From positions 65,741,427-65,805,426 of the forward strand of contig NC_092803.1 of assembly GCF_040954645.1 (NCBI RefSeq): a stretch of 64,000 nt of DNA. The letters run 5' to 3'. Of the stretch, positions 1 to 64,000 are shown in pieces. Made by a program: the position numbers and the translations under genes. A model generated the notes under the pieces. The model was not told the DNA's origin and did not search any database. It was given only the letters and a program-made list of their open reading frames with translations. This DNA comes from Diabrotica undecimpunctata (lineage: Eukaryota > Arthropoda > Insecta > Coleoptera > Chrysomelidae). Each line of letters opens with the position of its first letter. Position 1 is the stretch's first letter.

Positions 1-1253
1 CTGGAAAATCCAATATAGTGGCAGATGCTTTATCAAGGTTAGAAAATACACCACAAAAAGGGCAGCGAACAATAAAAATTGGATTAAATCAATTAGTAGA
101 AAGTACTGGATTATATTCTAAAGAAGAAATTATAAGAGATCAGATCAATTTGAGTGAAAAACAAAAAGTCCTTAGGAAAGATGGGGTATATTATAAAATA
201 ATAAATGGCATAGAAGTATATGTAATAACTAGAACTTTAGCAAAGAAAATATTGAAAAATTTACATAACAATTATATGCATATTGGTTCAAGAAAGCTAT
301 GGATGCTATTTAGGGACAATTATTTTGCAAAGAATGACATAAGTATAGCAAAGGAAATTACTACCCAATGCCCAATATGTCAACTAAACAAAGAAAAGAA
401 TTTCAAAAACCAGAACACATATAAATCTAATGTTGTATATGAAAAACTAAATACAGTTTCCATGGATTTTATTTCAAATTTAGTTCTCAGTCCAACAGGA
501 AAAAAGCATATACTAGTGATAGTTGATTTATATACCAAATTTATTAAACTATATCCCTGCTCTAGAACAAATGTTAAAACATTAAAATTATATATTAATC
601 AATTTTTCGAAGAAATAGGACCGTTTAGAAATTGCATAATAGATAATGCTACATATTTTAACAACCAAAAATTTCGGACATTTTGTGAGAAAAAGGGAAT
701 CAACATTCATTTTACAAGTATCAGACATCCTCAGGCAAATCCTGCAGAAAGATATATTAAAGAAGTTATAAAATATTTAAGGATACTGTGCCAAAATCAA
801 CACGAAACTTGGCAGCAACATATACCACAAGTAGAGTATTTTTTAAATAATACACATAATTTGAATACAGAGGAAGTACCAGAATATTTAATGTTTGGCC
901 ATATAGGAAACAGAAAGTGGATTAGTGAATATAATCAGGATATGTTAGAACAAGTAATGCAGAAAGTGAATAACCGAATTAGTAGGAAAGCTGAAAAATA
1001 TATCAGAAGACAAAATCGAAATATAAAAAAACCAATCACATTTCAAAAAGGAGACCTAGTGTTAATTCGTTCACTTAGAAAAAGTAATGTTAAAGAAAAC
1101 CGTTGTAAGAAATTACAACCAATGTTTGAAGGTCCATATACAATTGAAAATCAGAATGGACTAAATAGTTATGTGTTAATAGATGCAGAGAACAGACTAA
1201 GAGGCATATTTCATATCAACGACATTTTTCAATATCATGAAGAGATTGAATAA
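1..1253 (+). CDS. Ty3/gypsy Pol C-terminus (RNase H tail and integrase), cut by the window edge
   Basis: This frame is open from the left edge, so the 5' part of the polyprotein lies outside the window. It begins in the RNase H tail motif ADALSRL and continues into an integrase. An HHCC-like zinc region follows (HNNYMHIG, then CPIC, residues about 80-120 counted from position 18). The DDE core has D150 (MDFIS), D209 (IDNATYF) and E244 (NPAERY), with 34 residues between the last two. A GPY-like C-terminal module (FEGPYTI) is present near residue 375. Integrase inserts the cDNA of the element into the host chromosome. The frame ends at TAA without an internal stop, so this copy is not badly decayed in the part visible. 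A 3' LTR follows at 1840. No env-like frame lies between the stop and the LTR. Confidence 0.85.
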   Translation, partial: GKSNIVADALSRLENTPQKGQRTIKIGLNQLVESTGLYSKEEIIRDQINLSEKQKVLRKDGVYYKIINGIEVYVITRTLAKKILKNLHNNYMHIGSRKLWMLFRDNYFAKNDISIAKEITTQCPICQLNKEKNFKNQNTYKSNVVYEKLNTVSMDFISNLVLSPTGKKHILVIVDLYTKFIKLYPCSRTNVKTLKLYINQFFEEIGPFRNCIIDNATYFNNQKFRTFCEKKGINIHFTSIRHPQANPAERYIKEVIKYLRILCQNQHETWQQHIPQVEYFLNNTHNLNTEEVPEYLMFGHIGNRKWISEYNQDMLEQVMQKVNNRISRKAEKYIRRQNRNIKKPITFQKGDLVLIRSLRKSNVKENRCKKLQPMFEGPYTIENQNGLNSYVLIDAENRLRGIFHINDIFQYHEEIE

Positions 1254-1839
1254 TGATTTCTATACCTTTAACACAAATATAATAACACTAATAACTTACT
1301 GATGTGTCCATTTTGTTCAATAGACTTGATTTGTTAAATGGTAGATGGTAGATTTCATTATTTTGAATCAATTTGACATCGTACTTGTTGAATTTTGTAT
1401 ATATGGAAATTAATTTGTACCCTAAAAATCATAATTTGGGGTTAGACACAAAATTCGATACTATAATTGCTATAAAAATGTCTTTCTAATATAATAAAGT
1501 GAAAAAACTTACCAATTTATATTGATGAAAGTTATTTTGAATGGAAATAATTCCTAGATTTTGTCTATAAATAAACAGAACACAATATCCATTATATTTT
1601 TAATTAAGGTTATATTTTATTCTCTCCATTTGACATGACAGTTTGACCATAGAATAGCCGAACTGTGCTCCGTTGTTCTCTGCTTTGACATAGACAGCGA
1701 ACAGGGATGTATTTAACACACTTTAAATAATAAAAAAAAATTGAATTATTAATTTATTAAATTTAATAAGGTATGAGAAAATTAATATTTAAAAAAATAA
1801 TAAGTAAATTATTTATTTTAAATATTATTTTTGGGGTAT
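1254..1839 (+). other. Non-coding 3' tail of the gypsy element
   Basis: AT-rich sequence between the Pol stop codon and the 3' LTR. I see no open frame in it. It ends in a purine-poor but G-rich tract (TTTTTGGGGTAT) directly before TGTGACGA, in the position expected for the polypurine tract that primes plus-strand synthesis. Confidence 0.5.
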
Positions 1840-3254
1840 TGTGACGATTAGGGTTTATAGAAAATAATTTATAAGTTATATACTACATAATATTAGATAT
1901 TTGGTTGTTTTAAATAAGTTATATACTAGAGAATTTAATAAAAATATATTTATGTGAGGGCATTTTTAATAAATTAGCATAATAATTGTAAAAAGTTGTA
2001 TTTTAATATTGTAAATATATATAAGTGAGCCATGTGCTTAGGCAACCAAAAATACTCTCGGAGATTGACAGATATTTATACTCTGAAGTGACGTTTAAGA
2101 ATATTTACAAATATAAAGTGGGTTATAATAATATATTGTTTGAAATGTGTATTTTATTAAATTAGAATGTTAAGTTACTAATTTAATTATATATTCTGAT
2201 CTGAAAAGCCTAAATGTAAACAAAATTATTAATAGAAAAGAATGGAATTCTCTGGATCTCCGGAGATGGCCATGTTTGCGAAATGGTTTGTTCCAGAAAA
2301 TTCAGACAAGTAGTTAATAGAACTGAATAGAACATGATATCTTACGAGATGGTTCTAGAAATCCAAAAAACATATAAATACCCGTGATTTGGATTCAAGA
2401 TGGCAGTTTTGGCAGTTTTTGGAAGTTTTTAGTCAGAAGTCAGGCCAGTTTATTATGAAAGTTATTAGACACATTTAGTGAAGTAAATTGTTCAGAATTT
2501 TCAAGAAGTCAGTCAGAAAAGTTTAGTAAGAAATATGAAAGATTATTTGGAGTCAGAGAATCAGGTACAAATAGTCAAATTGTTTAATATAGTGAGTTAA
2601 ATGAAGATTAAAAATTATGCATATAATTAATGCACATTTATAATTATACACAAATAATTATTGAAGATTATAAAAGTATATTGGAAGAAATTAAATTATA
2701 TTGTGGTTGGAGATTAGTATAAATCAACTTATAATAATTGGATATTGGTATATTGAAAAGAAGAATAAATATAAATGCTGTTTGCTGGTTTGGTTGGTGG
2801 TGTATAAATGATGGTGAAGAAAACTATTTGGAAAAAGTAATTTCAAAAAAAAAAAAAAACAAGGATAACTGAAGTACGAAGACATTCAGTGGTGATTAGA
2901 ATCTATATACTTAGTGGAAAACAGTTCATTTAGGCATTCAGTGAAAGAAAGGTACAAAATTTTGTTAATATAATTTAGTTAGTGTCATAACAATTTCAAT
3001 TTTGAAGATAGTTTGTTTAAATTTTAGATTGTCTATAGAATTTAATTAGTTTTATAAGAATATCAGTTTAAAGATAGTTTATTTTAAATTTACATTGACT
3101 AGGTTAGATATATATGTGTGTTTCATAATAGTTATAATAAAGATAATTTAAAAAAGTACTTACAAGCTAATTCTTTGAGAACCGCGATAAAAACCCTATA
3201 TATTATATTATTAAAAATACTCATTGCTCATCATTCAAACAAAAAACACATCAT

Positions 3255-3258
<4 letters not shown>
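1840..3258 (+). mobile_element. 3' LTR of the gypsy element
   Basis: The segment starts with TGTGACGATTAGGG after a G-rich tract and ends with CATAACA, giving the TG...CA ends of an LTR, about 1.42 kb long. It ends directly against an (AT)n tract, which fits the ATAT target preference of gypsy elements of the 17.6/297 type. It contains a TATA box and a downstream initiator-like region. The matching 5' LTR lies outside the window, so both boundaries are inferred and not confirmed by a second copy. Confidence 0.6.
2373..2380 (+). promoter_or_regulatory. TATA box of the gypsy LTR
   Basis: TATAAATA inside the LTR, about 60-75 bp upstream of a GTCAG-containing stretch that could be the transcription start. 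This is the usual place for the U3 promoter of an insect LTR element. Confidence 0.45.

Positions 3259-3322
<64 letters not shown>
3259..3322. repeat. (AT)n microsatellite, left border of the 16-kb block
   Basis: About 32 uninterrupted AT units. The gypsy LTR ends on its left side and the inverted end of the recombinase-bearing block starts on its right side. Confidence 0.95.
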
Positions 3323-3324
<2 letters not shown>

Positions 3325-3706
3325 GACTATCCATATGGCACCCATACATTTCCAAATTTTCATATGATATGACACCCACCTACTTTTGGTACCCGTATAT
3401 CGGGTGCCGAAAGTTTTTTGTGTTGAAAAGCTAGAAAATCATAATATTTAGGCAACAAACACAGTTTTAGGGGGGTGCCAAATTAATAGTAAAATAAAAA
3501 TTTGGGTGTATTTGTAGTTACATTTTTTTCCGCAAATGTCTCTAGTATCGCCGCGTATATTTCAAAGTATACATTCTACGACATTTGATCGTACATTCGG
3601 CACCCCGTAATTTGTCAACCCTGCAATTCGAAAAAGTCTTATTACAGAAGTTGTGCTGTTGTGAATAGTTACTTTTATTGATACTCGTGTTGATAAATAA
3701 ATTGTG

Positions 3707-3746
3707 ATGAATTCTTCGCGCGCCCAGAAAATGTTGGAATTAGCGG
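3707..3746 (+). CDS. Exon 1 of the tyrosine recombinase gene
   Basis: Thirteen codons plus one base (MNSSRAQKMLELA), followed by a strong donor GGGTAAGT. The start ATG at 3707 is the only one that keeps the frame into exon 2. The G left over joins CA of exon 2 to make an alanine codon. Intron 1 is about 8.8 kb and full of repeats. Confidence 0.7.
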
Positions 3747-6700
3747 GTAAGTACAAAGAATATATTTTTTGTAATATGCATATTTTCAATAATTTTCCTT
3801 TTCTTAAATTAAAAATACAATCGAACTATTTTGAACTTAATTTTTTTTTATTTTATATTTTCAAGAAATTGCTGCGTTTATATTATATGCTAGGTAAATA
3901 TTTGTTCTATATCTCATTTTTATAAATCAAATATTAATATAAAGTTAAATTTAAAAAATATACTTAAGTCCCGTACACCCAGAATTCATGTTCTGGTTTA
4001 TGCTTTTGGATCTAAATATTTACAAGCGCTTATTCATACTACTGTACAATAAAAAACCATTATACTCATTATTACTTTAATTGCGGCAAAAAATATTATA
4101 TTTGTATATACAAATGAATTTATACCATTTTCGTGTCTAAAGCCCAAATTTACAATAAAACTGCAATAATAAAATACCTAGAATTAACATTGATGTTATT
4201 TTAATAATAAACCTATGAATTCTTAAGAGTTCCGGTTTACCTTCAAATAAAAAACAGCGATTTTTTCAACAATTGACAAAAAAAAACAATCTTATATATG
4301 CAATAGTTATTTTAAATAACAGTAATAGATTATGAGGTAAAGAATTTACCGTTTTATTAAAACAGTAACGGTATAGGGTAAGAAGAAAGCGAAAGCGCTA
4401 TTTTCACGAATATCGTTCATGTTAATTTCAAAAGACTATCAAACGCTCTTTTGTAATCGATTAGAATAATTTTTATAAGTTAAATTATTTCTATGAAATT
4501 TATTTATTTTAAACTAATTACTATAAATCATATAATGATATTTATGATGTACCGTTCAAATTAATATTAATAAAACTAAAGAAATGTTGACTTTGTTTAG
4601 TTAATTCGACAAAATGAATTTTACATAAATTCGATTAATTCAGCTGTAATCACTTATTGAAAGAATATTTTAGATACATCAAGGAACGAATAGAAAGCAC
4701 TTGGTTACGTTCAATTAGCTTATTAAAAACCTTTATTTCGACTTATTAGGGCCTCTTAGTGGGGTGATACACGATGAGAATTTTTGCGATCTTTTTGGGA
4801 TTTCCTAGTAGGTATAAAGCGCGCTATCTTTTTCTAACGCCAGTGTAAGATGGCTTAAAAAAAGATAGCGGAGCATTGGGAATTTTTCTATTCTGACAAA
4901 ATTGTCAACGTGTGTCCCGGGACTTAATAGCATTCTTGTAATTTATATAGTTTTTGTTTCAGTTTGTCTAATAAGCTTGCTATAAAATAATTAAAGAATA
5001 ATAAGGAAGTTAGGTCAACATTCATAAAATTAAAACAATTAAAAAATCACTGCAGCTTATTACAGCAACTATACTTTAAAAAAGATATTGATCAACAACA
5101 AATTAGGAAATAAAGATAAAATATTAAAAGCGGAATCTATAAAATAATCTGCAATTCTTCTGACTCTTTATATATGTATATATCGCGAAAACCGTACGTA
5201 ACTTTGAATTTAGATTTAAGGAGCATTTAAATTCTTTGCGGTTACATAAAACAAATTATAACGTAGCGAAACATATGTTCAAAAACAAACACACCATTTT
5301 CCATAGACAATTTAAAAGTGATACATATGGTCAATAACGGCTTAAAACTAGATCTTTTAAAAACCTTTGAAAGCCATAAAGCAATTAGACAAGGGAAACC
5401 CCTTATGAATGAATTGTATTGCCTTATTTTCGTCGCCACTTTAAAGTTGTCTACCTGCCCTTTGATGTAAATAAAAAATACCCCTCCCCGCACTATTTGT
5501 TCTTCTCTTTTGTTGTGGCTGTATATTATTTTGGAATAATATTAACTTGTTTAGCTAAGCTCCTTATTATACATCTGAAGTTAACTTAAGAAGCCGAAAT
5601 ATATATTAAGTTATTTAATAAACTATTTGAAAGTAACTAAGTGGCCATATATTAAAAAAGCAGCTATAGAAATAATAGAAACCTATATATTATTTGATCA
5701 GACTTTAAACAATTACACAACGTATCGAAATAATTTTTGCTAAATAAAGGAAAATGACATGTAGTAACGATAGAAGAAAATTTATTATTTTTGACATGTA
5801 AAAGATAATTTAAAAAATAATACTATGTGAAATAACGAACATTTCCATTAGTGAAAATTCAAAAATATTATATCTAACACATAGACTTATTTATATATAA
5901 CAAGTTTATAAATATTATTATGATATGCTTTTTCACAATAAAAAAAATAGTTGGTCCAATTACTTGGGATAGACATTTTTGAAACACAATACACAATTTC
6001 TGGATAGATTCCTTTCTTTAATTAGAGTTTAATATAAATAGTACGTAAAAATCTTCATTGACGGATATTTTACAGGCTACGAATTTGAGTCATTCAAAAA
6101 TTTTACCTACTTACTGTAATAAATATTAAGATTACATATTTCTACCCTTAAAAGGTTTTTATTTGACCAGCGCTTTGTGTACTGAATCTTAGGAACAGGG
6201 TTTTCCCGAAAATTACCTAAGCAATAATGCAACTCAAGCTATGTAACGCACGCACGATAGGCCATTTATTAGTGACTAGGAAGGCTATATCAAAGCTCCG
6301 AAATAAAACGAAACTATAAATAGTACATGTGATTAGACTATTAAGTTTCCGCGTTACAAATTTATCATTTAGTATTTAATTTAAATTAAATTTCTTAACG
6401 TAAGAATTTTATTTCAAATATTTCACTTATGGTGACTTAAAAGGAGTTACTAACTTTGCTTATTTTTATTATGGCATCATAAACTAATTATGAATTATAT
6501 TTATAAGTACATAACTGATTTATCGAGCTACAAGACAGTCATTTTAGTATAATTTATAAAGTATAAATTAATCGTAGCTATTTCTTAATATAAGTTCAGA
6601 ATTTATTCTAGTAGGGTTTTTAATAAAACAAAACTCGCCAAAATAGAACCGATTGTATTATTCAGTTTTTTGTTGCCTTGTTTATCACCATGTATTAATT

Positions 6701-9700
6701 TTTGTTTAGGTGTACAATTCACTTCTAATTGTCCAAAAAAAGAACATAAGGTTTGTTGATGTTTTACCTTTACGAGATCTATAATATGTAATATATTTTT
6801 GGTAAATTTTAGGGCTTTACACCAACAATAAATTCACGAAGAAATTCATGAATTTATTCATCAATTTCTGTGTCAATAAATTCGTGAATTTCTTGGATGT
6901 AAAAGTTTCTTTGACTTCAAATAAATTTTTACATCAAGTGTCATTATTTCAGTAGTACCAATGGTTTTATTATTGGATGTTATTTATTGTTGTTTGTTTG
7001 AATAAAGATATTTTGGATTTGGAAATATAATCAGAAAACAATATCGTTTTAAAAAGAAAATAGTGATTAAGATTGTACAAAAAATTATGCTGAATTTGGT
7101 AAAGAGTAAGAGCTTGAACAAGAGGTAAAAATTAGTGGAAATTACATGTAATTAGTGAAAACTGTTGATTTTGGACACAGAAGATAATTTCAAATAACTT
7201 TAATAAGGACAACAGAGCTAAAGAAACAGAAAAAGCGGTAATTTTATTTTTTTGTATGATAGAACAAGAAAATCTAGCATTCATTACATACTAAAAATTA
7301 ACTGCTGTTAGCAGAAATGTTAATCAATTCATTGTGACTTTTAGAATGATGAAAGCCTTTATTTAAATACAATACCTGCCTGCACCAAGTCGAAGTAAAG
7401 AAGAAAGAAAGGTACAATACTTTTTATAATCTTTTAACCACTATTCATAATATATTCTCAAGAGATACCTAATAAAAGGGTATGTTTATTGTTAGAATAT
7501 TGAGATGTGTACAATTCTAATCAAAAAAAGAAGTTGTAAAGAAATGAATACTTAAAAACAAATAAAAAATGGAAATAACCAGTAATACTTTACCACTAGT
7601 TTGTGAGCTGATTATTTACAATTTTAATAATTTGTCTAACATATTACAATTTGCTTTATTGAATAGTAGGGTAGGGTAGGACTAAACTAAATATATAAAA
7701 ATACAATCATTTTTAAATATAATATAATTTAAATGGTAAATGAAGAATCATAATAACAGGAATAAAAGCTAGTTTTAATATTTGTTATACACAAACAACT
7801 ATTTTTTTCTAAATAAAAAATCGTATTTATAGATTTTATTCGTAGGATATGGAATCCTGCATTTTTAAAGAAAGATAGTCAACTTTGGAAGGAAACTATA
7901 AATAATAAAGTATAAGAGTAAGAAGAATTAATAGGAAAGAATAAAATTAGTAGCAGGCCAAAGTCTTCATGTAGAAAAAGCGGAGAAGAGAACACAACAG
8001 AAACATGTCAGAGAAATGGAACTGGCAGAAGACATGAATTAAAAAGAAATAGATTTATTAGGTTTAAAAATTAGATTATTCAAAGAAAAATTTAATAAAA
8101 AATTTATAAAGAAATTATATGTATATTAATGATCCTTCTGAGGTTTTCCCATAACAAAAATATTTTATAGGGCTCTCAAACATCTTCAACTTAAGTTCAA
8201 TAATGTCTTTATTTAGCAATTCATCTTCAAAATTGTCTCCACTTTGATTTTTCAATTGAATCATTTCAATTGTACAGCCACTTCCATTGACTAAAATGGG
8301 AAACTTTCTTCTTCCATACACATTTTGTTACATATCTGGAATTCATTATACAAAATTTCAGGATGTCTTAGTGAATTGTTTCAGTGGACTTCTGAATGTG
8401 AATTTAAAACGTTATCAATAATATAGAATAATCCATATCTGGTTCTAAAAATAGATCAATGGACTCGATGCAAAGTTAATTTAACAATCCTATCAATAAT
8501 ACAGAATTATCCATACCGGTTCCATCCCATACTGGGTTCAAAAAGAAAATATATCCAGCGAGTATCAGAATTTAAAATCAATCTTTGATGTATTTAGAGC
8601 ATTTATTGTAAATTTTTAGAATTCCATGATACATCCTTGATATTATTTGGATAATTAATGATTTATAACTCTTTTTTTGCAAGTTGCTGTTTTTGAGAAT
8701 CATGAGTCGAATATGAAAACCTAGCTACTATCTCCATACTTTTCATTTTGCAATCTTATAATACTTGGCATCTCAAAGAAAACCATCCTTTCCTGTTTCA
8801 GAAATCAATAGCACCCATATTTCTTGGAAAACATTGTTTAATCAATTTTTAAACTTTCAAGATGATAAAAACATTTACCTAATGACTAGACCAAGTAAAA
8901 GATAGGAGTGAAGAAAAAGGTAGAATTATATAATCTTTTATTAACAAATATTTAGGTACTATATACAAGGTGGTTCAGAATTATGTACATTAATTTCTAG
9001 AGCTCATAGTACATCCAAAAATAAGGGTACTTCTTTATGTACACTTTTTTATAAAACTGAATAATAAGGGAGATACAACCCTTTAAAGGGGTGAATTGAA
9101 ATTCTTATTTTTTCAAATATCTTCCAAACGGTTTTGAATACGGAGTTCATATTTTGGGAGTGATTATAAGACATTAATTAATTTCATGTCACCACCTACC
9201 ACATCCGATATTAATACAGGGTAGTTTTGGAGGGTAAGTGGGGGTTATTGCGTCACGTTTTTTAATTTTTACATATTTTAAAAATTGTTTCCTTAGACTT
9301 TTCTACGCAAAAAAGGTGATCTTGTAATATTTCGATAGATATCACCGTTTTCGATTTATTTAAACTCGAAGGTAGGTATACATGTATTTTATTGTAATTG
9401 TTACATTTCTTAATATTCATCAAGTATGCTTTGGAATTGACACTTGTGTTAGCAATAATATTACAAATTAATGGAAAACTTAATTAATACTTAACCTTTA
9501 ATTAATGGCGAAAATAATATTTCACAACAACTGTTCAAAATGTCCTCCATTTTGTTGAATACATAATCTTATTCTTTTATTTAGCGAATGCATTAAACCA
9601 TTTAATATTACTGGATCGTTTTGTAAATCGGTAAATACTTGTTCAATTTTGTGTCTTAACTCATTTACTGTATTAATTGGAGTGTTATACACTTTTGATT

Positions 9701-12700
9701 TCAAATAACTCCATACTGTAAAGTCCATTGGATTAAGATCACAACTACGAGCAGGCCAATGAATCGGTGCATCCGCACCCCGGCCTATCCACCTATCAGG
9801 GAAATGTTCATGTAACCACCTTCTACAAATTCTTGTGTAATGTGGTGTATCACCATCATGCATGAAAAACATGTTTCTTCGTATTTGTAATGGAATATCT
9901 TCCAAAATATCATGTATATAATATAATATATTCTCAAAGCATTAAATAAATAATATTTGAAAAAAAGATGTAAGAAAGGGAAAAGTAAACAATTTTTTAA
10001 TAAAACTAGAGTTTTCTGTCTCGAAATTGTATATTTTTCCTAAAAAAAATACATAATATTATTTTCTGTCTTTTATTATAGAATATTAAACTTACCTCTT
10101 TTCCATAACTATTACTTGACACGACAAGTACAATGCAAAGTTCAATTTGGTTCAATAATCAAAAGCAAAATAATTATTATCCCTACTTCGCGCCAAATCT
10201 ACACAGGTTGGTGACACTGAATTCACGTCCAATAAATGTGAAAAATAGAACATGTTCTATTTCGTCAATTTCTTCACGAATTTATTCATGAAGTTATTCA
10301 CGCCAAAATTGGATGTCAAATTGTGCTTTACACACGTCAAATTTGACCTTGAAGCGACTTCATGAATTTCTTCATGAATTTATTGTTGGTGTAAAGCCCG
10401 TTTAACGCCAGTGTAAGATGGCTTAAAAAAAGATAGCGGAGCATTGGGAATTTTTCTATTCTGACAAAATTGTCAACGTGTGTCCCGGGACTTAATAGCA
10501 TTCTTGTAATTTATATAGTTTTTGTTTCAGTTTGTCTAATAAGCTTGCTATAAAATAATTAAAGAATAATAAGGAAGTTAGGTCAACATTCATAAAATTA
10601 AAACAATTAAAAAATCACTGCAGCTTATTACAGCAACTATACTTTAAAAAAGATATTGATCAACAACAAATTAGGAAATAAAGATAAAATATTAAAAGCG
10701 GAATCTATAAAATAATCTGCAATTCTTCTGACTCTTTATATATGTATATATCGCGAAAACCGTACGTAACTTTGAATTTAGATTTAAGGAGCATTTAAAT
10801 TCTTTGCGGTTACATAAAACAAATTATAACGTAGCGAAACATATGTTCAAAAACAAACACACCATTTTCCATAGACAATTTAAAAGTGATACATATGGTC
10901 AATAACGGCTTAAAACTAGATCTTTTAAAAACCTTTGAAAGCCATAAAGCAATTAGACAAGGGAAACCCCTTATGAATGAATTGTATTGCCTTATTTTCG
11001 TCGCCACTTTAAAGTTGTCTACCTGCCCTTTGATGTAAATAAAAAATACCCCTCCCCGCACTATTTGTTCTTCTCTTTTGTTGTGGCTGTATATTATTTT
11101 GGAATAATATTAACTTGTTTAGCTAAGCTCCTTATTATACATCTGAAGTTAACTTAAGAAGCCGAAATATATATTAAGTTATTTAATAAACTATTTGAAA
11201 GTAACTAAGTGGCCATATATTAAAAAAGCAGCTATAGAAATAATAGAAACCTATATATTATTTGATCAGACTTTAAACAATTACACAACGTATCGAAATA
11301 ATTTTTGCTAAATAAAGGAAAATGACATGTAGTAACGATAGAAGAAAATTTATTATTTTTGACATGTAAAAGATAATTTAAAAAATAATACTATGTGAAA
11401 TAACGAACATTTCCATTAGTGAAAATTCAAAAATATTATATCTAACACATAGACTTATTTATATATAACAAGTTTATAAATATTATTATGATATGCTTTT
11501 TCACAATAAAAAAAATAGTTGGTCCAATTACTTGGGATAGACATTTTTGAAACACAATACACAATTTCTGGATAGATTCCTTTCTTTAATTAGAGTTTAA
11601 TATAAATAGTACGTAAAAATCTTCATTGACGGATATTTTACAGGCTACGAATTTGAGTCATTCAAAAATTTTACCTACTTACTGTAATAAATATTAAGAT
11701 TACATATTTCTACCCTTAAAAGGTTTTTATTTGACCAGCGCTTTGTGTACTGAATCTTAGGAACAGGGTTTTCCCGAAAATTACCTAAGCAATAATGCAA
11801 CTCAAGCTATGTAACGCACGCACGATAGGCCATTTATTAGTGACTAGGAAGGCTATATCAAAGCTCCGAAATAAAACGAAACTATAAATAGTACATGTGA
11901 TTAGACTATTAAGTTTCCGCGTTACAAATTTATCATTTAGTATTTAATTTAAATTAAATTTCTTAACGTAAGAATTTTATTTCAAATATTTCACTTATGG
12001 TGACTTAAAAGGAGTTACTAACTTTGCTTATTTTTATTATGGCATCATAAACTAATTATGAATTATATTTATAAGTACATAACTGATTTATCGAGCTACA
12101 AGACAGTCATTTTAGTATAATTTATAAAGTATAAATTAATCGTAGCTATTTCTTAATATAAGTTCAGAATTTATTCTAGTAGGGTTTTTAATAAAACAAA
12201 ACTCGCCAAAATAGAACCGATTGTATTATTCAGTTTTTTGTTGCCTTGTTTATCACCATGTATTAATTTTTGTTTAGGTGTACAATTCACTTCTAATTGT
12301 CCAAAAAAAGAACATAAGGTTTGTTGATGTTTTACCTTTACGAGATCTATAATATGTAATATATTTTTGGTAAATTTTAGAAAGCTGATGCTCACCATTC
12401 TATATGTTTGACGAATGATCATCAATCTTCCTCAAACACATTTGTTGACCTCGAAGTATATACTTATATATCTTAAGGCAGTCTAATATTCTTTAATAAA
12501 AATTTGTCGCTTTGTAGGTAGCAAAAGACAGCAATTGCGCGTCTGTTCCTAAAATTTTAAATCCTGAGATAAATAATGTTGAAGGAAAAATATCATTCCC
12601 CATAAGTTGTAAGCCTGTTAAACTTGTAGCCGATTATAGTTCTGATGAATCGGTAAATTAATGCAATGTTTTTATCAGAACGACTTGTAAATTATTTTTG

Positions 12701-15147
12701 TTTTAGGAAACCAATGAAATATGTAGCAAAACTGCGACCGAAACATCAATTACTGAGCTGCCTGCTTCTATTTATGATTTTGCACCTTCAGATGTATCCG
12801 TAAGATTATTAAAATGAAAAATAATAAATAAATTAATTACTCTGTTTTTTTTGGCTTTTAGGATAGTACTGAATACAATGATTCAGATAAAGACCCTGAG
12901 TTCGGAATGGATGAATCAACCAAAAGTAGCTCTTCTGAGAGCGATGCAGTTTCATGTTCATCAGAGGATGTTGCCTTAGAGGTGAACTAATAGATTAATT
13001 ACTTATTGATTCGTGTTAAATTACTAATATATTTAAATTTTTAGGACCCATTGAACAATGAAAATTTAAATTTAGAATCCGACACCGAAATCGAAAACCA
13101 GGATCCTGAAATTTCGGAAGATCATCCTATGAACCAAGCAAAGCGCATTCGTCTTAAGAACCATTGTTACTTTTGTGATACAATGGTTTTACAGTTTTCT
13201 CGCCATATCGAGAGAAACCATCCCGACGAAATTGAGGTCCAGCGCATATTGTCTAAACCAAAGAACAGTCGCGAAAGGAAAGAACTTTTAGCAAATTTGC
13301 GCAAAAAAGGCAATTTCATCATAAATTCTGAAGGCTGCAAAAGACCACAAAAGACATCGGTACTTTTGAATGAAGAAGATTATTTACCATGCACAAATTG
13401 TTATGGATTTTATTCAAAAAAACAATTGTGGAAACACAGAAAAGTTTGTGCAAAAAATCTTAACAGCAGTTCAAAGACTGCTCAGTCCGATGGTCAAAAC
13501 TTTTTGACCAAACAAACAAAAGTTGATGAGCGATTAAGAAATCAGGTTTTTCCGCGGATGCGACCAGATTCTGTTTCCCTTGTAGCCAAAAAGGATGAAC
13601 TGATATGTGCATTTGGCTCTCGCTACATATCGGTACATAGGGAAGCACATTTCGTTAATGTTGCATCAAGAAAAATGCGAGAGCTGGCAAAAATACTAAT
13701 TGAAATTAAAAAATTGAACAATAATGTTCGAAATTTGTTTCACTCTCTTCAACCAGCCAACTTTGACCTGTTTGTGCAAGCCACCAAAATTGTTGCAAAT
13801 TACGACGAAACGAACCAAGTATTCAAATCCCCAACTTTTGCCTTGAATATTGCTACGACCCTTAAACAATGCTGCGAAATAGCTATCGTATTTGTCCTCA
13901 AAAGAAAAGAATTTTATTCGACAATAGCAGCCGGTGAGGCGGAGGCAAATTTAAAGACACTAATAAAGCTGTTTGAATCTCATTGGAGATATGAAATAAG
14001 CAGTCAGGCCGCTAATGACTTAAGTATTAAGAAGTGGAATAAGATAACACTTGTTCCGTTATCGTCGGATTTAAATATTCTAAAAAAATATTTATTAGAA
14101 AAGGCAGTAGCCGCTATTTCAAAATTGCAATCAACTAATTTAAATGCAGAAGCATATACATCGTTGGTAGAAATAATATTTTGCCAAGTAATAATATTGA
14201 ATAGGCGAAGGCCTGGAGAGCTTGAAAGGATGCCGCTATTTTATTACAAATGCAGCGAAACAAATTGTAATGACCAAAAATATGAAGAGTTCGGCAATAT
14301 TTTAACAGCCAGCGAAAAAATTTTGGTTAAAAAATTTAAGCGAGTAGTTATAAGGGGAAAGCGTGGTAGAGGAGTACCTGTGTTGTTTAGCCCAGAAGTC
14401 CAAAATCATATAGATGTCATGTTAAAACACAGGTCCAATTTTATTTCCGACGATAATCCTTACCTTTTTGGAAGGCCGGGATACCAGACACCAATTTGTG
14501 GATATAAAACTCTGAGTAAAATAGTTTCAAGGAGCGGTGTCAAAAATCCCCGAGCTATCACTTCAACCAGGCTACGGAAGCATTTAGCCACGATTACTCA
14601 GCTGTTTAGCATGACAGAGAATGATTTGGAACAACTTTCGACGTTTATGGGCCACACAACGGAGGTACATAAAAAGTCGTATAGATTGCCCAACGATATT
14701 TACCAAACGGCAAAAATTACAAAGTTATTACTTTTAATGGAAAGTGGTAATGGTGCCCAATATAAGGGAAAGTCCATAGATGAGATTGAAGTAAATTTGA
14801 ATGAAAATTTATTAAATTCAAATTCCGAGGATTCAGATATGGATATAAATGACCGGGTTCCTGTTACAATTGATAATTCTCTTCCATCAACCAGTACCCA
14901 AAGTTTTGTATCTTCCGTTCCCGTATCCGAACATAAGGCAAAGAAATCAAGGACACTAGTTCCTTGGACAATGGAACAAAAAAAACTTGTAACTGAATTT
15001 TTTAAAGACCATATTACAACTAAGAGACCTCCAAAGAAAAGAGAATGTGAGCAGTTAATACAAGAAAATAAAAAAGTTTTAAGTAACAAGTCGTGGCTTA
15101 AGATAAAAGTGTATATCCAAAATATATATTCAAAAAAACCGAACTAA
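3707..15147 (+). CDS. Five-exon zinc-finger protein with a tyrosine recombinase (phage-integrase-like) catalytic domain
   Basis: Coding exons are 3707-3746, 12522-12652, 12707-12799, 12862-12981 and 13045-15147. Every intron has GT...AG ends (GTAAGT after exon 1), phases are compatible, and the joined frame is 828 codons. The order is a basic N-terminus (MNSSRAQKMLELA), an acidic Ser/Asp/Glu-rich region, a C2H2 finger (C169, C172, H182, H187), a C2HC finger (C244, C247, H259, C263), the recombinase domain, an acidic linker and a C-terminal Myb/SANT-like segment starting near W769. The catalytic set is R517, K567, R639, H665 and Y674; His to Tyr spacing (9) matches classical tyrosine recombinases. 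The box II first histidine is replaced by threonine (T636). Proteins of this layout occur as uncharacterised repeated genes in insects and fish. The gene may be an element's recombinase or a domesticated one. Family relation to Crypton is uncertain. Confidence 0.8.
3748..4755. other. Start of intron 1, no gene seen
   Basis: AT-rich intron sequence. A motif at 3964 (TTAAGTCCCGTACACCC) resembles the end of the MITE at 4756, so it may be the end of a related element, but I found no matching second end. Confidence 0.4.
4756..4927. mobile_element. MITE copy 1
   Basis: A 172-bp element whose ends are inverted repeats of the type TTA(A)GTC..GACACACGATGAG. An internal palindrome (CGCTATCTTTTT ... 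AAAAAGATAGCG) forms a long hairpin. A TTAA-like end suggests a piggyBac- or Harbinger-type mobiliser, but this is not settled. The right half (from 4835) is part of the large direct duplication. Confidence 0.6.
4835..6812. repeat. Direct duplication, copy 1 (1,978 bp)
   Basis: Matches 10403-12380 at a constant offset of 5,568 bp; I found no difference in the parts compared. It begins in the loop of the MITE hairpin (at TAACGCC) and ends at GGTAAATTTTAG. It holds no recognisable gene; an 83-codon frame in it (5242-5493, minus) has no recognisable features and is only repeated because the DNA is. Confidence 0.95.
8963..9935 (-). mobile_element. Truncated IS630/Tc1/mariner-like element
   Basis: A terminus of the TATACAAGGTGGTTCAG type at 8963 resembles the ACAGGGTG ends of a common insect DDE element. 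The other end is missing. It carries the C-terminal part of a transposase on the minus strand and lies inside the 3.6-kb TIR transposon. Confidence 0.55.
9522..9905 (-). pseudogene. C-terminal part of a DDE_3 transposase (IS630/Tc1/mariner superfamily)
   Basis: The 127-codon frame holds the second half of the catalytic domain: FMHDGDTPHYTR (second Asp region) and the hallmark HWPARSCDLNPMDFTVWSYL, which contains the third acidic position. The N-terminal DNA-binding domain and the first catalytic Asp are absent, so this copy cannot encode an active transposase. The last codons run into IQQNGGHFEQLL, close to the usual C-terminus of this family. The family is widespread in insects. Confidence 0.8.
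10403..12380. repeat. Direct duplication, copy 2 (1,978 bp)
   Basis: Second copy of 4835-6812. It follows the right end of the 3.6-kb transposon after three bases (GTT) and ends at GGTAAATTTTAG, where it passes into unique intron sequence about 140 bp before exon 2. Confidence 0.95.
12522..12981 (+). CDS. Exons 2-4 of the tyrosine recombinase gene
   Basis: Three short exons, 12522-12652, 12707-12799 and 12862-12981, separated by introns of 54 and 62 bp with GT...AG ends. They encode an acidic, serine-rich stretch (for example SSSSESDAVSCSSED) without a recognisable fold. For exon 2 the acceptor AG at 12520-12521 is preferred over the AG four bases earlier, because only it avoids an early stop codon. 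Confidence 0.75.
13045..15147 (+). CDS. Exon 5, zinc fingers and recombinase domain
   Basis: This 2,103-bp terminal exon starts after TTTTTAG and ends at TAA 15145-15147. It carries both zinc fingers, the full catalytic domain and the C-terminal DNA-binding-like segment. Catalytic motifs in order: RRRPGEL (Arg I), RGKRGRGVPV (Lys beta-hairpin), TRLRKHLAT (Arg II) and MGHTTEVHKKSYRLP (His and the nucleophilic Tyr). No stop or frameshift interrupts it. Its base composition is clearly less AT-rich than the surrounding DNA, as expected for a sequence held by selection. Confidence 0.85.
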   Translation, partial: DPLNNENLNLESDTEIENQDPEISEDHPMNQAKRIRLKNHCYFCDTMVLQFSRHIERNHPDEIEVQRILSKPKNSRERKELLANLRKKGNFIINSEGCKRPQKTSVLLNEEDYLPCTNCYGFYSKKQLWKHRKVCAKNLNSSSKTAQSDGQNFLTKQTKVDERLRNQVFPRMRPDSVSLVAKKDELICAFGSRYISVHREAHFVNVASRKMRELAKILIEIKKLNNNVRNLFHSLQPANFDLFVQATKIVANYDETNQVFKSPTFALNIATTLKQCCEIAIVFVLKRKEFYSTIAAGEAEANLKTLIKLFESHWRYEISSQAANDLSIKKWNKITLVPLSSDLNILKKYLLEKAVAAISKLQSTNLNAEAYTSLVEIIFCQVIILNRRRPGELERMPLFYYKCSETNCNDQKYEEFGNILTASEKILVKKFKRVVIRGKRGRGVPVLFSPEVQNHIDVMLKHRSNFISDDNPYLFGRPGYQTPICGYKTLSKIVSRSGVKNPRAITSTRLRKHLATITQLFSMTENDLEQLSTFMGHTTEVHKKSYRLPNDIYQTAKITKLLLLMESGNGAQYKGKSIDEIEVNLNENLLNSNSEDSDMDINDRVPVTIDNSLPSTSTQSFVSSVPVSEHKAKKSRTLVPWTMEQKKLVTEFFKDHITTKRPPKKRECEQLIQENKKVLSNKSWLKIKVYIQNIYSKKPN

Positions 15148-16021
15148 ATAACTTGTAATTAAATTAACATTAATAGTATTGTAATTTTGTATCCATTTAA
15201 TATTAAATAATATAACCTGATCACAAAGTATTACCTAATTCTTGTTTTAATACCATACACTGAACGTCAATGAAAAATATTTTATTAATTTAATAGTTTA
15301 AAGTTTTTACAAAATTTTCTTATAAATTTTACATCTTATTTAAATAATATCTGCAGTAATAATAATTATATAATTAGATAAAGTTCATGGGGCGTGTTTT
15401 CAATACTATTTACACGGAAATATTCAAATAAAGGGTTTGCTTACTACTAATTTATTAGAAACTTTTTTTATCGAGTATATTATTGTTTTAAAATAGATAG
15501 GCAAAGAAATACAAAAGTAATAAAAACATTTAAACGGCAATACCACGTATTTCATTTCTAAACTCCTTACAATAACAGCAATGAGAGGAAATTGTATTTA
15601 TTTTCTACATAAAAGTAATATTCGAATTAATTTTATTTTAATCTTACGAAACCCTCAAATTGATTTAAAAAAAATATTTCCCAGAAAAACAAAATAACAG
15701 AAATGGTACCCATTCCTCAAGCAATAAAAACTGGGCGGAACGGGAAGGTAACTTGTTTCTTTGAATGATGACCTGTTGTGTTGTAAACTAAATCGTTTGC
15801 ACATGTTAAATAAAATATAATACAAACATTAAACATAAAAATAAACATGCACAAGCAAATTGCATAATGTATAGAAATGACACACACCTATTACGAATGT
15901 GGTTAAATATGTTATGTATTTTAATTTAAATTTAGCTATATTTAAAAAATATAATCAACAGAATATGCAAATGAAGAATTTTTGGTAATTTGGGTAATAA
16001 AATAAAAATATTATATAAATG
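15148..16021. other. Downstream of the recombinase gene, no gene seen
   Basis: AT-rich 3' flank. Several AATAAA-like words occur soon after the stop (for example AAATAATATAA near 15204), any of which could serve polyadenylation. I see no further coding sequence. Confidence 0.4.
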
Positions 16022-16258
16022 TTTATTTTATAGCAAGCTTATTAGACAAACGTAAACAAAAACTATATAAATTAAAAGAATGCTATTATGTCCCGGGACA
16101 CACGATGAGAATTTTGTCAGAATAGAAAAATTACCAATGCGCCGCTATCTTTTTTTAAGCCATCTCACACTGGCATTAGAAAAAGATAGCGCGCTTTATA
16201 CCTACTAGGAAATCCCAAAAAGATCGCAACAATTCTCATCGTGTGTCACCCGACTTAA
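16022..16258. repeat. Inverted copy of the MITE region (MITE copy 2 plus 63 bp of flank)
   Basis: The MITE at 16086-16258 is the reverse complement of 4756-4927 with a few changes, and its ends are more regular (TTAAGTC ... GACATAA). The 63 bp next to it (16022-16085) also match, inverted, the 63 bp beside copy 1 (4928-4990), so the repeat is longer than the MITE itself. Confidence 0.75.
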
Positions 16259-17049
16259 GTAATCACTTACTATTCTTAAATAATTAATTTTATGAGTAAA
16301 GAAAATACAAACTGAAATAATAAATATTAGCAAATCTAAAATTATATGTAAAATTCTTTTACTGAAATTCGAAACATTATATGTATTACAGCATTTTGCA
16401 TTCCATATTTTAACATAAATGTTCCTTGTAAAATGCCGTGTGATAAAAACGTTTTTGCATTAATTGAAATCGTTTAAAACCCAAATAATATGTAACTTAT
16501 TAAATGCTTTTTACGCTATGTTATGAACGCTTTTATTATAAAAGATAAATGTTTAATGTAACTTTTCAAATTAATTTAGGTATAAATACAAAGTTAAGTG
16601 ACTCGTGGTGCTATTTAGGAACATAGTTTATTAATCTTTAAGAAATTAGAGGGTATCAAGGGAATGAAAAAAGAGAAGTGACAAAAGTAATACGTATTAT
16701 ATTATATACCCAAGTAAATATAACACATAATTGAAATATAAATTAAGTAAATAACTTCTCGGTATGACACAGAATTGAGGTTGCGGCTAGTCGCAAAGTA
16801 AAATGTTGGGATATCCATTCATACCCGTGCCACAATAGTATACTTTCAACTCGCAAATCAAAAGGACGCCGACAACAAGAGATTCATTTTTAATACCATA
16901 AGAAAAACAATAAATAAACTATAACGATAAAACAATTCAATAGGCAAAAAATATCGCAAATTGATAATAGGATAAAATATATTATGTAGATAAAGAAACA
17001 ATAATATTAAATAATTAGAAATTATAATAATTCATAGAAACACAAAAAA
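16259..17049. other. No gene seen
   Basis: AT-rich sequence between the inverted MITE and the ephrin copy. Nothing recognisable. Confidence 0.4.
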
Positions 17050-17631
17050 TTATTCAATAAATATAAATATGAATCTTAAAATTTTTATAAATATATTTTG
17101 AATAAATACTGGTGTGTAGATGGAGGTCGCCAAAGGCTTCTGGTGACCTTCCACTTTAAACATTATTTTCATTTTACACTGGTCCCCAATTCTTCTGTTT
17201 TAATTATAATTATATGGTGTGGAAATGAAAAAATATTCGTGGCCAGGTTTGAATTCCATGCCATTTGGCAATGGCGAGAATGGTCGGAATGTAATTGTAT
17301 AATACGTCTTCTGGTATGGTTTATCGCATAAAGCTATTATACGAGGATTTGGTCTTATGATCCGGCATGTTTGATATTCGAATTTTGAAACACTATATAT
17401 TATATAATTTTCCATTCGCTTTTTATTCGTTCCGTTATTCGGTCAATTATAAAATGGACAAAATATATTCAATTGATCATATCCCACTTGATTCACTTCG
17501 ATGAAAAATTTATTTTTTTGAAAAATGTTATTAGAAATATTCCAATATATATCATATGTAGAGCCACCGGAAATGGTGGAAACAGCATCAACAAATTGCA
17601 ATAAAAAAAGTACGAAACGTAATGACAACAT
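17050..17631 (-). pseudogene. Ephrin: Intronless ephrin-like copy with two in-frame stops
   Basis: Reading on the minus strand from ATG at 17631, the frame encodes a signal peptide (MLSLRFVLFLLQFVDA) and then an ephrin receptor-binding domain: YDIYWNISN, NIFCPFY, YIIYSVSKFEYQTCRI, NPRIIALCDKPY, YTITFRPFSPLPNGMEFKPG and YFFIST, then RRIGDQCKMKIMFKV. The four ephrin cysteines are all present. The frame stays the same for 193 codons but is broken by TGA at 17443-17445 and TAA at 17200-17202. It ends in a hydrophobic tail before TAA at 17050-17052. Neither stop lies in a possible GT-AG intron. Ephrins are membrane-anchored ligands of Eph receptors in axon guidance. Absence of introns suggests a retrocopy; no poly(A) or target duplication is obvious. 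It lies inside the candidate 16-kb unit. Confidence 0.8.
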
Positions 17632-17857
17632 CTTAATCAACCGTTTGTCTGCGAGTTGAAACAAGACTAAAAAATATCATAAAGCATACAATAAACAAAG
17701 CTCACGTGAATTTGTTTGTCTTATTGGTTGTTGAAGATATGATGTGCGCAGTGCTGATTGTTCCAACACGTGCTGCATATAATAATTTTATTCTAATAAA
17801 ATATAAATATGTCAAAATATTGCTCAACTTTTACAATATTTCACTTATCCTAATATA

Positions 17858-18642
17858 CCTGGGGTGCTCGACAAGGATCCAAGCTAATAAATATGAATAA
17901 ATTATAGCATTCATAAAACGGAGAACTACTCAATATTAGAGTATGTATTGGAAGTTGTTGAAATTTTCAAAATCACAACGAAGTTTTAAGCTCAATAAAA
18001 CTTTAGTTATTATTTTGTACAATTTTGAAAACTTAATAACCGAAATCACAATTGTAGTTCCTAACTAAAAATTACAAATTTACATAATATTACTTATTAG
18101 ACCGTCAAAAGTAGTAAAAAAAGTTAGCCGGCCCGAATACGCATTTTTCTATTTGTATATTTTAAATACAACCACGTTTTAATTCGTACACATTTAATTT
18201 CATTCCAATGTTTAATATATAGATATATAAAATGAAATACATTATTGAGCATGTAAATATAAATATGTCAACTTTTGAAAACTTTAAAATAAATAGCATC
18301 TTATTCAATTGAATTTTAAATATAAAAATCGTACAAAGCTCAAAAATTTCTATATAAATTATGCGTAATTTTAAATAAAGGGTTTTTAAGTCGTTTATTA
18401 TTAACGTTAATATAAAACATTAAGAAATTAATCTGTAAATGTATCTTAAAGAAAAAAACGCTAAATTTTTATGTGTTATTTTTTTACATTTAAAATTGGT
18501 AACCTGTGTTTGAAATTAAAATGTAATACATTGTTAAACTAAATTTTAAAAAGGCATGCTATATACGAACATAAGGTCATCAATACATTACGTCTTGAAG
18601 TAGGTACTATACTTAGTTTGGACCCTTGTCGATCACCCCAGG
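17858..18642. mobile_element. 785-bp MITE with CCTGGGGTG inverted ends
   Basis: The left end CCTGGGGTGCTCGACAAGG and the complement of the right end CCTGGGGTGATCGACAAGG match over 28 bp with three differences. TATA lies on both outer sides, fitting a TA or TATA target duplication and a Tc1/mariner-type mobiliser. The interior has no coding frame. Confidence 0.7.
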
Positions 18643-19373
18643 TATATAGAACTTTATCCTAAATTTATTTCCAAAGAATTAATTCGGTTGTTTTAAATTG
18701 CGTTGTTGGTATTTAAATTAATTAACTTATAAATTAGAAATAGTAATTAGGCAATTAATAAATTTATAATGATAATTAAAATAGAAGTATAGAGTAAACC
18801 AATCAAATGAAAAAATTATTGAAATTACAAAATTACAAATTGTAAAAATATTAATTTAAATTAAATGAGGAAGTTAAAGTTTATAATTCCTATTTAAAAT
18901 AAAGATAAAGAAATTTATTAATAAAAAAATTGTCAATTATAATAAATTTAAATTAACTACATTTGAATAATAACTAAAAATAAACATAACATATAAATAA
19001 GATACCAAAGAGTCCAATGAAATCAATATCAAAATTAATGCAACATAAGCAAATCGTGGCAACACAGCGGGTGTAATATGTATTGTAATGTAGCTAAAAA
19101 ATATACATTGTGGGTGCCACATAGCCCTGAAAATGAGTAAAGTATACATCGGGTACCTAATGAATACGAGTATAAAAGGGGTCCAAAAGAATGGCGAAAT
19201 ATATAAAGAGAGTATAATTGTATTTCTAACAAATTCATAATTTTACATGTAACAGTATGATCTATCGTAAATTCTAATGTAATATACACAGGTACATATG
19301 CAAATAATCAATTCCTTTCGGTGGGTGCCAAATCTATACGTATATGTAGAGGTGCCATACAGATAGTCAGATG

Positions 19374-19376
<3 letters not shown>
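18643..19376. other. Right end of the 16-kb block, no gene seen
   Basis: AT-rich sequence with three GGGTGCC-type motifs (near 19111, 19324 and 19350) close to the right inverted end. Minus-strand frames here lack recognisable features. Confidence 0.4.

Positions 19377-19440
<64 letters not shown>
19377..19440. repeat. (AT)n microsatellite, right border of the 16-kb block
   Basis: About 31 AT units, with the inverted end of the 16-kb block on the left and a minus-strand gypsy LTR end on the right. Confidence 0.95.
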
Positions 19441-19441
<1 letters not shown>

Positions 19442-19444
<3 letters not shown>

Positions 19445-20435
19445 GATAATTAAAGTCTTGGTGCGCCAAGCAATAATTAGCTAATTAATTTTTTTGATTA
19501 ATTAAAATTATTTAAATGATATGATTATGACTCTATCACAATTTTTAATTCTTTTATCTCAGGGTTAAATTCGTGCTTCAATATCTATGCTATTACATGT
19601 GAAAGGTAAGGTCCAGAGAATACCGGAATAATAAAAAACACATATGATCTAACACTATATATTGAAATAAAAATAATGAAATAATTCACACTCAAAAATT
19701 TTCAATAAACAAATCTCATATAAGGATTCTCAAAATTTTGTTCTCCGTACGTGAACAATCAAAATTAATGGTACAAACAATATTAATTGAAAACTCAAAA
19801 TCCCAAACTATTCTAACTCTCCTAATCAAAATATTTATATCCTTTCTAAATTACGTGTAAAAATTGTGTTATCAATAAAAGAAAAAAACTGCAGAAAACA
19901 AAAATATCTCTCTCTGATGATGAGTGGTCCAAATCCTTGTTCCTTGTAGAATGTATTATCTCCTCTCAACCGCTCCCTATGTAATCAGCAATCTTACAAC
20001 AGATTGTTGCAAGTATATCGTCCTTAATGATCTCCTTCAAAAGCAACAATCATTCAAATTATGATAGCCTTTCTCCTCTCGATAAACTGAATCTCTCGTT
20101 GGCCCGAGTGAAAAATGACTCTTGGAATATCTTCTCTTTACGATAAACTGAATCTCTCGTTGGCCTGAACAGTGACTCTTGGAATATAAGTAGGAAAATA
20201 TGACTTACAATATTTTGCTGCTTCAGCTTCTGTCAGATACACTAACTCCACAAAAACTCACTAACATTCAACACTACTGCTTGCTACATCTCGGGAACAG
20301 CCAGAGAACAATCACTGTTCGTCTTACAGACTTGGAAACCAACTGATTATCCTTTCTCTCTCCTCAATCTCGCTAAACTTTTTCCTACATACTTATCCCA
20401 CCTTTTTCAATCTCCGCCAATCAAAACTCGTCACA
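19442..20435 (-). mobile_element. Gypsy LTR, minus strand
   Basis: On the minus strand it starts TGTGACGAGTTTTG directly after a polypurine tract (AAAAAATGGGGGAAT, 20436-20450) and ends TTATCACA at an (AT)n tract, giving a 994-bp LTR with TG...CA ends. Inside, near 20085-20175, a stretch of about 60 bp (GATAAACTGAATCTCTCGTTGGCC) occurs twice. The sequence differs from the LTR at 1840, so it is another family. Confidence 0.65.
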
Positions 20436-20450
20436 ATTCCCCCATTTTTT

Positions 20451-20842
20451 CATTTCGATAACAAACAAATTTTTACCTATAATTATAAAATTTCCTAAAA
20501 CTTATTTACAAATAATATTTTCTATAATTCTTAAAAACTAACAAAAACCTCTTTCTAAAATCTCTTCTATTTGTCACTAATCACTGCATTAATGTATTTT
20601 GAAAAACCCCGTTCAATTGTCTTTTGATTTCACTTAAAATTATGCGGGTCACTCAAGTATAACAAAGAAATAATTTATGCAAAGCTTACATTTTGTTTAG
20701 TACAGATAATCCAAGAATTCGATAACTTTCCTTCTTCGAAATGTTTGTTGGATATTATCCTACTTATCTGAATTATTTTAATGTTTTTGAACTTTGAAAT
20801 ATTTTTAAACAAACCAATATTTTTCTCGATTTTACATATCAT

Positions 20843-20846
<4 letters not shown>
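20451..20846 (-). other. Possible internal remnant of the minus-strand gypsy element
   Basis: Lies upstream of the polypurine tract in element orientation, so it should be the 3' internal part of that element. It has no coding frame. It ends at another (AT)n tract, preceded by ATCATAACA, the same word that ends the LTR at 3258. Confidence 0.35.

Positions 20847-20919
<73 letters not shown>
20847..20919. repeat. (AT)n microsatellite
   Basis: About 36 AT units. Confidence 0.95.
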
Positions 20920-20923
<4 letters not shown>

Positions 20924-20944
20924 CAGATTATGTTTGAATAAGGA

Positions 20945-21075
20945 GTACTAATGATGAATTATACAAATTATACCGAGAATCCAAAATTAGAAAGACCTGT
21001 TAGAACGCAAAGGATAAGATGGATAGGTCATAAAAGTAGATGCACAGACGCCAAGATTAAAAAAAGCTTTATAAA
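20945..21075 (+). pseudogene. LINE reverse transcriptase C-terminal fragment
   Basis: Reads NDELYKLYRESKI and, after a frameshift, RPVRTQRIRWIGH, the C-terminal signature of an insect LINE polyprotein in which a short basic block precedes RWIGH. A stop and a frameshift break it, and both ends are missing. Confidence 0.6.
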
Positions 21076-22331
21076 GAAGAAGAGAAATTGTACAACAAGC
21101 ATTGGGCCAGCAGGCCTGTTACGCTAAATAATATACATTTATTTTATCTCATATTTTCGAATGTTCTAAAACAGCGACAGACGTAATGATCAACATTTGA
21201 AAATTTTACAAATGAATTATATCTGATCGAGTTCAACGTTAATCCTAATATAATCCTACCCCAAATTCTGAATCCAAACGACTTACATTTTCATTTACAT
21301 CAAATATCCTCATTAATAAATAAAATTAAATCGTTTCCGCGTCAACGAGAAAGCTTTTTCGAAAATACCTTCATTATACCCATAAAAATCCACCACATTT
21401 ACAATTCGGTATCATCGTTAGAGACTTAGATCCAATTAAACTTTCTAATGTGCGATATACACCAAACAGGAGACAGAAGAACAAACAAAATGGCCATAAT
21501 CGACCTTATCTGACCCGAAATTAGAGATGGGAAGCTTTGTTATCGTTCGGTTCCTGGATTTTTGAACGGAAAACAAAAATTAGTTCGGTCCTTCCTAGTA
21601 TGTCTTTAATTTTTTTATAATTCCTTGTTTGCTTTCATGCGTGTTCACTACTTGTTTACACATTCCTTTTATTTTCGTCATTTTATGCCTCGTCCTGTTA
21701 TTTGGCAATTTCGAGTCATTCTAAGAATGTGTCCAGATTAATTTACCTCTCGTATCATATTCAATTCAGTGCCAACAAGTTTGCCTCTGCATGATACCCA
21801 TTTTCTTGTGTTAGTTCTTCCGATTTTACTATTGTAATATCTTTTATCTTAATTATAACTAGTTCTATTTTCAGATATTCCAGACCTCTACACTCAATTT
21901 TGTAAAAAAATCCTCACCGGTGTTTATATTTATTTACCATGAATCGAATCCTATCCACCCACCTCTACTTTTAATCTCTTTCTATATTAACGTCCTTCAT
22001 TCGCGACCCTAAAGTCCTGGAACTCCGTAACTCCCTTCTTCAAGATCGTGGACGAGATCATCTGAGGGGAGTTACAATCAGGGTACAAACAATTAAAACA
22101 CGCGTTCAAGAGATCCCTGCTAAGCCGAGGACTCACATTGATGATGATTTTGTTTCTTGAATTAATCCAAATGAGAAAAACTTTTCTCTAGGGAGACGTA
22201 ATATAAATATCGTTATTTTTTATTCATAAGAAAATGTAGAAGGCTATGTTTATGTGAACATAATCAGAGATTGGTTACTACAAACATAAATGAAAAAAAT
22301 GGAGATTTACATATTTGCACCATATTTTTGG
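21076..22331. other. No gene seen
   Basis: Intergenic sequence. Near 22140 the words GATGATGATTTTG after a short frame resemble a LINE 3' tail, but the coding part could not be recognised. Confidence 0.35.
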
Positions 22332-22685
22332 TAAAGAACATCCCATAGGTACTTTTCAGTGCGTCACAGTTTTTCGATTTTTTTCTAATGCATTAAGTTG
22401 GGTGTGACGGAAAAAGCGGTAGGTCCGTGATTAAAACGAACTATATTGCTGCGTTAGAATAAGCTTACATACATAAGCGGTTCTTTCCTAACCTACGTTT
22501 GATTCGTTGATATTTAGATGCGCGCTTTCTCTATCCAATCAAATACGCCTATTACTGACAGTTGACGTAAAACTTCGTCCACGCTGGCCATTCTTTCGAA
22601 GTGTTGAACAGCAAGTGACGGCTGACGTTCAGGTCAGTATTTGTACATAGTATTGGGTGTTTATTTGTATTTGTGTAGGGCCAAG

Positions 22686-22814
22686 ATGACAAGATATACG
22701 GAAAAAGAACAAATACTAATATTAAAATTACTTAGATATTTTCAATTGGAAAAGGAAGCTGGAAAATATTATTACCAATTTCTGCTGTTCGTGAAGTATT
22801 TAATTATTAATTAA
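22686..22814 (+). pseudogene. N-terminal helix-turn-helix piece of a DDE transposase
   Basis: The frame begins MTRYTEKEQILILKLLRYF and ends after 42 codons. A shift in frame after EKEAGK would continue as LLPISAVREV, the usual continuation of this N-terminal region in insect DDE-transposase-like proteins. It therefore looks like a frameshifted remnant of the parent gene of the enclosing TIR element. The catalytic domain is missing. Family recognition is from memory and only moderate. Confidence 0.4.
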
Positions 22815-22880
22815 GTATTTTGTTATAATACCCTGATAATTTTTCGACTGTTCTAACAACCATTCAAATTTCGTCATTTT

Positions 22881-23084
22881 GTGTCATGTGGAACAATTTC
22901 ACCCAATCATGTCAACATTAGATTGATAATTGCATTCAGTGCAATTTTCAATCCCTATGACAACACGATCGAGTTTGACAACTTCATCCAAATAAATTTC
23001 AAAATGTCACGTTTCGGCAATGAGAATGTTCAAAGTATAAATTTTAATAATTGTACTTTCACTAACTGTACTTTTAATAAATAA
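22881..23084 (+). other. Short open frame of unknown nature
   Basis: A 67-codon frame whose end (NNCTFTNCTFNK) is Asn/Cys/Thr-rich. It may be the 3' end of the same broken transposase gene as 22686. I do not recognise it. Confidence 0.25.
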
Positions 23085-23134
23085 ATGTTTCGTTATGTTG
23101 AGTTATGATTTTTTTTTCGAAAAATTATCCGCCG

Positions 23135-23297
23135 AATATCCCTCGGACATTGATGAATGCCTCATAATTTCATGACAAATTTCTCAAGCTCGTTGCTTGG
23201 TAACAGCACTCAGCCTTCGGCTTCGTGCTGTTACCAAGGAACGAGCTTTCGATTGTCATGAAATTATCTCGTCTGTTATCAATGTCCTAGGGATATT
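23135..23297. repeat. 163-bp palindromic MITE
   Basis: Two arms of about 75 bp are inverted repeats: ATATCCCT(C/A)GGACATTGAT at the outside and ATAATTTCATGACAA then AGCTCGTT(G/C)CTTGGTAACA towards the centre. A short loop contains the smaller hairpin AGCCTTCGGCT. The whole could fold into one long hairpin. Confidence 0.85.
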
Positions 23298-23640
23298 ACT
23301 ACTGAAAATAAAATTGTTTTATTTACTGTTTATTTTAGGTTGATGAGGCGTTAGAAATTTCTTATCTCATTAATGTTTTGCTAGGTCATGGCCGAAATAT
23401 TTCATTATGAGTTCATCTAAGGATATATTTTTAAGGAAACTCTTCACTGGCAGTATTTTTCTATAATTTTCTATTACACTGCTATTCAAATTCTACTTTT
23501 CAGTGTTTTCAATAAACTATTATTATTACGCATTAGTGAATAAATAGTTTTTATGATTAGAATTATATTTTATTTCTGTAACTAATTTATAAGTTACCTA
23601 ATAAATTTTTGAAAACATTTGAAAATTTTTGAAAATTTTT

Positions 23641-24436
23641 TTGTGTAACTTATACTATGGCCAAAAAGCAGTAGGGAATAGAAGACATAACATCAGAAGA
23701 AATGAAGTACAAAGAGTTGTTCGACAAGGGAGTATACATTCACCAGTACTATTTAATATATACTCGGAAGACATATTAAGTAAGGCAATGGATTAACGAA
23801 ATGTAGGCATTAGAATTAATGACATAATCATAAATAACCTGAGATACGCTGATGATACAGTTCTTTTAGCCGAATTACATGAAGGCCTACAGATACTTCC
23901 TAATTAGGTGACCGCAGTAAGCGAAGAAGAATATGGACCATCACTCAACAGAGCAAGAAATACATGATAATAACAAAGACAACTCAGGACATTCGTGAGA
24001 TATATGTACAGAATCAGCCCATTGAAATAGTAAGAGGTTTGTGTAACTTATACTATGGCCAAAAAGCAGTAGGGAATAGAAGACATAACATCAGAAGAAA
24101 TGAAGTACAAAGAGTTGTTCGACAAGGGAGTATACATTCACCAGTACTATTTAATATATACTCGGAAGACATATTAAGTAAGGCAATGGATTAACGAAAT
24201 GTAGGCATTAGAATTAATGACATAATCATAAATAACCTGAGATACGCTGATGATACAGTTCTTTTAGCCGAATTACATGAAGGCCTACAGATACTTCCTA
24301 ATTAGGTGACCGCAGTAAGCGAAGAAGAATATGGACCATCACTCAACAGAGTAAGAAATACATGATAATAACAAAGACAACTCAGGACATTCGTGAGATA
24401 TATGTACAGAATCAGCCCATTGAAATAGTAAGAGGA
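23641..24436 (+). repeat. 398-bp tandem duplication inside a LINE fragment
   Basis: 23641-24038 and 24039-24436 are direct copies; I noticed only one difference (AGAGCAAG against AGAGTAAG). Both contain the YADD reverse transcriptase motif region and both carry the same two stop codons. Confidence 0.95.
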
Positions 24437-24890
24437 GAATTCAAATACCTATATACAACTATTAATGAAAACAATGACAGCTCTCAAGAAATACGAATCA
24501 GAATCCAACAGGCCGGGAGCGCATTTACAAGAATACAGAGGCTTCTCTGCTGTAGAAACTTAAACCTTGAATTAAAAATGCGACTGCTGAGGTGCTATGT
24601 GCTCTCCGTATTATAATACGGGATGGAAGCGTGGACACTGAAGAAAATTGACGTGAGGAGACTGAAGGCATTCGAGATGCAGATCTACCGAATAGTACTA
24701 GAGATCTCATGGGTAGATGGAATACCCAACGTTGAGGTAATGTGACGTATACATAAGGAAAGAGAAGTACAAACAATTAAGAGGAGAAAAGTGGGATATA
24801 TGGGTCATGTGATGAGAGGAGATAAATATCTAATACTTCAAGTCATTATGCAAGGAAAATCCGGAGAAAAAGATCCATAGAAAGGAGACG
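23641..24890 (+). pseudogene. LINE reverse transcriptase fragment, duplicated and broken
   Basis: Reads through RT motif B (GSIHSPVLFNIYSEDI), motif C (LRYADDTVLLAE) and the thumb, then FKYLYTTINEN, YGMEAWTLKKIDVRRLKAFEMQIYR and KVGYMGHVMRGDKY, which is the C-terminal order of the endonuclease-reverse transcriptase LINEs of insects. Stop codons replace codons after SKAMD, LPN and SVL, and the first third of RT and the endonuclease are missing. The middle part is present twice because of the 398-bp tandem duplication. It cannot encode an active enzyme. Confidence 0.85.
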
Positions 24891-25178
24891 TAACTCATGT
24901 AATAACGACTTATTTAGAGCGGCGGTCTTAAAATTAAAAATCGCTGTGATTTCGACGCTCAGACAGCCTATTGAGAAGAAGGAGATACAAAAATTCAATA
25001 AATAAACCTTGCAATAAAAATAGTAGTAATTACACAAGCTTTTCACCTGTGGCTAAGTACAATCCTGGCATCTGTCAGATTCTTCAATAATTATATGAAA
25101 TAATTCTCGACACACCTAATTCATTCTATGACGTCATAATTATTGACGCACTGAAAAGTACCTCTGGGATGTTCTTTA

Positions 25179-26179
25179 TTAATAAAGAAACCAAAAACAC
25201 TTCATCTTCATCTTCACCGACACTCCTAGTAAACTTTTTATGCAAACTACTCCTATAATAAGTTCCTGTTTTCCTGGACTGTGTACGCCTTTGCTCCTAA
25301 AACTCTCTACTTCCAATCGAAATCGATCCCAATGCCCCGTCGGCTTCGGCATCCAGTCAACTTCGCACTTGCCTTACCTTCAATAACTCCAAAATTAACT
25401 ACCTTGAGTTGAGGCTGACGTTCGAATCCGTCTCACTTTTCGACTCGTTCTCGTTGTAGATATCTTCTTTTTTGGTGTTTAAAACAAGCATTTTCCTTAC
25501 AGGAGTCGGATTTCTTGGATAGATCGATTTTTCTGTCAGTCACTAGCTCAAATTGATTCGTCAGTAAATTTTGCAGGTGGAATTCTCTCTAACGATCAAT
25601 TTACTGCGAAATTGGTCCCTTAAAAGCCATTAAAAAGGAATTTATATCTGGTATTAGGCTCAACGTGGAAATTTGTACGTAATCATCAACCTCGAATAAT
25701 ACAGGAAAATATTCGAGAAAAGAAAAAAATAAACTTTGACCACAATGGGAAGAACAATGCGAGATACTGACATATATGAAGTAAAAAAAAGTATTAATAA
25801 TATGACCATCAATGGAGACGTGATTGAATATGCGAAGCATATGGATGCTAGAAGAATGAAAGATCAGAAGGAAATAATATTAAAGCAAAGAGATCACACA
25901 GATTATGTAAAAACTACCAAAGTATGAGAACGTTCAGAAGAGGAAGGACAAAAATTTACACAGAAAGAAGTAATATGACCATAGCAGTATGTTTAAGAAA
26001 AATAAATATGGAGAATAGACAATCTCCACACGACAAATTAAAGAAAATACTTACGAAGATTTTTCTACATTTTAAACAAACTTTTCACACACTACGCAGA
26101 ACTAGATGATTTGCAAACGAGCGAAATAATAGGGAAAGGGAATTCATAGACAAAGAACAGAAAAAAGCAAAATGGGAGT
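25179..26179. other. Mostly unassigned; the end may be gypsy internal sequence
   Basis: No recognisable gene. The last part runs into AAAATGGGAGT, a polypurine tract before the LTR at 26180, so some of it should be the 3' internal region of that element. Short frames at 25736 and 25924 are basic and lack known motifs. Confidence 0.35.
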
Positions 26180-27281
26180 TGTAACGTTATAAACGTCACA
26201 TATTTATAAATTTATCTTTAAATAATTATTTTATTTTAATTTCTTTACTAATTTATTAATTCCTTTATCTCCAGTTTAATTTTTACTATTTTTTATTCAA
26301 AAAGTAGTTGGCGCCCTCTGTCTTTCCTTTCTTTCCCTTTCTTTCCGGTAGAATAAATATTTGCCTTCTCTTTTTCCGTCCGGTAGACTAAATATTCTGT
26401 TCTATCTTGACAGAAGTGCTAATTATATCATAGGCATACGTCCTATGTCATTTGTGCAAACTTCAGTTTAGTCTCCCTACTTTCTGTCAATCAACTTTTC
26501 TAACGTAGTGGGAATATAATTTTTTGCCTGTTTCTAAAATTTATAAAAGAAGGAAAAAACTATTATAAGCTTCATTTTATGGTCTGCAGAATTCTCTTGG
26601 AGTGAGTACTTTCATTGTAATCTATATTCTATAATTCTGACAGCATTTCAATTCAGTTATATGCATATAGGAATCTTAACAAATAATTTAACTAGGTAAT
26701 AATAATTATATTTCACTTTACTCTTGCTATCTGCTATTTGTTTCATTGTAATTTTGTAAAATGGCAAGGAAATTAAACCCTTTTTGATGGATCTCTAATA
26801 CAAGCTGTTTATTGGCTGTATTTATTGGCCGAATTCAAGTTTTATTGGCTGTATTTATTGGCCGAATTCAAGTTTTATTGGCTGTATAGAAGACTATTGG
26901 AGATTTTATGGGAAATTTCAGAATATAATATGGAACAACTGTAATATGGTAAAATATACTCTGGAAAACCTAACCGTCTAATTGGGAGGCCACACAAGCA
27001 GCCCATTGATGCCATCGATGCCATAAGTATCATCCACATTGTATTCATTGTAAAGCATTGGCAGGCTTGATTGTTTCCTATTTTTAATAAATATGATTAG
27101 TTAAAAATTGTTTTATTTGCTATCAGCTAAGGGTTCATGGTTTGATTTCTAGTTTAAGACAAGACGAACTCACACTTGAGATACTGAGCTAGTCGAAGCA
27201 TAGACGATAAGCTCCCATTGTTGATTGAGGTATTATTTTTATAATAGTATTTCAATTCTCTTTGTTAGTCTTATCGTTACA
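26180..27281 (+). mobile_element. Gypsy-type LTR (1.1 kb)
   Basis: Starts TGTAACGTTATAAACG after a polypurine tract (AAAATGGGAGT) and ends TTATCGTTACA, so the outer seven bases form an inverted repeat (TGTAACG/CGTTACA), as in many gypsy LTRs. No primer-binding site follows, so this is a 3' or solo LTR. It contains a 33-bp tandem repeat. Confidence 0.6.
26808..26886. repeat. 33-bp tandem repeat in the LTR (about 2.4 copies)
   Basis: The unit TTTATTGGCTGTA plus TTTATTGGCCGAATTCAAGT occurs twice exactly, followed by its first 13 bases. Within the unit the phrase TTTATTGGC is itself doubled. Confidence 0.9.
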
Positions 27282-28002
27282 AAGTCGGAGTGAAGCAAGG
27301 AGAAAATAAGCACACCTTAAATATAACTCAGCACAATCTAAAAAAAACTTGTAAGTTAAAAGACAAAAATGAAAATTTACAAAAATAAATTGCATAGTTT
27401 AGCGATAAATATATAGTAAACAAAAAAGATGAAAAAACTAAACATATTGGAAACAAAAAAGATGAAAAAACCATCATGCTTGACCAAGATACCTTCTGAA
27501 AGAGAGATAAACATGGGAAATACTGAAAAATAGTCATAAAGTGGAAAAGACAATACAAACGGTACGATGATTATTATATTTCAAAAGTCATAGGTGGTAT
27601 GTAAAACCGATTATTTTCTTACTATTTTTAAAATGTTAGTAGTACTGGATAATCAATATAAAATCTGATTCCTTTTCTGTAGTTTGTTGTTTTGCTGCCA
27701 ACTGCTCAACGTCATCTTTGTGTTGTTAAAAGTTTTCTAAGCAAGGAAGAGGTTTATAAGAATTCCAATTACGAAATACGCGGAGTCAATGCTGTCGGAC
27801 GCTGTCGTGCGAGGTGGAAAACCTTGTTGGATTATTTATAGACATAATCTGGGCCTCCTTTCATGCCAATAATGTAAGGCATGTCTTACATTAGTTTTTA
27901 TGTAGCTTACTAAGTAATCAAAGTAAAACTATTTGTTATTTTAAGTTTTAAATGCCGTCAAAACAAAAGTTTATTTTTAGAATCTTTTTAAAAGTTTATT
28001 AG

Positions 28003-28013
<11 letters not shown>
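27282..28013. other. No gene seen
   Basis: Intergenic sequence after the LTR. Nothing recognisable. Confidence 0.4.
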
Positions 28014-28073
<60 letters not shown>

Positions 28074-28074
28074 G

Positions 28075-28124
<50 letters not shown>
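28014..28124. repeat. (AT)n microsatellite with GT interruptions
   Basis: Long AT run broken by ATGTAT and TAAAT words near its middle. Confidence 0.9.
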
Positions 28125-28125
<1 letters not shown>

Positions 28126-29054
28126 AGAATTGTGTAATCACTCTCTTAGACCACCTACCTAGTTATTAAACAAACCAGGTATCTCTATAATCTCTGCGCA
28201 GAATGACAGTATGTTTAGTACTCAGTTTAAAATTACCGTCCAAATTTGAAGGTTTCATTTTATTTTTATGATACTATCATAACAAACTATAATAAACGAA
28301 GAGAAATTCACGATATTTGACCTTGGCCTCCCGAGGTAAGCTGTTATTAACCCAGATATTCATTGTATTGCTTTCATCAACGCGGTATGTAATAAGGCTT
28401 ATATATTTCATTTTTAAGTTTTCTTTACTACATTTAGCAGATATTTCATTTAAAATATGGCAAATTGGGCGTAGCTAACAAATTTATTTTGCAAAAATAA
28501 ACTCTCTTAGGAGTATATGCTGCAACAACGGAGAAAATGAACGTTAAAAGGTCGAGAAGACAACATTAAAGCCTACTTAAAAAACTTGGGGAAAATAGTT
28601 TATATTACCCGTTCGAAAAACCCACTTTATTTATATCCACTGACCAGATAGATAGAAGAATAGTGTTCCTATTTAGGAGTCCACGTGAGAAAAAACACAC
28701 AAAATTTGTATATAAAAAAAGAAACTCAATAGTTTACGCCAAACTGCGTTCACAAATTGTGGAAATAAATAAGTTCATTTGCCAATCAGCTCTACGCATA
28801 ATTACCTATTTCCTGTTTTGCAAGCACCTAAGTAAAGGTTCAACTTGTACATTTTTGACTGATTTTTTATCTGAAGTTTTTTAAGTCCTTTATTTCCTAT
28901 TCCAATATTTTTCCTGTAACAGTGTTTTATTATATCAAATATTACAAATTCATATTTTTATAGTTTATTGCTCTACGTAAACAGTATTAATATCATATGT
29001 ATTTCCCCTACGAACAAAGCGAGTGCTGTGAAGCACTCATATCACTGAAGAATT
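28125..29054. other. No gene seen
   Basis: A 73-codon basic frame (28663-28884) has no recognisable motif. Otherwise non-coding. Confidence 0.35.
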
Positions 29055-29765
29055 ATGAGTGAAAAGAACGCGCCAGCAGCAGGCCCATCTGGGACAGAAA
29101 AAATAGAAAGAGCTTTTGGAGTGTCTAGAAAACAGTGAAGACGATTTTAATCGAATTATCAAACAGAGCTTTTGGAGTGTCTAGAAAACAGTGAAGACGA
29201 TTTTAATTGAATTATCAGACAATGGCAGTGATTATATTAGTGAAGAGGATAACAGTTCAGCAGAGAGCGATGAAGATGATATAGCTTTATTTCAGGATGG
29301 TATAAAGGTAATGGTTTTTTGTCTGTTAGTTGTTTATTTCCATTGTAGATTTTTTGTAGGATTCAACAACTATCAAGAATATTGCCTTTACAAAAATGTA
29401 CTGTAAAATGTGTTACTGGTGTCTTTGCCTGGTGATAAACCCTTAGACTATTTTAAACTATTACTGACTGATGAATTTTTACAATAAGTTCGTAACCAAT
29501 CTAACGAATATGAAATATCTATCTTTTTGCGTTGGGGATGGCAACAGGAATCTAAAATAAATAAATGGAAACCTTTAACGTCCAGAGAGTTACAAATATT
29601 TATAGCAATAATGTTACATAGGGGTCATATTCAAATGCCAAAACTAAGAGATTACTGGAAAAAGGAAAAAACAGGAGAAACTAAATGTTGGAGATGCTGT
29701 TTACACGGACAATTTCTACAATTCTTTCGAATTAACCAAGAATCTTCTGGATGCTAAGATCCATT
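29055..29765 (+). pseudogene. piggyBac-like transposase remnant, N-terminal part
   Basis: Begins MSEKNAPAAGPSGTEKIERA with an acidic Ser/Glu/Asp region, as in piggyBac N-termini. After a possible intron (GTAATG at 29309, TTTGTAG before 29360) it continues with KPLDYFKLLLTDEFLQ, RWGWQQESKINKWKPLTSRE and LQIFIAIMLHRGHIQMPKLRDYW, the DDE_Tnp_1_7 order. The catalytic aspartates lie downstream and are absent. A 56-bp tandem duplication shifts the frame, and stop codons follow. The remnant ends where a LINE starts. Confidence 0.75.
29109..29220. repeat. 56-bp tandem duplication
   Basis: 29109-29164 and 29165-29220 are direct copies beginning AGAGCTTTTGGAGTGTCTAG, with a few differences. The length is not a multiple of three, so it breaks the transposase frame. 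Confidence 0.9.
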
Positions 29766-30019
29766 GTACAAGTGCCCAAGTGATATGAGGCAGGAATTCA
29801 CTGGTCAACTGAGGCTTGAGTCAGAAGAGATCCTGTAACTATCAATCAGAAAACTGTTTTCCTTCGTTGAGGCTAAATGACTTATTGGGAGTTTAATAAA
29901 AAAGCAAGGTTTGGTACAAAGGTTTTATGACCAAGTACCAGAGATTAACGTGGCTTACCTAGAAAAACACAAGGAAAATGCATTGCATATAAATTGGTAA
30001 CGTAATATAATATTGTTTG

Positions 30020-30793
30020 CAGATATAATATGCAGATGATGTTGATCTAGTTGCCCGCACAACACGCAAGCTAGAAGAAATGTATACCACCTTGTCAAAC
30101 GCCTCAAAAAATATGGGCCTGCAAGTAAATGAAAATAAAACTAAGATAATGGCATCAACACCCAACAATAGAGCCAGAAACATCGGCCACCAACTCACGG
30201 TTGATAATTCTACCTTTGAAGTGGTGGACAAATTCACATACTTAGGCTCCCTGATCACCAAGGAGAACGTCATGACGGAAGAAATCAAGCGAAGAATAAT
30301 CCTAGCAAACAAATGCTATTTTGGACTGAGTAGACATATGAGAAGCAGAAACTTAAGCCAAAAAACAAAAATAACCATATACAAAACCCTTATACAACCA
30401 GTGTTGAGATATGGGTCGGAGAAATGGACCATTTCCAAGGCAGATGAAAATCTCCTGCTTATATTTGAACGAAGGATCTTGAGAAGAATATTTGGTGGCA
30501 TCTGTGAAAATGGTGTTTGGAGAAGGTGGTACAACTACGAGATATATCACAGATATAAACATATATTTGGTGGTAAAGACGTAGTATCCTTTATAAAAAT
30601 AGGAAGACTAAGATGGGCAGGACATCTGGCAAGATCACAGCAGAACAACCCTCCTAGGCAAACTGGCAACAGTTGGCAATGGATAGAACTGACTGGCGTA
30701 ATAGACTTGGGAAGGTCGAGGCTCTTTTATAGGGCTGTAGCACCAATGATGATGATGAATATAATATTGTTTAAAGATGTGAAAATACTATAG
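30020..30793 (+). pseudogene. 5'-truncated LINE reverse transcriptase (RTE-like)
   Basis: Starts just before the catalytic YADD box (QYADDVDLVART) and then stays open from 30080 to 30793. It reads GLQVNENKTKIMA (motif D/E region), FTYLGSLIT, IYKTLIQPVLRYGSEKWT, ERRILRRIFGG and GRLRWAGHLAR, the standard thumb and C-terminal order of an insect LINE. Motifs A and B and the endonuclease are missing. The end carries GATGATGATGA, the kind of short repeat tail that marks the 3' end of RTE-like LINEs. The long open frame suggests that this is a fairly young 5'-truncated insertion. Confidence 0.85.
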
Positions 30794-31190
30794 CATTTCA
30801 CTTGCTCTACTTTAACTCCGACAGATAAAAAGATAAGTAGGTAGATTAGACTTTAAGATAGTTAAATAGTTTCTTGAATAGTTCACATTAAGGGAATGAC
30901 TGAACTTTCCCTATTGAACGGGAACGATTCCTAAGCAGATATAAGTTTTACAGAAGCTAAAATTTCGATCGCTTTTGTTTTTGTCCCATATAGCCATTTG
31001 TCAAAATAAGTTGATTGTCCAGGATTTATATATTTTACTTTAATAACTACGATCAAATTGAAATGATTATCTCTAATCTTAACAGTAGATCTTTTAAAAT
31101 AATAATTAAATAGCCATATGAAAAATAGTTACCGAATATTGCATAAATTAAGAGTTAACGTTTTATATTATTCAAATATATAAATAATAA

Positions 31191-31196
<6 letters not shown>
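30794..31196. other. No gene seen
   Basis: AT-rich spacer between the LINE and an AT microsatellite. Confidence 0.4.

Positions 31197-31274
<78 letters not shown>
31197..31274. repeat. (AT)n microsatellite
   Basis: About 39 AT units. Confidence 0.95.
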
Positions 31275-31277
<3 letters not shown>

Positions 31278-32047
31278 AGGAAAATAATAAAAATAGTAAA
31301 TTTGTATTGCCACAAAAATAGCTTCATTAATTAGTATTATATTTTTTAATTTGATACCATAAATCAAACTGAAATAGTTCCTGTAATCTTACGGTAATAT
31401 CGTTAAATTTTTGCTCTTCGTTAAATTCTTATATGTTTGCTCTGGCTCTCTTCTAGTAATCATATTATTATAGTCAACATAATGGCTTAAGTTTGTACGT
31501 GATACCGGTGCAAAAACCGGAAATATTTCTGTGTAAAATCTCCTTAAACCGCTAATGCAATAATTTCTATCTCTTCTCCTCGAGTCTCTTTTAATATCCA
31601 TTTGTCAACGAATAACCCGCGGCGCTATGCAATTCGTGCGTTGTTTTATTTCTACCCAGCATGTGTTTGTGTGCAGATTTACAAACCAGAGCAACAACGT
31701 TTGATATACTTAATGTTTGTTATCGGTTACGATGTAATAAAAACTTAACAAATTATTCTGAATAATAATATCGCAAATTTTGTGTATCGTTATTTAATTT
31801 CAACAACTTTAATTCTCCTTTTTAAATGTATGTAAAAATATAATTTAAATATAGCACGGTTTAGTTTTAAACTGTCTGCAACAGTTTGTGTAATTTCCAA
31901 AGTTTTGGCTTAAGGTTGATTGTCTAGCTATTTAAGTTAACTTTGTTCAGATCTAAGCAGCATATCAGATTTTTATGTGGTTTCTTCTTTTTCTTATATT
32001 AGGACTTACACTTTTTTCTTCGATCTTTGTTTGTATTTGTTTTTTGA
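31275..32047. other. No recognised gene
   Basis: A 70-codon minus frame (31389-31601) is basic and unrecognised. The rest is AT-rich non-coding sequence. Confidence 0.35.
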
Positions 32048-32342
32048 TTACCAGCTATCTCCCCATCTTTTAAAGGGTCTTTCTGGTGATATGGTACCTA
32101 TTAGTCTTAAATCTTTTGCAACTCGGTCAAGCCTCTAATAATCGTTTCAATTTCCGTCTTCTGTATTTTTCCATCGTACAATATCCTGTATTTATCCTTA
32201 TTTGGTTGTTTGGTATTCTAATTTTTAATGCTTTCCCAGTAATTGATCGCAAGGTTCTTATTTTTACCGTTCGAGGTTTCTTTTTGTTTCTGCTGTATCT
32301 GTTCTTATTTCTGTAGCAGATATCGTTATTGGTTTTACACAT
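32048..32342 (-). pseudogene. C-terminal tail of a LINE polyprotein
   Basis: On the minus strand the last codons read LDRVAKDLRLIGTISPERP and then FKRWGDSW before TAA at 32048, a C-terminal ending I associate with insect LINEs. Upstream it joins, through a one-base frameshift, to a basic frame ending KLKRLLEA. The rest of the element is missing. Confidence 0.5.
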
Positions 32343-34104
32343 AATTTATATATAGACGTCCTTTCCCATCTAGTCTAATATATTTATTCTTCCAGATGAT
32401 GTCCCGTAGAAATCCTGAGATGTTTGCTTGTTTTTTATAACCACATTAACTACTGATAGTTATTAGTGGGAAGACATAATACAATAAGTACAGTATAAGA
32501 TTACAAATTAAGTGTAAATTACAATTTAAGAAGTCGAACTGGCAGATAGGACATGACGAATTGACTGACGGAAAAGAAGACACATTGACAGATAGGCTAA
32601 CACGACGAATTGGCCGACGGAACAGAAGACGAATTGAAAAGGAAGAAGACAAATTGACAGATAAGACAATTGGCAGTTGACCGGACAGCTGACATCATTG
32701 TGGCCATCTTAAAAATAGTTGTGACGTCAGAGTAGTAGTCCGAAGTGAGAGTATGCCTTTTTAAATTGAATATATGTTAATTTCAAGTTTTATAGTATTA
32801 GGATCTATGAAATATGAAACTTATTTATTATTTGTTGTTAATATATTTACGACAATCTACCATATATGTGCTACGGTATACCAAAGTTACAATAATCACA
32901 TAAAAGGGATTTGATTTAGAAGTTGAAATACTTGGGGCACATCATTAGAGGTGAAAAATACGAGCTAGGAATATAATGCAAGCAAAATTAAAGATATACT
33001 TATACTATACACAAAAGAATCACTTTAACATATAACTGACCATCAATGCTTGTTTCACACCATGAATTTATTGTATAATAGTGTGCAGAAACAGTTGTGA
33101 CTAGTGCTATTCATTTTTTCATGTACTTAACACTTTTGTACATACTTTATACTTTTGTATATACTTATACTTAATATACTTATACTCTACATATACTTAA
33201 CACCTGAAATCGAATAGCGACACTGTCTTTACTAATACCGACGACGCACTTTGTATTGATTGACGTGCTGATGATAAAAATCAAGCAGTATGAGAAGGGA
33301 TCCAAATAAAATTAACTTGCTGTTTTATTGTATGTAATGAACTGAGAGAATCAGTAAATATATTTAATTTTTTTTGAATTGCGTACAGTTTCCCAACAAG
33401 ATGCTACTGATTGATGGTAATTTAAATTATAATATTTGAAGTAATAACTGCTGATCCTACACCATTAATTTTTGCTTGTTTCCTTATACTCTTTTTAAAC
33501 CCGTAACTGGATATTTCTACTCCCAGATATTCGAACCACGAGACTTACGAATATTTCGTCATTATTATTATCTCGATTACGAGAATTCGATTATTTCGGC
33601 GTTAATTACAATTTTGTATCGTTTATCTTTCTAAAATTAATGGGAAAATCCCAGTAGTTGGCTGTATACTATAGTTAAAAAACTAATACAGAAGTAAAAA
33701 CTTCAAAATTTGTATACTGGTATAAAAACATTTTATTAAAACTTGTTAAAAGTGTCGTCCAAAAATTAGAGATGCATAACGTTTTCGATCTGAATCAGAT
33801 CATCATCAGTGCATTCTGTTAGTACTTTTATTAAAATTTAAAATATAATGCGACCCTAGGTCGATGACAATGGTTGTAAATGTTAATACTTAAAGAGCAA
33901 CATGCTTCCTTGCACGACTGGAACATGTGGTTCTTGTCAGTTCAAACGACACAGACCAACAAACTGTCGTTCTGTATTAGTTGTTTATCTTTCTCTTTTT
34001 TTTTCTTGACACCACTAAAAATACTACCTACCATGCCACCACTAGATATCTTACATAGATAGATATAATTATATTTTATGTCTCAGCCGCTGTTTTCAAT
34101 GTTT
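32343..34104. other. No gene seen; degenerate repeats
   Basis: Contains a degenerate tandem repeat at about 32555-32690 (GACGAATTG..GACGGAA.AGAAGAC and ATTGACAGATA) and an ATACTT-rich stretch near 33120-33200. At 33770-33815 the sequence ACGTTTTCGATCTGAATCAGATCATCATCAG appears in pieces typical of Penelope-like element ends, without a coding part. Confidence 0.4.
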
Positions 34105-34370
34105 GTACCATTCACTGTATCTAAATATCCTCGTTATCTGAAATAAATATTGCATAGACTGCAAAACTAAGGATTTTTATTTGTTTTCTGTCTAGCTTGT
34201 ATCTTGCCTTTTTGATTTCTTCTATGACTTTGTTGATTAGCCCATCAGTTGAGAAGAATGGTGGAGTTAAGGTATCTCTCTGCTGAATTCTCGAGTTAAT
34301 ATCTACTTCCGATGATAGTTCATTCTCGACTAACTTTGCACACGACTAACAGCTGGATATATAGTTCGGC
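34105..34370 (-). pseudogene. LINE reverse transcriptase relic
   Basis: A degenerate minus-strand segment reads LINKVIEEIKKARYKLD, then KQIKILSFAVYAIFISDNEDI, which aligns in order with the stretch around the RT motif C (the YADD box is changed to VYAI). Stops and frameshifts are present. Assignment rests on pattern only. Confidence 0.4.
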
Positions 34371-35999
34371 GGTAGCTTTTATTAGAACCTGAGACTTAAA
34401 TCAAACAAGTATATGTAACTAAAAAAATTAATGCATAACTCGTAATTTTTCAAAAAAAAACCTTATTGGTTTCAACTACATTCGTACGACAATGGTTTAT
34501 GGCCTTGACGGTAACCCTGAACCTCTATTTAAATTTGCATTTTTAATGATCTGCCAGCTGCAAACAAATAGACTTTAATATTAGTAATAGATATTTTGTT
34601 TACGTATTAAAAAGAACCTTTTTTGTATTCTTTAATGTCTTTTAGCTTTTTTATTTTGTAACTGTTTTAAATCGTGTAATTTTTGTCTTTCTCCCTATAG
34701 ACATATTTCGATCGTTTATTTTCTTCTGACTTTCTCCTGTTTCTATTTCATTTTGACATTTTGCCACCCTGTCGTTTTACAATAATATTTGTATTTCGCC
34801 AGTTCAAAAATCTTTTGACACTTTTGAATAATATTTACATTAAAGCATTTAAACTATTGGAGTAAACCGGTCTATAAAATCGGTAATTCAAAACTTTCAC
34901 TCGACCCTAACGACATTGAGAAAACACGCGAGTTAAATTTACATAAATTTCATACGTGCATCCATATTCGTACTTTGCAAGCGCTTAATCAAACATGAAC
35001 TTTCAAAGTGGAATACAATTATACAGTGGAGAACATGTTTTAGCTTGTGGCGAACTGAAAACAGTATGTCCACGACTTTCATTTATTTTTCGTATAATCA
35101 CATAAACAATTTTTTATACTTGTCATTGACAAAGTTGCAGCGTTTGTTGTTGTGTTTTCAAAGTTGTTTTTTGTGGATATCGATGGAACTATTTTCCATA
35201 AATTTGTTGTAAATACAGCTGAATTAATCACATATCGAAAGAGTTCTATCTGTCAAATCAAATATGTTTATTTTATACCTACTTATTTATATTTATTTTA
35301 TTTTATTTATTTCCATAAAAAACTTCCAATTCTTTCTTTTCAATGACAAGCAAAATAGATTTTTCTTTATTAAGAGATTACAGAAAAATATATACGAGTA
35401 TTAGATTGTTTACGTTTTACATCTTCGTATGCTTCAACAATACTCTACCTCTATCTAAAGTTGGCATTTACACGTTCGTCAAAAGCCTCCATAACTTCAT
35501 GTGCACAGAAACGAAGATTCTCATATCAGATTGCTCTTTCCGAAATAGAGCAACTTCATTAAGCTTCAACCGGTTTAAGTCAAGTCTATCGAAAGCAAAC
35601 TTTCCAACTCTATTCAGAACGCTTCCTTACAACTCCAAAGTTCGTGTGGTTTCCACGATGTGCGGTGGATAGTAGTGAGAGGGAGTCGGTATTTTAATAG
35701 GGGATGATATGGAGTATTAAATTAACGAATTTGATTTTTGGTCAAGTTTAATGTTCTTATTCGTCATTTCAGGAATAAGGTAATTTGTTGGCTTTTTTTC
35801 TTTTCACCGGAATTTTACAATCCTCTTATTAGAAAAAGAAGCTTTACAATTAAAAATCCTTCTACGAACAATCCTAAAATCAGTAACTTTCAGAACACTA
35901 ACTCAAACAATAACAACAATAATCCCATCAATACACATAAGAGTAATTCTATCTTATGTAAAAAAAGGCGCATAAGAAATCATTGCCACACATTAATAG
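34371..35999. other. No recognised gene
   Basis: Frames at 35343-35672 and 35738-36043 are open for about 100 codons each. The second is Asn-rich and precedes a Penelope-like GIY-YIG relic, so it may be a decayed upstream part of that element. I cannot assign the first. Confidence 0.3.
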
Positions 36000-36215
36000 T
36001 TTTTCCGAACAAATATCAAAAATGCTATCTAGGTATAACATAAATGTTGGCCATAAAACACCACAAACATCCAATAAATATTTTTCAAAATTTAAACGTT
36101 TTGTCAATAAAGATAGTCAATCGGGTGCATTCTATAAAATAAATTGTTAAGACTGTAATTCATGCTATATTGGAAAGATGCATCAATATTTACATACAGG
36201 AATTATGGCACATAA
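36000..36215 (+). pseudogene. Penelope-like element, GIY-YIG endonuclease relic
   Basis: Reads SGAFYKINC, stop, DCNSCYIGK, then a short tail ending MAHKI. The FYKIN and CYIG blocks stand where the GIY and YIG motifs lie in the C-terminal endonuclease of Penelope-like retroelements, with the usual cysteines between them. A stop codon and the missing reverse transcriptase make it a relic. Confidence 0.65.
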
Positions 36216-36349
36216 AATAGTATAAGCCTCCAATTAGTATAGTGAAAACTAATTCTATGGAAGATAGGGAAATCAATATGAAAAATAAGAATAAACTAAA
36301 GGGCATACAAGATTTTTGTTAACTTTCATAATTATTAAAATACTTACTA

Positions 36350-36662
36350 CATGGTCCTTCGAGCCAGATTTGAAATTAGTAATTATTCGATTAAAAACTC
36401 GATTCGATTAAAATATTCAAAAGAATTCTTTTAATTTTATGTGATATGTTAGAAACATGCGACCGCTTGTAATGCGATACTTAAAATGGGTCACCCACTA
36501 GAGATAAAAAGGGGCTGAATGCCATGTGTTTATGCCGTCTAAGATGACTATAAACGGACCTTTGTGAATATATGCCAAAATATTAAAATTTATATAATTT
36601 GATCGCGTTTTTAATCGAATAATTAATTTAAACTAATTTCAAATTTGGAGAAAAAGACCATG
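36350..36662. mobile_element. 313-bp MITE with CATGGTC inverted ends
   Basis: The outer ends CATGGTC and an inner block (ATTTGAAATTAG, then TAATTATTCGATTAAAAAC) form inverted repeats of about 55 bp. TA lies on both outer sides, so a TA target duplication is likely. There is no coding content. The right flank (AATAATT...GAGAATTAACAATTATCC) resembles 37613-37655. Confidence 0.75.
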
Positions 36663-37474
36663 TAATAATTCTATTTAATAATAACGAGAATTAACAATTA
36701 TCCACTTATTGAAGCGTAGCTTCTATACTAGCCTTGTAGTACTTTTTTCTCTATAGTAAAATGCTGAGGCGAACGTCACGGAACTAGCGCCACAAGATGG
36801 CCTCGTACGGAACTATCGCCGCAAGATAGCGTCGTCACGGGTAGTGTCATAAAATAGCGGTTCTTCACATAGGTTCACTACTCTCAATCAGTTCGTTTCC
36901 AGTCATCATATATTTATTCTAAGCAGGTTTAAATCAAAAACTGCATAAAAAATAACTAACAAATTACAGACATTAAATGGGAAGTAAAAAATTAAAAGAA
37001 TATTGGTCAATAAAAAAAATGCTTCGCAACAATTGTCAAAATTTAAAAGTCATAAATTTCATCCGATTAACAACAATATTGCATTATTTGTTTAAATTTT
37101 TACCAGACTTCTTGTTTTAAAATAATTTTATATAAATACAAATTATTATAATTTTTAAACGTATTATTTAGTTTATATAATAATTTACTATGAAATGATA
37201 TTTATATTTTATTATAATTTAATATTTCGTTTGAATTTGACAGGTCTGTCACAAGTAAACAACGTATACTTTATTAATACGTCAACAACAAGGTGGCGTT
37301 AGGAGCAAACACATTAATTCATTGAATTATTTGAATATAATGTAATTAGTTAAAAAAATAAATACAAAATTACTTTATTCAATTTTAAAAATACATTTTA
37401 AAAATATAGAAAACTTAGTATAAAGCTCCGCGCTAGTCTAATGTACCAACTACTGTAACATATTTTTTTTATAG
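36663..37474. other. No gene seen; short tandem repeat
   Basis: A 29-30-bp unit beginning CGGAACTA.CGCC.CAAGAT occurs twice at 36779-36837, followed by TCAGTTCG and CAGTCATCATAT words of an LTR-promoter kind. The rest is AT-rich. Confidence 0.4.
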
Positions 37475-37775
37475 GTATTGGTATTATTTTTTATTCCGAA
37501 CTAAGTTACTTGTAAATTTATCGATTAATTTTGATATTGTGGATTTGCATATGCCAATCAGACTACGGTAGCTGTGATGAGGAATTAACGTGGTCCTTCG
37601 AGCCGGATCATTTAATAATTGTTTTTAATAATTATGAGAATTAACAATTATCCAAATGTTAATTTATAGGCACTGGTATTATTTTATGGCGAAATAAGTT
37701 ACATGTAAATTATTCAATTAATTTCAATATTGCCTGTGTATGCAAATCAAATTACGGTACCTGTGATGATGAATT
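37475..37775. repeat. Two diverged direct repeats
   Basis: About 37475-37590 and 37668-37775 share GGTATTATTTT, AAGTTAC.TGTAAATT, TTAATTT.AATATTG and TACGGTA.CTGTGATGA.GAATTAA in the same order. Between them is GGTCCTTCGAGCCGGAT, a word also near the MITE at 36350. Confidence 0.7.
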
Positions 37776-38336
37776 AATACTTCTTCTTCTTCCTGTGCAC
37801 TGGATTGGTTGTACAGCGTCTGTTTACACTGAAGGTGGATGTTTTACACAAAACTGGATAGCACAGCAATTATACTAATACTGAGTGTGAGTACGTCAAA
37901 TAGCTTTGTCTAGTGTGAGTGTGAGTATGTATATAAGACATACACACACGTTAATTAAAGAATTAAATATAAAATGAAAATAATAAAAAAAACTTTTAAA
38001 TATGTGTGGAGGGATGGAACAATTACATTGAAAACGATCTAACACAAAATAAATCCAATACAAAAAGACGTAAGGGATGTGGTTACAGAAGAAAGAAAAA
38101 GAGACAAAGGGCCCAAAGTTTCATAAAAATTTCTGTAACAAAGAATGTTGAATATGGAATTGTAACAATGAAAAATTCTAGAAAATGGATAAAAAGTAGA
38201 AGAAAAAGACCGTAAGGATAAGAAAATATCGCAACGACAAAGACAAGACATATGATAATGATATTAAGACAATCAAATTTGAAGGCAACATATGAAGAAG
38301 GTGCATTAAAAAACTTTTATAAGTTGTAAAATTTAT
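37776..38336. other. No recognised gene
   Basis: Starts with a (CTT)n stretch that could be a reversed LINE tail. A 69-codon Lys/Arg-rich frame (38006-38215) has no recognisable motif. Confidence 0.35.
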
Positions 38337-38705
38337 AATTTAGAAAAATATAAAATTGACGTGACGGCTATCCAAGAGATGAAGCAAAAAGGAAAGTTTT
38401 CAAGGGAAGAACTACAGATTTTTTAACAGTGGAAATAGTTAAATATTATTGGGCACAATATTTCTAGTTCGAAAAGAAATAGAACTTTTGAGGCGATATT
38501 AAGCCTATTATGCGTTCAGAGAATCAGAAGAAAGTGCAGAAAAATTAATAAATGCTCGTACCCCAATCGAGGAAAAAGAAGATATAAAAGATCACCATTA
38601 TGAGGAGCTACCAACAGTTGTAAACAAAATACCGTTATACGATTTAAAAATAGTTACAGGCGACTTCAACGCCAAAATCACCGGTACCGGCGAACTTACT
38701 TAGAC
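38337..38705 (+). pseudogene. LINE AP endonuclease-like relic
   Basis: Begins NLEKYKIDVTAIQEM, the N-terminal block of the APE-type endonuclease of LINEs, and ends with YDLKIVTGDFNAKIT, which contains its conserved GDFNAK motif. The middle has stops and frameshifts. No reverse transcriptase follows directly. Confidence 0.65.
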
Positions 38706-39730
38706 TTTTATTGACGAATGGAATAACAACCACTTCGACCCACCACATTTCGCGTTTATCATTGGATTGAGTGTAATCATCCTCGAAGTTCGCTGCGGGA
38801 AAAATTTCGTGAAGATCGGATGTTGTACCAGAGAACATCCGTGCTATGAGTAAAAAATTATTTTAAAATTGCTACAGTGAAATTGAAAGATATTTAGTCA
38901 AAGAGAAAGAGATTGAAATATGTGTGTGTGTTATTTAACGTAACAAAATTTTAAATAATATTTATTTAATAAATATTTTAAAAAATATATACATATTGTT
39001 TTTGAGTTTCCGCCTCAAAATTTAAGTATCAAATTTATAATAAGTACTGCTGAGTTTTTCTGTACAAACGTTACAACCTTATTTTCAACTCTTTAATCTT
39101 TTTTCAGATACCCTGTATATTACCTATATTTTACAAATCAGTTAAGGGATCAATTCAAAATACTTCCACTGGACTCTTTTCTATTTCTCTTATTTACTGC
39201 CTACGCCCTTGTCTACTTAACGTAGAATCTATTAGACACTCAAAACGAAGTGTCGGAAAGATGTCTCTGAAGTCCGACTATCTTTTGAAGAGAACTAGGT
39301 CAGTTAAACGAACCTATGAATTTAAGTAGATCAAACGATTATAAATTCGTTTTCTTTGAGGATTTAAGAATATGCAGATTTGATTTTTACGAGTAAAGTA
39401 TTCAAAAATAAGGATGTGTTAATGTTAAACTAAAATCAATATAATGTTACAGCGTATAAATAAAATAAAACGGATAACCTTTTTCTATACACATAACTAC
39501 TAACTAACTTTTATACACATACTAACTTTTTTATTCCGGAACATACTTTATCCATTTTGCTTGATATTTTATTTCTGTAGTTTTCCTGTTTATTTTTGTA
39601 TATTTTTTATTTATTTCATATATTTTCGGCTCTACCTGGCTTCAGAATTACCAGAAGACGTAAACTAGAATTACCTAAGCAGAATTACCAGAAGACTTAT
39701 AAATCTGTAAAAAGAACAAAAAAACAGAGG
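38706..39730. other. No recognised gene
   Basis: AT-rich sequence. A minus frame at 38644-38838 overlaps the endonuclease relic and has no known motif. Confidence 0.35.
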
Positions 39731-39938
39731 AATAGAAACTTATCTAGAAAATCTGATGCCGTTCAAAGATACAGACTATTATATTTATGGAAATCGACGA
39801 AAAAAGTACAAGGGCACAAGACACCTTACCTCCTTTAAAAATGCCAAAGGTAGATGGGCAAGAACACATACAGAGAAATCCGAGACATTCGCAGAACATC
39901 TTTCGAAAGTATTTCAACAGGAGAGTATATTATTTTGA
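39731..39938 (+). pseudogene. Jockey-type LINE, region upstream of the RT domain
   Basis: Reads YLENLMPFKDTDYYIYGN, then KNAKGRWARTHTEKSETFAE and HLSKVFQ. This is the linker before the reverse transcriptase in Jockey-clade elements, where WAR.D.EKAE.FAEHL..VF is a hallmark. Upstream it may start near 39660, where the same region is partly repeated (AGAATTACCAGAAGAC twice). Confidence 0.75.
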
Positions 39939-40894
39939 GTAATTTCTGCTGTTTGCAGATTAGTGAAGATTTGCATTTGCAATTAGCTGCCACTTGCAAA
40001 TAAATAAAGTAAAGAGCTATGAACCTCTAATAATTATTAAAAACGTAATAGGAGAACATACAGTAAATTATTAAATCGCAGTGTGCATTTTGACCCACAA
40101 AAATACCCTAATATTATCTGCGCTCCTTGTTTGACTCATGCTATAATCAAGAGACAACAGTAGAAAAACACAGAACATAAGAAGAACAATAAATGACAAA
40201 ACATAATAAATATAACAAATAATAAAGGAGAGAAGAAACATAATTCAATAAACAAGAAGAAGACAAAGAGCAAAAACGGTAAATACGAGCGAGGGAGGAA
40301 TAAAATAAAGATGATAAGGAGGAAGCACAGCATTGTGATTGTCTCTCTGAGAAGTGAATTTATATTGTTAATTATCCTATTATACCATTGATTATTCATA
40401 TCAACTCTCGGAAACGATGTGACTGCATCTATTTATTTATAACATTCGAGAAATGTATGCATAATGTTTTGAAAAACACATTGCAGCATATAGGAGCATC
40501 ATTAGTTCTGCTTTCACCTTGTAAACACAAATCGACAGTTTTGATCCACGTGCACAAATTCCGAAAATCGCATTCTGTTCGTTATCCGATTTAATCAATT
40601 TCATAGACCTCGACAAATTCTATTTACTCTGCGGAGAAATAATAAAGGTCAGTGAATAAAGCGAGATCATAGTCCAGTCGAAGTATCGGAAGGCACTATT
40701 TATATTTATTTGGTTTATTGGAAAAAGGAAAAAGGTTCTGAAACTATTTTCTTGTAACATGTCTAAGTTAAATATTATGGTTTTATGGGGTTAAAGGTTT
40801 TGATTCGGTTTGACGTTTCGACTGCATAAATCGTTGTCAAAAAAGATTATTTTATTTTAAAACATTACTTCGAGTTTCAGCTGATCAAAGATGT
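39939..40894. other. Insert or decayed sequence within a Jockey relic, no gene seen
   Basis: No Jockey coding is visible between the two parts of the relic. Near 40810-40845 TTTGACGTTTCGACTGCATAAATCG resembles in part the end of a Penelope-like element. Confidence 0.35.
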
Positions 40895-41695
40895 CCAGGA
40901 TACAAGAAGTTCAGGAAGGGAACTTGGATACTGCCTCAGGGCAGTATTTTATCGCCCATTTTAATCAGCATTTTTGTTTCATGTCTACACTACACTATCG
41001 GCGATGATGGCTGATCATGTGATCGTCTATGATCGGCAGAATCATCCTGCAAGCGTCCACACAATCGTCCGTAATAGTATGTCGAACCACAAGCATCAAA
41101 CGACTCCCTTTGATGCGTCTCCGAAAAACCGACAATTCACAGGTTGTAGACGATCATAGGCAATAATGGGCAGGTATAGCCACGTATACCCTCTACACAG
41201 TCGTGTTCGCGCTTGCTTCTTTGTAATCGCCGATTATGAAGAGGAGCCATTAGATTTACCAACAGATGCAAGAACAAACACAGCCCTATAAGCGGACGAT
41301 ACGGCAATATATACAGCGGGAAAAGGAGAGAGAAGAATTTTACAAACATTAAAAAATCATTTACTGAGAATTTCGGAATTCACAGATAAATGGAAGATAA
41401 AAATTAATGCGAAAAAGACGCAATTTATCATCTTTACGCAGCAACAAAATCCACTAATAGTAGAACTGTAGATGAGAGGAAACGTTATCAATCAAAAGAA
41501 TCCATCAAATAGTTAGGAGTCCACCTCGATAGAAGACTAAACTTTATAAAGAACACCCAAGAAATCAGGAAAAATTTCATATATTTTCAGATTCAGCTCC
41601 CTAACGGAGGCCAAGAAGCTGCAATTATACCAAGTCTACGTTAGATCGGTGATTTTGTATGCAGGCCCAGTTTGGCGTTCCATAGCATAATCTAA
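40895..41695 (+). pseudogene. Jockey-type LINE reverse transcriptase relic
   Basis: Motif B is visible as LPQGSILSPILISIF near 40940, and motif C as ADDTAIYTAGKGERR near 41300. Then follow RISEFTDKWKIKINAKKTQ, SSLTEAKKLQLYQVYVRS and VILYAGPVW, the standard Jockey order. About 240 bp of foreign or decayed sequence separates motifs B and C, and several stops are present. At VWRS the relic is cut by the TIR element that starts at 41699. Confidence 0.75.
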
Positions 41696-41698
41696 CGT

Positions 41699-42560
41699 CC
41701 GGGTCCACCAACGTAATCTAAGTGAAATCTTACGTAAGTTTTGTTTAGCCAAAAAAATTTCTTAGTTGAAATTTGCGTTAAATCATACATAAGTTTTTAC
41801 TTAACTTAACCCAGAAAAAACGTAAGTTATCAACGATACCAATTTTACAAAATCGTCAAAAATTATTAACCTGTTGTCTTGTTATTAATAAAGAAACGAC
41901 AAGAAAAGATCATTTGTGTCATTTTTGATGTTGTCTTTAATGTCCTTTCAATATTTATTGTAAATGATGATGGTTCTTAAGTATTTTGCGAAATTATTCT
42001 GTTGCTAGTTTAAAATAAATATAATAGTTTAAAATTTAGGGATAGTTTTAAAAATTAAGGTAGTAGTTTTGTTTTGTCAGAGTGTGTGGAATTTACAACA
42101 AAAAATATAAAAATAAAAATCCTATAGTCGGTTCGCTATTCCCAGTCCGAACTGTCTAGTGAATTTAGTAATTATTTTTAGTGGCTGGAAATTACTATAC
42201 AACCAAACACACGTACTCATAGCCAATATTAATAGTAAACAAACTAAATAGTAAATAAAATTGAACTTTACATAAAAACATCTAGTACGTACATTGTATA
42301 TACAATATAAACTATTATAGCAATATAAAAATCAAATTAGATCGAAAAAATGCTAAACCTAACCTAACATCGACATAAGAAATTTAACCTCACTTATGTC
42401 AATATATGACAAGATGAATTTCAATTCATGCTCCAAGTAAAAAATTTTGCTTAAGTCGTCATAGTAGGTAAGGTTAGTAAATATTTTTAGTTGATGGAAC
42501 GAAACTCAACGGACTTGGGTAAAGATCAAATTTTCACTTAAATCACGTTGGTGGAACTGG
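41699..42560. mobile_element. 0.86-kb TIR element cutting the Jockey relic
   Basis: The left end reads TCCACCAACGTAATCTAAGT and the complement of the right end TCCACCAACGTGATTTAAGT, 18 of 20 the same, with weaker similarity around them. The interior is AT-rich and non-coding, so this is a non-autonomous element. Confidence 0.7.
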
Positions 42561-42639
42561 CTGTAAGAATTTAAGGATCAGTTGTAGTCTTCTATATCGA
42601 TTTCCCCTCACTATTTGTCCCATTAACACATGTTTCGGT

Positions 42640-42855
42640 GTTTGACAGTGTTGAGAACTGTCAAACACCGGAAAATGTATTATATGGGACATATAGTAAG
42701 AGGAAATCGATCTAGAATACTACAACTGATCCTTAAAGGAAAAACACAAGTCCGTAGAGGTGTAGGCAGAAAACAGGGTTCTTGGTTAAAAACATTCGTG
42801 AATGGACTCAGATATCAAATGCAGGACAATTATGCCATGTGGCAGAAGATCTAGA
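42640..42855 (+). pseudogene. LINE polyprotein C-terminal fragment
   Basis: Reads KHRKMYYMGHIVRGNRSRIL, QLILKGKTQVRRGVGRKQ, GSWLKTF. This is the same C-terminal block (YMGH.MRG...QLI..GK) seen at 24790 and, on the other strand, near 45000, so it belongs to the same broad LINE group. Everything upstream is missing. Confidence 0.7.
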
Positions 42856-42931
42856 AGCCTTCGCAATGGTGATTGCCAACGATAATTCTGATATGAGACG
42901 TGAAGAACAAGCAGAATCTAACTAAAAGAAC

Positions 42932-43135
42932 TTGGAGAGAACAGAAACGGCATGTTATAGATTAATCGACACATCGATATGGCAGGAGAGAATATCAAAT
43001 GTAACCATCCGAGAAAAGCTCCAGTACACACCACTGAGGGAGGTGGCTGAGAACAGGACAAGGTACTTCTTCCACCAAGCCACAAGAAGACTTCTTAAGA
43101 CCAGAGACATCCTCATAGCAACCGAATACAGATGA
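42932..43135 (+). other. Short open frame, unrecognised
   Basis: A 67-codon frame with REKLQYTPLREVAENRTRYF and HQATRRLL. It could be the end of a LINE polyprotein because of its place among LINE fragments, but I do not recognise it. Confidence 0.25.
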
Positions 43136-44272
43136 TGTAAAGAGAAAAACATCAACTGATAGACCATCTAATTATGGTCTAGATGGGCGGTTCCCGAAGA
43201 CAGCCAATCAGGAAAGTAGGTGCGGTGGCGAAAATAGTACCTACAGAAAAATATGTCCAAAAACAGTGAAAATCGGATAGAAGATGCGGTCCCACAAAGC
43301 AAGTGGGACCAAAGCAATAAAATATATTATTTTTGACATGTTAACTTTTATTAGTGCAATAATCGTTTTTATTTTAATTTTAATTTTTTTTTAATATGTA
43401 AATTCCCAAGCTAATCACATCGACATTTTAACAAGCTCATTCACACAACAAGAACAAGAGATAAGGTACCTACTCGTGAGAGACATAACGTCGTAATGTT
43501 AATTATATAACTATTAGGAGAAATACCATTTTGAAAAGCTTCTGTGAACAAAAATAGCGTGTCCGAAGATTTTTCAGAAGTCATTTCGTGTGGAACTCAA
43601 AACAGTAAATTAGGCTTAAATGACAAAAGTTTGCACATATTGTTCCAATTATAGGAAGAATTATGAAGGTATAGAAAGTACGTACGACCATAAGAGAGGT
43701 GTGGTTTTTTGTTCAAAGGAAAATCGACCGTACCGATTATTGAGCATTAACTGTAATATAAATGATTTAAACAAAATTGGCAATAGTACTTTGAGTAGTT
43801 CATTTGATTTATTAGTAAGGAATTGGTATCATGTAGAACGTAATATTCACTCTTAAGCTGTGTAGCTATCTTTTGTATTTTAAAAGAAGCCATTGATGTA
43901 AGATGTCTCCCATTGGTTTATTAGAAAATGATTTGTTAGTAAGGGGTTATAACCAATCCTGTTAATTTACGAGATAAGTTACTTAAAGTAGTATTCGTGA
44001 TAATGTATCTACAATAACATTTACGAAATTGCCGTTTTGTTGTAAAACTTTCCCCACAAAGGGAAAACAACTTAACAACAACCATAACATTGAACACCAG
44101 TAAGTATACGAAAACATATATGTACTGTCCTTGTTTGGTAAGATCCGCTTAGAAACATGATACTCATCAAACATTTTATTCTCTTTATTCTGAATTTATA
44201 CCGTTTTTCTACACGATGCTCAGATATATTTTCTCTAAAACAAAATTTAATAACGAACAAGAAATAACAAAG
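43136..44272. other. No recognised gene
   Basis: A short inverted repeat GGTCCCAC...GTGGGACC lies near 43287-43312. The 78-codon frame at 43620-43856 (starting MTKVCTYCSNYRKNYEG) has no known motif; it could be an element fragment. Confidence 0.3.
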
Positions 44273-44440
44273 GATTGTATTTATAAAATACCTTGTGAAT
44301 GCGAAAACTTTTATTTAGGTGAAACATCAAGTCCATCACATGTTAGACTAACTAAACATCAATCTTATATCAAAAATAGACAAATCTGATAAATCTCTGA
44401 TATGTAACAGGCATGGGAAAATGAACATAGAACATAATTA
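44273..44440 (+). pseudogene. Second Penelope-like GIY-YIG relic
   Basis: Reads DCIYKIPCECENFYLGETS, then SHVRLTKHQSYIKN, stops, and a tail with CNRH. IYKI and FYLG stand for the GIY and YIG motifs, and the CEC between them matches the cysteine positions in Penelope-like endonucleases. It is a different, better kept copy than that at 36000. Confidence 0.7.
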
Positions 44441-44759
44441 CTATGAGGGATAGCTCTATTAAACACTAAACTCAGTGAAATGTAAGTTTAATTTAAATAA
44501 CAATTAATTCAAATAAATAACAAAAGTTAAATTTACTCCTGTACAATATGTAAAATAAAAATAAAAAGACGAATACTCGTAAATAAAATCGACGGGCTGC
44601 GGTCCGACGTTGATGTCGTGAACGGAAAATAAATAATAGCGACGTTCGGATGGGTAGGACAAAGGACGATCTTTAGTCAATACCAAAAGTAGGAGCGACC
44701 GATCAATACTCGACACAGTCGAGAAACAGAAGGAATCGGCCAATACTCGGTCACAGCTA
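44441..44759. other. No recognised gene
   Basis: Decayed sequence between two retroelement relics. Confidence 0.35.
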
Positions 44760-45045
44760 CTGGAAATGACGGTGACATCTGATCAGTACTCTTCTTCTTC
44801 TTCAAGTGCCATCTCCGCGGAGGAGGTCGGCAATCCTCACAGATATTCGGACTTTTGAGACGGCTGCTCTGAAAAGTTCATTTGATGTACATCCTTACCA
44901 CTCTCTCAGGTTGCGCAGCCATGACATTCTACGCCTCCCTATGCTTCTCTTTCCTTGAATCTTTCCCTGCATAATCAGTTGGAGCAAGGTGTATTTCTCT
45001 CCACGTGTAATATGTCCGAGATATTCTAACTTTCTTATTTTTATT
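44760..45045 (-). pseudogene. LINE C-terminus with its 3' tail
   Basis: On the minus strand it reads RKLEYLGHITRGEKYTLLQL, IMQGKIQGKRSIGRRRMSWL, RNLREW, stop, then ELFRAAVSKVRISVRIADLL and RGDGT before the final stop. A (GAA)n tail follows, so the 3' end of the insertion is kept. It is the best preserved C-terminus of this LINE group in the window, with one internal stop. Confidence 0.75.
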
Positions 45046-46679
45046 AAATTAAATTAAATTTAAAATTTCCATTTCCATTTCCAGTACTCGGAGACCCGGA
45101 ATTAGAAGTTCTTTCCAGATTAATACTCCGGATCGAACTTAGTTGCCGACGTTCTCCACGGCACTTTATACTTTTGTCAATGTTCCGCGTGCATCGATGG
45201 TACTGTTAGGTTCTTGGTTGAAACGAGGGTACACAGAGAGAGGGTAAGCTGTTGGCAAGCGTTGACGGCGACGGTTGTACTTTCATGATTGGTTTTCTTT
45301 TTAAAGACAAATCACATGCTATGATCTTTCTAACGGTTATTATCAACTTAAAGTCAATTTCATGCAATCTTATCCTCAAGTAAAGTCGTTCCAGGAACGC
45401 ACTTCAAAAATATTGAATATTTAAAAATGTAGAATATACGTCTGAATTGTCAATATGAATGAGGCAGATAAAATTAAGTTATTAGGAAAATTGTTTTGTA
45501 TTATCAACTAACAAAACAATATTTTTATTTTAGAACGATTTCCGAAGTGGAAATCGTAAGTCAAAATGCCCTTTTCATTTTGTTTTCTGCTATAATAGTG
45601 TAATATTAAACCTACATACCTTTATTTGTTATTAATTTATCTGGACATTATTATTTCATTCTGATCTCGTAATCTTTTATATTAGCAACAGAAATGACGA
45701 AGATGATTATCGTTAATCAGGAAAGAAAAAGGTGAAAAGGAAAAAGACAATGATAGGTAAGAACGAGAAAAAGGAAAGAAAGGCGAAATAAATGAGCGAC
45801 AATGAATACAAATGGTGTTCGAGAATATTACTCTAAAGAAAATAAAATCAAAATACAATATATTTCATAGCATTACATATTTTCCCAGCTTTAACAATTT
45901 TCACATTTAATTATATTTTGTATTTTAAGCCGCTTATTACTTTTACTAAAATATTTTATCACATTTAACGGTAGACTAGGTTAATTATTGTCTAGTTTCA
46001 CCGGATTATCAAGGCCATCAAGATTATGACGAATTGTTGATATGTTATATCAAAACTGTGTGATAACGGTTTATTGGCGGATTTTATGGAGATAAATTTG
46101 AAAGGGAATGCGGCTCGATTCGAGAGACTCTGAATTATTTGACGTGAGGGAGTTTTTTTATAAAGTACGCGACGGAACGCGAGCACAAAAAAGATTTCAC
46201 CGCCCGTGGTGGTGAAATTATTTTTGGATTTACATGTTTAACCTTTTTTGAGTACTTTTTTATTAATTGTGATTGAAAATTGGTTTATTATGGAGTATAC
46301 TGTAAATGGTAATGAGTTTCTGTTGAAAAATGCTATGCGATAAAAAAAATACACAAATTGAAGTGCTACTGTTGTACTAATAGAATATAACATTGACAAA
46401 TAGAACATAATCTTGTATTAATAGCATAAATAACAGGCAAACGAAATAACTTACTGGCCTTAAAGGCTTACACAAAGCGTGTTCAAAGTTTGTTGCGGTA
46501 AAAGACTTGTACTATCCACATTACGATGCAAAAAGTAGTAGTATTTAGTAGCGAGCGTGAAACTGATCTTCTACCATCCTCTTTTATCCCCAAAGCACAT
46601 TGACTGAATTTCATACTCTCTCACGTGTATTTCGGACCATTTATTTTGAGTGTGTTTGTTTCTGATTAATTCAGTTAAC
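45046..46679. other. No recognised gene
   Basis: Mostly AT-rich. Near 45535-45560 the words ATTTCCGAAGTGGAAATCG form a short palindrome of a kind often found at the ends of Penelope-like elements. Nothing coding is recognised. Confidence 0.35.
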
Positions 46680-46945
46680 TACGAGGCGTACCTACACTTA
46701 AAGTTTTGCACGAATAATGAACTTAATGTTTTTCAAAGCGAATCAAGGAAACATTTATGTCAGTTTGAAATAGGTATCACCGAAATGAGATCTTTGTATG
46801 CTTCGACCTTCTCATCTGGCGTCTTAAAACGTTTACCACCTAGTTTGTTTTTGATTCTCGAGAATGTTAAAAAATCACATTGTGCTAAGTCAGGACTATA
46901 TCTCATATGATGACCCACCAAACCTATGTTTTTCGTCTTCAATCT
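46680..46945 (-). pseudogene. mariner transposase C-terminal fragment
   Basis: Minus strand reads LVGHHMRYSPDLAQCDFLTF, SRIKNKLGGKRFKTPDEKVE, AYKDLIS. YSPDLA.CDF carries the third aspartate of the DD34D triad and is diagnostic for mariner. After VIPISN a stop appears, but decayed similarity continues downstream to about 46680. The first two catalytic aspartates are missing. Confidence 0.85.
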
Positions 46946-47044
46946 GTTTGCCAGACGGACGGGTAGTACATAATTGAATCAAGTCGTTTTCTAAGCTTAA
47001 AATTTATTAGAGGGTACCGTGGAAGCGAAAAACTAGGGTGATGC

Positions 47045-47300
47045 AAATATGCATCGTTGCGCATTGTAGGGTTAAATCAAATCCAGAGGCTTTTTTGATG
47101 TTGACTTCATTTATTGTTTGTTTTACTTGGTTGCAAATTTCGTGTGGAGTAGATCCATTTGAAACGGTGCTATTAGGAATCTGGTTAGTTCTGTTTCTTC
47201 CTCTGTAGATACTGTAGAAGGATATGGCGTGAATACTTTTTGAAGGTGCTTGCCAAAAAGATCAGCTTTTTCGTTCCTAGCCCAGGTCTAATGAAGTTGT
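47045..47300 (-). pseudogene. Jockey-type LINE fragment
   Basis: Minus strand reads TWARNEKADLFGKHLQKVFT, PYPSTVSTEEETELTRFL and, in another frame, EICNQVKQTINEVNIKKASG. It covers the same Jockey linker as the relic at 39731 plus the start of the RT domain (KKASGFD for KKAPGYD). One frameshift is visible. Confidence 0.7.
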
Positions 47301-48679
47301 GATGGAATTTTTATCATTGTATAAATTACATAACTTAATAAAATTTTTACCGCTAACACTGGTGGTGTACAACAGACAAAACTAAACTAAACCCTCGATC
47401 TCGAGGAAACATGCTCCATTAAAGTAGTTATCAAAAAGTAAATATTTATTAATTTCTCACAGTAACGTAGCGGGCCAACCGTGCTGTCTTTTCTTTTCAC
47501 TGTATCTTTTTTCTATTTCTCTTCGCCGACACGAACTGGAGAAGAGCGCCTCTTTAAGCTCCATGAGATCTCGGCTTTATGAACAAGAGTCAAATTATGG
47601 GGAATCCAACAAATGCACATCTTTCTCACTGCCAAAAGGTCATGCAAAATTGTTTGTATTTGACTCACACCTATGTGTTTACCAAATGTTTACCGAGACA
47701 ACAGCTATGAACACTTGTTGAGTTTAGTGTTTTATCACGAAAAATCGTAAAAAATCATCGCATGAATATGTTCACGAGAGATTAACATTTTTCACGAAAT
47801 GGATTGATTTGAAAATCTGTTACTGCCAAACCACGCGATAGATTTTCAGTCTGTCAATGTTATTTACCACCAGAAATGTCAAAATTTAAAACTTCAAATA
47901 CCTTCTTTTATATCGAAGTCGGATTAAAAAAATTAACTCTGATGTAAAACTGAATATTTCTTCGCAACTGACGAAAAAAAGATTGCAGTAGGAGCAAAGC
48001 TTAGATGTGATACATTTTCGCCTATAGCATTCTTATATTTTATAAATACTTTTTGGGAAAACGCTTCGCTGTAAACAGTAGGCTTTGACCAGACAAAATT
48101 CAGATTTCTTGAACTGTATAGTAAACTTGTGTACTTCCATTTCGATATACCATAATTAAGCATAAATATCTTACACGAGATTCTATTCCCTAGTCTAAAC
48201 ATAGCACGTCCAACACCTGTTTCAACATAGCGTCGAAAAGAAATTCACGAGTTTCGTTGCCGTAAAAATAAACATAGAGTTTGAACAATGACAGATGCCG
48301 ACGTTGAACGTGTTCATTGTGTTTCTAATTTTAATAACCAAGTAGGCGATGCCTACACAGAGAAAACTCTCGAGTATTACAAGGTTTACCAGACTGTATG
48401 TTTTTGTTATTCGAATGTTTGTAGTGTGGATATGACTATTTTACTATTTAAACTTATAAAAATTGAGAAGGTTTGTATTATTTAATTACTGTGGTAATTA
48501 AAGAATACAAACATAAAAAACAATGGTTTAGTTTGCAAACGTATACACTATTTGTTATGATTGGTTGAAACGGATGTTTATTGATTGATGTCTATTTTTT
48601 AAATGATTCACATGGCGCGAATTTAACAGATATTTTTTTATTATCTTTCTGATGCCTTTGATATTATACGGAGGGTGCC
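47301..48679. other. No recognised gene
   Basis: Frames at 47933-48202 (minus) and 48288-48485 (plus) have no known motif. The rest is non-coding. Confidence 0.35.
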
Positions 48680-48995
48680 AAACGAATTACACTTGATAAT
48701 TTAAATGACGCAGAAATTCAGGAACTTATATTAAATATACCAAGTGGTAGGGTGGTAGTGAGGATGAATTGGAAGACGTCAATGACAAATATGCAGAACC
48801 AACTAACATTCCAAAGCCAGTTATAAATGAGATGTTATAAAAATATATAAACGAAACTAATTTTGATGAAATATTTGTTTCTGTTAGTGACACCGATGGT
48901 AATTTGGAAGAGAATTCTTCTAATATTAATCAAGACAAGGTTAAACCGCAAATGCTTTCTAGATCCTATTTCTTAAGTGGATCAGTCTTTTTTGT

Positions 48996-49328
48996 TTATC
49001 TTATCTTCTTGACAATATCTCTCCATTTTTTCCTGTCTCTAGTTCTTCCTCTCCATTCTCTGACTCCTGCCCTTTCTAGGTCTTCTTCAACTTCTTGCAG
49101 CCACTTTGATCTCGGTCTTCCCCTTCTCTTTTTTCCTCCTGGATTCCATTCTATCATTGCGTATGTCAGTGCCTCATCGCCTGCTCGCCAAATGTGACCT
49201 AACCATCTAACTCTGCATTGCTTTATTTTAGTTCCGATGTCTTCCTTAAGTTCTTCCTTAATTTCTGCATTTGTTCTGCTTCTATATTCATTTTGCTCTG
49301 TTCTGATTGGTCCTAGTATGGTTCTCAT
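48996..49328 (-). pseudogene. C-terminal part of the same LINE polyprotein
   Basis: Reads MRTILGPIRTEQNEYRSRTN, KQCRVRWLGHIWRAGDEALT, KKRRGRPRSKWLQEVEEDLE and KKWRDIVKKIR, then stop. The RWLGH and GRPR..W blocks are the normal C-terminus of RTE-like LINEs. It is out of frame with the RT because of a short break near 49330-49360. Confidence 0.85.
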
Positions 49329-49359
49329 AATCTTTCTCTATGCTATTCTTAAGTCTTCT

Positions 49360-50466
49360 TTATAAATAAGCTTTATTCGCTGCTAATATTTTTTCTTTTA
49401 TTTCGGATTTCCTTTCTCCGGATTTACTTATTGTAACTCCTAGGTATTTGAAGTATTCTACTTCTTCAAACTCAGAACTTCCTAATTTGATTTTTTCTTT
49501 AATTGGTTTTTTCCCTAATCTTAATATTTTTGTCTTTTCTTGATTTAATCTTAGCCCCATTACCTCCCCTTTCTCTCTTATTTCGTCTAGCATTTCTTTC
49601 ATTATTTTTCTGTTCTTTGCAATAATAGCAATATCGTCTGCATATGCAATTATTTGACCGCCTCTTGTTCTGAGATTTCCTTTATTTATATTTCGTAGTA
49701 CATATTCTAATGCTAGATTAAATAGCGTTGTTGATAAGGCATCTCCTTGTTTCATCCATTTATTTATAACGAATTCCTCTGTCTCTCCTCTTTGTGTCTT
49801 TATGCTTATTTTTGTAGTTCTCATTGTCATTTCTATTAATTTTCTGAGTTTATGTGGAATTTTTAATTTTTTAAGTGATATCATTAATAGGTTCCTTTTA
49901 ATCGAATCAAATGCCTGTTTGAAGTCTATGAATAACATTTCCAATTCTAATTTATACTCGTTTGCTTTTTCCATTATTTGTTTTATTGTGTGTATTGCAT
50001 TTATTGTAGATCTTCCTTCTGTGAATGCACATTGGTACTGTCCTACTGTCTTCTTTGTGATCTTTGATAACCTCTTTTTTATTATTGATGTCAATATTTT
50101 ATATGTTGTATTTAGTAACGTTATTCCTCTATAATTTTCACAGATTTGTTGGTCTCCCTTTTTATGTACTGTTATGATCTGCCCTACCTCCCAGTCTTCT
50201 GGCATTTTCTCTTCTTTCCGTATATTTTTCAATAGTGCCAGTATTTTTCCTCTTAGTTCCCTTCCCCCGTATTTTATTAGTTCCATATTAATTCCATCTT
50301 TACCAGGGGCTTTTCCATTTTTGCTTCTCTGTATTACTTCATCCAATTCCTCTAATGTTGGTTCTTTTGAAATTTCGATGTCTACTTCATCTACTTCATC
50401 TGCTTCTTCTTCGTGCACCGTTTCCTCCTCGTTATGCATTTCTTTTTCTGTTGTTTCCTCCGTCAA
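49360..50466 (-). CDS. LINE reverse transcriptase domain (RTE-like)
   Basis: The 368-codon frame holds an almost complete RT: KNGKAPGKDGINMELIKYGG, CENYRGITLLNTTYKIL (motif 1-2), LFIDFKQAFDSI (motif A), MKQGDALSTTLFNLALEYVL (motif B), IAYADDIAIIAKN (motif C), LRLNQEKTKIL and FKYLGVTIS. The catalytic aspartates (FIDF, YADD) are intact. The acidic start (EEADEVDEVDIEISKE) is the usual linker after the endonuclease, which is missing. A stop or frameshift after AANKAYL separates it from the C-terminal frame, so the insertion is probably inactive but young. Confidence 0.9.
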   Translation of the reverse strand: MTEETTEKEMHNEEETVHEEEADEVDEVDIEISKEPTLEELDEVIQRSKNGKAPGKDGINMELIKYGGRELRGKILALLKNIRKEEKMPEDWEVGQIITVHKKGDQQICENYRGITLLNTTYKILTSIIKKRLSKITKKTVGQYQCAFTEGRSTINAIHTIKQIMEKANEYKLELEMLFIDFKQAFDSIKRNLLMISLKKLKIPHKLRKLIEMTMRTTKISIKTQRGETEEFVINKWMKQGDALSTTLFNLALEYVLRNINKGNLRTRGGQIIAYADDIAIIAKNRKIMKEMLDEIREKGEVMGLRLNQEKTKILRLGKKPIKEKIKLGSSEFEEVEYFKYLGVTISKSGERKSEIKEKILAANKAYL

Positions 50467-51649
50467 GAGCTCTCTGTAGTAATCTCTCCATACTTGCTTG
50501 AACCTATGCAGAATGAAAAAAACAAAGTTTAAAAATCAAGCAACTGGTGTGGAAAAATAAGAAAATTGGTCGTGTCATCTAATTTCAAAAGAAAAGATGA
50601 TATTCCTAATGTCTGTTTGAAGGATTTGACGACTCCATATGAGTTTTTAAATATTTTTTCGATGACACAATTATCCAAAAATGTGTAGATGAGACTATCC
50701 AGTACAGTGTCCATCCATCCAATTTCGTCCAACGATTTATATAAATATTTAAGAATATGCATATTGACATCAGTAATAAACATAACAAAGATTAGAAAAT
50801 ACTGGAGCGCAGAATTGACATAGTTAAAAATTGTATGAGTCAAAAGCATTTTGAAAAAATCCGATCGTTTTTACATCTCAATGACAACGTTGCTACTAAT
50901 GCGACTGGCAAGTTATATAAAACTTGGCCTGTCATTGATTCCTTATATGAAAAATTCTTATCTTTGCCTATAAAAGAATCTTAGTATTGATGAAGAGATA
51001 TGTGCAACCAAAACTCGACATCACATGAAACAATATGTGCCGTTAAAAACCCAGTAAGTTTGAAATTTACACTGGAGTGAAAAGGATCCATCACGTCGAC
51101 TAAACTGCGCAACTGATTTGGATGCAAGCGACAACATTCTCATGCGTTTGATCCAGAAACTGCTTTCAAAAAAAAAAGTTGTGTCGGTTTTAGCCAACAT
51201 GGGAATTCATTCATTGGGAACTGTTCGAAAAAAATTACCTAATGATGCAGAAATCAAGGAGTTTGTTCGAGGAACATTTATAGAATATGTTGTTAACGGC
51301 AATGGTGTAGATATAGCAAATGTCTTATGGAAAGACAACAAAAATGTTTTGTTCTTATCATCATTTGTAGGGATTAATCCAGAAGACTAAACATCACGTT
51401 TTGGTAGAAAACAAAAAGAGAAAATAAAAATTAAATGTTAGGCAATCATGAAAGCTGGCTCAATTTAGAATGTAGCTGGCAAGAAAAGTGTGTAGAGGAA
51501 GCAGAACGGACGACCCAAACGAGGAAGACCTTCGTCAGGTCAAGAGGAAATTAAATATAAGAAAAAGAGGGGTAATGTAATGCCGCTTCCATCCACGCAT
51601 GTTCTACTTCACAATGAAGGCCATTTTCCCAAGTGGAATTCTTTAAGGT

Positions 51650-51985
51650 TAAGGTGTAAAATATCTAATTGAACTGTTACTTGTAAAAATTTTTACCATC
51701 TGAAAAGTGCCAACCAACGGCTTTGTATTTCAAAAAGGACAAAAATTGTTTTAAAATATTTCATACCCAATAAACCACACTTGTGTCTTGACCGTTAATA
51801 TGTAGGTTACATAATATTTATTATACACGCCATGTAGCATTTATGAATCACTTAATTTTTTTTTTAATATAACAAAAAAGAAACGTACAAAATTTTTTCG
51901 TAAATCAGCTCATTATTTTTATTCAGTTTTCAAAGCTTTCAAATGGTCCATAGTTTTAGACAAAGTCATTTTAGTTGTCATATGT
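51650..51985. repeat. Direct repeat, copy 1 (3' flank of the piggyBac relic)
   Basis: Shares long blocks with 52340-52720: AAGGTTAAGGTGTAAAATA, GGACAAAAATTGTTTTAAAA, AATATGTAGGTTACATAATA, CGTAAATCAGCTCATTATTT and TTTTAGACAAAGTCAT. It follows the C-terminal coding relic, so it is probably the 3' untranslated end of the element. Confidence 0.85.
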
Positions 51986-52339
51986 CTATCACTTTAAAGA
52001 TTTCCGTTAAATCTGAAAGAGAAGGAGCCATTCTGTCTCCTACCATTACCCATAATAAAGTAGCCGAAACAATTTTTAAACTGCTTGATAACCAATTTTT
52101 TTGAGGAAGTAAGTCTAAAACGTTTATTTTATTAACCACCAACGAGTTTTTGTCAAAGTTTGCTACTTTTCTTTCACTTAAAAAAATTTTTTTTGCCCTA
52201 TTTCAGATGCCCCTGAAGATGATGCTCTGAGAGCGAAAGTACTTGGGCAAGATTTATTAAAAGAACTGCGCTCAATATCTATCTGCCTTTTATTTGTTAA
52301 ATTCATATGAAGAAATAACTGGCAATTGCTAAGCTAATT
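51986..52339. other. Possible Penelope-like end between the direct repeats
   Basis: Near 52208-52260 the sequence CCTGAAGATGATGCTCTGAG followed by GAGCGAAAGTACTTGGGCAA resembles the conserved terminal region of insect Penelope-like elements. There is no coding part. Confidence 0.4.
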
Positions 52340-52720
52340 CTCCAAGGTTAAGGTGTAAAATACCTAATTGTCACTCACAAACATTTATACTATGTGAAAA
52401 GTAGGCTTTGTATTTCAATAAGGACAAAAATTGTTTTAAAATGTTTCATACACAATAAACCACACTTGTTTCTTGACCATTAATATGTAGGTTACATAAT
52501 ATTTATTATTCACGGCATGATGCATTTATGAATCACTTAATTTCTTTGTCAAATATAACAAAAATTAAACGTAGGTATAACTAGGTAGGTTATACACTAT
52601 TTTTTCGTAAATCAGCTCATTATTTTTATTCAGTTTCCAAAGTTTTGCAAAAATAAAAAAAATGCGCAGTTAAGGGTTAATGGTGACTGTCCATAATTTT
52701 AGACAAAGTCATCTAAGGGC
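52340..52720. repeat. Direct repeat, copy 2
   Basis: Diverged second copy of 51650-51985, with several small insertions. It shows that the 3' end of the piggyBac-like element is present twice, in the same orientation. Confidence 0.85.
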
Positions 52721-52732
52721 CGGATAACCCTC

Positions 52733-53038
52733 CTAGAAGAAAACCTTGATTTCAGAAACTCTTTGTCCTATAATATCCCAGTTAACAACTGCAAGCCAAA
52801 AACGCTGATTAAGAGCTGTTCCTAGTATGGCTGGTAACACTTGAAGTACTTCTCCATGGCTTGTCTGGCTGGCCAAAAATTCCTCTAGTGCGTTTCTTAA
52901 CACAAACGCCACCTTCTGAACCCCAGCTCTATAGCGCTCCACTACCAAAAACCAATACACAAAATCAATTTTGACGTTTATCACACCCCCTAGCTCCGCA
53001 AAAAAAAAGATGAGCAGCGCTTCCTTCCTCCTCCTCAA
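52733..53038 (-). other. Open frame of unknown nature next to a LINE tail
   Basis: A 101-codon minus-strand frame, with FVLRNALEEFLASQTSHGEV and LNQRFWLAVVNWDIIGQRVS. It is less AT-rich than the flanks and looks like real former coding DNA, but I do not recognise it. It lies directly downstream of a LINE C-terminus on the same strand. Confidence 0.3.
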
Positions 53039-53400
53039 TCGTTTCTCCTTCGTAAGGATGTAGCGGCGTCATGTAATTAGTTTGACTATTTCTGTCCAAT
53101 TCTCTCTCTCCTGTGGGTGTTGTTTTGCTTCGGAGAATGAGTAACCAGTAATGTCCTTTATTTGGTCCGACCATCGTACTGGAGATCTTCCTCTGGATCT
53201 TTTACCCGCTACGTTACCTTCAACTATCATTCGCTCCATGCCTTCTCTTTTTCTAGTTATATGTCCAAAATATCTCAGTATATTTTGGTTGATAGTTGTG
53301 ATGAGTCTACTTTTTATGTTAAGTTCTGCTAGAATTGAATTATTTGTGCGATGGGGAATTCATGGTATGCGCATTATACGCTTTGAATCGGCTTTTTTTA
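53035..53400 (-). pseudogene. LINE C-terminal fragment
   Basis: Minus strand, in more than one frame: IPHRTNNSILAELNIKSRL, NILRYFGHITRKREGMERMI, VEGNVAGKRSRGRSPVRWSD and QIKDITGYS, then RENWTEIVKLIT. The RYFGH and GRSP.RW.D blocks are the RTE-like C-terminal signature. The RT domain is absent. Confidence 0.75.
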
Positions 53401-54309
53401 TTGTCTAAGTTTATGAAGCATAGGTGGCCATAGGAAATATCAATGCTAGCCCTTCCTTAAAGAGGCTTAAAGCCTAAATAAGGTAAAAACATGGCAAAAA
53501 CGTTCAGATTGATCGATCGATCATAGCCAATATTATAATAGTATATCAACAGAATAAAACTGTATCAATTAAAACAATAAATAAGGTTTAAATGTTGACT
53601 TTTGAAATTAAATTTATAATCGTGTATAGATTAGTATTTACAAATATTTACATTATTTAATTTAATTCAACTTTTAAGCTTTTTGTATAAGAAACTTAAA
53701 AACAAATGTGCAATTTTTTAAAATATTGCACAGCTATACTGCAATTTCTCCTTTAAACAGAAATTCAAAACTCTTCAAAAACGGAAAAGAGCAGACCGTA
53801 AACTCGTTTGGAACAAACAAAACATACTCCCGTTAAAGAAAGTCGGTATTACAGCAACTAATACAACATTAATTTTATACCTCATTAGCTGTTTCCATTA
53901 AGTTCCAATGCTGTTTGATGATTCTATGGGTTATTAGGTCTCGAAATGTATAAGGCTTGGTGATTTGTGTATATACTTTGCGTTTTTGTATCTGGTACAC
54001 TGAAACTGTCGATTGCGAAGCTATAATACGGCGGTAATGAATCGTTCAGTGCGATGAGTTGACTGGTTAATGAACAGGTAATTGGAATTTATTTTACCGT
54101 TGTGGAAAAATATACTTTATAACGGACAAAAAATATAGAAAGCAATTGAGAACTAAATGTAATTAAATATAAAATAAAGACACTTAAGGTTTTTACCTAC
54201 CTTTTTAATGGCTTTTAATGAAGGTGTGGTATATGTGTGCGCGTGCGTGCGTGCATACATTTGTGTGCATTAGACAAAATATATTTGACAAAATATTAAT
54301 TAATTGCAC
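53401..54309. other. No gene seen
   Basis: AT-rich spacer. A GTGCGTGCGTGC microsatellite is at about 54236-54253. Confidence 0.4.
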
Positions 54310-55022
54310 TAAATACAATGATTGAGGAGCTACACACAGAATCCCTAAAAATGAACTGAAAATAAATTTCAGCAAAACTAAACTAATGCCAAATAAAGAT
54401 GACAAACCTATGATAAACATCCAAGGGACAGAGATAGAACACGTAGATGAATATACATATATCTGAGTCAAAGTGTCAAGGTAAGCAAAGAAAATCTACA
54501 GAAATAAGCAGACGTGTAAAAATGGAATGGGTAGCATTCGGAATACTCTCATACGTACTTAAAAATAACAATATACCTAAAAGACTGCGAACCAAAGTGT
54601 TTAATTCCTGTATCCTACCTGTACTTACGTATGGAGCTCAAACCTGGACATTCACTAAAATAAACATGGAAAAGATCAGAAAAACTCAGAGAGCTATGGA
54701 ATGACAGATGCTGAGTATCTCATTCAAAGACCATAAAACCAATGTAGACATTCGTAACAGAACAAAAGTAAAAGATGCTGTCGAACAGGCAGCTAAACTG
54801 ATATGGAAATGGACTGGATTTAACGAACGTCTTAACGATGGCCGATGGAATAAAGAAATCGGGAATTGGCGACCATATGAAGCCAAAAGACCACGAGGAA
54901 GACCGCAAATACTCTGGAGCGACGATATTAAAATAACTACAGGAGCAATGTGGAAACGTCTTACAAACAACAGAGAAGAATGGCGAGAATTAGGAGAGGC
55001 CTATATTAGGCGATCCGAATAG
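54310..55022 (+). pseudogene. RTE-like LINE, RT thumb and C-terminus
   Basis: Reads KINFSKTKLMPNKDDKPMIN, EHVDEYTYI, MEWVAFGILSYVLKNNNIPK, CILPVLTYGAQTWTFTKINM and MEKIRKTQRAME, stop, then DIRNRTKVKDAVEQAAKLIW, NKEIGNWRPYEAKRPRGRPQ and ILWSDDIK. This is the usual order after the YADD box. A single stop (TGA at 54702, where CGA would be expected) and a frameshift near 54470 break it. The fragment ends about 95 bp before the LTR retrotransposon. Confidence 0.8.
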
Positions 55023-55112
55023 AGAGAAGGGCTAAAAAAACTATTTCTGTTGTTTTTCTTTTGTGGATATAAATTATTTACTTGTACTTATACTTAACCA
55101 TAGAATACAAAC

Positions 55113-55116
55113 ATAT
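55113..55116. other. Target site duplication, left
   Basis: ATAT directly before the 5' LTR; the same four bases follow the 3' LTR. Confidence 0.7.
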
Positions 55117-55554
55117 TGTTACGATAATTATCCTGGCCTAAAATAACCGTATTATATTATGACTAATGCTGTTCTGTTTTAGATTATACGAGACCTTTCG
55201 AATAGCTGGCATAAACTCCAAGTAATAAAAAAACTGGTTCCATTCGAATCTTCCGGAATTAGGCCTGTCCATTCGAGGCGAAACCAGGTCAATTGAGGTC
55301 AAAATCCATGGGATTCTAGAGCAGCTGTTTTCGTATAAATATGAGGGAACTTTTATTTTGAAAACAGTTAGTTAATAAAGAAGAGTCGCGCTCGCGATAT
55401 TGTTACGCTCGCCTACTAATAAATTATTGTATATGTAGTGATAAATAAACTTATATAAATTATCGTGCCTTTTAATAAATTAAAGTAGGAACAATATAAT
55501 AAATTAGTAAAGACATTATAAATTAAAGACATAACAATTAATAAATTCACAACA
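55117..55554 (+). repeat. 5' LTR
   Basis: Starts TGTTACGATAATTATCC and ends ATTCACAACA. It contains TATAAAT at 55334-55340 and AATAAA at 55374-55379, so transcription should start at roughly 55365-55375 and the R region should begin there. Confidence 0.95.
55334..55340 (+). promoter_or_regulatory. LTR TATA box
   Basis: TATAAAT, about 30 bp upstream of ACAGTTAGT, a good initiator candidate. The same sequence is in the 3' LTR. Confidence 0.6.
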
Positions 55555-55556
55555 AA

Positions 55557-55574
55557 TGGTGCCAGAAGTGGGAT
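55557..55574 (+). promoter_or_regulatory. Primer-binding site, probably for tRNA-Leu
   Basis: TGGTGCCAGAAGTGGGAT lies two bases after the 5' LTR. From general knowledge of insect tRNA-Leu 3' ends, it is complementary with one mismatch. Confidence 0.6.
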
Positions 55575-55631
55575 CGAACATAAATTAGACTTATAATAAT
55601 AATATAAGTGAATATAAAATAAATTGTGAAA

Positions 55632-58600
55632 ATGGCTACGATTTATGAGCTGACAGTGACTAATTTAAGAAGACATCTTGAAGACAGAGAATTAGCTTCC
55701 ACCGGAAAAAAGGCTGAGTTAGTCCAACGACTAAAGAACGCTTTGCTAGAAGAAGGACTAGATCCAGAGACTTATATATTTGAAGATGCTGTCCTCTCGT
55801 CGATTTCGAAAGTTTCTGGTGACATCGCATCATTAGAGAACAAAGTTTCTGGCGATATTTCGAAAGTTTCCGGCGACATCGCATCATTAGAGAACAAAGT
55901 TTCCGGTGACATCGCATCATTGGAGAACAAAGTTTCTGGCGATATTTCGAAAGTTTCCGGCGACATCGCCTCATTAGAAAACAAAGTTTCTAACGAGATT
56001 TCTTCTCTGGAAAGTAAAGTTTCTGCTAACATCTCTAAAGTAACTTCCGAGATGTCTGCCCTCGACGATAGAATGTTTTCGCTAAAAAACCAAGTTGCTG
56101 CCGATATGTCGGCCTTCGAAGAAAAGATTAAAGAGATGGAAAGGAAGATGGAGGAAACAGGGACAGCAGAGAGAGGAAAGAATCCAATTACAGTGGAGAC
56201 AAAAGAAGAAGAGACGAAATGTAAGTTGGAGACACGGCCGAAATTTGAAGGAAGTGGAGGTTCTATTCATGTTAAAGTCCCAACTTTCGACGGAAAATCA
56301 TCATGGAACAACTACATGAAACAGTTCGAATCAGCCGCAAGAGCAAATGGATGGTCTGAAAAAGAAAAGGCTGTAAACCTGACTATCGCTCTTCGAGGAG
56401 ATGCCTTAGATGTGCTTCAGACCATAGCCGTAGAGGAGACCGATGATTTCGAACAACTGAAGAAGAGGTTAAATATGCGATATGGCCACGAACATTTGGA
56501 GCATGTATATCAGTCACAGCTTAAAAATCGTAGACAGAAGAAAGATGAGGCTCTTCAAGAATATGAGGTAGATATTGCCAGATTAGTACGATATGCTTAT
56601 CCAACAGCCCCCGAAGACATGATGGAAAAATTGGCCGTTCAAACGTTTATTGATGGTCTTCGTGATCATGAAATGCAGAGAACACTACGATTAGCTCGTC
56701 ACAAGACGCTGGTTGATGTCTTATCCGCCGCCCTCGAATACGAGTCAGCTACGCAGGCCTCTGGAGGATACAGTAAAGTTAGGACTGTAAAAGAGGAAGG
56801 AGATGAAGATAAACTTGACCAGCTCGTTAATATGATGAAAATTATTACATGCAAGAAAACGAAGACCATAAAATCAAGAAACTCACCATCAGGAAAACCA
56901 GAACGAGTTGGCTTTAGGGGAGCAGCTTCGACCCGGAACTTTTCCAAAGACCCTCTTATACTAATAGCTTCTTTGAAATGTCGTGAAGATAGTGTATATG
57001 TAGATGGAGAAATAAATGGTAAAAGACATACGTTGTTGGTGGATACCGGAGCGACCAGAACCATTATACGTCCAACAGTTATAAACAGCCGAAAGAAACT
57101 GTTACCAACGAGGTTGCGACTTCGGACCGCTACAGGTGAAAATGCCAACATTCATGGAGAAATCCAGGTACAATTGGGAATTGGAGCAGAAAAGTTTGTC
57201 CATACTGTTATAGTTGCTGACATCGAAGAGGATGTTATATTAGGAATGGACGTAATGAATATGCATGGATTCCAATTGGATTTTAAGAATAAGGTAATCA
57301 AAGTTGGCAACGAGGAGGTATTTCTCCATCCACATAATGACAACACTGTGCAAGCAGCCATTAAAGAAGATACAGTCGTGCCTGCGAGAAGCGAAACGAT
57401 CATAGTAGCGCGGCTACAGGGAATTGTGGACGAAGGGAGACCTGTTATGATGGAGCCTTGGAACCACGACGATGAGGTTGGCCGTGGAATCATAATTGGA
57501 AAGGAATTGGTGACTTCGGCTAAAGAAATTCCTGTGAGACTTATCAATGTCAACGACTACCCAGTGACCATAAAGAAAGAGACAAAAGTAGGAACTTGTG
57601 TACCTGTGACATCCATAATCCGTCAGGCGACAACATCTGATAATTCCAACGACAAATTCGACCAAATGGTTGCAGTTGCAGGACAGTCTCTAAATCAGAT
57701 GGAGAAAAGGAAATTAAGGGAATTTCTGCGGCAGTATCGTGATATTTTCGTACCGAAAGGAGGAAAGACGGGAAGAACTACCGTTGTTAAGCATAAAATT
57801 GATACTGGTAATGCTAAGCCAATTCGTCAAACAGCTCGACGATTACCACAGGCGAAAAGAGAGGAAGCTGAAACGATTGTTCAGGAAATGAAGAAAGACG
57901 GGGTGATAGAACCTTCTACGAGCCCATGGGTCTCTCCGGTGGTCCTGGTTAAGAAGAAAGACGGAACGACGAGGTTCTGTGTGGATTACCGTTTGCTGAA
58001 CAACGTTACCAAGAAAGATAGTTATCCTCTGCCTCGGATCGATGACACATTGGACACATTGGCTGGAAGTAAATTATTTTCTACTTTAGATTTGAAGTCT
58101 GGATACTGGCAGGTAGAAATGGACCCAGTCGATAAAGAAAAGACAGCCTTCACCACAGGATCTGGATTGTGGCAATTCAACGTTATGCCATTTGGACTTT
58201 GTAATGCTCCTGCGACATTTGAGAGGCTTATGGAAAATGTGTTGAGAGGGTTATCTTGGAAAACATGCCTGGTTTATTTAGATGACATAATCGTCTTGGG
58301 GGAGACATTCGAAGATCATTTGAGGAATTTAGAAAACGTTTTTAATCGACTTAAAGCTGCCCAATTGATGCTAAACCCCAAGAAGTGCCAGCTATTTCAA
58401 GGTAAAGTCAATTATCTGGGTCATATAGTCAGTAAAGAAGGAGTGGCCGTGGATAAGGGAAAAATCGATTCCATTAAGGAATGGCCAAAACCAACTGACA
58501 AACATCAAGTGAGAAGTTTTCTTGGACTATGTACTTACTACCGGAGGTTTATTAAGAAGTTTGCAGATATCGCTAAGCCATTAACGCGACTTACAGAGGA

Positions 58601-61130
58601 AGCAAGAGAATACCGCTGGGATATAGACTGCCAAAATGCCTTTGAAACGTTGAAAAAGCATTTAATAACAGCACCAATTTTGGGGTATCCACTGCCAGAA
58701 GGAGAGTTCATCTTAGATACGGATGCAAGTAATGTGGGAATTGGAGGAGTGCTGTCTCAGATTCAAGGAGGACAGGAACGAGTCCTCGGATATTTTAGTA
58801 AAGTTCTTTCAAAACCTGAGCGGAATTATTGCGTCACGAGAAGAGAACTTCTAGCAGTAGTTAAATCAGTAGAGCACTTCTATCAATACATCTATGGCAG
58901 AAAGTTTCTAATCCGAACCGACCATGCCGCCCTTAAGTGGTTGATGCACTTTAAGAATCCAGAGGGTCAGATAGCCAGGTGGATCGAACGACTCCAAGAA
59001 TACGATTTTAAGATTGAGCACCGGGCCGGAGTTAGCCACAGAAACGCTGATTCTCTTTCCAGAAGGCCATGCTCTGCAGAGTGTTCCCACTGCAACAAAA
59101 CGGAATCCAAGGAAGCAGCAGTGCTAAGAACGACGATTGTAAACAACGACTGGACGCCTACTAAGATCAGGGAAGAACAAGGGAGAGATCCAGTTATACA
59201 GAAAATCCGAAAATGGAAAGAGGAAAACCGTCGACCACCTTGGCAGGAAATATCAAACCTATGCTCAGTAGTTAAGACGTATTGGGCCCAGTGGGACTCA
59301 TTTATCATCGAAGATGGCTTGCTCAAACGAGTCCTGGAAAATGATGACGGTTCAGAGAAGAGAAGACAGTTGGTGATCCCAAAGAGCAGAATAGCCGAAG
59401 TACTTCGTCAGTTACACGACAGTCCATCGGGAGGGCATTTTGGTGTAAGGAAAACCCTTCAGCGAATTCGGGAACGGTTTTATTGGATGAACAGTTCCGA
59501 CGACGTAAAAGACTGGTGTAAGAAATGTACTATTTGTGCTACGAGTAACGGGCCTCACCGAAAAAGGAGAGCTCCTATGAGACAATATAATGTTGGAAGC
59601 CCGTTTGAAAGAATAGCTTTGGACATTGCAGGGCCATTTCCAGAAAGTGAAAATGGGGGCAAGTACATGTTGGTAGTAATGGATTACTTCACTAAGTGGG
59701 TCGAGATTTACGCACTTCCAGACCAGAAGGCCGCCACCGTTGCAGATAAGTTGATCCAAGAATATATCAGCCGATTTGGAGTGCCTTTGGAGATCCATAG
59801 TGACCAAGGCAGGAACTTCGAAAGTGATCTATTCCAAGGAATATGTGATAGACTAGGCATGAAGAAAACAAGAACTACCGCGTATCATCCGCAATCGGAT
59901 GGTATGGTAGAACGAATGAATAGGACAGTTGGCAAGTATTTGACAAAGATGGTGTCCGATCATCAGCGAGACTGGGACCAATACCTTCCGTTCTTCACAA
60001 TGGCCTACAGATCTGCTGTTAACGAATCAACAGGCCAGACACCAGCCAAAATCCTATTCGGACGCGAAATGCGACTACCTTGTGATCTCGAGTTTGGATG
60101 TCGACCTGGAGAAGATGTAGCAGGTGAAGATTATGTGATCGAATTACGAAGAAGAATGGACGATGTACATGAGTTAGTCCGTTCCCACCTTCAGATCGCT
60201 AGCGACCGAATGAAGAAACGGTACGATACACAAGCCGAAAAGGGCTGCTTTAAGAAGAACGACAAAGTATGGCTGTATAATCCCAAGAAGCGAAAAGGTT
60301 GTTCTCCCAAATTACAGCAGTTTTGGGAAGGTCCATACCTCATCATGGAGAAGATCAACGATGTCATCTACCGAATAAGCAAGATTCCGAGGGGAAAGCC
60401 GATGATAGTACACCATAACCGGCTGGCGTCTTTCGAAGGTGACCACGACGTAGATGAAGAAGTGGAAGTAAACCAAGTCCAAGACGTGTCTGACCTCACG
60501 TTTGAGGAATTCATGGGTGCCTATGGAGGTACCGGTAAAGCAAGACATGGTGTTACCACTGAAGAAAAGCAAGATCTACTCGCGCTTCCCGATGACTACT
60601 CGCTGGCCCTTACCATCCCGGCCAGTATCAAAGACGCACCAGGGTTGGCATCCGTCTTTCGAAGGAAGTTTGGTCGAGTTGCAGAACTTCAATGCCAGGT
60701 GCCAGCTCCCGGTAAGACCTTGAAACTCCAAGATGCATCACGTTACCTTTTCTACCTGGTAACAAAAGACACTGCCCGTGACCAACCTACCTACCGAGAT
60801 GTGTGGGAAGCCTTACTTCAATTGAGAGAGCACGTACTAGAGTCCGACGTGCAAAAGTTAGCCATGCCAAAGTTGGAGTGCCGCCAATTAGATTGGAGGG
60901 TCATCCGAAATATGGTGGAGGAGATCTTTAAAGACACCGAAGTCCAGGTGTTAGTCTGTTGCAATCCGCATAGTTACTGGTGCGGAGAGAAAACCGTCCC
61001 TTGTCATTTTTATACAACTGGAAGTTGTAAAAGAGGGTCCAGTTGCCGATACCAGCATACAGTTCCGGTTCCAGTCCCGACAAGGTTCCAGGAGGAACCA
61101 TCTTTTAAGAGGGGGGCAATGTTACGATAA
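55632..61130 (+). CDS. Gag-Pol polyprotein with SAP, coiled coil, PR, RT, RNase H, integrase, macro and CCCH domains
   Basis: One frame of 1,832 codons from ATG 55632 (the first ATG after the PBS). Domains in order: SAP-like DNA-binding domain (1-47); coiled coil of 7- and 11-residue repeats of KVSGDI(ASLEN) (about 56-175); Gag (about 213-377); a degraded zinc knuckle (about 403-418, one Cys left); aspartic protease with D471 in VDTGAT; reverse transcriptase with YLDD at 882-885; RNase H with D1029; integrase with HHCC zinc region (about 1261-1308) and D1331, D1391, E1427 (35 residues between the last two); and GPY-type C-terminus to about 1605. Then follow an OARD1/TARG1-like macro domain (about 1650-1777) and a CCCH zinc finger (C1791, C1799, C1805, H1809). 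The stop TAA (61128-61130) lies inside the 3' LTR. All enzymatic motifs of replication look intact. Confidence 0.95.
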   Translation: MATIYELTVTNLRRHLEDRELASTGKKAELVQRLKNALLEEGLDPETYIFEDAVLSSISKVSGDIASLENKVSGDISKVSGDIASLENKVSGDIASLENKVSGDISKVSGDIASLENKVSNEISSLESKVSANISKVTSEMSALDDRMFSLKNQVAADMSAFEEKIKEMERKMEETGTAERGKNPITVETKEEETKCKLETRPKFEGSGGSIHVKVPTFDGKSSWNNYMKQFESAARANGWSEKEKAVNLTIALRGDALDVLQTIAVEETDDFEQLKKRLNMRYGHEHLEHVYQSQLKNRRQKKDEALQEYEVDIARLVRYAYPTAPEDMMEKLAVQTFIDGLRDHEMQRTLRLARHKTLVDVLSAALEYESATQASGGYSKVRTVKEEGDEDKLDQLVNMMKIITCKKTKTIKSRNSPSGKPERVGFRGAASTRNFSKDPLILIASLKCREDSVYVDGEINGKRHTLLVDTGATRTIIRPTVINSRKKLLPTRLRLRTATGENANIHGEIQVQLGIGAEKFVHTVIVADIEEDVILGMDVMNMHGFQLDFKNKVIKVGNEEVFLHPHNDNTVQAAIKEDTVVPARSETIIVARLQGIVDEGRPVMMEPWNHDDEVGRGIIIGKELVTSAKEIPVRLINVNDYPVTIKKETKVGTCVPVTSIIRQATTSDNSNDKFDQMVAVAGQSLNQMEKRKLREFLRQYRDIFVPKGGKTGRTTVVKHKIDTGNAKPIRQTARRLPQAKREEAETIVQEMKKDGVIEPSTSPWVSPVVLVKKKDGTTRFCVDYRLLNNVTKKDSYPLPRIDDTLDTLAGSKLFSTLDLKSGYWQVEMDPVDKEKTAFTTGSGLWQFNVMPFGLCNAPATFERLMENVLRGLSWKTCLVYLDDIIVLGETFEDHLRNLENVFNRLKAAQLMLNPKKCQLFQGKVNYLGHIVSKEGVAVDKGKIDSIKEWPKPTDKHQVRSFLGLCTYYRRFIKKFADIAKPLTRLTEEAREYRWDIDCQNAFETLKKHLITAPILGYPLPEGEFILDTDASNVGIGGVLSQIQGGQERVLGYFSKVLSKPERNYCVTRRELLAVVKSVEHFYQYIYGRKFLIRTDHAALKWLMHFKNPEGQIARWIERLQEYDFKIEHRAGVSHRNADSLSRRPCSAECSHCNKTESKEAAVLRTTIVNNDWTPTKIREEQGRDPVIQKIRKWKEENRRPPWQEISNLCSVVKTYWAQWDSFIIEDGLLKRVLENDDGSEKRRQLVIPKSRIAEVLRQLHDSPSGGHFGVRKTLQRIRERFYWMNSSDDVKDWCKKCTICATSNGPHRKRRAPMRQYNVGSPFERIALDIAGPFPESENGGKYMLVVMDYFTKWVEIYALPDQKAATVADKLIQEYISRFGVPLEIHSDQGRNFESDLFQGICDRLGMKKTRTTAYHPQSDGMVERMNRTVGKYLTKMVSDHQRDWDQYLPFFTMAYRSAVNESTGQTPAKILFGREMRLPCDLEFGCRPGEDVAGEDYVIELRRRMDDVHELVRSHLQIASDRMKKRYDTQAEKGCFKKNDKVWLYNPKKRKGCSPKLQQFWEGPYLIMEKINDVIYRISKIPRGKPMIVHHNRLASFEGDHDVDEEVEVNQVQDVSDLTFEEFMGAYGGTGKARHGVTTEEKQDLLALPDDYSLALTIPASIKDAPGLASVFRRKFGRVAELQCQVPAPGKTLKLQDASRYLFYLVTKDTARDQPTYRDVWEALLQLREHVLESDVQKLAMPKLECRQLDWRVIRNMVEEIFKDTEVQVLVCCNPHSYWCGEKTVPCHFYTTGSCKRGSSCRYQHTVPVPVPTRFQEEPSFKRGAMLR
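60582..60962 (+). other. Macro domain region of the Gag-Pol protein (OARD1/TARG1-like)
   Basis: Residues about 1650-1777. SLAL..ASIKDAPGLASVFRRKFG aligns without gaps with the ADP-ribose-binding block of OARD1 (which has GAGIA..FKKKFG). YLFYLVTKD then matches the block holding its catalytic lysine (here K1712), PTYRDVWEALLQLREH matches the next helix, and AMPKLECRQLDW matches the catalytic-loop block. In that loop the sequence is two residues shorter than in OARD1 and the GCGLD motif is changed to ECR, so the catalytic aspartate is missing or displaced. OARD1 removes ADP-ribose from glutamate on proteins. Binding may survive; hydrolysis is doubtful. Confidence 0.8.
61002..61058 (+). other. 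CCCH zinc finger region of the Gag-Pol protein
   Basis: Residues 1791-1809, CHFYTTGSCKRGSSCRYQH, spaced C-x7-C-x5-C-x3-H, a standard single CCCH finger as found in RNA-binding proteins. It lies just before the protein ends and could take over RNA binding from the lost Gag zinc knuckle. Confidence 0.9.
61108..61119 (+). promoter_or_regulatory. Polypurine tract
   Basis: AAGAGGGGGGCAA just before the 3' LTR, the priming site for plus-strand DNA. It is also coding: the polyprotein frame runs through it. Confidence 0.8.
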
Positions 61131-61560
61131 TTATCCTGGCCTAAAATAACCGTATTATATTATGACTAATGCTGTTCTGTTTTAGATTATACGAGACCTT
61201 TCGAATAGCTGGCATAAACTCCAAGTAATAAAAAAACTGGTTCCATTCGAATCTTCCGGAATTAGGCCTGTCCATTCGAGGCGAAACCAGGTCAATTGAG
61301 GTCAAAATCCATGGGATTCTAGAGCAGCTGTTTTCGTATAAATATGAGGGAACTTTTATTTTGAAAACAGTTAGTTAATAAAGAAGAGTCGCGCTCGCGA
61401 TATTATTGTTACGCTCGCCTACTAATAAATTATTGTATATGTAGTGATAAATAAACTTATATAAATTATCGTGCCTTTTAATAAATTAAAGTAGGAACAA
61501 TATAATAAATTAGTAAAGACATTATAAATTAAAGACATAACAATTAATAAATTCACAACA
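61120..61560 (+). repeat. 3' LTR
   Basis: 441 bp, same as the 5' LTR apart from a 3-bp ATT insertion within GCGATATT(ATT)GTTACGC. Its AATAAA at 61377-61382 should serve as the polyadenylation signal. Confidence 0.95.
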
Positions 61561-61564
61561 ATAT
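61561..61564. other. Target site duplication, right
   Basis: ATAT directly after the 3' LTR, matching 55113-55116. Confidence 0.7.
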
Positions 61565-61600
61565 TAACTATGGGAACTAAACCTGGGAGCATGAGATATA

Positions 61601-61830
61601 TCTACTCGTACAATATTTTCGTCGACTTTAAACAGGCATATGACTCAATAAACACTACACACTTATACAAAACATTAAGTGAATTTAAAATACCATCTAA
61701 ACTAGTTAGGCTCATCCAATTGACAATGACGGAATACTGGTTCAGAAACAGATACAACATGACTCGTTTCAAATAACACAAAGATTAAAACATGGCGATG
61801 GACTGCCACCATTGTTTAATTTAGAAAGTT
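61601..61830 (+). pseudogene. LINE reverse transcriptase fragment (motif A region)
   Basis: Reads NIFVDFKQAYDSINTTHLYK, TLSEFKIPSKLVRLIQLTMT, then after a frameshift KHGDGLPPLFN (motif B). FVDFKQAYDSI is RT motif A. The part up to motif C is missing. Confidence 0.75.
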
Positions 61831-61879
61831 TATTTAAAATCCTTCATAAAAGTTATATAATTTAAAATCCCTTTCGGGT

Positions 61880-62520
61880 TAGGTATGTGCTGAAAACAAT
61901 GCCGCAAAAGACAAAGCTGATTACATCTCTCAAATATGGTCGAAATGAACCGAGGGATTTATTTCACATCAAACTCCTTACCAGAGAATTTAAATCTGAA
62001 ACGTGGTCTGTAATAGATAAGGAAGGTAATCTAAAAACCGATACTGACGAAATATTGTTGGAAACATGGTGAAACTACTGTGGCGAGCTATATAAAAATA
62101 ACGAGGTACCCGTAGAAAATCAGTGGCCCTCTGACTACCAGAGAACCTACTGTATTTTTCGTTGAAGTCAAAGATGCAATTAAATCGCTAAAGAGAAATA
62201 AATCCCCAGGCATTGATTCAATACCAGGTGAACTACTACAGTTACTAGGTAACAAAGGGTTACATATCATCCATTATATCTGTGTCCCTGTTTGGAATTC
62301 AGGAAACTGGCCATCTGATTGCTGCACCTCAATTTATATCCCGTTACACAAAAAAGGAACTACTACCAGATGTGAAAACTACCGCACACTGTCACTAATA
62401 ACACATAGTAAAATCTTGTTGCATATCATCAACAGATTAAAAACCTATCTACATTACCAAATACCTCATGAACAAGCAGGATTTGAAAAGGGTAAAGGTA
62501 AACGGGAATAAATCCTGTTC
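61880..62520 (+). pseudogene. LINE fragment, start of the RT domain
   Basis: Reads WSVIDKEGNLKTDTDEILLE and, after frameshifts, VKDAIKSLKRNKSPGIDSIP, GELLQLLGNKGLHIIH, IYIPLHKKGTTTRCENYRTL and SLITHSKILL, the linker and RT motifs 0-2. It lies downstream of a fragment that should come after it in an intact LINE, so at least two insertions or a rearrangement are involved. Confidence 0.75.
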
Positions 62521-63159
62521 CCTTGCATAGAAAGTTTAGTTTTATGCGATTAGCAAAGTGTTTATCTTGTAAAGCGATATATGAAAATTATTAATAAGAT
62601 ATTTTGTTATTTAATTATTTAAAGTATTTTTACCAAGAAGCGATAGTGCTTGTAAACAAATAAATATATCTGTACAGGGATACGGTTGGGTATTTTAACT
62701 GGTTGCGCTTATTGCTGCGCCCGCTATGTTCAGGGTTGTACTCTAATTTTTAGCTTAAGCAATGTGCTAAGATGGATTTTTGACAGTTTTGTAAAGTTTA
62801 AACTTCTAATTATTAAAGTTGAATTTATTTATTTTTTTTTTATTATTGAGAAGAAATATTGCCGCATCCACCAAAAAAAAGGTTATTAGCGGCATTACAC
62901 AGTAAACAAAACTTTAAATCTGATAGTTGAATTTATTGTTCTTCTAAAAATTTCCCATAATGTGAAATTTAGTTTTTTAATTTTTATTTTCAATTAACTG
63001 AAAATAAATAAAATCTGTTTTAACATTTAAAAATATTCATTGTTCCTAAACAAGTTTCTAAAGTTATATATTTATCAAAGCTAAACCAAAAATGTATCCA
63101 ATAGTTTTAAATGGTCTCAAATATCTCAATTTCAAAAAAAAAATACAAACAGTTTAAAG
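62521..63159. other. No gene seen
   Basis: AT-rich spacer without recognisable sequence. Confidence 0.4.
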
Positions 63160-64000
63160 TATTCTTATTCCGATGAGGAATAACTGCAACTGTCATTCTC
63201 AATATTAGCACTAACTTCTATAATCAATGGTTCTACTATGACCTCCTCAATATTATCGAGTTCCCATATCCGTTTTCTACTTGATTTTTAACATGCTCCA
63301 CACAGTTTTTCCATTTTTCCGGGGTGATGTTGTTTAGCGCTTCATCGAAGAGGTTTTTTACATCTGCGAACTTAAAAGTTTTGTTGTTGGCAGCAATAAA
63401 ATTGCAGCCCATATGAGCTCAATTGGATTGAGCTCACAATGATAGGGTAGTAAACGCAAGATAGTTTTATTTCGTTCTGTCTTAAATGGGTCCACTAATT
63501 GTAAGTTCGACTTTTAACATATCGTCATCGAAATGAATATCTTTTGAGTATAGCCAGTGTTCTAATCTCTGTTTGTTCCATGATGTAGTAGGCACTTTTT
63601 CAATTTTTTAAAAATTATAAGAGGCATTATAAAAACTACGACTCGACTCAACTTTTGACTCAAACATCCATAAACCATTTTCTACAAAACCTGTTTTTCT
63701 CCCAATGTGTGTAATAATAAGTCTTTTGCCCTTTCCCGATGGATTTTTAAGACCTGTTGAAAGACCAGACAAAAACGCCTGCATTGAAGATTTAACTGTT
63801 TCATCAACCCACACATGGGATTTTGTATGTCCTGAATTTACCCATGTTTCGCCTAAATAATAATTTTTTTATTTTGTTCCCGAAATTTTTTATTGAATTT
63901 CAATACATTTCGTCTTCACAAAATGATATCGTCTCGATCTAACAAAGCACTATTTCTGACCCTCCGTACATATTTAAAATCAAGTGACTTGAGAAGTTTA
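63160..64000 (-). pseudogene. DDE transposase-like relic, cut by the right window edge
   Basis: The 68-codon minus frame 63608-63814 reads MWVDETVKSSMQAFLSGLST, GLKNPSGKGKRLIITHIGRK and TGFVENGLWMFESK, the central block of a DDE_3-type transposase common in insects. Downstream, broken pieces of the C-terminal half follow, ending in an acidic Ser/Asp tail (IENDSCSYSSSE near 63180). Several stops and frameshifts are present. The N-terminal part lies beyond the window edge. Confidence 0.65.

Follow-up and report, generated by a model that had tools for sequence, protein, structure and literature searches.

Architecture of the element

The window, a stretch of 64,000 nucleotides from the genome of the cucumber beetle Diabrotica undecimpunctata, contains a retroelement bounded by two long terminal repeats (LTRs) and a target-site duplication (Table 1). 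A direct comparison of the two LTRs revealed no mismatches and a single 3-base gap. The open frame between them runs from 55626 to 61130, with the first ATG at 55632, and encodes protease, reverse transcriptase (RT), RNase H and integrase in that order; its N-terminal part carries coiled-coil repeats beside the SAP domain. With the order of domains as the sole basis of placement, we assign the element to the Ty3/gypsy LTR retrotransposons. The initial annotation had described the frame as a gypsy polyprotein, and the LTR pair with its ATAT duplication, together with the order protease-RT-RNase H-integrase, bears this out.

Table 1. Features of the element, in window positions
Feature	Positions	Strand	Basis or remark
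Target-site duplication ATAT, left copy	55113..55116	.	right copy 61561-61564
5' LTR, TGTTACG...CAACA	55117..55554	+	438 bp; direct repeat
Likely primer-binding site TGGTGCCAGAAGTGGGATCGAAC, just inside the 5' LTR	55557..55579	+	read by eye, no tRNA assigned
gag-pol ORF, single	55632..61130	+	1832 aa counted from the first ATG; stop within the 3' LTR
SAP domain, Gag N-terminus	55650..55745	+	PF02037, 28.3 bits against a cut-off of 23.9
Retrotrans_gag (capsid)	56382..56666	+	PF03732
Aspartic protease	57000..57260	+	PF13975
Reverse transcriptase	57948..58430	+	PF00078, 2.5e-39
RNase H	58617..58913	+	PF17919
Integrase zinc-binding and core domains	59376..59891	+	PF17921, PF00665
Integrase p58 C-terminal domain	60330..60428	+	PF22938, 1.8e-13
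Linker, integrase to macro domain, starts FEEFMGAYGGTGKARHGV	60429..60548	+	sequence
Macro domain, TARG1/OARD1-type	60549..60965	+	solved-structure and related matches
First ligand loop SIKDAPGLA, replaces the TARG1 DCRMGAGIA type	60624..60650	+	alignment
Lys codon aligned with TARG1 Lys84, kept	60765..60767	+	alignment
Second ligand loop PKLECRQLDW, replaces the TARG1 PRIGCGLDRLQW type	60867..60896	+	2 residues shorter, without the Asp125 equivalent
CCCH zinc finger, C-x7-C-x5-C-x3-H	61002..61058	+	PF00642 above cut-off
3' LTR	61120..61560	+	441 bp; direct repeat

Beyond the integrase the frame continues through a linker, a macro domain and a CCCH zinc finger. Because it stops only 11 bases inside the 3' LTR, this tail belongs to the Pol reading frame rather than being an insertion. 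The finger had been noted earlier, and both the PF00642 match above cut-off and the pattern C-x7..9-C-x4..6-C-x3-H confirm it; the CCCH pattern occurs exactly once in the whole ORF, and no CCHC knuckle pattern was found anywhere in the window ORF. Among solved structures the finger matched CPSF4 best, though weakly (1.7e-5). The 28 solved-structure matches with E<=1 include no PARP, though the signal in a 19-residue finger is small.

We searched the genome with the 209-residue tail, and all 150 scored copies (the best 150 of 6,059 candidates, ranked by the similarity that was scored) were 100% identical to it. A degenerate pattern of the replaced loop matched 2,150 sites in the 1.74 Gb genome, and the reversed pattern matched none. 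With at least 150 copies at 100% identity and 2,150 loop-motif sites, the tail is common to other copies of the element, as the initial annotation had considered, and family A, to which the window copy belongs, is a very abundant element in the cucumber beetle genome. A chance fusion or an annotation artefact was rejected because the tail recurs in other copies and in relatives such as P0003.

Of the 30 family-A loci fetched, 26 had a readable LTR end, and the sequences adjoining it, compared by eye, all differ. The first four flanking bases fit RTAY at 18 of these 26 sites, which amounts to a local preference only. When loci were compared with the family-A locus L005, 25 of 29 matched it starting at the first base past the coding end; 24 of these matches ended at 303-325 bases and one at 445. 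Because the matches mostly stop at 303-325 bases, the family-A loci are separate insertions. Most of them carry a different LTR, about 310 bp long; the window LTR was matched at 1e-20 only by L002 and L030 (long matches) and by L001 (132 columns).

Fold, ligand pocket and selection

The macro domain had been described as similar to TARG1/OARD1, and in both the structure matches and a tree of macro domains its closest fold is indeed TARG1 (OARD1, C6orf130), an ALC1-like macrodomain hydrolase that ordinarily removes ADP-ribose. The Pfam macro profile missed the window copy, gave a weak 15.6 bits for a second family of the same genome (family B, below) and gave 24.1 bits for the related protein P0012 against a cut-off of 22. 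Pfam was rejected as the sole test for a macro domain, since it missed the window copy though structure matches find the macro fold there.

In two respects the domain differs from TARG1: it sits in a retrotransposon polyprotein and has a CCCH finger after it, and in family A neither the GCG-L-D loop nor the first ligand loop is conserved. The shorter ECRQ stands in place of the GCG-L-D loop and DAPG in place of the MGAG-type loop; the second ligand loop has lost its glycines and two residues of length. In frog OARD1 numbering, the residues changed in the window include His27, Cys28, Asp32, Met35, Gly116, Gly118, Leu119 and Asp120. The Asp125 of the GCG-L-D loop has no counterpart in the alignment of the window element. 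A lysine is present at the Lys84 position in the window and in 30/30 family-A loci, which were chosen as top-scoring.

We then compared the element with the host proteins at 40 columns that are at least 90% invariant in 27 TARG1-like rows from outside transposable elements (TEs). The window and P0003 each keep 23 of these residues, P0011 keeps 22, family B 29-30, P0026 32, and P0012 and L031 35 each. When 20 of the columns were assigned to the pocket, the window retained 7/20 ligand-loop residues against 16/20 of the other host-invariant residues (Fisher p 0.0095, a value that depends on our own assignment of pocket columns from general macro-domain anatomy). P0012 retains 18/20 and 17/20, respectively. 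The ADP-ribose pocket has thus probably been lost from family A, judging from the alignment, and with it, we infer, ADP-ribose binding. The earlier proposal of an ADP-ribose reader or eraser is therefore disfavored for the window element: the Lys84 equivalent is kept, but the Asp125 loop is replaced and shortened and the pocket is depleted. Family A may have lost activity as well, which we word with caution because DarG, which lacks the Asp, and SCO6735, which lacks both dyad residues, both act, according to the available part of PMC9411070.

Selection on the tail was measured in 20 loci, all on chromosome C1, obtained by taking every fifth entry among the first 100 motif matches listed; beyond the loop motif, protein identity played no part in the choice. 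L090 and L100, not being colinear with the window, were left out, so that 18 of 20 copies remained, among which L092 spans only 390 bases. Each distinct variant was counted once against the window and the motif codons were left out. In the macro part, variants found in at least two copies numbered 1 nonsynonymous (N) to 11 synonymous (S) (expected N fraction 0.71, p 1.1e-5), and private variants 17 N to 10 S (p 0.24); the two classes differ across the 18 copies (Fisher p 0.0019). Shared variants have been inherited by way of active elements, and private ones date mostly from after insertion; therefore the macro domain was constrained during transmission, and in family A it is under purifying selection as a fold. 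By the same count of shared variants, no constraint is apparent in the segments scored as spacer (5 N : 0 S) or tail (4 N : 3 S), and the 19 codons of the CCCH finger held no shared variant of either kind in the 18 copies. In family B, pN/pS was 0.25 for the macro domain, 0.45 for the integrase tail plus linker and 0.36 for the CCCH part; these values come from the 37 of 49 loci without stops, which were picked by protein similarity and are hence biased. Identity between the window and P0003 was 0.69 in the macro domain and 0.70 in the linker, compared with 0.86 in RT, 0.93 in RNase H and 0.87 in the integrase core. By these identities the macro domain belongs to the most weakly conserved parts, and its constraint across species appears to be below that on the enzymes.

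Related elements and origin of the macro domain

Queries with P0008 and P0012 returned, among the matches listed, 50 loci of the same genome (L031-L080), of which 49 are family B. Here the order integrase tail-linker-macro-CCCH is as in the window, and the macro domain is 44% identical. Arg replaces the catalytic Lys in 49/49 loci, and the second loop reads GHA with Asp or Glu. As far as the alignment tells, families A and B have lost different parts of the pocket. Queries for intact-type TE copies in the beetle's own genome gave at least 150 rows with P0012 and 143 rows with P0026, all at 47-49% and none closer among the matches listed; the 30 rows of the P0012 query whose letters were examined were all of the B type.

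The tail was also found outside this genome's two families. P0003 (1,339 aa) extends from protease through CCCH with a tail identity of 69%, and linker, macro domain and CCCH finger occur together in P0011 (60%), P0012 (46%) and Gonioctena P0026 (45%). The second half of the linker is recognizable in all four of these proteins, and the CCCH finger is present in them and in family B. P0012 and P0026 keep the Lys, the Asp and most of the pocket. Nilaparvata P0021 has the macro domain without the linker or the CCCH finger and was counted as a TE by its tree position alone. A scan of viral contigs with the element's C-terminus gave no match.

The initial annotation had asked for a tree to find the host source. 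In a midpoint-rooted tree of 50 macro domains, whose bootstrap was not fully settled, the 13 TE-labelled rows form one side of a branch with support 97/86, and none of 500 label shuffles gave a value as low. Their neighbors are L031, from the same beetle genome (97/79, not starred), and aphid P0041 (99/95), followed by Musca P0031, Glossina P0059 and P0024. This tree is compatible with one capture event in which the macro domain came from a TARG1 gene of an insect. A candidate host gene may be L031, whose 683-aa open frame includes a TARG1 domain (1.4e-36 against human TARG1) with the Lys and GCG-L-D both retained. The macro domain of the element is 31-36% identical to most host TARG1s.

Proposed role of the tail

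We propose that the integrase of a Ty3/gypsy lineage was extended at its C-terminus by a TARG1-type macro domain of insect origin together with a CCCH finger. In the line that leads to family A, the macro domain would then have lost its ADP-ribose pocket, the fold being retained by selection, and would serve as a non-catalytic binding tail of Pol/integrase that contacts a partner from the host or the element; the CCCH finger would contact RNA or DNA. We put the probability that a captured eraser became such a selected, non-catalytic binding tail at about 0.6. A binding module is the simplest reading because the core is kept, the ligand pocket is lost and selection persists, and the macro domain has probably been turned to a new, non-enzymatic use. 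Because the macro domain sits after the integrase, our first choice of role is a tether for the integration complex, like the chromodomain of chromoviruses, or a regulator of that complex. LTR elements are known to select integration sites by means of domains captured at the integrase C-terminus, where Ty3/gypsy chromoviruses carry a chromodomain. Like the macro domain of the window, it is a captured chromatin-related domain directly after integrase in the same ORF; it differs in that its fold is unrelated to the macro fold and that targeting by the window tail is a proposal.

An RNA-binding role is a serious rival because the ORF lacks a CCHC knuckle. The tail could serve chiefly for packaging: the finger would bind element RNA, substituting for the zinc knuckle that Gag lacks, and the macro fold would act as a spacer or as a dimer interface. 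The single CCCH pattern in the ORF and the recurrence of the finger in family B and four relatives speak for this role. We nevertheless regard it as unlikely, since the finger lies at the end of Pol rather than Gag, other gypsy elements also lack zinc knuckles, and a mere spacer does not account for the 1 N : 11 S ratio of shared macro variants. That the tail is a decaying, functionless passenger carried in a young burst would be in keeping with the near-identical copies, the lost pocket and the low macro identity to P0003. Such a passenger is very improbable given the excess of synonymous changes among shared but not private variants, and given that frame and fold are kept across lineages whose macro domains are 44% identical.

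RNA viruses are known to use macro domains against PARPs, and the initial annotation had suggested that the element may counter such a defense. For the window copy, with its loop replaced and its pocket lost, ADP-ribose chemistry would not serve this purpose unless other residues take over; for the ancestor it would be possible, since in the relatives P0012 and P0026 the pocket is mostly intact. A reader or eraser of diverged mechanism, still countering PARP-based defense, would agree with the retained Lys84 equivalent in family A, with the pockets of these two relatives, with the precedents of DarG and SCO6735 and with viral macro domains described, in the available part of PMC7050489, as countering antiviral PARPs. 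The shortened second loop without its glycines, the changes listed above at pocket residues of the window and the Arg for Lys throughout family B make it rather unlikely. It is improbable, too, that the dead domain is a pseudo-TARG1 decoy that competes for the partners of host TARG1, such as PARP complexes or nucleolar factors. Surface and core are retained while the pocket is lost, and TARG1 is described as a PARP1 interactor in the same portion of PMC7050489, but mimicry of an interface is doubtful at the identity to most host TARG1s given above.

Returning to the non-catalytic binding tail, a fuller history is conceivable, which we offer tentatively. One capture would have given an insect Ty3/gypsy clade a TARG1-type eraser and a CCCH finger at the integrase end, at first used against ADP-ribosylation. 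Two families in one beetle genome would then have lost the catalytic centre separately, family A by loss of the loop and family B by the change of Lys to Arg, leaving a selected pseudoenzyme module that serves integration. The element unites the theme of captured integrase tails with that of macro domains against PARPs, and 2,150 motif matches, with relatives that have or lack the pocket, allow one to ask whether an eraser captured for counter-defense was later repurposed.

Domains captured behind integrase are known from other LTR elements, and a macro domain in that place is apparently new: we found no earlier report of one in a gypsy element in the open-licence literature, which is weak evidence of absence. 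Teleost epsilon-like endogenous retroviruses have macro-domain ORFs, as stated with reference to Basta et al. 2009 in the available part of PMC4977317, and are likewise reverse-transcribing elements with a captured macro domain. They differ in having vertebrate hosts and the macro domain in additional ORFs, and that part of the source makes no mention of a CCCH tail. The DarG antitoxin macrodomain, a bacterial toxin-antitoxin partner, is further from the window domain than TARG1. Among viral structure models the best match was Kadipiro virus VP8 (BFVD rank 1, 35% identity), a TARG1-like macro fold from an invertebrate-associated virus, which differs in being a reovirus protein and is one example of the macro domains found in insect-borne RNA viruses. 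The D. virgifera gene models P0004 (75%) and P0005 (84%), both named OARD1-like genes, and likewise P0010 begin in or run through the linker and look like pieces of these elements; thus 'OARD1-like' gene models of Diabrotica can be retrotransposon pieces.

LTRs, insertion sites and gene models

The LTRs of the family-A copies, the loci of the same genome that belong to the lineage of the window element (L001-L030), differed from one another despite the same tail protein, which suggests an exchange of LTRs among these copies. In most of these loci the LTR was about 310 bp long and dissimilar to the 441 bp LTR of the window element. The insertion site adjoining the LTR end fitted RTAY at 18 of 26 loci (L004-L029), as ATAT in 11, ATAC in 4 and GTAT in 3.

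Pieces of the retrotransposon tail were also found inside four public Diabrotica gene models, P0004, P0005, P0006 and P0007, all named OARD1-like except P0007, which is named as a tachykinin-like receptor.

Architecture of the ORF and neighboring elements

A profile search showed that Gag opens with a SAP domain (28.3 bits), followed by tandem KVSGDI-type repeats that probably form a coiled coil; the two together occupy 55650-55982. To our knowledge, a Gag that starts with a DNA-binding motif is unusual. Pattern searches across the entire ORF (55626-61130) revealed no CCHC zinc knuckle, and the C-terminal finger was the sole occurrence of the CCCH pattern.

A second integrase-like stretch at 222-899, with 23% identity to the integrase of the gypsy element (6e-20), is judged from this similarity to be another element in the window. 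Immediately 3' of the gypsy element, 61600-61740 resembles, by eye, a non-LTR reverse transcriptase (IFVDFKQAYDSIN); the gypsy element may have inserted beside or into a LINE.

Relatives of the macro domain

Among the viral structure models, the best match was VP8 of Kadipiro virus (BFVD A0A8E0KJF2; E 2.6e-14, 35% identity), which carries a TARG1-like macro domain. In the macro-domain tree, the non-TE row nearest to the TE clade was L031, a locus of the same genome whose ORF keeps the catalytic residues in its TARG1 domain.

Position of the ORF at L031
Feature	Coordinates	Strand
ORF, 683 aa, internal repeats and TARG1 domain	L031:997-3048	-
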